Source of the DNA: a virus
Reading direction: 5' to 3' (one strand)
Length of the DNA: 32,369 nucleotides
Virus record (IMG/VR): IMGVR_UViG_3300045930_000231
Span: 1 to 32,369 of that record
Part shown: one piece after another, positions 1 to 32,369 of the stretch
Layout of the letters: the number at the start of each line of letters is the position of its first letter
How positions within the stretch are numbered: the stretch's first letter is position 1
Notes under the pieces: model-generated
Databases searched by the model: none
Seen by the model: the letters and a program-made list of their open reading frames with translations, nothing else
What the model was told of the DNA's origin: nothing
Program-made: the position numbers and the translations under genes

Positions 1-127
1 CCAGCACTCGAACAGCCCCCGCTCGTCCATCTGCACGATCCGATCGACCATCCAGCCGGTGCCCACCCGGTGCTCGTGCACCTCCACCTGGAACACACCC
101 CGGTCGTTCCGGCCCGCGACCGCAATC
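1..127. repeat. Left copy of the 127-bp terminal overlap (circular closure)
   Basis: Bases 1-127 are identical to 32243-32369. The repeat lies in the middle of the large terminase reading frame, and that frame continues without interruption when the two ends are joined. An exact odd-length overlap inside a gene is what an assembler leaves when it walks around a circular or circularly permuted molecule. A true direct terminal repeat of the virion DNA is possible but less likely inside this gene. Confidence 0.93.
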
Positions 128-1125
128 GACCCGTTGCGCTCCGGGCTCACATCGAACGCACCACAGAACGGCTCCTCCAACGTGCCCGCCCGCTCCGTCA
201 GCTTGTCCCACACGTCGATGCTGACGATCGTGTCCTCCAACCCGTCCGTCCGCGGCCAATCCCCCACACCGAACAACTCAACCGCCGCCGTACGAACCGG
301 CATCACCTCGATCTCATCAGCCATCGTCTCCGGCGCAATCAACCCCTCAGCCATCGACGGATTAGCCTGCAACCACAACCCGCGGTCATGAACATCCTCA
401 TCCGTCAACTCCGACGGATGCTCGAACGGCGCCGACCACTCGTGCCACGACACACGCGGCGACTCAGCCCACCCCTTCTCCCGGATCCGCGCGAACGTGA
501 TCCCATGCTGATGAACCTCCTGGTCAACCGCGCTGCCGGCATAGATCGTCTTGTGACCGAAGCACCCGCCCGAAGCTCTGAGCATTGGCTTCTGCGCGCC
601 AACCACCACATCCGGAATCACCATCGCCTCGTCCCACACCAACAGGTCACCCGAGTAGCCGCGGCCACCGCCCTTCGTCCGAGCCCGAAACACGATCCGC
701 GTCCCGTCCTTCAACCTGATCGACTCCTGGCCGTTCGCATGCACATACCCGCCGCGGTCCTTCACCTTCGCGTGCAACGCCGGCGAGTCCTGAATGAACG
801 CCTCGAGTCGCATCTGATGTTCCAGGCTCGTCGGGAACTCGTGCGCCGTATGCATCACAACCTCGTACCCGTGACCGGCGCCGTACTCGAACGCGATGAA
901 CCCCTCGACGACCTGGAGGATCACGCCCTTCCCGTTCTGCCGGCTCACGTCCAACCCGTCATCCGCCGCAACGAACTTGTCGACCTCGTCCAGCGCCAAC
1001 AACCCCTCAAGCACGAGCTCCTGCCACTCGTACAGATGACCGCCGTTCGCCTTCCACCACGCAACCGCATCCTTGCCAAGTGACCTCGAATGCGGCGGCA
1101 CCCACACCCGGCGCGGCTCAATCAA
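1..1125 (-). CDS. terL: Terminase large subunit, N-terminal 375 codons (continues at 32242-31925)
   Basis: This is the motor and nuclease that packages DNA into the prohead. The full protein, read across the circle junction, is about 480 residues, normal for a siphovirus large terminase. Visible motifs are a Walker A-like SRQNGKG at residues 61-67, a Walker B segment LLVWDEA with D163-E164, and the start of the C-terminal RNase H-like nuclease with D325 in AFDVSPE. The second nuclease acid, D378 in VVDATGP, lies in the other fragment. I chose the TTG at 1125 because it overlaps the stop of the HNH gene (TTGA) and a stop lies upstream in frame; a GTG at 1107 is the alternative. No neighbouring gene is recognisable as a small terminase subunit. 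Confidence 0.93.
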   Translation of the reverse strand, partial: MIEPRRVWVPPHSRSLGKDAVAWWKANGGHLYEWQELVLEGLLALDEVDKFVAADDGLDVSRQNGKGVILQVVEGFIAFEYGAGHGYEVVMHTAHEFPTSLEHQMRLEAFIQDSPALHAKVKDRGGYVHANGQESIRLKDGTRIVFRARTKGGGRGYSGDLLVWDEAMVIPDVVVGAQKPMLRASGGCFGHKTIYAGSAVDQEVHQHGITFARIREKGWAESPRVSWHEWSAPFEHPSELTDEDVHDRGLWLQANPSMAEGLIAPETMADEIEVMPVRTAAVELFGVGDWPRTDGLEDTIVSIDVWDKLTERAGTLEEPFCGAFDVSPERNGSIAVAGRNDRGVFQVEVHEHRVGTGWMVDRIVQMDERGLFECW

Positions 1126-1367
1126 AGAACGACAGACACTCTCGACTCGAACTTCCGGTTCGTCGCCCGATTACACCGCCGATGCTCCGGGCCCCGATAC
1201 CGCCGCGTCCCAGGCACATGCCCCAAATCCCACTCCGCACCAGGCTCGATCACGAGCCCACACCTCGCACACCGGCATGTACCCCGAGCCACAACCCCCG
1301 CGAACGACCGACGCAAAGCCTGATGCGCCGCGCCATACCCACGACCAGCCGTAGACAGCCTAGACAA
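1122..1367 (-). CDS. HNH endonuclease-like protein next to the terminase
   Basis: The 81-residue protein has a CxxC knuckle (C32, C35: CARC), then WDLGH, then PEHRRCN. That is the usual HNH pattern of small phage proteins beside the large terminase in cos-type phages. In characterised phages of this layout the HNH protein stimulates or takes part in terminase cutting at cos and in head morphogenesis; that role is inferred here. The start is TTG at 1367, followed by the GRGYGAAHQALRR leader typical of this family. It is translationally coupled to the terminase by a TTGA overlap. Its ribosome-binding site is weak. Confidence 0.85.
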   Translation of the reverse strand: MSRLSTAGRGYGAAHQALRRSFAGVVARGTCRCARCGLVIEPGAEWDLGHVPGTRRYRGPEHRRCNRATNRKFESRVSVVL

Positions 1368-1436
1368 CGGCCAAACGCCCGGAGAGAGAGGGGAAGACTG
1401 CGGGGGTCACATCGGCTGCTGCGCGTAAAAAGAGCG

Positions 1437-1643
1437 TCACTTCTTGATGGCTTTGGCTTCGGCGAGCGCGACCTTGGTTTGCTCGGCGCGGAACTGGTCG
1501 TTGTTCTCGAGGCGGCGTGCGGTGTCGCGTGCTTCCTGTTCGGCGCTGGCTCGCAGTCCATCACGGAAAGCGTCGTTGTCGGCCGTGCGTCGTTTGGCGA
1601 GGGTGTTGAGTTCGCCTGTCTGGGTGCTTCTGCGCCTTGCCAT
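1437..1643 (-). CDS. Small charged protein, first gene after the candidate late promoter
   Basis: The protein has 68 residues, is rich in Arg, Glu, Ala and Lys, and is predicted by eye to be largely helical. I do not recognise the family. The ATG at 1643 follows an almost perfect AAGGAGG ribosome-binding site at 1649-1655. The longer version from the GTG at 1658 would have that site inside its coding sequence and is rejected. It lies upstream of HNH and terminase, so a DNA-binding or small-terminase-like role is conceivable, but nothing in the sequence shows it. A T-rich stretch follows the stop codon on the coding strand near 1427-1433. Confidence 0.72.
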   Translation of the reverse strand: MARRRSTQTGELNTLAKRRTADNDAFRDGLRASAEQEARDTARRLENNDQFRAEQTKVALAEAKAIKK

Positions 1644-1663
1644 GTTGCCTCCTTGCACAACGA

Positions 1664-1681
1664 AGCCACCTTCCGGTGGCT
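1664..1681 (-). terminator. Hairpin with GGAA tetraloop upstream of the 68-aa gene
   Basis: On the minus strand AGCCACC-GGAA-GGTGGCT forms a perfect 7-bp stem with a GNRA-type loop. It lies between the candidate promoter (1695-1724) and the ribosome-binding site of the 68-aa gene, so it is in the 5' leader of that transcript. Only a weak T-run follows, so it could be a terminator for readthrough from the early genes or a 5' stabilising hairpin. Confidence 0.5.
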
Positions 1682-1687
1682 GATTTT

Positions 1688-1818
1688 GGTGACACCTATG
1701 GCGTTGCCGTTTCGCCTATGTCAATCCTCGCTCGGGGCGGCGAACTGCTGGACGTTGGCGAGTCACCGGTACGGGTTGGTGACGGTGGGGGTTGTATCAC
1801 ATGGGGTCGGATGTCACC
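1688..1818. repeat. Cluster of GTCACC/GGTGAC hexamers around the candidate late promoter
   Basis: The hexamer GGTGAC or its complement occurs at 1688-1693, 1762-1767, 1778-1783 and 1813-1818, with a near match at 1822-1827. The pair at 1762-1783 forms an inverted repeat, as does the 1814-1826 segment. The cluster spans the largest true gap between minus-strand genes and surrounds a consensus -35 box. It could be a set of regulator sites; chance in GC-rich DNA is not excluded. Confidence 0.4.
1695..1724 (-). promoter_or_regulatory. Candidate sigma70-type promoter for the packaging/structural genes
   Basis: The minus strand carries a perfect TTGACA at 1724-1719 and, 18 bases on, CATAGG (1700-1695) as a poor -10. 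It lies in the 170-bp gap (1644-1813), one of the few non-coding stretches, upstream of the 68-aa, HNH and terminase genes. Transcription would start near 1688. The weak -10 suggests an activator or alternative sigma factor may be needed; the phage encodes a sigma-like protein. Confidence 0.5.
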
Positions 1819-2023
1819 GATGGTGATGTGGGCTCGTGCCTTGGATTGCGCCTGTGACGCCTCTGCCGATGGCGGGTATCCCTCGGAGTTTGCGGGTGTC
1901 GCCGGCGGCGGTGCTGACGTACACCTTGAGGTCTTCGTCTACTTGGGTGCGGGTGGCGCGTTGGATGTTGGCTTCGTCTTGTGCGGCGTGGCGTTGGCGT
2001 AGGTATTGCGGGAATCGGCTCAT
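1814..2023 (-). CDS. Hypothetical 69-aa protein at the end of the early operon
   Basis: The start at 2023 overlaps the stop of the 158-aa gene as ATGA, the standard coupling in this genome. The protein begins MSRFPQYLRQRHAAQDEAN, is polar, and ends in a His-rich tail (PHHHR). I do not recognise a family. The longer reading in the same frame upstream of 2023 is antisense to nothing useful and overlaps the 158-aa gene, so it is rejected. It is the last gene before the candidate late promoter. Confidence 0.62.
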   Translation of the reverse strand: MSRFPQYLRQRHAAQDEANIQRATRTQVDEDLKVYVSTAAGDTRKLRGIPAIGRGVTGAIQGTSPHHHR

Positions 2024-2496
2024 TGGCGTTGGGCCTTTCTCTTGGCGTAGAACTGTTCGCGTTCTGCGTCGCTTGTTTCTGCTACGGGTCTGAGTTCTCG
2101 GTAGAGCTCGAGGATGCGTGGTTTGGTTTCGATGTATTCCTGGAGCATGCCTCTTACGCCGAATAGTTCGTCTTCGATTTCGGATTCGCGGTCGTAGTGC
2201 ATGCCGGCGGTTCGCATCCATTGTTCGGCACGTTGGATTGCCTTATCTCGTTTCGTTCCTGGCTCGTGCGTGGGGTTGCGCGTTCCGGCGATGACTTTTT
2301 CGACTTCGGTTTTGAGTGCGCCCCATGGCGAGCGAATCTTTCCGGCTTTGTGTCCGAGCGTGATCTTCTCGAACGAGCGTTGCACGAGCTCGGGGTGGTC
2401 GGCGTATGCGTCGATGAGTGTGTCTTCGAGGTGGCTGCCGGGTGGGTCGCCGCCGATGTCGCGCATGAACTGGTTTCGGAGGGTTTGCCAGTCCAT
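2020..2496 (-). CDS. Replication-associated protein, possibly a helicase-loader-like domain
   Basis: The protein has 158 residues. Its N-terminal half is helical and includes SPWGALKTEVEKV, a pattern like the C-terminal region of phage replisome organisers and primosomal proteins. It follows a gene for a winged-helix initiator N-terminal domain, with a 53-aa ORF between. The start is ATG at 2496, five bases after the upstream stop, with GAAGGAAGGAAGG as ribosome-binding site. That site can pair with an upstream complement, so translation may be controlled. Function is inferred from position and general composition, not from a catalytic motif. Confidence 0.72.
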   Translation of the reverse strand: MDWQTLRNQFMRDIGGDPPGSHLEDTLIDAYADHPELVQRSFEKITLGHKAGKIRSPWGALKTEVEKVIAGTRNPTHEPGTKRDKAIQRAEQWMRTAGMHYDRESEIEDELFGVRGMLQEYIETKPRILELYRELRPVAETSDAEREQFYAKRKAQRQ

Positions 2497-2498
2497 TT

Positions 2499-2660
2499 TT
2501 AGCCCTTCCTTCCTTCGGTTGGGCGTCTTCTGGTGTGCGGGGTCTTGTGTAGGACGTTGGAAGGAAGGAAGGTAGTAGTACTTCTGTCACTTCCTTCACT
2601 ACCTTCAACGCGCGCCGCGTCCACACTTTTCCGCGACCTGTCCTGCGGACGTCCGCTCAT
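2499..2660 (-). CDS. 53-aa Arg/Ser/Thr-rich ORF linking two replication genes
   Basis: The ATG at 2660 overlaps the stop of the initiator-like gene as ATGA, and the TAA at 2499 falls just before the ATG of the 158-aa gene. The ORF therefore fills the gap exactly. The sequence is low-complexity and basic, resembling the linker of two-domain replication proteins. It may be a true small protein, a leader ORF whose translation opens the RNA structure ahead of the next gene, or the linker of an initiator split by a frameshift. Confidence 0.5.
   Translation of the reverse strand: MSGRPQDRSRKSVDAARVEGSEGSDRSTTTFLPSNVLHKTPHTRRRPTEGRKG
2504..2606 (-). promoter_or_regulatory. Mutually exclusive RNA pairings over a ribosome-binding site
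   Basis: Bases 2504-2516 and 2560-2572 form a perfect 13-bp inverted repeat, and the former contains the ribosome-binding site of the 158-aa gene. Bases 2568-2576 and 2598-2606 form a perfect 9-bp inverted repeat. The middle segment is shared, so the mRNA can form either the 13-bp stem, hiding the site, or the 9-bp stem, freeing it. Both lie within the 53-aa ORF, so its translation would disturb the folds. The purine/pyrimidine repeats could instead be origin iterons. Confidence 0.5.
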
Positions 2661-3001
2661 TTGTCCACGCCCTGTCCTGCGGACGCTCTGGCTCTGGCGC
2701 GGGCCTCTCGCTTCCGTTTGCGGTCCTTCTCCCGGCGCCTGTCGCGCAGCCCGTTGTGCTCTTCCCAGTCGTGGATCGTGACCGTCCCTTCGGCGCCGTT
2801 GGGCACCCACAGGCCGGCGTCGACGAGCTCGGCGCGGGTGCGGCTGGTGGCGCCCAACATGCGTTGGATACTGCGATCCAGCTTCCCGGCGGTGCTCATT
2901 CCGCTCGAGTAGGCGAGCCCGAACGTGTAGGCGACCTTTGCCTTGTCGGACAGCCCGACGATCTTCGGGTGGCACCAGATGCGGTCGTCGATCCAGGCCA
3001 T
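2657..3001 (-). CDS. Replication initiator-like winged-helix N-terminal domain protein
   Basis: The 114-aa protein starts MAWIDDRIWCHPKIVGLS, the familiar opening of phage replication-initiation/helix-turn-helix proteins (D/W-x-HPKV-x-L-S). Residues about 1-85 form the DNA-binding domain, then a highly charged Arg/Lys/Asp segment, where such proteins usually run into a linker and C-terminal domain. Here a TGA stops it and the frame changes to the 53-aa ORF through an ATGA overlap. A 15-bp direct repeat (2637-2651 and 2671-2685), offset by 34 bases, straddles the stop. I chose the ATG at 3001; the upstream extension is rejected because it overlaps the 64-aa gene. Confidence 0.75.
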   Translation of the reverse strand: MAWIDDRIWCHPKIVGLSDKAKVAYTFGLAYSSGMSTAGKLDRSIQRMLGATSRTRAELVDAGLWVPNGAEGTVTIHDWEEHNGLRDRRREKDRKRKREARARARASAGQGVDK

Positions 3002-3002
3002 C

Positions 3003-3197
3003 TCAGGTGCCTTCAGCCCACGAGTGGGCGTGGCAGTAGCGGCTTCCCTTCCTGCATGGATTTCCGCACAAACTGCAGCGAAACGCGAAGCCGGAGCGAC
3101 GCGTGATCGTGTGCTCGATTCGGCGTAAATCTGAGCGTATTTCTGCGATTTTCTGGTGGGCGTGCTGAGCTGTCTGACGTGCGAACCGGTCATTCAT
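3003..3197 (-). CDS. 64-aa putative zinc-binding protein
   Basis: The C-terminal half has C-x2-C-x3-C-x6-C-HAH, a compact cluster of cysteines and histidines that could hold one zinc ion. The N-terminal half is basic and helical. I do not recognise a named family. It ends two bases before the initiator-like gene and starts 24 bases after the RuvC-like gene, so it belongs to the replication operon. A second ATG overlaps the first at 3193; the first (3197) gives this frame. A nucleic-acid-binding role is a guess. Confidence 0.68.
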   Translation of the reverse strand: MNDRFARQTAQHAHQKIAEIRSDLRRIEHTITRRSGFAFRCSLCGNPCRKGSRYCHAHSWAEGT

Positions 3198-3221
3198 TCC
3201 GCTGGTGCCCTTCCTGGCCGC

Positions 3222-3683
3222 TCAGGCGGCCTTGGCTTCGATGGCTTGGCGGGTGGCGAGGGCGATGCAGTACGCGTCGCACGCGTCCTGTGGCCACACG
3301 ATCGCGTCTATGCCGCCTCCGCACTCGAACGCGACGAACTGCATGATGCGTTCTTTGGTGGCGTTGCCGGGTAGTCCGACGGCTTTGCGCCACACGTTCG
3401 GCGCCCACGGCTGCACCAGCTTCGACCGCGGCAGTCGCGAGAGGATCGCGCCTTGGATGCGGTAGAGCGCGCCGGCGTTGTAGCCGCGGGGGTCTTCGAT
3501 GCCGATCGCGACGACGTCGTCCCAGAAGTGGCCTCGGGGCAGCACGTTGGTGAGACGTGCTCTCTCGAACGCGTCATGTCCTTCGGTAGGGAACCTGTCC
3601 CATTTGGGTCGCTCGAGGTCGTCGAGGTGGACTAACACGACGTCGACCGCGAACGTGGAGTAGTCGATGCCAGCGACGTACAT
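3222..3683 (-). CDS. RuvC-like Holliday junction resolvase
   Basis: The 153-aa protein has the RNase H-fold acidic pattern of RuvC-type resolvases: D7 in AGIDYST, E63 in AIGIEDPRG, and D133/D136 in PQDACDAYCIALA. Its length is right for the family. Such proteins cut branched DNA made during phage replication or recombination, or resolve it before packaging. The ATG at 3683 overlaps the previous stop (TGATG). It sits in the replication cluster and could work with the RecE/RecT-like pair further upstream in the operon. Confidence 0.85.
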   Translation of the reverse strand: MYVAGIDYSTFAVDVVLVHLDDLERPKWDRFPTEGHDAFERARLTNVLPRGHFWDDVVAIGIEDPRGYNAGALYRIQGAILSRLPRSKLVQPWAPNVWRKAVGLPGNATKERIMQFVAFECGGGIDAIVWPQDACDAYCIALATRQAIEAKAA

Positions 3684-3916
3684 CAGAACCCGATGTCCGC
3701 GATCTCAGGGTCATAGGCTGGTGTCTCAGCCCGCTCGGCCGTGTCGGCGAGCTTGAGCTGGGCGTCCCGGTTGACGGGCCGGTGGCAGTCGCCGCAGGTC
3801 CACCGGTCAGGGTCGATCCATTCGCCTTGCGGCTCGTAGACGCGCACCCGGTCGCCGCACGAGCGGCAGGTGAGGAGACGTGCTCCGGTCACGTCGTTCA
3901 CGTTCGTCCGGCCCAT
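3683..3916 (-). CDS. Small zinc-ribbon protein
   Basis: Two CxxC knuckles, at about residues 17-20 (CRSC) and 41-44 (CGDC), make a rubredoxin-like zinc ribbon in a 77-aa protein. Ribbons like this usually bind nucleic acid or other proteins; the target is unknown. The ATG at 3916 has AAGGGG upstream, while a GTG at 3901 would give the GTGA overlap seen throughout the genome and a 72-aa protein. Both starts keep the ribbon. It is coupled to the resolvase downstream by TGATG. Confidence 0.72.
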   Translation of the reverse strand: MGRTNVNDVTGARLLTCRSCGDRVRVYEPQGEWIDPDRWTCGDCHRPVNRDAQLKLADTAERAETPAYDPEIADIGF

Positions 3917-4191
3917 GTGGCCGCCCCTTGCGTTCTGGCGTGCGTGATGTTGTCGTCGAGGTTCCTGTTGATCGCGAGCTGCCCGTAGGGACGCACGCGC
4001 TTCCGACGCGACACCGGCTGAATCTCCGGATGCTGGTCTTCGCGGTGCTGGCGGTATGCCGCGCTCGTCTCAGCTACCGGGCCGGTCTGTGACCAGTCGC
4101 AGTAGCTGCAGGCAGAGGTGGTGACGACCGCGGCGCGCTCGGCGAGCACCCGTAGCTCCCACGGATGCAGCTCCACGGGCCGGCGCGCCAT
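3898..4191 (-). CDS. 97-aa putative zinc-finger protein
   Basis: Residues about 29-51 hold CSYCDWSQ followed by HREDQH, a C2H2-like arrangement with one CxxC and a paired His. The C-terminal 40 residues are basic and polar. The start at 4191 overlaps the transglycosylase stop as TGATG, which sets this start against the much longer open frame upstream; that frame is antisense to the transglycosylase and is rejected. The family is not recognised. Two further zinc-type small proteins follow in the same operon. Confidence 0.66.
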   Translation of the reverse strand: MARRPVELHPWELRVLAERAAVVTTSACSYCDWSQTGPVAETSAAYRQHREDQHPEIQPVSRRKRVRPYGQLAINRNLDDNITHARTQGAATWAGRT

Positions 4192-4688
4192 CACCAGGCC
4201 AGGCTTCCCGAAGGTCGGCATTGCCACGGGGACCAGTCGCGGCCTGACGCGTCGAAGTACCGCCACGCGGCGCGGGCCTGCTCGAGCGGCGTGTCGCCGT
4301 GCCCGTAGGTGGAGCGCGCATAAGAGCCCATCTGGAACATCCCGAGGTACTGGCCGTTGTGCGCGCGCGGTGTCATCGAGTGGCCTGATTCGCAGCGGGC
4401 GACGACGAGCGCCTGCTCGGCGTAGCGGCCGAACACCGCCCGGATCGCGGAAGCCGGATACCTGACTTCGCGGAGTAGGCCGCAGTAGGCTTCGGCGCGG
4501 GCCTGCCACAACGACAGGACCCAGTGCGCGTAACGGGCCCCGAGAACGGGACGGTTCGACACTGGGGAAGGGTCGAGGCCGAGCTCTCGCTGACACGCCT
4601 GGGTGTTGTGGCGTGCCTGGTCGATTCGTTTGTGGATCGGGGTCGCGGCGTGTGTGGCGCCGGCGAGGGTGGTTGCTGCGATGGTCAT
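4191..4688 (-). CDS. Lytic transglycosylase/lysozyme-like protein with signal peptide
   Basis: The 165-aa protein has a short signal-like N-terminus (MTIAATTLAGATHAA), then a linker with predicted helices, then a lysozyme-fold domain. Glu100 in VARCESGH is the expected catalytic acid, followed by NGQYLGMFQM and a C-terminal SPWQC. These features match Rpf/SLT-type muralytic domains, which cut peptidoglycan glycan strands. The start is fixed by an ATGA overlap with a 65-aa membrane protein. It lies among replication genes, about 9 kb from the main lysis genes measured in this window, so it may act early, at entry or in lysogeny; this is inference. Confidence 0.82.
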   Translation of the reverse strand: MTIAATTLAGATHAATPIHKRIDQARHNTQACQRELGLDPSPVSNRPVLGARYAHWVLSLWQARAEAYCGLLREVRYPASAIRAVFGRYAEQALVVARCESGHSMTPRAHNGQYLGMFQMGSYARSTYGHGDTPLEQARAAWRYFDASGRDWSPWQCRPSGSLAW

Positions 4689-4882
4689 GGCGATTGCGAC
4701 GCGGATTGCTCCGTCCCCTTTCGGTTGCTTTCCCCGTCTTCGGCCGGGGATCGGTAGGTCGCCATCAGCCAGAGCGAGGCGACGGTCAGAACGAGGGCGC
4801 GTAGTCCGAGGAGCACGTCGATGGTGAGGAACCCGGCGGCGACGAGCAGCAGGTACGGGAAGCCGAAGCCCATGTAGAACAT
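4685..4882 (-). CDS. 65-aa membrane protein paired with the transglycosylase
   Basis: Residues about 2-42 are strongly hydrophobic, enough for one long or two short membrane segments, followed by a polar charged tail. The start overlaps the sigma-like gene as TGATG and the stop overlaps the transglycosylase start as ATGA, so the two are co-translated. A holin-like or anchoring role for the adjacent muralytic enzyme fits the pairing. No motif proves it, and it is not placed with the late lysis genes. Confidence 0.7.
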   Translation of the reverse strand: MFYMGFGFPYLLLVAAGFLTIDVLLGLRALVLTVASLWLMATYRSPAEDGESNRKGTEQSASQSP

Positions 4883-5334
4883 CAGTCGGCGTCCCTGAGT
4901 TTCCGTCGCGCGCGTTGCAGCGCGTTCCCGTGTCGCCGGGACGACTTGGTGGGTGCACCGTTGACGTGGTCCCTGATCGCCTTTCGTTCTGTGGGTGTGA
5001 GGTGTGCGCGCGCCAGGTCGACGAGCTGAAGCCGGGCGGCGATCCGATCACGCACATCCATCGGGTCGACCTCACGGTCGAAGTCGGCTGTCCGCTTCAG
5101 CCGGGTCGCTGCTTGCAGCAGGTCACGCAGGTGCCGGTGCACGACCGTGCGCGCAAGCGCGGGGAACGTTCCGCGGGCCGGGTCGTAGACACCGGTCGCC
5201 TCCCACAACGCGACGAGCGCCTCCTGGCGAACGTCGTCCGGGTCGAGGCGGGGGATCCGGTAGTCGGCGGCGATCCCGAGTGCGATCCCTCGGTGCCGCG
5301 TCCACAGCGCAGGCCGACGATCAGTCGTTCCCAC
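4882..5334 (-). CDS. Sigma-70-like RNA polymerase sigma factor
   Basis: Residues about 15-80 resemble sigma region 2 (DPDDVRQEALVALWEATG ... FPALARTVVHRHLRDLL), and residues about 111-148 resemble a short region 4 helix-turn-helix (LTPTERKAIRDH). At 150 aa it is the size of phage and ECF-like small sigma factors. It could redirect host RNA polymerase to phage promoters; the candidate late promoter with a good -35 and poor -10 is one target to test. The start is GTG at 5334 with AGGGGG just upstream, partly inside a hairpin. Confidence 0.78.
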   Translation of the reverse strand: MGTTDRRPALWTRHRGIALGIAADYRIPRLDPDDVRQEALVALWEATGVYDPARGTFPALARTVVHRHLRDLLQAATRLKRTADFDREVDPMDVRDRIAARLQLVDLARAHLTPTERKAIRDHVNGAPTKSSRRHGNALQRARRKLRDAD

Positions 5335-5337
5335 AGT

Positions 5338-5362
5338 AATCCCCCTGCAAATGCGGGGGATT
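5338..5362 (-). promoter_or_regulatory. Hairpin over the ribosome-binding site of the sigma-like gene
   Basis: AATCCCCC (5338-5345) and GGGGGATT (5355-5362) form a perfect 8-bp inverted repeat with a 9-base loop. On the minus strand the 3' arm contains AGGGGG, the likely ribosome-binding site, only three bases before the GTG start at 5334. Folding would block sigma translation. It may also serve as a binding site beside attP. Confidence 0.55.
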
Positions 5363-5420
5363 GGGATGGACGCTTACGCGGGTTCGATTCCCGCCGCCTC
5401 CACTTTCCCCGCAAATAGCG
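5342..5420. repeat. Direct repeats flanking the attP core (candidate arm sites)
   Basis: On the plus strand CCCCTGCAAATGCG (5342-5355) and CCCCGCAAATAGCG (5407-5420) are the same 13-base string with single-base indels. They lie on each side of the tRNA-like core at 5378-5402. Tyrosine integrases and their directionality factors bind repeats of this kind beside the core. An 8-bp palindrome CGATATCG is at 5419-5426. Confidence 0.45.
5378..5402 (+). other. attP: Candidate attP core: 3' end of a tRNA or tmRNA gene
   Basis: On the plus strand GCGGG (5378-5382), TTCGATT (5383-5389) and CCCGC (5390-5394) make a perfect T-arm of 5 bp with a 7-base loop. CGCCTCC (5395-5401) and A (5402) follow, as in the 3' acceptor arm and discriminator. 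No 5' half is present, so it is not a functional tRNA here. Temperate phages carry just such 3' ends so that integration restores the host gene. A tyrosine integrase lies 0.7 kb away. The host gene could be a tRNA or tmRNA. Confidence 0.8.
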
Positions 5421-5436
5421 ATATCGGGAAGGAACG

Positions 5437-6075
5437 TCACGATGCGAACTCCACGTGCTCCAGCGCTTCGTTGCCCCAGGTGTCCCACCCCAGCCGTTGG
5501 CGACGGGCGAACAGTTCGAGGTACGGGCCAGGGCTGACTTGCTCCACGAGGTCGAGGAACGCGTCCGGCTTCGCGCTGTGGGCGATGTGGCCGTTCTCAT
5601 AGGGGCGGCTCCATCCGAACCAGGACGAGTCGTGGCGCTGCGCGTTCTGTCGACGGGCGCTTCCGCGTCGCGCTAGGAGAACGAACTCCGTGGTCGACGT
5701 GAACATGCCGCCGAATCCGATCCCCATTGGCGGCTTGGCCCATACGAGTAGCTGTGAGGGCTTGAACCCCCACGCACGGGCAATGCCGTACGTCTGCTCG
5801 ACGTAGCGGTTGGTTGTCCAGAGGTATAGATGGCAACCGTCGCCGGCAGCAAGATCACGCACCGGAAGCGCTCCGATCTCGTCTAGCGTCATGGTCGCGT
5901 AGGGAAGCGAGACCGACCCTCCGCGGTGTCGTCCCCACCACGTGCCGTCGACTACGCGGCCCGACTTGGACGTATAGACCCCGCGGCTGTCGGTCTCGCC
6001 GCGTGTCGTCTTGCCCGTGTTCGGCATCGGCCATGGCGGGTCTGCGACGATGGTGCGGTACTTGCCCGCCGCCAC
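5437..6075 (-). CDS. MT-A70 family DNA (adenine) methyltransferase
   Basis: DPPW at residues 12-15 (VADPPWPM) is the catalytic motif of MT-A70/N6-adenine methyltransferases, and VWAKPPMGIGFGGMF with the C-terminal PGPYLELFARR follow as expected for the fold. The length of 212 aa is typical. Phage enzymes of this type methylate phage DNA, protecting it from host restriction or marking promoters. The gene begins three bases after the integrase stop and ends 35 bp before the attP core. No cognate restriction enzyme is seen, so it is an orphan. Confidence 0.9.
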   Translation of the reverse strand: MAAGKYRTIVADPPWPMPNTGKTTRGETDSRGVYTSKSGRVVDGTWWGRHRGGSVSLPYATMTLDEIGALPVRDLAAGDGCHLYLWTTNRYVEQTYGIARAWGFKPSQLLVWAKPPMGIGFGGMFTSTTEFVLLARRGSARRQNAQRHDSSWFGWSRPYENGHIAHSAKPDAFLDLVEQVSPGPYLELFARRQRLGWDTWGNEALEHVEFAS

Positions 6076-6078
6076 GCC

Positions 6079-7134
6079 CTACTCCTCGTCCCCGTACAGC
6101 CCGCGCAGCGCCGCCGCCAGGTCGTCAGTGTCGAGATGCGCGTACCGGGCCGTCGAACGAATGTCGGCGTGGCCGAGCAGTTGCTGCGTCAGCTTGAGGT
6201 TGTGGCTGTCGCGCAGGAGCTCGGTCGCGGACGTGTGCCGGCCCCGGTGCATGTTCGTCCCCGCGGTCGTGCCCTTTGTGACGACACCGGCGCGCTCGAG
6301 GCACCGGTACCACCAGAAGTGAGCGATCTTCGGGGTGGGCCGCTTGTCATGCCGCCGGGTGGTCACGTCGGCGTAACCGACCTGCTGGCCGCCGATCGTG
6401 AGGGTCTCGGTGGCGTCCTCGAGGTCGACCTTCCGTCTGCGCGTGTCGGAGTGGTAGAGCAGCCAGTGGTCGGGTTGCCAGCCGAGCAGCGACAGCTCCT
6501 CGACCTTCAACCAGAGCACGTCGTCGACCAGCGGCAGCCAGTGGATGCGGCCGCCCTTCGTCTTGACGCGCATCTGTTGGCGCTCGAAGTCGAAGTCCCG
6601 TAGCCGGGCGTTGACGACCCCGGACCGCCTGAGCCCGTACCGCAGGATCAGGGTGCAGCCCACCCAGTCGGCCGGGTAGGTTTGCGAGCCGATCACGTTC
6701 GCGACGAACGAAGGCGGGAACGTGTCGATGTCCACGTCCACGGCCTTGGGCCGGCGGATCGCCAGCGCGGGGTTGCCGACCATGCCTCGTTCGCGGCAGC
6801 ACCACGAGAAGAAGTCCCGGTAGATCGACAGGACCTTCGACCGGGTGCGCGGTGACCGTTCCCCGTACTGGTGCTCCCACGCCTCGCGGACACGCTCGGT
6901 ACCGACGGGGGGCTCGAGGTCGGGGAGCTCGAGGTCGGCGAAGAACAGCGCCAGGTGGGCGAGGGGCGGCTCGTAGTCGCGCAGGGTCTCCGCTGCTGCG
7001 CCCCACTCAGTCTTCTTCCACCTGTAGTAGCGCGCGACTTCGAGGCCGAGTGGGGTCGCTCGGTAGGAGCGATCCTTCACGGCGTCGCGGAGCACTCTCG
7101 CAGCCTCGGCGAGGTCGTGCAAGGCGGCGCTCAC
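6079..7134 (-). CDS. int: Tyrosine recombinase, phage integrase
   Basis: The 351-aa protein has an N-terminal SAM-like core-binding domain (about 40-115) and a C-terminal catalytic domain. Catalytic residues are visible: R169 in RYGLRR, K193 in KTKGG, H296 and R299 in MHRGRHT, H322 in LLGHAD, and Y331 in ARYAHL. It should integrate and, with a directionality factor, excise the prophage at the attP 0.7 kb away. The start is GTG at 7134, with a GTGA overlap to the upstream gene. It is inside the early operon, away from the repressor. Confidence 0.96.
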   Translation of the reverse strand: MSAALHDLAEAARVLRDAVKDRSYRATPLGLEVARYYRWKKTEWGAAAETLRDYEPPLAHLALFFADLELPDLEPPVGTERVREAWEHQYGERSPRTRSKVLSIYRDFFSWCCRERGMVGNPALAIRRPKAVDVDIDTFPPSFVANVIGSQTYPADWVGCTLILRYGLRRSGVVNARLRDFDFERQQMRVKTKGGRIHWLPLVDDVLWLKVEELSLLGWQPDHWLLYHSDTRRRKVDLEDATETLTIGGQQVGYADVTTRRHDKRPTPKIAHFWWYRCLERAGVVTKGTTAGTNMHRGRHTSATELLRDSHNLKLTQQLLGHADIRSTARYAHLDTDDLAAALRGLYGDEE

Positions 7135-7562
7135 CGCTCGCTGGCCTCCTGGTTTCCGTCCAGCAGGGAACGGGCGATCTCTTGGATACGCGAATCGGGT
7201 AGCGCACCACCGTACTCCGCGATCTGCCGCAGCCCTTGTTCGAGGTGGGCGACCTCGGCACGGGCTTCGTGCCAGAGCCGCTGATATTCGTCCTGGTAGT
7301 CGGGGCTGTAGTCGGGGTCGCCGTTGCGGGACAGCCGTGCGAGTTCGGTCAGGAGCGCCAGCACGGTCGGCGGGTCGAATATTGCGATGAACTCCGCGAA
7401 CCGAGACGGTGCGTCGGGGGATTCAAAGCAGTCGGCCACGATCACCACGTCTCCCGTGCGCGTGATTCGTTGCGGGTATCCGCCTTCCCATTCCCATGAC
7501 CGCCCGTCGGCGTCGGCTGCTTCCGCCACTTGACGCAGGTTTGAGAGGTCTAGTCCGCTCAC
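7131..7562 (-). CDS. Ead/Ea22-like early protein
   Basis: The GTG at 7562 overlaps the upstream stop (GTGA) and gives 143 aa; the longer frame is antisense noise. A segment FAEFIAIFDPPTVLALLTELARL (positions about 57-79) resembles Ead/Ea22-type phage proteins, followed by a C-terminal coiled coil. Lambda-type Ea22 genes lie in the early region between integrase and recombination genes, as here; their function is poorly known. It is coupled to the integrase by GTGA. Confidence 0.68.
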   Translation of the reverse strand: MSGLDLSNLRQVAEAADADGRSWEWEGGYPQRITRTGDVVIVADCFESPDAPSRFAEFIAIFDPPTVLALLTELARLSRNGDPDYSPDYQDEYQRLWHEARAEVAHLEQGLRQIAEYGGALPDSRIQEIARSLLDGNQEASER

Positions 7563-8200
7563 GCCTGCCCCTCGGTCGGGCCGGTTTCCTCGCCCTTCCA
7601 CTGGGCGATGTAGTCGGGGAACGGCTTCTTCTCGGTCGGGCCGGTTTGCTCTTCGCGCTTGCGGTCGATGAGGTCGAGTACCCCGTCGTTCGCCGTCTTC
7701 CATGCGGGCGGCTCCTCGGTCGTACCGGTTGGTTCGCTGGCGGCGAGGGCGCGGCGGGCCATCTTCTGGGCACATCGTCCGTCACAAGCCCCGGTGTAGT
7801 CGTGATCCTCTAGGTGCGATCCTTTGGCGATCTCCTCCAGCGCCCGCCGTGGGTCTGCGAGCGCGGCCCGGAGGTTCTCGGCTTGCTTGCGCCGGTTCTC
7901 GTAAGCGACGAAGTTGTCGTGGACGTTGCGCTCCAAGTCCGCTGATCGTTCGCGTTCCTCTGCGAGCGCGGCCTCCGCAGCCTCGGCGCGGAGCACGTAG
8001 TAGGTGCGGGTGTTGCCCTCGATTTTGACGACGGCGCGGGCTGCGTCGTATGCCGCAACCTTGCGCTTATCGCGCTCCCGCTCCTGTTCGAGGGTGGCGA
8101 CGTGGGCCTTGAGGCGCTCCAGTTCCGGGCTGAACTCGTCGGCGCTGACGCAGCGGGCGAGCAGGCGTCCGAGCGTGGCGAGGTCGTCGTGGGCGGTCAC
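7559..8200 (-). CDS. Coiled-coil protein with C-terminal TGPTE repeats
   Basis: This 213-aa protein has a long charged helix (about 22-120) that reads as coiled coil, then a Cys-containing segment (ACDGRC), then a tail in which TG(P/T)TE occurs three times. At the DNA level a 17-bp direct repeat is found at 7571-7587 and 7631-7647, with a degenerate third copy near 7716. I do not recognise the function. GTG start at 8200 overlaps the previous stop as GTGA. Confidence 0.65.
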   Translation of the reverse strand: MTAHDDLATLGRLLARCVSADEFSPELERLKAHVATLEQERERDKRKVAAYDAARAVVKIEGNTRTYYVLRAEAAEAALAEERERSADLERNVHDNFVAYENRRKQAENLRAALADPRRALEEIAKGSHLEDHDYTGACDGRCAQKMARRALAASEPTGTTEEPPAWKTANDGVLDLIDRKREEQTGPTEKKPFPDYIAQWKGEETGPTEGQA

Positions 8201-8391
8201 GCTTCCTCCATCGCGGCGAGCTCGGCTTCCATCGCCTTGATCCGCTCACGCACCCGCCACATCGCCTGACTGAACTCGCGGGGGTCCATGATCAGATGCG
8301 GCCGCGTGTTCTCCATCCGCTCCAACCGGCTATGGGCCTGGGCGAGGTCTTCGCGCAGGTCGTCGATCCGCTGCTCGAGCGTCGCGGTCAT
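8197..8391 (-). CDS. 64-aa coiled-coil protein
   Basis: Nearly the whole protein is a charged amphipathic helix with heptad-like spacing, interrupted near residue 35. The ATG at 8391 overlaps the stop of the exonuclease gene as TGATG, and the stop overlaps the next start as GTGA. No family is recognised. Small coiled-coil proteins beside phage recombination genes are often modulators or inhibitors of host nucleases, but nothing here shows that. Confidence 0.65.
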   Translation of the reverse strand: MTATLEQRIDDLREDLAQAHSRLERMENTRPHLIMDPREFSQAMWRVRERIKAMEAELAAMEEA

Positions 8392-9254
8392 CAGAACGGC
8401 ACCGTTTCGTCAACGTCCACTTCCGACCAGCCGTAGCTCCGGTCGTCCATCCACGGAGGCAGATCAGCCACATACACGTCGCGGCTGTACGCCGGCCACA
8501 CGTCCGACTCGAGGCACTGGTTCCACAGTTCGATCGCCCGGTCGACACGGATCCGAGCCGATTCCATCGCGCGGCCGGACAGTTCCACCGCCGTCACCGG
8601 GTACGGCGGGCTCGTCTCCACAACGACCCACCGAAACCTCGGTGTCACGCCGTACTCGATCTCGACCGCGCGGGTGTAGAACGCGGCGCGAATGTCATAG
8701 CCGAGGTTGAACAGATGCCGCGACCACCTGGGCGGGTCCGCCGACAGCCCGGTGGTTTTCAGGTCGTCGATGAACTCGCGGTCGTCGCGCAGCCAGTCCA
8801 GCATCGCGCGGCAGTCCGCGCCGTTGTCGTGGTAGCGGATCACATGCTCGGCCTGTCCCTCCGTGAACGGCGTCGGCTCCGTGCGAAGGGTCAGGATCTG
8901 TTCGCGAACCTGTTCGGCGATCGCCTGCGCCTCCTCCCACTTCGCGGCCAACAGAGGCACCCGGCCCGCGACGCGGGAAGCGTCACGCGCCTCCTTCGCC
9001 GCTTTCGTCCGGTAATCAGGGAACTCGAGCACGTCGACCCGGTCGTCCCTGAGAAGCAGCTGGTGGACGGCGGTGCCCATGTCCATCGCCTCTGATTCGC
9101 GACGCACCGGCTGCGCCGCCAGCTTCGGGTGCGCCGCCCTCGCGTGCGCCGGCGTCCGGGCGACCAGCAGGTTCGCGATGCTCGACGACAACGTCGGACG
9201 CTCACCCAGGTCGGCGTGATAGTCCGCCGCGCGCTCGGTCGCCGACGACGTCAC
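8391..9254 (-). CDS. RecE/Cas4-like PD-(D/E)xK exonuclease
   Basis: The 287-aa protein has the RecB-like nuclease motifs: GTAVH with H64, D153 in MLDWL, and D164-L-K166 in IDDLKTT, followed by a region GYDIRAAFYTRA equivalent to the QxxxY motif. Partnered with an annealing protein directly upstream, it should resect DNA ends for single-strand-annealing recombination. The start is GTG at 9254 with a GTGA overlap to the RecT-like gene. Length and order match phage recET-type pairs. Confidence 0.85.
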   Translation of the reverse strand: MTSSATERAADYHADLGERPTLSSSIANLLVARTPAHARAAHPKLAAQPVRRESEAMDMGTAVHQLLLRDDRVDVLEFPDYRTKAAKEARDASRVAGRVPLLAAKWEEAQAIAEQVREQILTLRTEPTPFTEGQAEHVIRYHDNGADCRAMLDWLRDDREFIDDLKTTGLSADPPRWSRHLFNLGYDIRAAFYTRAVEIEYGVTPRFRWVVVETSPPYPVTAVELSGRAMESARIRVDRAIELWNQCLESDVWPAYSRDVYVADLPPWMDDRSYGWSEVDVDETVPF

Positions 9255-9838
9255 TCGTCGTCCTCCTCGAACGGCTCAGGCTCGATCACCTCGACATCGT
9301 CGGACACCTCCTGCGCCTGCTCATGCGACAACACACCCACCGTCACCCACGGCGCGAGGTCGTCCAACGCCATTTTCGACGCGCGCGCCCACAGCATCCG
9401 GTCCGGGATCTTCTTCCACGTGTCACCCGGCTTGTCCAACAGTCCGCGGCGGCGCGCCATCTCGAGCGTGAACGTGCGGCGTCCGAGCTCCTGGCCGTGC
9501 TCATACACGACGGCGGTGCACGCCTGGTCGCTCGCGTCCAGGGCTTCGACGGTGATCCCGTGTGGTTTCCCGAGCGCGCGGCACAGCTTCGCGCTGATCG
9601 TGAGGTTCCCCTTGATCACGTGGACCTCGGACGCGGCGTGCGCCGGCAGCCCGATCGACTCGGCGTACGCGATCCGGAGTGCGGCTCCCATCCCGAGTGC
9701 TTTCGGGTCTTTGCTGCCTGATTCGACGGCGGCGAGCCACATGCCCAGCCGGGCGACCCGGTCGAGTTCGGGGCTGGTGTGCGGGATCGCCGCGAGCTGT
9801 GTGCCGGGTTCGCGCCTTTCGACTTCGTTGCTGGTCAT
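9251..9838 (-). CDS. RecT-like single-strand annealing protein
   Basis: The 195-aa protein contains the core seen in RecT-type proteins of actinophages: ALRIAYAESIGLPAHAA, VHVIKGNLTISAK, a segment RTFTLEMARRRGLL, and WKKIPDRMLWARA. An acidic C-terminus (EPEPFEEDDE) follows, often a site for contact with other proteins. It binds and anneals single-stranded DNA made by the RecE-like exonuclease. The ATG at 9838 overlaps the preceding stop as ATGA. It is shorter than E. coli RecT, mainly at the N-terminus. Confidence 0.85.
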   Translation of the reverse strand: MTSNEVERREPGTQLAAIPHTSPELDRVARLGMWLAAVESGSKDPKALGMGAALRIAYAESIGLPAHAASEVHVIKGNLTISAKLCRALGKPHGITVEALDASDQACTAVVYEHGQELGRRTFTLEMARRRGLLDKPGDTWKKIPDRMLWARASKMALDDLAPWVTVGVLSHEQAQEVSDDVEVIEPEPFEEDDE

Positions 9839-10041
9839 CTGGCCTCAGCCTCGCGGTCGCCGATCCACTGCACGACGACCACGTAGCGGTCGCCGCCTGG
9901 GAGCGTCACTTCGGCTGAGACGCCGGACTGTGCGCCGACGATGTCGTCGACCGCGATGCCTTCGTCGTGAGGGTCGTCGATTGATGCGAGCAGTTGCGCG
10001 AGCAGTTGAGTCGCGCCCATTTGTCCGGCGGTGAGCGTCAC
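9835..10041 (-). CDS. Hypothetical 68-aa early protein
   Basis: The GTG at 10041 overlaps the previous stop as GTGA and gives 68 residues; longer readings are antisense to the upstream gene. The protein has a helical N-terminus and a beta-rich C-terminus (VSAEVTLPGGDRYVVVVQWI). The family is not recognised. It is coupled by ATGA to the RecT-like gene and could be an accessory to recombination. Confidence 0.62.
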   Translation of the reverse strand: MTLTAGQMGATQLLAQLLASIDDPHDEGIAVDDIVGAQSGVSAEVTLPGGDRYVVVVQWIGDREAEAR

Positions 10042-10304
10042 CGGACGACCTCGAGCCGGCGTGCGCGCCGCGAAGCGTTGTGGTCGTCGAACACCCTGGC
10101 GGCCAGCAGCGTCTCGGCCGTATAGGGGGTGCCGCGATGCACCTGCCGCAGTTCGGCTTCGGCGCGGATCGCGCGGGTGCGGTACTTGTCGCGCTCGCGG
10201 CGCAACGGCTCGAGCCAGTACCAGTTCGTCCACACGACGCCGGCGATCACGCCGACCGCGAGGCTCACGATGATGCAGTTGGCGACGATCTCGATGGTGC
10301 TCAC
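10038..10304 (-). CDS. 88-aa membrane-anchored coiled-coil protein
   Basis: Residues about 4-25 form one hydrophobic membrane segment, followed by an Arg/Glu-rich helix (about 34-56) and a polar tail. The GTG at 10304 has AAAGGAG upstream, the best ribosome-binding site among the early small genes. With an early position and a single anchor it could act at the host membrane, for example in exclusion or in tethering replication, but there is no direct evidence. Confidence 0.68.
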   Translation of the reverse strand: MSTIEIVANCIIVSLAVGVIAGVVWTNWYWLEPLRRERDKYRTRAIRAEAELRQVHRGTPYTAETLLAARVFDDHNASRRARRLEVVR

Positions 10305-10567
10305 GAGGTCTCCTTTGATGGGGGGTCGAGCGCGCCCTTACTGGTGGGCGTCCCGGGGAGGTGGGACGGGGCGCGCTCGACGAGGGAGACGCGTGCCAGG
10401 GGCGCGGAGAAGCTCCCCCGGCGCGGCGTGACGTCTCCCTCGTCCAACGCGTCGTCGAACCCTTCGATCGTCAGCTGCGGCTGCGTCGCGACCCATGTGC
10501 GGTGCGCGCCGTTCACGGCGAGGTAGTAGTCGCCTGGATCCCACCCGTGCGCAGCTGGAGGGGTCAC
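10301..10567 (-). CDS. Hypothetical 88-aa early protein
   Basis: The N-terminal 45 residues (GWDPGDYYLAVNGAHRTWVA) look like a small folded domain, while the C-terminal half is Pro/Ser/Thr-rich and coincides with a large inverted repeat in the DNA (10325-10381). The start at 10567 overlaps the ribbon-helix-helix gene by 4 bases (GTGA type). Function is unknown. The tail may be shaped by the RNA or DNA structure rather than by protein needs. Confidence 0.62.
   Translation of the reverse strand: MTPPAAHGWDPGDYYLAVNGAHRTWVATQPQLTIEGFDDALDEGDVTPRRGSFSAPLARVSLVERAPSHLPGTPTSKGALDPPSKETS
10325..10381. repeat. Large GC-rich inverted repeat inside an early gene
   Basis: GTCGAGCGCGCCC (10325-10337) and GGGCGCGCTCGAC (10369-10381) are a perfect 13-bp inverted repeat. 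Immediately inside, CGTCCC (10349-10354) and GGGACG (10363-10368) add six more pairs, leaving an 11-base bulge and an 8-base loop. This would make a very stable hairpin in the leftward early mRNA. No T-run follows, so it is not a classical terminator. Confidence 0.7.
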
Positions 10568-10755
10568 GCGGGCACGTCCTCTCGCGTGGCCTCCTCATCA
10601 ATCCCTTCCAGGTACTTCCGTACCGCGAGGCGCACCTCAGCAGCAACCGTTCGCTCATGTTGCTTCGCAAGCTCGCGAAGCCGCTCGACCATCTCGGCAT
10701 CCAGCCGAGTGGTTACGACCTCATCCTTTGTCTCAGACCTTGCACGCAACGACAT
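10564..10755 (-). CDS. Ribbon-helix-helix (Arc/CopG-type) DNA-binding protein
   Basis: The 63-aa protein has a short beta strand (EVVTTRLDAEMVERL) followed by two helices (RELAKQHERTVAAEVRLAVRKYLEG), the standard RHH fold of small phage regulators. It is the first gene of the leftward early operon, divergent from the repressor gene with only 49 bp between the starts, so it occupies the Cro/Arc position. The ATG at 10755 lies inside CACGCAATG, one arm of an inverted repeat. No ribosome-binding site precedes it, which suggests a leaderless or nearly leaderless transcript. Confidence 0.82.
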   Translation of the reverse strand: MSLRARSETKDEVVTTRLDAEMVERLRELAKQHERTVAAEVRLAVRKYLEGIDEEATREDVPA

Positions 10756-10789
10756 TGCGTGGCACCGTATACGAAACCAACACGCAATG
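10753..10789. promoter_or_regulatory. Divergent promoter/operator region of the lysogeny switch
   Basis: CATTGCGTG (10753-10761) and CACGCAATG (10781-10789) are a perfect 9-bp inverted repeat. Between them is the 8-bp palindrome CGTATACG (10766-10773), which reads as a TATACG -10 element in both directions. A further ACGCAA half-site is at 10744-10749. For the leftward promoter TTGCAT (10793-10788) may serve as -35, at short spacing. This is the only intergenic space between the RHH and repressor genes, so it is the expected operator. Confidence 0.65.
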
Positions 10790-10804
10790 CAAGGGGGACG
10801 AAAC

Positions 10805-11281
10805 GTGACTGCGGCGACAAACCCTCGCAACGTGCGTACTTTGCGCACCCATGCGCTCGTGGCAGAACTGATGGCCGAGATCAGCAAGATCGGCGTTGCG
10901 CAGCGGATCGCGCAAGCGCGCGGGGAAGCGGGCCTAACTCAGGCGGAGCTCGCGGACATCATGAACGTGCACCCCAGAACGGTTCAGAACTGGGAGTCGC
11001 AGACGAATCCGAGGATGGAGTTCAACCGCCTCGACGAACTCGGCGGGGTCCTAGCCACTACGAAGTTCTGGTTACTTCATGGAGCGGAGCTACCAGGTTC
11101 AGCAGAGGACGCCGCGACACTGGCGGAGATTCTCCGCCGCCTCGGAGCACTCGAAGAGCAGGTCGAGGCCCAGGGGAAGGCGACGACAACCAGTGTGGAC
11201 GCTCTGGCAAGGGATCTCCGTGCTCTAACGCTTCGGCTAGCGCCTGAAGATGGTCGAGCCACGAAGGCAGCGACTCGGTGA
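10805..11281 (+). CDS. XRE-family phage repressor (CI-like)
   Basis: The 158-aa protein has a helix-turn-helix at about residues 31-66 (RIAQARGEAGLTQAELADIM ... RTVQNWE) and a C-terminal coiled coil (about 101-148) instead of a self-cleaving S24 peptidase. It should hold the prophage silent by binding the adjacent operator; without the peptidase, induction cannot be by RecA-stimulated self-cleavage. The GTG at 10805 follows AAGGGGG; an ATG at 10787 in the same frame would put that site inside the gene. It is one of only two plus-strand genes. Confidence 0.85.
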   Translation: MTAATNPRNVRTLRTHALVAELMAEISKIGVAQRIAQARGEAGLTQAELADIMNVHPRTVQNWESQTNPRMEFNRLDELGGVLATTKFWLLHGAELPGSAEDAATLAEILRRLGALEEQVEAQGKATTTSVDALARDLRALTLRLAPEDGRATKAATR

Positions 11282-11616
11282 AGGTGCTCCTATCTGTGTT
11301 CATCCCCGCCGGGGAGCACACCGGACGCGGGACACTAAGAGGAGGGTCGGACGGCAACGGCTCTGTCCGGGCTATCTCGTTAATGGTCGCCGCCACCGTT
11401 CTTCTCGCTGGATGCGGCGAAACTGACCGTCCCGGTCGCGCCGACGTCTACGAACAGATCCAAGCGACGAGCGACTGTGACGCGTTGCAGGAGACGTTCG
11501 ACCGGAACATGGACGATGTCGAACGGCGCGATCCCGGCGATCCGCTACGCGAAGCCACGTTCAGCTACGCGACCGCCGCGAACAACCGGATGGACCAACT
11601 CGGCTGCTTCGGCTAG
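11278..11616 (+). CDS. Small secreted lipoprotein co-transcribed with the repressor
   Basis: A lipobox LLAGC (about residues 42-46) ends a hydrophobic segment beginning at M36, and the mature part is about 67 aa with two Cys (SDCDALQ ... QLGCFG), a pattern common in short actinobacterial exported proteins. The GTG at 11278 overlaps the repressor stop as GTGA, but it gives an unusually long pre-lipobox region; ATG at 11383 would give a normal signal peptide with no good ribosome site. Expression from the prophage suggests superinfection exclusion at the cell surface, by analogy with lysogeny-module lipoproteins such as those of TP-J34. Confidence 0.75.
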   Translation: MKVLLSVFIPAGEHTGRGTLRGGSDGNGSVRAISLMVAATVLLAGCGETDRPGRADVYEQIQATSDCDALQETFDRNMDDVERRDPGDPLREATFSYATAANNRMDQLGCFG

Positions 11617-11828
11617 GCGTTGGGCGGCGGGTTCGAGGTGGCCTGCGACCCCTGCTGCACCCCCTTTGTGCCGGCGACGAACCCGACGATCCCGCCGACG
11701 GTGGGTCCGATCACAGCGGCCATGTATAGGTCGCCGCCGATGCTTCCGTCCCACACCAAGAGCGACACCGCAACGATCGTGACTAGCAGCGTCGCGAACG
11801 CGCCGATGACAGCGATGTTCGTCTGCAT
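11613..11828 (-). CDS. Holin-like protein with two membrane segments
   Basis: The 71-aa protein has hydrophobic stretches at about residues 4-26 and 34-56 and a polar Gln/Ser/Asn/Pro tail. That fits a class II holin in size and layout. It is the last gene of the leftward operon, near an M23-like endolysin. The ATG at 11828 overlaps the upstream stop as TGATG. Its stop codon shares CTAG with the stop of the convergent lipoprotein gene. Confidence 0.72.
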   Translation of the reverse strand: MQTNIAVIGAFATLLVTIVAVSLLVWDGSIGGDLYMAAVIGPTVGGIVGFVAGTKGVQQGSQATSNPPPNA

Positions 11829-11914
11829 CAGCCGAGGATGTCGAGTCCGAACAGCACCGCGACCCACACGCCAGCCGCGATCGCCGCGAGGATAAGTTCA
11901 GTCTTTGCCCACAT
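11828..11914 (-). CDS. 28-aa single-pass membrane peptide
   Basis: This very short ORF begins MWAKTELILAAIAAG and is almost entirely one membrane helix. A strong ribosome-binding site (ATAGGAGG) lies just upstream of the ATG at 11914, and the stop is coupled to the holin-like gene by TGATG. Placement between two membrane proteins in the lysis module suggests a holin accessory or antiholin. The ribosome site and coupling are the main support for it being real. Confidence 0.68.
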   Translation of the reverse strand: MWAKTELILAAIAAGVWVAVLFGLDILG

Positions 11915-11922
11915 CGTTCCTC

Positions 11923-12333
11923 CTATCGTCCTTGTCTCGGTTCCGGGAAGTCCCTCGGATCGAGCTTGTTCTTCTGCGCCAACTGGTCGCACTCGCGGAG
12001 CTTCGGTGAGCGCGCCTCGTAGTTCTCGATGATCTGGATCAGCGCGAGCCTGCCGCCAACGTCGGTCTCGATGACGCCGGCGATCGCGGACAACGCCCTG
12101 ATCAGCCTGGGTCGCGCCCGGGCGGTGGCGTAGCAAGTCGCGACCTCTGCCGTGCGCTCCGCTGCGTTTTCGGCTACCTCGTTTATCTCGACTCGTGACA
12201 GCCTCTTCTCGGCGAGGTCGAGCTCGGCTCGTAGCCGGAGCGAGAACCCGCCAAGCAGGGCCACGAGAAGCAAGAGGGTGAGGGTTGCGCCGAGCACGAA
12301 GTACCAGCGTTTCGAGCGTGAGGTGTCAGGCAC
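11923..12333 (-). CDS. 136-aa membrane-anchored coiled-coil protein in the lysis module
   Basis: One membrane segment (about residues 9-31) is followed by an extended charged helix and a C-terminal domain with two Cys. The GTG at 12333 overlaps the end of the holin-like gene upstream by 8 bases and has GGAG nearby. The N-terminal anchor plus long helix recalls i-spanin or Rz-like proteins, but those act in Gram-negative hosts; no family match is claimed. The upstream extension to 12387 is rejected as overlapping. Confidence 0.68.
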   Translation of the reverse strand: MPDTSRSKRWYFVLGATLTLLLLVALLGGFSLRLRAELDLAEKRLSRVEINEVAENAAERTAEVATCYATARARPRLIRALSAIAGVIETDVGGRLALIQIIENYEARSPKLRECDQLAQKNKLDPRDFPEPRQGR

Positions 12334-12559
12334 CTCCGCTGTCCTTTCCGTTTCTGCCGTTCCTGCGTCCCGCCAGCGCGGCCCCACCGAACACCGTTGT
12401 CACCAGCGTGAGCATGATCCCGTGGACGGCGGCGTCCATCTCTCTGTTGAAAAACAGGGAGAACAGGAACCCGATCGCCCACACGAGGAAGATCCCGAAC
12501 GCGAGCGCGAGCAGCACGGCTTCCCGTACTGCGTGGGGGTCACGGTGGTCCCTTCGCAC
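12326..12559 (-). CDS. Holin-like protein with two membrane segments
   Basis: The 77-aa protein has hydrophobic stretches at about residues 13-37 and 44-64 and a short basic tail (GRRNGRNGKD), the layout of small class II holins. It lies after the M23-like peptidase and a 168-aa protein. The GTG at 12559 follows a GGGGGAA; a GTG in frame at 12517 is another possible start. Together with the 71-aa gene it makes two candidate holins in one lysis cassette. Confidence 0.75.
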   Translation of the reverse strand: MRRDHRDPHAVREAVLLALAFGIFLVWAIGFLFSLFFNREMDAAVHGIMLTLVTTVFGGAALAGRRNGRNGKDSGGA

Positions 12560-12610
12560 GCTTCCCCCGCAAACGCCGGAACGTGCATGAGCCGCAGTTG
12601 CAGAACAGCA

Positions 12611-13117
12611 TCACCGCTCGTAGCTGGCGATGGGCCACGGAGGAAACTCGCGGCCCATCCATGCGTAGGGGTCGCAAGGACCCTTGTCGTCCATCATCCG
12701 GGCTCCCTTCAGCCCATCGATGTGTTGTTCAGACCGTCCCCCCAGCTGTCGTCCGTCTTCGTCGTAGGTGGCGTACCGGTCGAACAGTCTTCCGTCGGCG
12801 TTGCGTGGCAAACCGGCGGTGCAATATCTCGCGTTGGATCCGCCCTCCGCGTTGTAGGTTTGTGGCGCGACTCTGATGATCGGGTCGGTGGGCGGCACGG
12901 GCGGCAGCGGGTTCGGCGGAGTCGGGGTAACGATCGCTTCGTCGTGATCGTCTTTCAGGATCCGCAGCGTACGCTCCAGCTTTTCCAGCCAGTACCACTG
13001 CTCGAGCGACGCTGGTCGGTCACCGACCGGCCGGTACTTCACCGTCCCGAGCGAGATTTTCCTGACCCACGACACGAACCCAGACAGCCCGTCCTGGTAC
13101 CCGATCCTTTGTGCCAT
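12611..13117 (-). CDS. Hypothetical 168-aa protein of the tail/lysis junction
   Basis: The ATG at 13117 overlaps the stop of the peptidase gene as TGATG. The protein has an N-terminal helical part with many Trp/Tyr, a Pro-rich linker (TPTPPNPLPPVPPTDP), and a C-terminal part with scattered Cys and Trp. I do not recognise a family. Position suggests a virion or lysis accessory. There is no signal peptide or membrane segment. Confidence 0.7.
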   Translation of the reverse strand: MAQRIGYQDGLSGFVSWVRKISLGTVKYRPVGDRPASLEQWYWLEKLERTLRILKDDHDEAIVTPTPPNPLPPVPPTDPIIRVAPQTYNAEGGSNARYCTAGLPRNADGRLFDRYATYDEDGRQLGGRSEQHIDGLKGARMMDDKGPCDPYAWMGREFPPWPIASYER

Positions 13118-13692
13118 CACACCATCCCCTGTCTCAACTGGACACCGATCAGCGGCGCCCCATGCGTGTAGTCGTCATGCGCCACGAGATGCCTGCCGAT
13201 CAGCGGCCGCGCGTCGATCCCGAGGTGCACATGGTCACGCGCGTGCTCCGGACTGATCCGTGTCATGGTCGCGCCCTTCGCGAACCGCTTCCCCTGAGCC
13301 GGCACCGTCGTGATGTGCGCCACGTAGTACCGGATCCCGCTGGCGCCTTTCACGTAGAACGCGTCGCCGCCGCCGGCGGCGCTCGAGGTGTTGTCGTCGA
13401 CCACGCACACCTCCGGCGCAACCACGGCTTTGCCCGCGATCCAGCCGTCGTCGAACGCCGGCCACCCGAGCCCGGACGTGATGTGCGTGCAGTCCTGCAG
13501 CAGCACGCTCTTCCCGCCCGCAACGATCGGCCCCAACATCGGAACGAGCGACGCGGCAAGGTCGGCCTCCACCTCGTCGAGCAGGGTCATGGCGGTGCGC
13601 CAGTGCACCCCGTTCGGGTTGTAGCCGCGCGTGGTCCGCTTCAACGCCTGCTCGCACTCGACGAGCTTCGCCAGCCGTTGACGGTCGGTCAT
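13117..13692 (-). CDS. M23-like peptidase, probable endolysin
   Basis: The 191-aa protein has an N-terminal helical region (about 1-60) and then an M23-type lysostaphin fold: SGLGWPAFDDGW with D81/D82, GIRYYVAHI (H126), and RDHVHLGID with H154 and H156 near the C-terminus. The metal Asp and HxH pattern are visible, but the first His of the family (HxxxD) is not obvious; H70 may substitute. It should cut peptidoglycan peptides. The ATG at 13692 overlaps the tail-protein stop as ATGA. Holin-like genes follow downstream. Confidence 0.72.
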   Translation of the reverse strand: MTDRQRLAKLVECEQALKRTTRGYNPNGVHWRTAMTLLDEVEADLAASLVPMLGPIVAGGKSVLLQDCTHITSGLGWPAFDDGWIAGKAVVAPEVCVVDDNTSSAAGGGDAFYVKGASGIRYYVAHITTVPAQGKRFAKGATMTRISPEHARDHVHLGIDARPLIGRHLVAHDDYTHGAPLIGVQLRQGMV

Positions 13693-14951
13693 CTGACCCT
13701 CCGGTAGATCTGTGGTGTCCAAGGCGCCTCGAGGATCCCGAACGCGTGATAGTTCACAACGATCGAGCCGCCCGCCGCGGTTTCCAACGTGAAGTTCGAC
13801 CCGTTGATCTCGCCGACCGCCGTTTCCTCGCCGCCAGCGGTGCAGTGCGCCACCGCGACCGACCGTGACTGGAAGAACGAGCCGTCGTCTCCCATCACGA
13901 CGCACCCTTGATAGTCGGGATGCAACACCCCGAGCCCGTAACGCAGCTGTGCGCTGGACACGCTGACGTTGGCGCCGTTGACGGTGGAGAACATCACAAG
14001 CTGGAACTTGTTGAACCACGACGGCGAGCTCGTCGTGACGATGTCACCGACATCAGCGGGGGTCGTGACAACCGAACCGATCCCGTCGATACCGAGTACA
14101 GCGAGAACCTCGTGGCTTGTGAGGCTCGAATTGGTGGTGATGGTGACGGTGTCTCCGTGCAACGCCGTCGGCGTCGCGGTCACGTAGTCATCACCGATCG
14201 CTACGCCGGCGTCGCGAAGGTCGAAGCACACCCGGTTACCGGCGGTGCCGGAGTACTGGAACTGTTCGGTGAACCCTTCGCGGCCGAGCGGCCCGGACGG
14301 CAGACAGCCGGTGTGGCTCTCGGCCGACACGCGAGTCGTGGTGCTGACCGCGTCGCTTGGATAGTGCGCCGAACCGAAATGCAGCCACGAGTCACTGTTC
14401 GTTGTCACCTCGGCGAGCCCGCCGGTCGCTGGCCCGTTCAACCCGAGGATCGACCGGACCGCGAAGTTCACGTCGAAGTCACCTGACGTGTCCTGATCAT
14501 GGATGCCGGCCACGTCCATGTCGTCACTCACCGCCCACCAGTGGATAGGCCGGTCTGCGCCGGCTGCATGAGACACGGTGAGGGTGAAGCCGTCGCTGTC
14601 GAACGTGATCCCGTTTGCCCGGTAGTCGATCCCCGACGCGCTGGTCGTGTTCTGCATCCGGATCGGCGCGTTACCGGTGTGGCCGCTGAACCGGGTGTAG
14701 CCGATCGCGGTTCCGCCCGACCCCGTGTTGCCGGCGATCGAGATGCAGAACGTCTTGATGCCGACGCCGTCGTAGTCGTTCACACAGATCGAGAGGAACA
14801 GCCCCGGCCTTGTGACGCTGGTCAGCAACGTGTCTTCGGTCGCTTGGTTCGACCCGAACATCACGACCAGCGCGGGCTGGAACCCGACACCGGTGACCGA
14901 GTGGTCCCCGGTCGACGTCGGAAACAGAAACGAGCCGGCGGCGAACGCCAT
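13689..14951 (-). CDS. Putative tail tip/receptor-binding structural protein
   Basis: The 420-aa protein is Gly/Ser/Thr/Asp-rich with a beta-strand character and no signal peptide or coiled coil. It lies after the 154-aa protein and before the endolysin, where siphoviruses carry tail fibre or tip proteins. I do not recognise specific domains. The start at 14951 overlaps the previous stop as TGATG. Assignment rests on position and composition. Confidence 0.7.
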   Translation of the reverse strand: MAFAAGSFLFPTSTGDHSVTGVGFQPALVVMFGSNQATEDTLLTSVTRPGLFLSICVNDYDGVGIKTFCISIAGNTGSGGTAIGYTRFSGHTGNAPIRMQNTTSASGIDYRANGITFDSDGFTLTVSHAAGADRPIHWWAVSDDMDVAGIHDQDTSGDFDVNFAVRSILGLNGPATGGLAEVTTNSDSWLHFGSAHYPSDAVSTTTRVSAESHTGCLPSGPLGREGFTEQFQYSGTAGNRVCFDLRDAGVAIGDDYVTATPTALHGDTVTITTNSSLTSHEVLAVLGIDGIGSVVTTPADVGDIVTTSSPSWFNKFQLVMFSTVNGANVSVSSAQLRYGLGVLHPDYQGCVVMGDDGSFFQSRSVAVAHCTAGGEETAVGEINGSNFTLETAAGGSIVVNYHAFGILEAPWTPQIYRRVR

Positions 14952-15415
14952 CAGATGAGCGCGAACGCGAGGATCACGCCGAGCCCTTCCGCGTCGCCGT
15001 CCGCGGCGTCAACGTCAACCGCTACCCGGTCGCCGCGGTCAACGGGGCTGTGGCTGCCGATCACGGCGGGGGTCGCCGCCGTGTAGCTAGAGAACTCGGC
15101 CGCGTCGATCGTGACCTTGGTAGAGAGGAAGTCGTACGCCTGGGTGATGTTCCTGATTTGTACGGTGACCGCGCCGGCGGCGGACACGAACGCGGCTGCG
15201 TGAATGAGGCTGGTTTGGTCGAGGTCGTCAGGGATAGCGAATATGAACTTGGCGTCTCCGGTTGACACGATCACCGCCGTGTCGGGAAGCGCTCCGTCCA
15301 GTGCGTCACGGTCAGCGAAAACCTTGATCTCGTAGTGACCCAACGGGGGCGCGGGGTCGCTGCCACCAACGATGCGTGGCCGGTGTGTCCACGCGTGCTT
15401 GACGACGTCGGGCAT
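14951..15415 (-). CDS. Minor tail protein (small)
   Basis: A 154-aa protein of mixed beta character (HYEIKVFADRDALDGAL ... SLIHAAAFVSAAGAVTVQIRNI), typical of accessory tip proteins in actinophages that follow the baseplate protein. The start at 15415 overlaps the stop of the 439-aa gene by one base. It has no membrane segment, signal peptide or recognised motif. Function is inferred from location in the tail module. Confidence 0.68.
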   Translation of the reverse strand: MPDVVKHAWTHRPRIVGGSDPAPPLGHYEIKVFADRDALDGALPDTAVIVSTGDAKFIFAIPDDLDQTSLIHAAAFVSAAGAVTVQIRNITQAYDFLSTKVTIDAAEFSSYTAATPAVIGSHSPVDRGDRVAVDVDAADGDAEGLGVILAFALI

Positions 15416-16734
15416 TAGCTAGGGGCGCCGAAGATGTCGGTTGCGTAGAACTCGGCGGGCGACAGGTTCGGAGTCACCGTCACGATGTCGTAACCGGGTG
15501 TCCCGACGCGGCACTCACCCGAGATTCCCTCAATGAAGAATTCGGCGTCGGTGAGTCCGGCCTCGTCGACCCACATGTGGATCACGTCCGAGATGTCCAT
15601 GCGGGTCAGGATCTCCCACGTGTCCGCGGCACCGGTCCAATCAGGGTGATACGACTTGAACGTCACGCGTTCGATGTTCTTCCGAGGTTCCGCGAGGTTC
15701 GTGACGTAGAACGTGCCGAACAGCTCGCACTCGTCAGCGCCGGTGTTGCCGTTCGTTTTGTGCTCCTTGATGATCAACGCCGGTGCTTCTCGGCCCCGCA
15801 GCCCGTAGGCGGAAATGGACGTCGCGTCCGTCTTCGTCATGGTCGCGATCAGCGACGGAGGGAAGTCACGTGCCTGCTGTGTCAGTTCGGGCCACGCCGC
15901 GAAACTGTTGACGATCCGGGCGCGTGGGCGGTTGTATTGGAACTCACGGATGTGCGCGCGCCCGGTAATGACGTCTTCGCGGGTCGCGGCCTCCCACCGA
16001 GTGAACGTCCATTCCGCGCCGCTCGAGGTTGTGTCCGGGTCGATCTTCGCGAATCGTCCGTGGAACACCTCGCGGCCGTACCGGTCGCAATACACGTTCG
16101 CGAGACCCAACGGGAACTCGGCGTCGGCGGCGTCACGCATCGCCCCCAATATGTCGTCGTCAGGGTCATACACGGTTTCGTGCACGTTCACGTTCCCGGT
16201 GAAATGCACGTACATGGACGAGGCGAGTCCCGCGTCGGACGCGAGGTCGTCCAGCCGTCCGTCCACCGGGCCGTCCTCGTAGAACACGACACCGTCCATG
16301 CCAGCGGGCAGCACGTCACCGAACGTCCCGACCACCATCTTTACGCCCGCCAGGTAATCCAGGATGTCGACGCAGTCGAGCTGAACGTTCGTAAGCGTCG
16401 GAGCTCCCGGCGACGGGCTCCCATGGGCGTCGTCGATGTGTCCGCGAAACACCGGCTCCCACGCGGCCGCGACGGGGTCGTACAGCTGCAACATGATCTG
16501 GAGTCCGATGAAGTCCTCGGACGCGAAGGTTCCGTTGCGGTCGTGGAAGTAGACGCGGGCGGTGCCGGTGTTCGTGACGTCGAACTCGGACTGCCGTCCG
16601 CGCTGCCAGTCGAACCCGCCGCACCGGCACGCCGACAGTTCGTCGTATCGCGTCCATGACGGCTCAGCCACCAACGGCCCGGCTGCGGTGGCGATCAAAA
16701 CGCGCCCAGCGCCAGGGGAGGCGTCGACCGCCAC
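15415..16734 (-). CDS. Minor tail/baseplate protein
   Basis: The 439-aa protein directly follows the tape measure gene, the slot of distal tail or tail-associated proteins. Its N-terminus (about 25-130) looks like a beta-rich Dit-type segment, with Cys-rich ACRCGG; the rest is mixed alpha/beta. The GTG at 16734 is immediately after the tape measure stop. I do not recognise catalytic motifs. It probably forms the tail tip hub or adaptor. Confidence 0.75.
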   Translation of the reverse strand: MAVDASPGAGRVLIATAAGPLVAEPSWTRYDELSACRCGGFDWQRGRQSEFDVTNTGTARVYFHDRNGTFASEDFIGLQIMLQLYDPVAAAWEPVFRGHIDDAHGSPSPGAPTLTNVQLDCVDILDYLAGVKMVVGTFGDVLPAGMDGVVFYEDGPVDGRLDDLASDAGLASSMYVHFTGNVNVHETVYDPDDDILGAMRDAADAEFPLGLANVYCDRYGREVFHGRFAKIDPDTTSSGAEWTFTRWEAATREDVITGRAHIREFQYNRPRARIVNSFAAWPELTQQARDFPPSLIATMTKTDATSISAYGLRGREAPALIIKEHKTNGNTGADECELFGTFYVTNLAEPRKNIERVTFKSYHPDWTGAADTWEILTRMDISDVIHMWVDEAGLTDAEFFIEGISGECRVGTPGYDIVTVTPNLSPAEFYATDIFGAPS

Positions 16735-18813
16735 CTACACGCCCGAGTTGGGGCCGCGCTTCTGCTTCGGGTTGCGGCGACGCTGCTTCTGCTGGCTGCG
16801 CGTCACCGACCGTGCGACCGGCTCACCGTCAAGCTCCACCCTTACGTGGCTCTCGACGATCGTGGGGGGAACCACGAACCGGCCTGTTGGCCTTGTGCCG
16901 CCACCGGCCAACGCGAGACCTGCGCTGTTGAACGACGACAACCGCGCGCGGAGCTCCCGTTCCATGTCCGGCCCAAGCCCCAACCCGGCGAGCAACTTGT
17001 TCGCGTTGAGCGACGTCGTGGCCGTCCGTGGACCCTGGCTCAGTTCTTTCTGTCCCTGCGTGACGGTCTTGATCAGGTCGTTGATCACCGACCGTGTCTC
17101 CGCGGTCAGGTTCTTTCCCTCTTTGCGGATCAGGTTCCGCGCGAGCTTCAACCGGTCGACCAGCTTCGATGACACGTCAAGCTCGCCCGACTGGATCCTC
17201 CGCAGCGCTCCGTCAATCCGGGCCTGCAGATTCTTGATCCCGGGGATGATCTCGTCGCCTGTCGCGGACAGCCCGAGCGCACGGAACTGCTGTCGCTGCC
17301 GTGCGGCGGCGTTCGCTGCCCTCCGGTTCTCGGTGATCTGCCGTCCGGTGTCGAGGATCTCCCGTTCAACCTGGACGAGTTGGCGTTGCGCGTTGATGAC
17401 ATCGACGCCGGCTGCGATCTGCCGCTCCAGCCCCACCTTGAGCGCCTGTCGCGCCGCGAGGTCGTCGCGCAGCGTCCGGTTCAACGCGGCCCGGTCAACA
17501 CCGAGCTCGAGCCCGGCGATCAGATCCTGGAAGAAGGTGTCCTGCCTCTGTTTGGCCGCGTCGGCGGCGATCCTGCGCTTCCCCTCCCGTACCGTGTCGT
17601 TGACCTGCTTCCGGGCGGCATTGATGAACACGTCGATTGCGTCCTTGATCCCGGTCGCGGCCGGGCTTGGGCCACGGAACCCGCGGGGCTGCACGGCCTT
17701 CGCGAACCGTTCGGGTATCGCGTTGACCGCGGCCGCGTAGTCCTTCACGCCCTGGTCGACGGCGTCGTCGACTTCGTCTTGTCCGTCTGAGAACGCTTCC
17801 TTGATCCGCAACGCGATCGCATGAGCGAAGAACGGGTTCAGCGGCGTGAACTTCAGCTTTCCGGCCACGTCACCGGCCAGGTCGCCGACCCTCGAACCGC
17901 CGATCGTCACCACGAACGGGATCTCGATCTCCGGGATCCGCAGCTTCGCAAGCGCGTTCAGCCCGTCGGCCAGCAACAGCGCACCGGAAGTCGCGTCGTT
18001 CAGATTCTCAACCAGCCGCGTCATGACCGGCAGCAGCAACTGCCCCATGTTCGCCTGCAGGTCGCGTGTCCGTGCCGACAGGATCCGCTGCTGGTTCGCG
18101 AGACCTTCGGACGTGCGTTCGAAGTCGCCCTGCTGCTTGTTCGTTTGCCGCAGGATGATGTTCCAACGCGCCATGATCTTCTCGCCCTGCGTGAGTTCCT
18201 TCGCTGACTTCTTCCCGGACGCGGCCATCGCCTCCGCGCTAACCGCGGCCTCTGTAAGGAACACCTGGAACCGCCGCAACGGCTCGATCTCGCCTGACAG
18301 TCCGGACCGCAGCGCGTTCAGAGCGTCGTCAACAGTGGTGTTATTGAACGACGCCAGATCGGCGGCGAGCTGCACAACCGCTTTCGACAGCCGCGCCGCG
18401 TCGGCGGTTGACCTGCCGGCCTGGTCGAACATCGCGCCGAACGTGGACGCTGCCGCCAACGCCTCGTCACGGGCTATCCCGATGCTGCTCGCCGTTGTTT
18501 TCGACCAGTCCTCGATGGCGTCGGCCGAATCGCCGAACACGACCGCGGTCTTGCTCATCTGTTCCTGCAGGTTCGAAGCGACGTCGATCGCGGCCCGCAT
18601 CTGCCCCAACACCTCTGACGTGATAACCGCGCCGCCGAACCCCGCCGCGGCCCCGGTCGCGAACCCCTTCAACGACCGGGTCGCCTTGTCCGCTTTCGTT
18701 CCGACGGTCTGGACGTCCCTTCCGAACTGGCCGGTTGCGCGGTTCGCCTGCGCAAACGACCGCTCCAACCCCTTCGTGTCACCGAGGATCCTGACGAGCA
18801 GGTCGTTAGCCAT
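16735..18813 (-). CDS. Tape measure protein
   Basis: The 692-aa protein is mostly helical, with an N-terminal tape-measure region (LKGFATGAAAGFGGAV ... VVFGDSADAIEDWSKTTASSIG), a hydrophobic stretch near residues 265-300 and a long coiled-coil, Arg/Gln-rich part, ending in a basic tail. It sets the tail length; at about 0.15 nm per residue the tail would be near 100 nm, a siphovirus value. The ATG at 18813 overlaps the gp10-like stop by 8 bases. It is short for an actinophage tape measure, in keeping with the 32-kb genome. Confidence 0.93.
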   Translation of the reverse strand: MANDLLVRILGDTKGLERSFAQANRATGQFGRDVQTVGTKADKATRSLKGFATGAAAGFGGAVITSEVLGQMRAAIDVASNLQEQMSKTAVVFGDSADAIEDWSKTTASSIGIARDEALAAASTFGAMFDQAGRSTADAARLSKAVVQLAADLASFNNTTVDDALNALRSGLSGEIEPLRRFQVFLTEAAVSAEAMAASGKKSAKELTQGEKIMARWNIILRQTNKQQGDFERTSEGLANQQRILSARTRDLQANMGQLLLPVMTRLVENLNDATSGALLLADGLNALAKLRIPEIEIPFVVTIGGSRVGDLAGDVAGKLKFTPLNPFFAHAIALRIKEAFSDGQDEVDDAVDQGVKDYAAAVNAIPERFAKAVQPRGFRGPSPAATGIKDAIDVFINAARKQVNDTVREGKRRIAADAAKQRQDTFFQDLIAGLELGVDRAALNRTLRDDLAARQALKVGLERQIAAGVDVINAQRQLVQVEREILDTGRQITENRRAANAAARQRQQFRALGLSATGDEIIPGIKNLQARIDGALRRIQSGELDVSSKLVDRLKLARNLIRKEGKNLTAETRSVINDLIKTVTQGQKELSQGPRTATTSLNANKLLAGLGLGPDMERELRARLSSFNSAGLALAGGGTRPTGRFVVPPTIVESHVRVELDGEPVARSVTRSQQKQRRRNPKQKRGPNSGV

Positions 18814-19213
18814 ACCGCTCCCACACCGCCTTCACCTCGCCGAGCATCAGGTCCAACCGTCTGATCACCCGGTCACGGTTGCGGGCCAACGCAAAGTCCA
18901 TCCGTGGCCCGAGCACATCCTTGAACCTGCGGCGCCGATACCGCTGGTTGCCTCGGCCCTTAGAGCCTCGTTCGGCGGGCGCGACATACACGACCGTGCC
19001 GGCGACGATCCCGGTGCGCATCCGTGTCCAGTCCGTCGTCCGGTTCGTCGTCATGTGGCTGATCGTGGTTGCCGCCAACGTTTGCGCGTCTGAACGGACG
19101 GGCTGTGCGGCTTCCGTCAGCGCGTCCCGCAAGTCCTCCCGCAACGCCCGGTCCGCCGCAGTGAACGCACGCTGCAGCTCGGCGAGCCCTTCGACCCGAA
19201 TCGCGTCAGCCAC
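18806..19213 (-). CDS. HK97 gp10-like tail completion protein
   Basis: The 135-aa protein has the family pattern: RVEGLAELQRAFTAADRAL, LTEAAQPV, later YVAPAERGSKGRG and an Arg-rich C-terminal helix. HK97 gp10-like proteins help complete the head-tail or tail joint. They usually lie upstream of the major tail protein; here the gene is between the tail assembly chaperone and tape measure, which is unusual. The GTG at 19213 overlaps the end of the -1 frame chaperone product by 8 bases. Confidence 0.72.
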   Translation of the reverse strand: MADAIRVEGLAELQRAFTAADRALREDLRDALTEAAQPVRSDAQTLAATTISHMTTNRTTDWTRMRTGIVAGTVVYVAPAERGSKGRGNQRYRRRRFKDVLGPRMDFALARNRDRVIRRLDLMLGEVKAVWERYG

Positions 19214-19475
19214 GCTGATACAGACCCTCGAACATCACCGTGGCACCAAGCAGCTCGGCGGGCGTCAACTCGCCCACCTCGTCAGGTTGGACGTGAAGGA
19301 TGTGACCGACCTCGAACTGGTAGTAGGTCACGGGGTTGCGGCCAATTTCGCCGAACCGGTCTCGGAAGTCCTCCCAGAACTGTGCTCGTTCGGCTTCGTC
19401 GTATCGCTGCTCGAGCGCGAGCCGGTCGGCGATGATCCGCCGTTCCCGCTCGCCGACGTAGGAGGGATCTCGTCC
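19206..19475 (-). CDS. Frameshift extension (GT-type) of the tail assembly chaperone
   Basis: The -1 frame relative to the chaperone is open from after a TGA at 19478-19476 to a TGA at 19208-19206. It has no start codon at its head, so it is reached by frameshifting. Its product, about 85 residues (from SYVGERERRIIADRL to GLYQRG), is a charged, well-formed protein with an Arg/Glu helix and a hydrophobic C-terminal part. A shift near 19463 would give a fusion of about 191 aa, the usual longer chaperone that recruits the tape measure. Confidence 0.8.
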   Translation of the reverse strand, partial: GRDPSYVGERERRIIADRLALEQRYDEAERAQFWEDFRDRFGEIGRNPVTYYQFEVGHILHVQPDEVGELTPAELLGATVMFEGLYQRG

Positions 19476-19780
19476 TCAGCCTCTTCCTGGTCGCCAACCA
19501 GGGTGACGCTGTTCCCCGTATAGGGGTGTTCGGCCATGTCGTCGGCGACGGCCTGCCAGTTCTCCCGCGGGAACTTCCGGTTGCGCGCCATCGCGATCAC
19601 CGCCAAAGACACGAACAAATCGGGATCCTGGCCGGCGAACCCCTCCGCGATCGTCGTCGGCATATAGCCGCTAATGCTTTTGATCCAGTGCCATTCGCGG
19701 GCGTTGAACACGCGGTCGTTGTCTCCGAGGTCGTAGGTGCCGTCCCAACGGCCCATGTTCGCGACGATGATGCTCGACAT
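19328..19780 (-). CDS. Tail assembly chaperone (G-type product)
   Basis: The 150-aa protein sits between the major tail and tape measure genes, the chaperone slot. Residues 1-106 look folded (REWHWIKSISGYMPTTI, DLFVSLAVIAMARN), while the last 43 residues are low-complexity Ser/Thr/Gly, the shadow of the overlapping frame. That supports the view that the true long product continues in the -1 frame. The ATG at 19780 has GGGAGAAG upstream. Confidence 0.85.
   Translation of the reverse strand: MSSIIVANMGRWDGTYDLGDNDRVFNAREWHWIKSISGYMPTTIAEGFAGQDPDLFVSLAVIAMARNRKFPRENWQAVADDMAEHPYTGNSVTLVGDQEEAEDEIPPTSASGNGGSSPTGSRSSSDTTKPNEHSSGRTSETGSAKLAATP
19461..19468 (-). other. Candidate -1 frameshift site
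   Basis: In the chaperone frame the codons are ATC CCT CCT; after the first CCT the ribosome could slip back one base, so tRNA-Pro re-pairs with CCC and the next codon becomes TCC. The site lies 11-17 bases after the last -1-frame stop, so it is at the start of the permitted window (19475-19328). It is not a perfect X XXY YYZ heptamer, so the exact point is uncertain. Confidence 0.45.
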
Positions 19781-19809
19781 CTCTTCTCCCTATGCACGTA
19801 GGTCGCAGA

Positions 19810-19837
19810 GCACCGGGTCGCGTGCACAACCCGGTGC
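19810..19837 (-). terminator. Hairpin after the major tail protein gene
   Basis: GCACCGGGT (19810-19818) and ACCCGGTGC (19829-19837) form a perfect 9-bp stem with a 10-base loop, 14 bases past the major tail protein stop and before the chaperone. There is no T-run. It could reduce readthrough or protect the 3' end of an abundant mRNA. Confidence 0.6.
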
Positions 19838-19851
19838 CCCACGCTTGTCGG

Positions 19852-20268
19852 TTACGTCCAGTTCCCGACCGTGATCCCGGTAGCGTCCGCCGGGTCAGCC
19901 GTGAACGGCATCACCGACACGCCGCCAACCGTGTTCGTCGGACCGAACGTGTTGATCACACAGTTCCCGCTGTAAATCTCGCGGGTCGCGTCCACCAGCC
20001 CGTCCGGCTGCCACGTGATCACGCACGTCGTCTTGGCCGCGTGCAACGGCTGAACGATCAGCCCGAGTTCCTCGGTGTAGAACGCCTCGCCGACGAACTG
20101 TTGTTCCGTCACACCCGGAAGCGTCTCCCGGTTGCCGGTCGCCGAGAACCCCGTCACGTCCTCGGTCGTGTTGGTGGACGAGAGTCCGAACTCGCGGAAC
20201 GAGTTGGACACGTCCGTGCCGTCAATGGTGATCTTGTCGTGACGGCTGATCTTCTTCGTGTATGCCAC
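19852..20268 (-). CDS. Major tail (tube) protein
   Basis: The 138-aa protein is beta-rich (KISRHDKITIDGTDVSNSF, TEEDVTGFSATGNRE-like segments) and lies just before a hairpin and the chaperone genes, the standard place of the tail tube subunit. A strong AAAGGAG lies upstream of the GTG at 20268. The size is at the small end for siphovirus tube proteins. A hairpin follows the gene, as also after the capsid gene. The upstream enzymes may modify it; that is inference. Confidence 0.8.
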   Translation of the reverse strand: MAYTKKISRHDKITIDGTDVSNSFREFGLSSTNTTEDVTGFSATGNRETLPGVTEQQFVGEAFYTEELGLIVQPLHAAKTTCVITWQPDGLVDATREIYSGNCVINTFGPTNTVGGVSVMPFTADPADATGITVGNWT

Positions 20269-20272
20269 GGTC

Positions 20273-20482
20273 CTACTCCTTTCCCTGCTTCGATTGCCAG
20301 CCGTCCGGCAGTGTCCAACTACCCGGCTGCACTTCCGGCGTGATGACCCGCAGCAACTTGATGTCGCCGCGGGCGATCGCCCTCGCTTCGGCGCCCCTGT
20401 CGAGGCGCGCCTCGAACACCGACCCGGGCGAATGCCCGCGGTACTCCCGTTTCCCGACCACCCGGTATTCGCCCATCGTCAC
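20273..20482 (-). CDS. Small protein before the major tail gene
   Basis: The 69-aa protein begins YRVVGKREYRGHSPGSVFEA and has a basic, SH3-like beta character, a common short actinophage protein found in the head-tail region. The GTG at 20482 overlaps the glycosyltransferase stop as GTGA; the ATG at 20476 is a second candidate. It ends four bases before the major tail start. It may be a head/tail accessory; no function is known. Confidence 0.68.
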   Translation of the reverse strand: MTMGEYRVVGKREYRGHSPGSVFEARLDRGAEARAIARGDIKLLRVITPEVQPGSWTLPDGWQSKQGKE

Positions 20483-21222
20483 GCCGCCACCAACGCGCCG
20501 TGGTACGCGCGCATCTCGTCGAGCGCTTCGGCGGGATACAGGTCGGCGAGCTCGTCGAACGGATCACCGAGCGACGCCCCACGCCAGCGCGTCGTTACCG
20601 TGTCGAAGCTGTTGACGTTCTCCGCGGACTTCCAGTCCACGATCTGCCGCGGGTCGGACGTCCGGTGCTCAACCCGCAACTGAGGGTAGGCGCGCTGCAT
20701 GTTGACGAGGATGCTCGTGTCGCACCCGCGCGGCCTGTCCTCGTCCGCCGGCCGGTACTTCAAGATCCGCAGCAGCGAGCGTGGCCAGATGCGGATACCC
20801 GCGCCGCCGGGGTACGTCAGGTGGCACGCCTGGATGTCGCGCCCGTCCTCGCGCACGAATGACATGTGCGGGAACCCGACCACGGTACGCGTGTCAGGGA
20901 GGTCGACGAACAGCCGCCAGTCCACCCAGTCGTCGGTGCCGCAGGGCACCACGTAGTCCGCGGGATACTTGTTGTAGGTGGGATCCATGGCGAGCTGTAT
21001 CCCGTCGTTGAACTTGCGGGACAGGAACCGGTTGTCACGACGAACGATCCCGAACCCCAGCTCGTGGGCGGTGTCCATGTTCTCGTCGTCGGCGATCACC
21101 ACGGCGGTCGCCTCGACGCCCTCCTGTTCGAGCGCGTCACAGGTGCGGCGCAACTGGCGGAGACAGATGCGGGCGAGCTCCAGCCTCCCGTGAGCCGGGA
21201 CAACGAACCACAGGCTTTGCAT
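20479..21222 (-). CDS. GT-A fold glycosyltransferase-like protein
   Basis: The 247-aa protein opens with a nucleotide-sugar-type strand (LWFVVPAHGRLELARICL), then ADDEN (about 45-49) and a probable DxD/DDW motif, D97-D98, in VPCGTDDWVDW. This is the layout of GT2-like enzymes. The substrate cannot be told. It is the last of four enzyme genes placed between the tail terminator and major tail protein. It is preceded by a deacetylase and followed by GTGA. A role in glycosylating the virion or modifying the host cell wall is inferred. Confidence 0.75.
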   Translation of the reverse strand: MQSLWFVVPAHGRLELARICLRQLRRTCDALEQEGVEATAVVIADDENMDTAHELGFGIVRRDNRFLSRKFNDGIQLAMDPTYNKYPADYVVPCGTDDWVDWRLFVDLPDTRTVVGFPHMSFVREDGRDIQACHLTYPGGAGIRIWPRSLLRILKYRPADEDRPRGCDTSILVNMQRAYPQLRVEHRTSDPRQIVDWKSAENVNSFDTVTTRWRGASLGDPFDELADLYPAEALDEMRAYHGALVAA

Positions 21223-21981
21223 CTAGACCGTGACCTCGGCGAACGCGTGCGACCACCAGTCCGGATGCACCAGCACGTGCAGCTGACCGTGGCCGAACCG
21301 CCGCACGACCGTGTCAAACCGCTGCGACCACTTCCCGCCCGAATCCGACAGGTAGTCGTCGCGGCCCAACCAGTTCGCGTCGTAGTCCAACCCGTACACC
21401 TCGCGCGACACCGGCTCTAGCTCCACCTTGACGCCCTTGTGCTCGAGCGTCCGGCGCGCCATCCCCACCGACGGCCGCGGGCATTCCACGAACATCTCGT
21501 CCTGTATGAACAGCGCCTTGTGGCACAGGTCGTGTCCGTGCGCCACCGACCCGTGCACGCGGACGGCGGTGCGAAGCTCGGCGATGGCTTCGGACAGGAT
21601 CATGTGCGGGTCACCGCCGGTTTGCAGCGCGACCGCGAGCGCGTTGACGTGAATGCCGATCTCGTGGCCGAGCTCCTGTATCTCCTCCGCAACGATCAGC
21701 ATCTCCTCGGCGCGACCCGGTGCCGGCCAGTAGTACGACCCGTGCAAAAGGAAGTACGTGGACGAGTAGCCGTGATCGAACTCCCACCGCGCCATGTGCA
21801 GCGCCGTGTGAAGCGACCCCTTCGACTCGTTGTCGTCGACGTCGTGGCGTAGCCCAATCACCCGCGCGCCGGTGTCTCCCATGAACACGTCGCGCATAGG
21901 CACGACCCGGTCGGCGATCGAGAGCAGCCGCGCGTCGAGTTCCTCGAGGTCGTCCGGACGGAACGGATGCTGAGCCCTCAC
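21223..21981 (-). CDS. NodB-like polysaccharide deacetylase-fold protein
   Basis: The 252-aa protein has the NodB metal-binding signature in order: RHDVD (D47, D49), GHEIGIH (H106, H111), and HPDWW (H239) near the C-terminus. These match metal-dependent carbohydrate N- or O-deacetylases. The GTG at 21981 overlaps the previous stop as GTGA and agrees with the domain start; the longer frame upstream is antisense noise. The substrate may be a phage glycan or host polymer; neither is shown. Confidence 0.82.
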   Translation of the reverse strand: MRAQHPFRPDDLEELDARLLSIADRVVPMRDVFMGDTGARVIGLRHDVDDNESKGSLHTALHMARWEFDHGYSSTYFLLHGSYYWPAPGRAEEMLIVAEEIQELGHEIGIHVNALAVALQTGGDPHMILSEAIAELRTAVRVHGSVAHGHDLCHKALFIQDEMFVECPRPSVGMARRTLEHKGVKVELEPVSREVYGLDYDANWLGRDDYLSDSGGKWSQRFDTVVRRFGHGQLHVLVHPDWWSHAFAEVTV

Positions 21982-22472
21982 GCTTCCCTCGTCAGCACGA
22001 GCCAGTTGATGCCGCCGCGCGCGTTTCGTTGGAACAGCGAGTCCGTCCACCCGTCCGGCACCGTGTAGTCCATGCCGTCCACGTGTGTCACCGTGACAAC
22101 GTCACGGGCAAGCTGGCACCAAAGATCCAACGAATCGAGGCTCCGTCTTGCAGGGTCGCCGGTGAACGTGTCGACGCTGACGGCATCCCACTGCATGCCC
22201 TCATCTCGGAACGAGACTGCGAGGTCCCACGCGTCACCCTGCCGTCCCACCGAACCCTCGTAGATGTCCGCCATTTCGTGGACGCGGTCCGCGATATCGA
22301 CGAGCGTGATTCGCATGCTGTTCCGGGCCATGTGGATCGCGTCGTTCACCCCGTAGAACCGCGCCGCGAACAGGCACAGACCGGTCCCGCCCTCGCGCAG
22401 CAGATGGGCCGGATAGACGCGCGCTTCGCGTGACAGCTCGCCCAACCGGCCGTCGAGGACTACGGGAGCCAC
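21978..22472 (-). CDS. Rossmann-like protein, possibly a SAM methyltransferase
   Basis: The 164-aa protein has a segment RITLVDIADRVHEMADI, then WDAVSVDTFTGD, an alternation of strands and acidic loops resembling class I methyltransferases, but the glycine-rich SAM-binding loop is not clear. The GTG at 22472 overlaps the acyltransferase stop by 13 bases, with GGAGG inside the upstream gene. It lies in a cassette of sugar- and cell-wall-type enzymes. The methyltransferase call is tentative. Confidence 0.55.
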   Translation of the reverse strand: MAPVVLDGRLGELSREARVYPAHLLREGGTGLCLFAARFYGVNDAIHMARNSMRITLVDIADRVHEMADIYEGSVGRQGDAWDLAVSFRDEGMQWDAVSVDTFTGDPARRSLDSLDLWCQLARDVVTVTHVDGMDYTVPDGWTDSLFQRNARGGINWLVLTREA

Positions 22473-23104
22473 GCGACCTCCTGCTCACGGAACCCGAGAC
22501 GTGACTTGAACTCCCGCAGCCCGTCCTCGCCGGAGTCCCACCGGTTGTAGACGACAACGCCGCGGCCGTGCGCGACCTCGCGGCCGAGCGCGTAGTCGAA
22601 CAGCAGGAACATGATCTCGTCCGGCTCGTACGTGCCGTGTCCGAGGATCTGCGACACGAGCGCGAGGTCGCCGACCCGGTACATGGTCAGGTACGCGACG
22701 AGCCGACCGGACTTGCTCCACACCCCGGACGTGCGGATCGCGTGACGGCAGCACTGGTAGTCCGGCAGCGGCCCGTAATAGGTGCGTGTGACGTAACCAG
22801 ACGCCATCTGACGGCCTTGCCGGTGTGTCTTGGACGTGTTGATCGCGTGGATTTCGTCGGTGTGCAGATCGCGCGACAACGGCTCGGCGTGGTAGCCACG
22901 TCGTTCGGCTCGGCTGGCCCGCTTCCGTGCCGTCCGCCGCTCCGCGCGCCACTCGTCGACCGAGCCGGGGATCTCCATCACCGCGCACTCCTGGTACCGG
23001 CCCGATCCCATCTGCTCGAGCATCGGTCGCGCGAACGGCGCGCACCGCTCGTCGACTGTGCAGCCAACCTCAAGGGAGATTCCGACAGCCACCATGGTGC
23101 TCAT
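22460..23104 (-). CDS. FemAB/GNAT-like acyltransferase
   Basis: The 214-aa protein has an Arg-rich helix (DEWRAERRTARKRASRAERR), then INTSKTHRQGRQM, a two-strand core (LVAYLTMYRVGDLALVSQIL) and a conserved C-terminal GFREQE. This recalls acyltransferases of the FemAB/GNAT superfamily. The ATG at 23104 overlaps the tail terminator stop as ATGA and excludes an antisense extension. It might acylate or aminoacylate a glycan, peptidoglycan precursor or virion protein. It is the first gene of the four-enzyme cassette. Confidence 0.7.
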   Translation of the reverse strand: MSTMVAVGISLEVGCTVDERCAPFARPMLEQMGSGRYQECAVMEIPGSVDEWRAERRTARKRASRAERRGYHAEPLSRDLHTDEIHAINTSKTHRQGRQMASGYVTRTYYGPLPDYQCCRHAIRTSGVWSKSGRLVAYLTMYRVGDLALVSQILGHGTYEPDEIMFLLFDYALGREVAHGRGVVVYNRWDSGEDGLREFKSRLGFREQEVAWLP

Positions 23105-23547
23105 GAGTAGGCGGGCAGGACTCGGAGGGTGAACTGGAACCCGTAGTAGCCGCCCTCGTAGATCACCTCTCCGGACGGGTCTGTGCAGTCGAGCGACGCG
23201 GCGAGACCACCGAGCGTCGGGTCGTCGTCCAGCGCGGCGGCGATGCACAGGCTGTCGGCGTCGTCCATCAGCCGGTACAGGATCCGCTGGTGCGAGTCGT
23301 AGTCGTTCGCCGACAGCCGCGCCCGGACTGTGAACAGGTATCCGCCTCCGTCGGTGTCGTCCGAGAACATTTTCGATTCGGTGTCACGTCCGACACCCGG
23401 GTACATGTCGATCGCCGGGGTTGTCGCGGGAACGTTCAGCCGGCCCGAGTGAAACTGCGACTCAACGTTCTCCGCGGCCAGCAGCATGCCGACGGTCCCT
23501 TCGATCTGTTCCATGGCGGCGTCCATCAGGTCAACCAGTCCGCTCAC
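23101..23547 (-). CDS. Tail terminator-like protein
   Basis: The 148-aa protein has a helical N-terminus, MYPGVGRDTES, then GGYLFTVRARLSANDYDSH and a C-terminal strand (GGYYGFQFTLRVL), a pattern of phage tail terminator proteins. Its position after the connector gene fits. The GTG at 23547 overlaps the connector stop as GTGA. It should cap the tail tube and join it to the head. Confidence 0.72.
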   Translation of the reverse strand: MSGLVDLMDAAMEQIEGTVGMLLAAENVESQFHSGRLNVPATTPAIDMYPGVGRDTESKMFSDDTDGGGYLFTVRARLSANDYDSHQRILYRLMDDADSLCIAAALDDDPTLGGLAASLDCTDPSGEVIYEGGYYGFQFTLRVLPAYS

Positions 23548-24191
23548 GCGAACCCCTGCTGACCCTTCAACGGCCCCAACGTGATGGCGTGCTTCAGGAA
23601 CGTGTCACGCGCAATCCGGGTCGCTCCGAAATCCCCTGCGAGCTCCACGATCCCGAACTGAATCTCCTGCAGCTTCCACAACTCCGCGGCACGCTCTAGA
23701 TTCACCTGGGTTGCCAACATGATCTGCCACCCGGTCAGCGCGTCAGCGTCGTCGGCCAGGTCGATGTAGCTGTTGATTTCGCCGGCAGCGGCGATCAGCA
23801 CCCGCTCCGCTGCGTCAACCTGCGCGTCAGTCGGAGACCCGATCTTGAGGATGCGGAACAACTCGTCCACCGACGCGTACGCCGTGGTTTCGTCCGGGTC
23901 GGTGTTCTGGATCGGCGCCGTCGGGATCGACTCGTCGCCGTTGCCGTCAACGAAGATGATCCGGTACCACAACTCGAGGTCGTCGGATGCTAGTTCGGTT
24001 GTGAAGTCACGGGACGCAGGGTCGGACGGGTCCGCGTCGACCGGCGACAGCGGGATCGTTTCGAGCTCCGTCCACACCGTCGTGTCGCTCAACGTCGACG
24101 TGTCCGACTCCTCGATCCTGGCGTCCGTCCACGGGGTCGCGTCATACCGCGGGATCGGCGTGAAGTCCTCGAACGAAATGACCTGTGCCAT
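23544..24191 (-). CDS. Head-tail connector protein with an N-terminal Fn3-like domain
   Basis: The 215-aa protein has two parts. Residues about 1-100 are beta-rich and resemble a fibronectin type III fold (WTELETIPLSPVDADPSD ... LWYRIIFVDGNGDES). Residues about 105-215 are helical, with ASVDELFRILKIGSPTDAQVDAAERVLIAAAGEINSYI, typical of gp6-like/adaptor head-tail connectors. The fusion would place an Ig-like domain at the neck. The ATG at 24191 follows the upstream stop directly. Confidence 0.78.
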   Translation of the reverse strand: MAQVISFEDFTPIPRYDATPWTDARIEESDTSTLSDTTVWTELETIPLSPVDADPSDPASRDFTTELASDDLELWYRIIFVDGNGDESIPTAPIQNTDPDETTAYASVDELFRILKIGSPTDAQVDAAERVLIAAAGEINSYIDLADDADALTGWQIMLATQVNLERAAELWKLQEIQFGIVELAGDFGATRIARDTFLKHAITLGPLKGQQGFA

Positions 24192-25121
24192 TTAGCTCAC
24201 GCTCCCGATCTTGTGGCGGGCGATACGGCCGGACCCCATCGCGCCAACCCGTCCGCGGTGCATCACGGCGATCCGTCCGGGCCGGTTAGCCGGGAAGGTC
24301 AGCCCGACGATCACACCGTTCGTTGTTGCGCCGAACACGACCGTGCCTGTGCTCCCGGCGAAGTGCTGTGCCGTCCCGACCGTGGTGACGTTGAACACCA
24401 GCGTCGCCGCCGAGGACCCGAACGTGTGGCGTGTCCCGACCGTCGTGGACGAGAACGCGATGGTGGCCGCAGACGACCCGAACGTGTCCTTGGTCGCGGA
24501 CGTCGACGCGGCGAACACCAGCGTGGAGGACGACGACCCGCTGATGTTTCCGGCGGTGTTGCCGTCCGACACCGCGTCGAACACAAGCGTGTTCGTGGAC
24601 GACCCGAACGCTTCGATCGCCGCCGCAGTCGTCGCGGTGAAAGCGACGGTGCCCGAGCTCGCGCCAAGCGCGATCCGCACACCCGACGTTGTCGCTGAAA
24701 ACACCAGCGTGTTGGTGGACGAGCCGAACGCCGTCAGCTTCCCCACGGTCGTGGACGAAAAAGCGATCGTGCCGGACGACGCACCGAACCCTGTGCGGGT
24801 TCCCGCTGTCGTGGACGAGAACACAAGCGTCGACGACGACGCACCCGCTACCGACCGCGTGCCGTTAGACGTGGCGTCGAATACCAGCGTCGCGGTGGAC
24901 GCGCCGAGCGCGATCCGAACCGCTGACGTGGTGGAAGAGAACACAAGCGTGTTCGTGCTCGAGCCGAACGTCAGCTTCGTAGCTGCCGTGGTTGAGTCGA
25001 ACACAAGCGTCGAGGACGAGGAGCCGAAATGGGTGACCGGTCCAGCCGCGACCGTGTCCGGCCGGAGCGGCTTGTAGTACCGGTGGTCTAGCGGCCGGAG
25101 CCTGTAGACGCCGCCGTACAA
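24192..25121 (-). CDS. Protein of about 12 tandem 20-residue beta repeats
   Basis: Residues about 31-270 consist of about twelve repeats of 19-22 residues with a shared core G(S/A)S-x2-T(L/I/V)(V/A)F-x2-TT. A polar N-terminus and a basic C-terminus (RPGRIAVMHRGRVG) flank them. The pattern suggests a beta-solenoid or fibrous stalk. The start is TTG at 25121 with GGGAGGAG upstream. It lies in the accessory block after the capsid gene, so a head fibre or decoration is a reasonable guess. Confidence 0.78.
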   Translation of the reverse strand: MYGGVYRLRPLDHRYYKPLRPDTVAAGPVTHFGSSSSTLVFDSTTAATKLTFGSSTNTLVFSSTTSAVRIALGASTATLVFDATSNGTRSVAGASSSTLVFSSTTAGTRTGFGASSGTIAFSSTTVGKLTAFGSSTNTLVFSATTSGVRIALGASSGTVAFTATTAAAIEAFGSSTNTLVFDAVSDGNTAGNISGSSSSTLVFAASTSATKDTFGSSAATIAFSSTTVGTRHTFGSSAATLVFNVTTVGTAQHFAGSTGTVVFGATTNGVIVGLTFPANRPGRIAVMHRGRVGAMGSGRIARHKIGSVS

Positions 25122-25124
25122 CTG

Positions 25125-25583
25125 TTAGAGCTCCTCCCAACACAGGGTTGACGACAGCGTGATCGAGTCGGTGGGTGCGGCGAGCAGCCGGAACGCGACC
25201 GGATCCGCGCCGGCGTCGATCCGGGGGCGAAGCTCCGGGGTCGGCACCCAAATGGGTCCGGCCTGACGGATGTTCCAGCCGATGATCCAAATCAGCGTTC
25301 CGCCCGTGCTCGCTGTGCCTTGCCCGTCAACCGCGGTCAGCGCGGCCTGCGAATCGTTGTCCAACGCGACCTCGGTTATGTCAGCTCCGCCGCCGCCGCC
25401 CGTCACCCCACGGTAAACGCCGATCCGTAGAACCTCTTCGGCTGCGTCACCGAGGTCGGTTGTCTGCATCATCTCCAGCCAGTGCAGAACAACGGGCCGG
25501 TCTGCCCCAGCGGTCATCATCCAGATATCGACCGCCGTGGAAACGGCCTGGGCATCCTGTGTCGCCGTGTACGTGTAACCCAT
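25125..25583 (-). CDS. Accessory structural protein, 152 aa
   Basis: The ATG at 25583 has AGGAGA upstream and gives 152 aa; the seven-codon longer frame is rejected. The protein is beta-rich and Gly-rich, with a Trp-rich segment (GTLIWIIGWNIRQAGPIW), and it lies between two presumed fibre-type proteins. No family is recognised. A head-decoration or fibre role is inferred from position. Confidence 0.68.
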   Translation of the reverse strand: MGYTYTATQDAQAVSTAVDIWMMTAGADRPVVLHWLEMMQTTDLGDAAEEVLRIGVYRGVTGGGGGADITEVALDNDSQAALTAVDGQGTASTGGTLIWIIGWNIRQAGPIWVPTPELRPRIDAGADPVAFRLLAAPTDSITLSSTLCWEEL

Positions 25584-25593
25584 AGCCCGTCTC

Positions 25594-27204
25594 CTATCTG
25601 ACAATCATGTGTTGAATGGTCGAGAACACCGGAGCAGAACGCATCCTCGAGAACGCCGCCGCCACATACGCCACGTCGTCCGATGCGGCTGTGCCGCCGA
25701 TCGCGAAGTCAGCGGTGCCAGGTGTGGTCTGCCTGATCGTTTCGCTGTAGAAGTTCCCGAGGTCGTGGTCATGGACAGTTGTGCAGTTCGCGTTAGGGGC
25801 GAACGCTGAACCGTCCGCGCCGCCGCCATACAGCGAACCAACCGCGATAGCCGTCCGCCCTCCGTACTGCAACGTCACAGACGGGTTCGCCTGATCAGCG
25901 GACACACTGTCCGAGTCGATCACTTCCACGCCACCGCCGCCGGACGTAAGCGTGATCGCCACGAAATGGAAATCGTCGGTGGTCGCAGACGTCAGGTCAA
26001 TCGACAACGTTTGGGTCCCAGTCGGAACCGACTTCCCGAGGAACCAAATTTCAGCGGCCCCCGGCTCCGTCGCCGTGTCCGTCGCGCGAACCACACGCGA
26101 CATGGACACCCCCCCATACGTGACCGTCGATATGTGATCGGTAGACGACGTGCCATGCACCGCCGTCAACACAACCGCCGCAGGCGTCCCCGCAGGCGTG
26201 TGATCAAACGTGTACGGGTCAGTAGTGGCTGTCCGCACGCTCTCCGTGGCAGCGTCGAACGCGACCTCCGCGACCGGCGCCTCCCCAATGTTGCCGCCCT
26301 CCCAATCATCGAGCGTGTTCGTAGTCCCGAAGTGAGCGAACCCAACACCCAACCCAGCAGCCGACAAAGACGAATCCGTCGTCGAGGGAGTCGCCGTCGG
26401 GCTTCCGTTCCGGAACAGCCGCAGCGTGGTGCCTTCGACCTCGAGACGAGAGACGTCGCTGGTCGCGAATGCGTCGCCGTCGCTCGCGATGTTCGAGAAT
26501 GACCCCGCAACGAACTTCGCGTACCCCGCCCCCGCCTCGTTATGGAAATAGCAATCGAACGTCCCTAGCGACGACACACGGCACGCGGGCCCGGAGTCCC
26601 CCGGGGTGCTGGTGAACCGCATCTGCGCGTACTGGTTCGCAGACGCCGCGGCACCCGAGTAGTAATAGAGCTTGTCGCCGCCAGCGGCGCCCACGACCTG
26701 GTTGGTGGTCAGGTTCATGTTGTCGCCCGCCACAGCTTCCGCCCACGGAGCGGCGAGCGGTGTCTCGTTCGCGCGGTTGAAATCGTCGGTCGCGCCACCC
26801 GAAGCACGCGGTGCCTCCCAGATGAGTTCACCAAGCCAGATTTCCCACCTCGTCCGTCCAGGGAGAATCGCTTTCCAACCGTTCGCCGGCGGGCTGTTCA
26901 TCAGCGTCGCGATCACGTCACGCAACGACGTGGCCGCAGACACGTTTACTCCCAACCTGTTCTGTAGGAAGTTTTTTTGCTGATTCGACAACCCGTCTAG
27001 CTTGTCGTCACCGAGCAGCCGAGCCCGCGCGTCACTGAACGCAGCGGGAACCCATAACAGGCACGCGCTCAGGCCACCGCCGTCCAACCTCGAGGCGTCC
27101 GGCCGCAAGTCGATACCTGCCCACCCAGGTTGTTCCGATCCGACCGGTGTGAACGGGTCCCCGATCGTTCCCGCGCCCTGGTATTCGGAGAGGTAGAACG
27201 GCAT
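25594..27204 (-). CDS. Large accessory structural protein, likely fibre with LamG-like domain
   Basis: The 536-aa protein has an N-terminal unrecognised domain (about 1-130), a central segment starting DDFNRANETPLAAPWAEA (about 140-310) that reads as a concanavalin/LamG-like jelly roll, and a Thr/Val-rich C-terminal part (about 315-536) with another beta domain. Such domains bind carbohydrates. It follows the secreted beta-helix gene directly and begins with ATG at 27204. It could be a head fibre or decoration that binds cell-surface glycans. Confidence 0.75.
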   Translation of the reverse strand: MPFYLSEYQGAGTIGDPFTPVGSEQPGWAGIDLRPDASRLDGGGLSACLLWVPAAFSDARARLLGDDKLDGLSNQQKNFLQNRLGVNVSAATSLRDVIATLMNSPPANGWKAILPGRTRWEIWLGELIWEAPRASGGATDDFNRANETPLAAPWAEAVAGDNMNLTTNQVVGAAGGDKLYYYSGAAASANQYAQMRFTSTPGDSGPACRVSSLGTFDCYFHNEAGAGYAKFVAGSFSNIASDGDAFATSDVSRLEVEGTTLRLFRNGSPTATPSTTDSSLSAAGLGVGFAHFGTTNTLDDWEGGNIGEAPVAEVAFDAATESVRTATTDPYTFDHTPAGTPAAVVLTAVHGTSSTDHISTVTYGGVSMSRVVRATDTATEPGAAEIWFLGKSVPTGTQTLSIDLTSATTDDFHFVAITLTSGGGGVEVIDSDSVSADQANPSVTLQYGGRTAIAVGSLYGGGADGSAFAPNANCTTVHDHDLGNFYSETIRQTTPGTADFAIGGTAASDDVAYVAAAFSRMRSAPVFSTIQHMIVR

Positions 27205-28353
27205 CTAGTGGCAGGGTTCGTTTCTGACCACAGACGTGACCGCATAGTTGGAATCAATCGTGACGATCTGTGCCTCCCACGGATTGATCGTGGAACATGA
27301 CGTCACATCGATCGGGCCGAACTCCCAACTGTTGTTCACGACTCGCAGCCCGGTCACTGATCCCGGCATACCCAGACGGAACGAGAACCCCTGCCCCATC
27401 ACCAAGAGACGGTCGACCGTGACGCTGCCGATGTTCCCCTGGCCTCCCGGATACCAGAACGGGGCTGTGCCGCCGCAGCCGGGAACGTTGGGCGTCATGT
27501 CGATCGTTGTGTTCCGGACTGTCAGGCCGGCGGCGGTGTACCCCTGGATTCCGTCTCCGTGCCAGTCGCCACACGTCGGTGTCGGCGGCGTGATCTTGGC
27601 GTAGCTGTCCTCGATCGTGACCGGCCCGCACACCTGGTTGCTAGCCACGCGGAAACCTTCGTTGCGGTTCTGGATCTTCACCCGACGCGCCGTATAACCG
27701 CCATATGAGACGACGCCTTCGCCGTCGTTCGTGGCGGCTCCCGGTGCGCGCGGCAGAATCGACACGTCCTCCACCAGCAGACCGTTGCCGCATGTAGAGC
27801 CCACGTGGTTGTTGATCATCCCGCCGAGAATCTCGACCCGGCGGATCACGACGTTCTGACCGGTGACACGGATGTCAGCTCCGTCAGTCAAACGCACGTC
27901 CTGGAGCACTTGTCCGTTCTGGCTCAACGTGATGTCGCTCGAGGTCGTGGTCTGCGGCACCCAACCGGCAGGGACACCCGTGGTCGACGGGTTCGGGAAC
28001 TGACCGGAGGACGGCGGACTCGGTGGAGGCGGCGGAGGCGGGGGAGGCGGGGCCACCGGGTATCCGGCACGACCGTCGCTCAACAGGTCTTCGACCTCGT
28101 AGCAACGCGACTCGCACCCAGTCACCTTCGCGAACGTCACCGACGTCCTATTGGGATCCCACGTGTGCGAGACCCGCTGACCGTTCGCGAAGAACACATA
28201 CCCGACCACCCCGGACTGCTGATCCCAACCGAGCGTGATCCGGCTCGAGGTTTGCGACACCAGCCGCAGCTCGAAGTCCGCGCCCGCCGCAGACACGGTG
28301 AGCACAAGAAAGGCCGCTCCCGCGGCCCCAGCGAAGCGGATCCCGGGACGCAT
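27205..28353 (-). CDS. Secreted-type Fn3/poly-Pro/beta-helix protein
   Basis: The 382-aa protein starts with a clear Sec signal peptide (RFAGAAGAAFLVLTVSAAGA), then an Fn3-like domain (about 26-95), a linker of about ten consecutive prolines, and a right-handed beta-helix-like region (about 145-370) with strands spaced as in pectate-lyase-type proteins. A signal peptide on a gene between capsid and connector genes is unusual. It could be an exported depolymerase or adhesin, or a host gene captured by the phage. The ATG at 28353 follows the previous stop directly. Confidence 0.8.
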   Translation of the reverse strand: MRPGIRFAGAAGAAFLVLTVSAAGADFELRLVSQTSSRITLGWDQQSGVVGYVFFANGQRVSHTWDPNRTSVTFAKVTGCESRCYEVEDLLSDGRAGYPVAPPPPPPPPPPSPPSSGQFPNPSTTGVPAGWVPQTTTSSDITLSQNGQVLQDVRLTDGADIRVTGQNVVIRRVEILGGMINNHVGSTCGNGLLVEDVSILPRAPGAATNDGEGVVSYGGYTARRVKIQNRNEGFRVASNQVCGPVTIEDSYAKITPPTPTCGDWHGDGIQGYTAAGLTVRNTTIDMTPNVPGCGGTAPFWYPGGQGNIGSVTVDRLLVMGQGFSFRLGMPGSVTGLRVVNNSWEFGPIDVTSCSTINPWEAQIVTIDSNYAVTSVVRNEPCH

Positions 28354-28755
28354 CTAGGCGGCGATCACCGTGATGTTGATGTCCAGGTCACCGATCGCGA
28401 TCGTGAAGTTGTCGTTATCCGCGACAACCCGTGACGACGCGAAGTCGTCCGAGAACAGGAACGTGCCTGCCGTCGAAGCCGACCATGCCGACCAGTGCGA
28501 TACCGTCTCCGACGCACCGGTCGGCTGCAGGTTCGTCCATTCGACCGCCGCCGAGTTAGTGATCGCGCCGCTCGCAGCGGCCGAGAACGTCACCGACTGA
28601 CGGGTTGTGTCTCCCATCTGGTTCGACGTGCCTGCCGCGCCCGGGTCGCCCGTGTGCAGCTGAAGAAAGAACCCAGCCGGGTCCGAGTAGGCGACGCTGC
28701 GGCAGAGCGCGTCCAGGATGGCGTTTGCCTGTCCTACCGCGATTCCGACTGCCAT
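28354..28755 (-). CDS. Small structural protein after the capsid gene
   Basis: The 133-aa protein has the pattern AILDALCRSVAY ... FFLQLHTGDPGAAGTSNQ ... SHWSAWSA ... GTFLFSDDF, a beta-rich short protein recurring in actinophage structural regions. It begins with ATG at 28755, after AGGAG. It may be a capsid decoration or fibre-base protein. A strong hairpin separates it from the capsid gene. Confidence 0.7.
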   Translation of the reverse strand: MAVGIAVGQANAILDALCRSVAYSDPAGFFLQLHTGDPGAAGTSNQMGDTTRQSVTFSAAASGAITNSAAVEWTNLQPTGASETVSHWSAWSASTAGTFLFSDDFASSRVVADNDNFTIAIGDLDINITVIAA

Positions 28756-28775
28756 TTCTGTTCTCCTGGTTTCAG

Positions 28776-28811
28776 GTGGGGAACCCCGGGAGCCACGACG
28801 GGGTTCCCCAC
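28776..28811 (-). terminator. Strong hairpin after the major capsid gene
   Basis: GTGGGGAACCCC (28776-28787) and GGGGTTCCCCAC (28800-28811) form a perfect 12-bp stem with a 12-base loop, about 15 bases past the capsid stop. There is no T-run. It probably limits readthrough or stabilises the 3' end of the capsid mRNA. Confidence 0.7.
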
Positions 28812-28825
28812 GGGGTGAGCTCTTG

Positions 28826-30076
28826 TTACGAAGCCGTGGTGATCAGCGAGAACGCGCCGTCGTCCACGACTGCTGCCTCGAACGCGCCGACGAGGCCGAC
28901 CTCGACACCGGCGATCGCCGGTTCCGACACGAACATCCGGACGGGTGCCCCGGCGTTCTCCGCGACAAGCAGCCCGTCGAGGTCACCGACGATGATCTCG
29001 CCGGCGTTCAGTCCACGCGACACGACGACCCGGAGCGGGCCGATTGCGCCCTGGCCGACGTCGATGAACTGTGAGAACGCAGCCGACGTCATCCCGAGCA
29101 GATACCCGAACCGGTCCGGCGCCATGATGATCGCGTTCGCGATCCTGCCGCTGTTCGCGAATACCTCGCCGTACCCGGCGCCGACCGCCGCGAGGAACGT
29201 CGCGAAGTCCGCCGACGTCGCGATCGGGCTCGAGACGTTGTTCAGGAACGCGGACGCAGAGACGACCGTGGCGGCGTCGGTCTCGGTCTTGAGCGCGTAG
29301 TCAGCGGCGATCGCCCTGAACCACAGGTCGAACGCCGACGGGGTTGAGAACTCGATCGCCTGCCAAGACAGGTTGCCGCCACCGAGATACGTGGTCGCGG
29401 TCTTCGTGACCATCGACACGTCCATCCCGGTGTTCCCGGCCTCGGTCTTCTGTGTGCCCTGGGCGGCAACGACCGGGGTTGCGTCGAGCTGCGGATACGT
29501 GACCGTGAGTTGCGTCAGCGTCGTCCGAGTCCCTGCCGCTTCGACCAGCGGCCTGCTGGAGTTCAGCACCTGGAAGATCTGCGCTAGATGCTGCGGCGGG
29601 CTGAGGCCGGCGATGTCCGACGTCAGCGTGCTTGCGGGTGCCCGCTCGAACGCCTCGAGCCGCTGCTCTGCCTTCTGAATCTCCGAGGTCGGAACCCCTG
29701 CGGCAGAGACCGCGCCTCGGGCATGGATGCTCTTGTGCGTGAGGAGCTGGTCGATCGCGATCTGACCGAGCGACCGGTAGATGACCTCGCCGTCCGGTCC
29801 CATGTCCGCGACACCACGCGCCGCGAGCGTTGCACGGCGCATCGCCTCGGACGCCGCGGCGGCGTTCCGGTCGGACGTGACCTGATCCGACCACACCGCG
29901 ATTTCGCCGTCGTAGTAGGCGAGGTCGGACCGGTACTTAGCGAGCGTCTCGTTTTGCGTTGCGTCCGGTGTCTTCCCGTCGAGTTCCTCGAGCAGTTGGC
30001 TCATCTTGCCGTGAACGATTTCCCGCGCGTCTACGCGGTTCTGGAGCGTCCGCTCCGTGGCTGTGTCAGCCATCAC
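28826..30076 (-). CDS. Major capsid protein (HK97 fold)
   Basis: The 416-aa protein follows portal and protease genes. The N-terminal 110 or so residues are a charged coiled coil (ERTLQNRVDAREIVHGKM ... SDQVTSDRNAAAA), the scaffold-like delta domain removed by the prohead protease. The rest has the HK97 pattern: a mature part with AFERAPAST..., beta-rich LTVTYPQLDATPVVAAQGTQKTEAGN, and a C-terminal GPLRVVVSRGLNAGEIIVGD. GTG at 30076 and ATG at 30073 both overlap the protease stop. Confidence 0.92.
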   Translation of the reverse strand: MMADTATERTLQNRVDAREIVHGKMSQLLEELDGKTPDATQNETLAKYRSDLAYYDGEIAVWSDQVTSDRNAAAASEAMRRATLAARGVADMGPDGEVIYRSLGQIAIDQLLTHKSIHARGAVSAAGVPTSEIQKAEQRLEAFERAPASTLTSDIAGLSPPQHLAQIFQVLNSSRPLVEAAGTRTTLTQLTVTYPQLDATPVVAAQGTQKTEAGNTGMDVSMVTKTATTYLGGGNLSWQAIEFSTPSAFDLWFRAIAADYALKTETDAATVVSASAFLNNVSSPIATSADFATFLAAVGAGYGEVFANSGRIANAIIMAPDRFGYLLGMTSAAFSQFIDVGQGAIGPLRVVVSRGLNAGEIIVGDLDGLLVAENAGAPVRMFVSEPAIAGVEVGLVGAFEAAVVDDGAFSLITTAS

Positions 30077-30762
30077 CCTTCCTCCGATGAGTGGTTTCCG
30101 TCGGTTCGGCGGGTGCCGTCATCGGGGGTGCCGGACTCGTCCGGGGTGCCCTCATCGGGGTGCGCCTTCAGGTAGCGGTCAGGCAAAACGATCCCCTGTG
30201 CGCGCAACCGCTCGACACGCTCAGGGTCAATGTCCACCGGCAACAGGTCGGCGTCCAAAGTCTGTTCTTCGTCCTCGTCCGGCGTGCGTACAGCCAGGAC
30301 GTCAGCACCGAGGTAGGCGCCATGCCGCGCGAACGCGAACCCGATCAGGTTGGCCTTCGCCCGTTGCATCACGCTGCCGGATTTCACGTTCCGTACCGGC
30401 ACGAACTCAGCTGACACCGAAGGTAGCGCGCCACCGTTCAGAAGCTCCAGCGTCGCGTCACCGCCGGCGGTCTTGTGGATCGTCGACGTCAGGTGGTAAC
30501 CGTCCGTCTCCTGTCGCAGCGACACGCCATGACCGACGATGTTCGCCGGACCCTTCATGTGTTCGTAGTTCGCGTGAATCCGGTTAGCCGCGTTGGTCTG
30601 ATGGTCGAAACAGCCGCGCAGGAACTCCTCCTCGTACGGCGCGAAGTCCGGCGGATCAGCGACGGTTGCCACGGTGTCAAACGGCACGATCCGCACATCC
30701 ACCGTCCTGCCCTCAACCTCGACGGCGGAGACCGCAATAGCCCGCTGCAGTACCTCGGTCAT
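30073..30762 (-). CDS. HK97-type prohead protease
   Basis: The 229-aa protein has the U35/HK97 protease core with H68 in HANYEHMKG and S115 in LPSVSAEFVP as likely catalytic residues, and a disordered acidic, Thr/Gly-rich tail. It matures the capsid by cutting scaffold segments. The gene lies between portal and capsid, in the standard order. The start at 30762 overlaps the portal stop as ATGA. Confidence 0.92.
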   Translation of the reverse strand: MTEVLQRAIAVSAVEVEGRTVDVRIVPFDTVATVADPPDFAPYEEEFLRGCFDHQTNAANRIHANYEHMKGPANIVGHGVSLRQETDGYHLTSTIHKTAGGDATLELLNGGALPSVSAEFVPVRNVKSGSVMQRAKANLIGFAFARHGAYLGADVLAVRTPDEDEEQTLDADLLPVDIDPERVERLRAQGIVLPDRYLKAHPDEGTPDESGTPDDGTRRTDGNHSSEEG

Positions 30763-31925
30763 GTCCTGCCACCTCCGATAGCTGTCAACCCACCTGGTTG
30801 CTGAGCCGGCGAAGCCTTCGCCACGGTCGGCGGGTCAGAGAGTTGCGGATCGTCCTCGGCCTCAACGGAACCCTCGATAGTGACGTCCGTGGCGTCCTGC
30901 TGAACCCACTGACCGGCAGGAAGCATCTGCGCCGACAACGCATCCATGATCCGTTTCGACCGAGTCCGCAGCCGCGTCAGCCACCACGCACGCATCAACG
31001 CCTCAGGGTTCTGGTACACCAGCCCGCCGGTCAACGCGATGTTCAACAGGATCGCCGGAACCCCATAAGCAGCGGCGAGCACGCGGGCGTTCCAGTCCTG
31101 CGTCTCGAGCAGCGACAGGTCCGCCGGGTTGATCGACAACGGCTCGAACGACCAGCCCTGACCTAGCACCGGAGGCGCCGCACCTCGAGCCGTCGTCCTG
31201 GCCACCCACTGCGTCTGCGCCGCCTCAGCCTGCTCAGCCGTCAACCGGTTCTCCGACTTCAGCACCGCCTGCGGAATCCCGCCCGCCGACACGTTCTGCG
31301 ACTGATCGCCCGCCGCCAACAACGAATACGCCGACTGGGCGAACGCCCTGATCGCGCTCGTCCCGTGCGCCGCGGTCGTCGGGTTCCGGTCAATCTGAAC
31401 CACCCGCGACGGCTCGAGCTCCCGGTCACCAAGCTTGAACACCTTCCGGCCCGTCTCCGTGTCAAACCGCGGCTCACACTCACTCGACGGGATCACCGTC
31501 CACCTGCGCGGATACCCCGACGCATAGAAGTCCGTCACGTACTGCAACGACCAGCCCCACCCGTCAATCTGGTCGTTGATCGCGTACAGCGCGTCACCGA
31601 TCCCGTTCGGAAACTGGACAGGGTCAGGCGACGACACCCACGCCGGCTCATCCACCCCCGGCGGACCGTGCCACTCGACCCTCATCGCGCTGATCTGCGA
31701 CGCGTTCAAATCCTGGCACACGTTCGACACCCACACCCGGCTAGCGAGGTCCGCGGTGCCGAACACCGACATGCCCGCGTCCCACTCGTTGTAGATGTTC
31801 GGAAGAATCGAGTTCCACAACGACATGCGAGTGCCCTCGAGCGGCTCCGGCGGATCGATGATCGTGACGCGCTCGAGCGCCGCCTCGCCCATCCAACCGG
31901 CGCGCAAGAACCTCGGTCGTCTCAT
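30759..31925 (-). CDS. Portal protein
   Basis: The 388-aa protein begins with ATG at 31925, overlapping the terminase stop as TGATG. It has the phage portal pattern: DLASRVWVSNVCQDLN, a long central part with YPRRWTVIP, HGTSAIRAFAQS, and a helical region LTAEQAEAAQTQW. It is a little short for an HK97-type portal, but the gene order terminase-portal-protease-capsid leaves no doubt. It forms the ring at the capsid vertex through which DNA passes. Confidence 0.9.
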   Translation of the reverse strand: MRRPRFLRAGWMGEAALERVTIIDPPEPLEGTRMSLWNSILPNIYNEWDAGMSVFGTADLASRVWVSNVCQDLNASQISAMRVEWHGPPGVDEPAWVSSPDPVQFPNGIGDALYAINDQIDGWGWSLQYVTDFYASGYPRRWTVIPSSECEPRFDTETGRKVFKLGDRELEPSRVVQIDRNPTTAAHGTSAIRAFAQSAYSLLAAGDQSQNVSAGGIPQAVLKSENRLTAEQAEAAQTQWVARTTARGAAPPVLGQGWSFEPLSINPADLSLLETQDWNARVLAAAYGVPAILLNIALTGGLVYQNPEALMRAWWLTRLRTRSKRIMDALSAQMLPAGQWVQQDATDVTIEGSVEAEDDPQLSDPPTVAKASPAQQPGGLTAIGGGRT

Positions 31926-32369
31926 CAGAACACCTGCATCGCGTTGCCAACTCCCGTCGACGCACCAAGCGCCAACGTCACCGCCACAAGCGGGCTGATG
32001 TTCACCGTCGAATGCTTCCGACCCCACGCCGACGAACCATCACCAATCGGACGCGCCTTCGCACCACGGATCGCATCCCTAAGTTCCTCCGACCCCAAGT
32101 GACACACCTCACCCTCCGACACCATGTCGACGAACCGGCCCCACGCCTGACCATGCTCCGTCGCGTTCACAACCTCGATCCGCAACCCCGCGTCCTTTAG
32201 CGGCTGCAACAGCGAGCTCGCCGGCCCGGTCGCATCGACAACCCAGCACTCGAACAGCCCCCGCTCGTCCATCTGCACGATCCGATCGACCATCCAGCCG
32301 GTGCCCACCCGGTGCTCGTGCACCTCCACCTGGAACACACCCCGGTCGTTCCGGCCCGCGACCGCAATC
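31925..32369 (-). CDS. terL: Terminase large subunit, C-terminal part (continues from position 1)
   Basis: This fragment contains the last part of the nuclease domain, including D378 in VVDATGP, and ends at the TGA overlapping the portal start. Bases 32243-32369 duplicate 1-127, so the unique part is 31925-32242 (105 codons plus stop). It joins codon 375 at positions 3-1 without a frame change. The whole protein is about 480 aa. Confidence 0.92.
   Translation of the reverse strand, partial: IAVAGRNDRGVFQVEVHEHRVGTGWMVDRIVQMDERGLFECWVVDATGPASSLLQPLKDAGLRIEVVNATEHGQAWGRFVDMVSEGEVCHLGSEELRDAIRGAKARPIGDGSSAWGRKHSTVNISPLVAVTLALGASTGVGNAMQVF
32243..32369. repeat. Right copy of the 127-bp terminal overlap
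   Basis: Identical to bases 1-127. It should be counted once; removing it gives a closed 32,242-bp circle. Confidence 0.93.

Follow-up and report, generated by a model that had tools for sequence, protein, structure and literature searches.

The closest described counterpart of the locus studied here is the replication origin of phage lambda. In the available portions of the reports on it, this origin maps inside gene O and consists of inverted-repeat iterons that are bound by O dimers, with an A+T-rich region beside them (PMC5043065, PMC6022878). For the extrachromosomal mycobacterial prophages, the accessible text of the relevant study describes the RepA gene and its adjoining DNA as sufficient for replication, the origin being presumed to lie within or beside repA (PMC7157519). 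A further point of reference is oriC of Bacillus subtilis, where helicase loading can be guided by the DnaD recognition element, a motif repeated on a single strand, according to the accessible part of that source (PMC10201434).

We analyzed a virus record of 32,369 b (hereafter the window), in which the region at about 2685-2559 has, with good probability, the makings of a lambda-type replication origin: a repeat array directly behind the DNA-binding domain of an initiator. As in lambda, the array stands at the initiator gene, contains palindromic iterons with a neighboring tract that could open, and is followed by a second small gene of the replication module (O then P in lambda). Whereas lambda has four iterons and a strongly A+T-rich stretch, the window has two full iterons and purine/pyrimidine tandem repeats; also unlike lambda, its initiator ORF ends within the array and the 158-aa protein encoded next has no significant similarity to P. 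The mycobacterial RepA systems share an initiator gene with the origin presumed in or beside it, but RepA, as far as the accessible text of that source goes, is a plasmid-type protein of 320-350 aa, whereas the window phage encodes an integrase and a Rep of 114 aa. The Propionibacterium phages B22/E6 and the Gordonia phage BritBrat have an initiator of the same family and the same order of domain, iterons and short tandem repeats, and B22/E6 further resemble the window in having the array outside the Rep ORF. Their repeats are different: B22 has a AAGCAAACGGGT iteron and CCCGTA, and BritBrat a GTGACAGAC-like iteron and CCCGA.

The initiator gene and the array behind it

The window carries an exact direct terminal repeat of 127 b (1-127 and 32243-32369) and the junction of its ends is crossed by a contig, L011; hence, this record probably represents a complete circular or a permuted genome. 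L011 and another contig that is likewise 100% identical, L010, both stop at 1398, upstream of the terminase; this break may mark the edge of a mosaic segment or variation between strains. No DNA-level relatives of the window were found among phage records, and searches of genome contigs with P0001 and the Rep alignment recovered no relatives. On the 32,242-b circle obtained by removing the terminal repeat, the GC skew reaches its lowest point at 1,380, 1.2 kb away from the candidate origin, and its highest at 16,593, with a range exceeding that of block permutations (0, 0 and 1 of 1000); the purine skew has its minimum at 2,800 and also turns at 16,727. Leftward orientation predominates among the long ORFs whose third-position bias is coding-like, which makes gene direction an improbable source of the skew, and the turns could reflect early and late gene modules.

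The ORF of the initiator, Rep, opens at 3193 on the minus strand; alignment with relatives places the start at the ATG at 3001, giving a protein of 114 aa (2657..3001). Its residues 4-108 match the family profile phrog_3926 (phrog_3926/2447 group; E 1.9e-17), a domain that we take to be a winged helix. The initial annotation had assigned the replication function to the downstream 158-aa gene; the ORF recognized by a profile is instead the upstream one (2657-3193), and the 158-aa protein has no family match. The Rep TGA overlaps the ATG of a 53-aa ORF (2499..2660, minus strand) in the form ATGA, reported as the commonest spacing among closely spaced genes (PMC12548453). The 53-aa ORF spans the whole region, as had been reported, and its TAA ends 2 nt ahead of the 158-aa ATG. 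Its GC3 is 0.56, as compared to 0.66 for the 158-aa ORF and 0.80-0.91 for five recognizable genes. It carries ARVEGSEGSD, a sequence that in the relatives L049 and L050 forms part of the Rep ORF, indicating that Rep of the window has been shortened and its tail moved to another frame; this frame change at the end of Rep may alternatively stem from an assembly error.

All elements of the array are given here as read on the minus strand. Iteron 1 (2673..2685), inside the end of Rep, and iteron 2 (2639..2651) are copies of the 13-mer CGTCCGCAGGACA, a palindrome of the form TGTCC-GCA-GGACA with one mismatch; within the window, even with one mismatch allowed, it is found only at these two places. 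They are followed by a GGCGCGCGTTGAAGG element (2602..2616), which is present in the window, L049 and L050 and as a variant in L062. Next come three purine-rich 9-mers, GAAGGTAGT, GAAGGAAGT and GACAGAAGT (2580..2606; consensus GAAGGWAGT), which also follow GGCGCGCGTTGAAGG in L049 and L050 and have variants in L025 and L062. CGCGTTGAAGGWAGTGA and GAAGGWAGTGAMGGWAGTGA are confined to the records of the window, L049 and L050 among the 67 loci compared, with variants in L062 and L025. The array closes with the pyrimidine tandem repeat CCTTCCTTCCTTCC (CCTT array; 2559..2572), a tandem repeat matched in strength by none of 312 control segments and found elsewhere, among the loci compared, in L062 only. 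The A+T content of this stretch reaches 46-54% at best against a genome mean of 34.6%, and three 100-bp windows here (at 2481, 2501 and 2541) rank within the top 20 for A+T, which places the stretch among the A+T-richest of the genome without making it A+T-rich.

On the plus strand, 2559-2572 reads GGAAGGAAGGAAGG, which, like the complements of the CCCGA arrays described below, consists of evenly spaced G pairs or triplets; a G-quadruplex is thus conceivable at these places. The actinobacterial DnaA box has the consensus TTGTCCACA, and TTGTCCACG between the iterons (2661-2669, plus strand) is one mismatch from it; DnaA boxes show no genome-wide excess and none lies in the arrays of the relatives. 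Terminator-like sites number 3 against 2.7 expected, with none on the minus strand.

The relatives differ in how this DNA is translated. G009 (locus L025), which was reached via its terminase (66%), has Rep as a single ORF of 331 aa, while Rep alignments gave L049 (55%), L050 (52%) and L062 (53%); six further loci obtained in this way (L054, L055, L057, L058, L060 and L061) were left out of the comparison. An array stands behind the Rep domain in every one of these relatives, and most elements of the window array are kept where the initiators are 47-55% identical, despite differing frames. The 12-mer iteron core GTCCGCAGGACA occurs just behind the Rep domain in two copies in G009, two in L049 and one in L050. 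In L049, the two iterons fall in one ORF and are translated as SAGQ and VRRT, and the second iteron of the window is translated as RPQD. Thus, the retention of the DNA elements in the window, where a shortened Rep has lost its tail to a different frame, points to a function of the DNA itself. The L062 array has GGCGCACGTTGACGG, purine repeats and CCTTCCTTCCTTCC, and its palindromes are different (GTGAC-type); the arrays of L056 and L028 are merely analogous. In L062 (3001-3573), the initiator domain is followed in the same ORF by a domain resembling HNH endonucleases (phrog_589), and this ORF ends immediately ahead of the iterons, making it possible that a homing endonuclease is lodged at an origin. 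In G009, the gene that immediately precedes Rep contains a long imperfect tandem repeat of GGGATGCGCGGGCTGCGT units (L025:3030-3220).

Pairing of the repeats in the leftward mRNA

The initial annotation had interpreted the same region as a translational attenuator, in which ribosomes on the 53-aa ORF would choose between an upstream hairpin and a helix hiding the ribosome-binding site of the 158-aa gene. The complementarity on which it was founded is real. In the leftward mRNA, 2516-2504 (GAAGGAAGGAAGG) is perfectly complementary to 2572-2560 over 13 nt, and 2606-2598 (GAAGGTAGT) to 2576-2568 over 9 nt (10 with a G-U pair); as both helices need the 5 nt at 2572-2568, the full helices are mutually exclusive. 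The purine-rich 9-mers form the left arm of the proposed hairpin, and the CCTT array is the right arm common to both folds. GAAGGAAGGAAGG (2504..2516) holds the ribosome-binding site of the 158-aa ORF, with GGAAGGAAGG (2513-2504) 7 nt ahead of the ATG at 2496. A perfect 13-bp inverted repeat arose in none of 300 shuffles of 2660-2499, and the genome has four such repeats with a spacer of up to 120.

The two helices have close local energies (-23.5 and -23.3), and the two repeats form a predicted imperfect hairpin of 23 pairs (about 2554..2611), which takes the place of the 9-bp register, whose pair probability is 0 in the predicted fold. A fold of 131 nt gave a z-score of -2.6 and the 70-nt hairpin one of -3.1 (1 of 200 shuffles as good); in absolute energy the hairpin is ordinary, being equaled by 1749 of 3230 70-nt windows. 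Over 2660-2440, the hairpin fold reaches -74.7 kcal/mol and the masking fold -69.0, 5.7 kcal/mol worse; the sequence thus permits the 13-bp pairing to hide the GGAAGG site as claimed, but in the full leader its probability is about 0. Only in a segment without the left arm (2580-2500) does the masking helix become the most stable fold. By these energies, a switch is physically possible if a ribosome occupies the left arm, which would favor masking, yet masking is not the resting state. An Rfam scan of 1900-3300 gave no match up to E 1.

Across the relatives, the z-score of the 70-nt element is -3.1 in the window, -2.5 in L062, -2.0 in L049 (with a different pairing), +1.2 in L050, +0.7 in G009 and +0.2 in L056. 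In an alignment of four sequences, 51.6% of the cells of the hairpin are paired as against 52.2% in shuffles, with no two-sided changes. For the masking helix, 45% of the cells are paired and 3 pairs show two-sided changes; shuffling the letters gives 31.1%, a share of 45% being reached in 1 of 500 shuffles, whereas slid controls reach 48.7% (at a shift of one column) and 4 pairs with two-sided changes. With few and heavily gapped sequences, these pair counts are weak evidence either way, and direct reading of the arms and ribosome sites of the relatives is the stronger test. L062 retains both arms of the upstream hairpin; however, the CCTT right arm is absent in three of the four relatives (L049, L050 and G009), and GGAAGG is lacking before the 158-aa homolog in both relatives found to carry that gene (L049 and L062). 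The pairing that masks the ribosome site is therefore seen in the window only. Relatives with unpaired or non-covarying arms had been named in advance as the finding that would count against the switch, and this is what the comparison returned.

The spacing of the genes (ATGA, then +2) fits coupled ORFs, which the attenuator would use; however, a ribosome finishing the 53-aa ORF halts on the ribosome site itself, favoring simple coupling, and the GC3 of this ORF is not coding-like. Translation of the 158-aa gene is probably coupled to that of the 53-aa frame. We consider the attenuator very improbable and have dropped it after an examination of energies, pair counts and relatives; it is not conserved. 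Most likely, the paired repeats belong to the origin rather than to an RNA switch for the next gene.

A candidate origin and the competing explanations

As a fallback, the initial annotation had offered an origin in or by the initiator gene with the GGAAGG/CCTTCC repeats as iterons. The substance of this suggestion is supported, though with different elements: the role of iterons probably falls to the two palindromes (2639-2651 and 2673-2685), not to GGAAGG/CCTTCC. At most, these latter tracts would make up the tandem-repeat portion of the array, and the copy at 2504-2516 serves as a ribosome site, which is seen in no other locus than the window. The array starts within the 3' end of Rep, immediately after the DNA-binding domain, and its palindrome, in two copies and conserved in three relatives, is a predicted binding site. 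Rep dimers would bind the palindromes, and the adjoining purine/pyrimidine tract, which is locally A+T-richer, would open. The arms of the hairpin would then correspond to the pair of strand-biased tandem repeats within the origin, and the match of CCTT to the ribosome site a by-product in the lineage of the window.

Lambda P brings the helicase to O, and by analogy the 158-aa protein (2020..2496, minus strand) could perhaps bring in the helicase here. In L049 (31% identity, E 1e-22) and L062 (34%; alignment A8), a homolog of it comes immediately after Rep. This all-helical protein was assigned to no PHROG family and to no Pfam family above its cut-off. AlphaFold modeled it with a pLDDT of 72.9 alone and 81.6 with two homologs (pTM 0.43-0.44), and Foldseek searches with these models returned nothing at E <= 0.001. 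The top PDB row for the better model was the phage lambda loader P with DnaB, a non-significant match (E 0.25, TM 0.28) that serves as a lead only. Going by its position, the 158-aa protein is possibly a helicase loader.

Two further explanations bear on the palindromes and the repeats. The palindromes might serve in transcriptional control by Rep or by a repressor and play no part in an origin; they resemble those of many dimeric regulators and the sequence is compatible with such a role. Their location at the 3' end of a gene, the lack of sigma-70-like promoters in 1900-3700 and the recurrence in many phages of this placement, after the initiator domain and next to tandem repeats, make an operator array very unlikely. 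The repeats might also be low-complexity coding sequence specifying a flexible linker between initiator domains, since the array lies within the Rep ORF in most of the surveyed phages, G009, L049 and L050. Against this, one iteron is read in three frames, and the array falls outside the ORF in the window (except for the first iteron), L062, B22/E6 (L007 and L006), Taheera (L043) and L029, leaving a mere linker as a most improbable account. The lambda-type origin is accordingly our preferred reading, and, if right, it narrows the origin of an uncultured phage to about 130 bp. It would also mean that a real and statistically unusual RNA pairing can arise as a by-product where strand-biased origin repeats lie near a purine-rich ribosome site.

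Arrays behind other actinophage initiators

For comparison, we took 25 annotated actinophage loci picked by eye for variety, six from the 20 listed of 29 records and 19 from the 60 listed of 500, and also read the DNA behind the initiator domain in several uncultured loci. The common order starts with the initiator domain, followed by iterons that are repeated or palindromic, then by short tandem repeats and sometimes by a hairpin, and the surveyed tandem repeats are mostly pyrimidine-rich on the coding strand (CCCGA and its kin). Within a fixed interval behind the initiator, a short tandem repeat surpassed all control segments from the same locus in 16 of the 27 segments, and the other 11 had no outstanding one. 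Repeated 8-mers were matched by at most 1 of 100 shuffles in 23 of the 27, the exceptions being L042, L044, L047 and L048; clear failures are L047 and L048, on both tests, and L042. The tandem-repeat survey leaves out L006 and L036, near-copies of L007 and L038, and its anchor for L029 is out of frame. The tandem repeats of L037 and L038 lie outside the fixed interval and were seen by reading, that of L037 being recovered in the hairpin survey. In the latter, which leaves out L006, L036, L029 and L063, a perfect hairpin (stem of 8 or more) follows the tandem repeat in 10 of 32 segments versus 22 of 238 controls, which is no more than suggestive of a general feature; the window has no perfect hairpin by this stem-8 rule.

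The literature searched, from which most subscription journals were absent, showed no description of this tandem-repeat anatomy of actinophage initiators, which is not proof of novelty. If the origin reading is right, the shared anatomy indicates where origins could be tested in many annotated actinophages in which the initiator is labeled a hypothetical protein. More tentatively, and as a possibility we hold to be somewhat unlikely, a broad family of GC-rich phages might have replaced the A+T-rich opening region of the lambda type with strand-biased short tandem repeats (CCCGA, CCCGTA, CCGTCT, CCTT, GAAGGWAGT, GAGAG), often followed by a hairpin, that would act as a single-strand capture and helicase-landing signal like the DnaA-trios and the DnaD recognition element. 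As far as the accessible text on the latter goes, these are short repeated motifs of one strand in an opening region and so offer a possible analogy for the tandem repeats of the window; unlike the DnaA-trios with their TnnT rule, however, CCCGA arrays contain no T. Were such a landing signal to hold true, origins could be read straight from hundreds of actinophage genomes. Seven of the loci (L005, L030, L033, L034, L045, L059 and L064) have a perfect hairpin directly after the tandem repeat; its stem measures 8-11 bp and its loop 3-4, the loops being TTAC, TAAC, TAC, TGAC and their kin.

Follow-up and report, generated by a model that had tools for sequence, protein, structure and literature searches.

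Virion glycosylation has been known from a few isolated actinophages, in which it involves glycosyltransferases (GTs) and a methyltransferase. In the head operons of the Corndog group (cluster O mycobacteriophages), an O-methyltransferase and three GTs are encoded between the portal and protease genes, and two reports describe these enzymes as modifying the capsid and tail tube (PMC11600133; PMC12363180). Two further precedents concern aminoacyl transfer: in the BD-12 pathway, the GNAT-fold enzyme Orf11 is reported to make glycylthricin from the amino-sugar compound streptothrisamine using Gly-tRNA, and a lysine is named as the key residue of FemX and DhpH-C, as reviewed previously (PMC12945691).

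Here we analyse a group of enzyme genes in the IMG/VR record IMGVR_UViG_3300045930_000231, which family searches characterize as a temperate siphophage-type genome and whose entire stretch of 32,369 bases is hereafter referred to as the window. What these genes add to the known systems is a proposed deacetylate-then-reacylate step, in a cassette that is core to a metagenomic lineage missing from the isolate collection searched and that contains swapped modules.

Architecture of the locus

The genes lie on the minus strand in the order tail terminator (23101–23547; phrog_17840, E = 6.9e-6), GNAT-like transferase (22460–23104; 214 residues), Rossmann-like protein (21978–22472; 164 residues, GTG start), deacetylase-like protein (21223–21981; 252 residues, GTG start), GT (20479–21222; 247 residues), a conserved 67-residue open reading frame (ORF; 20273–20476) and the major tail protein (19852–20268). 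The tail terminator and the virion families were assigned through PHROGs; the major tail protein itself has weak PHROG matches, and its homologues in two related loci, L030 and L035, match phrog_4574 (1.8e-17 and 1.7e-8, respectively). These coordinates and this order agree with the initial annotation, which had placed four co-directional ORFs between the tail terminator and the major tail protein. The 67-residue ORF, absent from that annotation, is recognizable from its gene order and from 36 homologous ORFs in the fetched loci, in which it nearly always lies directly 3′ of the GT gene and before the major tail protein gene.

Three junctions of the cassette overlap, by 4 nt (ATGA), 13 nt and 4 nt (GTGA), whereas the deacetylase and GT genes merely abut, a TAG stop being followed by an ATG start with zero overlap; the earlier description of stop–start overlaps at every junction thus holds for three of them. 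No promoter- or terminator-like sites were found within positions 19800–24300. Given the overlapping or abutting genes and the lack of such sites, the cassette appears to belong to the late structural operon. The major capsid protein, encoded on the same strand (28826–30076), shares 28–29% identity with the capsid proteins of the Corndog group and MooMoo, and serves below both as a lineage marker and, like the major tail protein, as a candidate acceptor.

Enzyme classes of the cassette

Single-protein searches were uninformative: the deacetylase, GT and GNAT proteins had no tblastn match among 50,697 phage records, and nothing was recognized when the cassette proteins were compared singly with Pfam, PHROGs and NCBIfam. 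We therefore rely on about 30 metagenomic relatives gathered from IMG/VR and aligned (27–42 homologues per gene), on profiles and on AlphaFold2 models of the GNAT-like and Rossmann-like proteins. PDB sequence searches with 3-member and 28–42-member profiles gave a match for the GT alone. Taken together, the alignments, profiles and models make the following class assignments highly probable.

The GT is a GT-A, GT2-type enzyme. Glycos_transf_2 is matched by 10 of its 42 homologues (best 1.7e-5), although not by the window protein alone, and its profile matches a putative glycosyltransferase in the PDB (3bcv; 6.4e-4). Across the 42 sequences, D97 of the DxD/DD-type acidic motif is invariant and D45 nearly so, in line with the GT-A fold and D97 proposed earlier. 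Relatives encode a second GT in addition (hereafter GTb), and the same slot can hold a third GT or a genuine methyltransferase; a profile search of the window found no second GT.

The deacetylase-like protein scores below the Pfam cut-off as a single sequence, but its profile aligned with PF01522 proteins from motif 1 to motif 2 in hhalign (Prob 94, E = 1.2e-7; controls below 1%). Six residues, D47, D49, H106, H111, H148 and H239, do not vary among 28 phage homologues. D47 and D49 represent the Asp-Asp of CE4 motif 1 (the catalytic base and the metal-binding Asp), H106 is the histidine of a GHE segment, and H148 and H239 are other invariant candidates for the metal site. The canonical CE4 HxxxH metal-binding pair is absent, H111 being present but residue 115 being a leucine, and we therefore refer to the protein as CE4-like rather than as a canonical CE4 member; judged from its sequence, its metal site is unusual and differs from the canonical one. 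The NodB-like assignment had been based on D47, D49, H106, H111 and H239, which are correctly numbered and all invariant, but H106 and H111 do not constitute the canonical metal pair. Hydropathy and sequence analysis revealed no signal peptide or transmembrane segment in this protein, unlike in secreted peptidoglycan deacetylases, so it is expected to act in the cytosol.

The model of the GNAT-like protein (pLDDT 95.6) is closest in Foldseek and VIA comparisons to Sbb17, Sba18 and FemX, and also resembles FemA and MprF, with Z scores reaching 14.9 and alignments covering 175–193 residues of these 285–402-residue enzymes. Sbb17 and Sba18 are aminoacyl-tRNA-dependent peptide synthases whose structures were solved with streptothrisamine. 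Acetyltransf_6 is matched by 7 of 30 homologues (best 1.3e-4), and the profile aligned with a FemAB/Acetyltransf_6 set over 150 columns (Prob 76.5, E = 2e-5; controls below 1%). K200, which is invariant in the 30 aligned sequences and also present in six Chloroflexota sequences, lies within a GL..(F/Y)K motif shared with the FemAB proteins L189 and L191 (GL..FK). Fold, motif and profile thus bear out the FemAB/GNAT-like identity suggested at the outset. As for its donor, an aminoacyl-tRNA is a real possibility but falls somewhat short of an even chance; the window protein and some homologues contain a QILGHG string resembling a CoA motif, and CoA may instead be the donor.

The initial annotation called the 164-residue protein Rossmann-like, which can now be specified as a class I SAM-methyltransferase fold: its model (pLDDT 93.8) has methyltransferases as its top structural matches, the best being 3c0k (Z = 16.4). 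D59, D96 and D101 are invariant in the alignment, D59 being the acidic residue after strand 2. Motif I of the family lacks GxGxG and reads LFAAAFxGxNDA in consensus; the protein is therefore labelled by fold only, and SAM binding, to judge from this motif, may be absent. UDPG_MGDP_dh_N was also considered (best 5.7e-4), and was dropped as the structure comparison placed methyltransferases on top. The structure prediction called for in the initial annotation thus yielded two models, one of a FemX-like GNAT fold and one of a class I SAM-methyltransferase fold.

Conservation and exchange of the enzymes

The order tail terminator, GNAT, methyltransferase-fold gene, optional GT, deacetylase, GT, 67-residue ORF and major tail protein is found, with few local rearrangements, in about 27 non-redundant contigs, and the 27–42 homologues per gene in this same order indicate that the cassette is real beyond chance. 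All 27 deacetylase-bearing contigs contain the GNAT and GT genes, and 26 of the 27 contain the methyltransferase-fold gene. The co-occurrence of the four genes in a kept order answers the concern, raised with the initial annotation, that homologues might never be found together.

To avoid ascertainment through the cassette itself, contigs were also fetched with the major capsid protein, and those that contain the tail terminator and continue for 1.5 kb or more past it were treated as informative (n = 26). The GNAT and methyltransferase-fold genes are present in 26/26 and the deacetylase in 23/26, the other contigs ending too early. These 26 contigs are the nearest by capsid similarity and partly overlap the set found through the cassette; the cassette is core in the lineage defined by capsid similarity, and the claim is confined to that lineage. 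In L030, whose capsid protein is more distantly related, the GT and the 67-residue gene are the only ones present. One contig of an Actinomycetota metagenome-assembled genome (L134) carries the full cassette, a strong GNAT match being present in only that one of 396 genomes of the phylum.

Correlations between the pairwise identities of the different enzymes are weak; between L022 and the window, for example, the deacetylases are 67% identical and the GNAT proteins 32%. Values listed for a GTb of the window derive from the L002 protein, which had taken the place of the missing gene, and were left out. These sequence comparisons indicate that single enzymes are exchanged between phages while the gene order stays. 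We analysed co-variation with Mantel tests over 21 pairs in the 15 loci containing all genes, a number of pairs at which results with p = 0.001 survive and those with p = 0.01 are suggestive. GNAT, deacetylase and GTb co-vary with one another (ρ = 0.33–0.50, p = 0.001–0.002), whereas GNAT and the directly adjoining methyltransferase-fold gene do not do so significantly (ρ = 0.17, p = 0.06), which makes linkage alone a poor explanation for the co-variation of the three. The first GT shows co-variation with the tail terminator (ρ = 0.43, p = 0.01) but none with the remaining enzymes. We infer that the first GT makes an invariant link to a structural protein, and that the outer part is shaped by the three co-varying enzymes. 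Of these three, GTb is missing from the window, so that in this phage the sugar acted on would have to be supplied by the first GT or by the host.

Distant phages and cellular relatives

In the distant phage locus L032, a gene for a PIG-L GlcNAc-PI-type de-N-acetylase (3.8e-7) comes directly after that of a homologous GT, and in L029, L035, L039 and L041 homologous GTs are followed by methyltransferases and a WbqC protein. That homologous GTs adjoin deacetylases of two unrelated folds points to N-acyl removal as a recurrent step.

A deacetylase scan of 84,980 prokaryote species revealed relatives in Chloroflexota, in which a GNAT relative directly adjoins the deacetylase relative at six of seven loci, the seventh locus stopping 244 nt past the gene. 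A GNAT-anchored search recovered the deacetylase in 3/3 Chloroflexota genomes, the same three being within the deacetylase-found set. The neighbouring genes, judged by eye, resemble polysaccharide export and GT genes. Furthermore, in Alphaproteobacteria and others, WbqC genes lie within a few kb of deacetylase relatives at 21 loci, and one cellular deacetylase relative weakly matches the ArnD model.

Proposed pathway and its acceptor

We consider it probable that the genes form the core of a glycan-assembly cassette, co-expressed with virion structural genes, that decorates a virion protein. The GT2-type enzyme would attach an N-acetylated, GlcNAc-like sugar to a virion protein, most likely the tail tube and/or the capsid, and in many relatives, although not in the window phage, a second and sometimes a third GT would extend the glycan. 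The putatively cytosolic CE4-like enzyme would then strip an N-acetyl or N-formyl group to bare the amine, to which the FemX/Sbb17-like transferase, with its conserved lysine, would add a tRNA-borne amino acid or another acyl group; the methyltransferase-fold protein may methylate the product. Single-enzyme swaps at a fixed gene order would diversify the surface decoration. That the enzymes serve one shared pathway is very likely, given the co-inheritance of a GT, a deacetylase, an acyl- or aminoacyltransferase and a methyltransferase fold, the last two of which are present in 26/26 capsid-anchored loci, and the fuller pathway suggested by the initial annotation is upheld to this extent. More tentatively, and with less than an even chance, the virion would bear an N-aminoacylated amino sugar, made by the GT, a de-N-acetylase and an aminoacyl-tRNA-dependent FemX-like enzyme, and swaps would vary the coat in a manner resembling O-antigen variation.

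A virion protein is the likely acceptor. This assignment is drawn from the late-operon position of the genes beside three capsid families and, by analogy, from the Corndog-group precedent: the GT or cassette adjoins not only the head module of its own lineage but also, in L038 and L041, a phrog_267 head protein accompanied by scaffolding and, in L035, phrog_2263. The main rival, which we regard as unlikely, is lysogenic conversion or superinfection exclusion, in which deacetylation and re-acylation of a lipid-linked precursor would alter a host envelope glycan and thereby a receptor or the surface charge. The phage encodes a tyrosine integrase (PF00589; 1.7e-15) and is thus temperate, enzymes related to FemX and MprF have substrates in the cell wall or membrane, and the Chloroflexota and proteobacterial deacetylase relatives, in apparent surface-polysaccharide clusters with GNAT or WbqC, fit a cell-surface target equally. 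However, the genes overlap inside the late structural operon with no promoter-like site of their own, the cassette includes no flippase, polymerase, initiating transferase or membrane protein, and in the relatives examined it tracks the head and tail modules rather than the integrase.

The same pathway might instead act on a fibre or decoration protein of this operon, such as the product of positions 24192–25121 or of the fibre-like genes of relatives, which we consider improbable. That product consists of Ser/Thr-rich repeats and matches a virion structural family, and a fibre-like structural family occurs near the cassette in 11 related loci, several times between deacetylase and GT; but such proteins, unlike the universal capsid and tail tube, are variable or absent among relatives with the whole cassette (only five ORFs are homologous to 24192–25121). 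Base glycosylation and acylation also occur in phages, with the participation of GNAT-fold enzymes such as Mom, and the enzymes could in principle hypermodify DNA bases by glycosylation and amino-acylation. The neighbourhoods examined contain no base hydroxymethylase or nucleotide-modifying gene with the cassette, and this, together with the location among head and tail genes and the apparent polysaccharide clusters around deacetylase relatives, renders the DNA-base reading very improbable. Chance juxtaposition of unlinked cargo genes would account for the poor overall correlation of enzyme identities, a sign that single genes are exchanged, yet it is contradicted by the 26/26 retention in the capsid-anchored sample, the fixed order, the three co-varying enzymes and the independent Chloroflexota deacetylase–GNAT pairs, and has almost no probability left. 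Decoration of a virion protein thus remains our preferred reading, and under it phage-coat chemistry, along with what it contributes to adsorption, stability or immune recognition, becomes testable with a few recombinant enzymes.

Comparison with known systems

The deacetylase resembles CE4/NodB enzymes and the ArnD deformylase in its Asp-x-Asp motif, its GHEIGxH segment and its profile match, but has RHDVD in place of TFDDG and is without the HxxxH pair and signal peptide. The GNAT-like protein shares with FemABX and other aminoacyl-tRNA-dependent GNATs (FemX, Orf11/Sbb17-type) its fold over about 180 residues (Z = 13–15) and the GL..(F/Y)K motif with its invariant lysine, whereas its 214 residues are probably too few for two full GNAT domains, its identity to these enzymes is about 10–16%, and its donor may be a different one. 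The Chloroflexota pairs have a homologous deacetylase (37–39% identity) and GNAT side by side, but are chromosomal, with no phage structural genes detected nearby.

The Corndog group likewise has several glycan enzymes in a head–tail operon, together with the related capsid proteins described above. By contrast, no deacetylase or FemX-like transferase is annotated among the Corndog-group genes, and hhalign comparison of the cassette GT and methyltransferase-fold protein with single Corndog-group sequences, a single-sequence comparison of limited reach, gave probabilities below 1%. As the proteins are not detectably homologous and the chemistry differs, we do not classify the cassette as a Corndog-type system; it is best read as working like a virion glycosylation module extended by deacetylation and re-acylation.

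Lifestyle genes and structural operon

Judged from its gene content, the phage is temperate: the window encodes a tyrosine integrase (6079–7134, minus strand; PF00589, 1.7e-15) and, on the opposite, plus strand, an ORF whose C-terminal part resembles an XRE-type repressor (10361–11281). Close to the integrase gene, the ORF at 5437–6075 (minus strand) contains a DPPW motif, and its product resembles MT-A70-type enzymes, making it a candidate DNA adenine methyltransferase.

The structural operon encodes two further products, both on the minus strand. The 309-residue protein at 24192–25121, composed of Ser/Thr-rich repeats (GSSSSTLVFDSTT...), matches the virion structural protein family phrog_19041 (2.7e-11) and is carried by few relatives. 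The 382-residue protein at 27205–28353 begins with a segment resembling a signal peptide and also contains a run of prolines; it had no homologues across about 50 related loci, whereas most neighbouring genes had some.

Rearrangement and apparent replacement in relatives

In two relatives, the major tail protein gene is relocated between the capsid and adaptor genes (L007:4797–5189 and L028:2421–2813); despite this relocation, the glycosyltransferase (GT) gene and the conserved 67-residue ORF following it are still paired, downstream of the cassette. In the relative L091, the block comprising the GNAT, MTase-fold, second glycosyltransferase (GTb) and deacetylase genes is shifted upstream of the portal gene, and the GT and 67-residue genes remain ahead of the tail terminator, apart from this block. 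Another relative, L058, carries two copies of the head–tail adaptor gene, spaced about 3 kb apart and separated by a GT-like fragment and fibre-like genes.

In a distant phage (L032:1859–3090), a PIG-L de-N-acetylase (3.8e-7) directly follows the GT homologue, an apparent non-homologous substitute for the deacetylase. In other distant phages, the GT gene is followed by a WbqC-family gene. In the set L145–L185, mostly proteobacterial chromosomes, there are 21 loci where a WbqC-family gene lies within a few kilobases of an RHDVD-type deacetylase relative. The occurrence of WbqC both with deacetylase relatives and after phage GTs constitutes a second recurrent pairing, which may hint at WbqC function.
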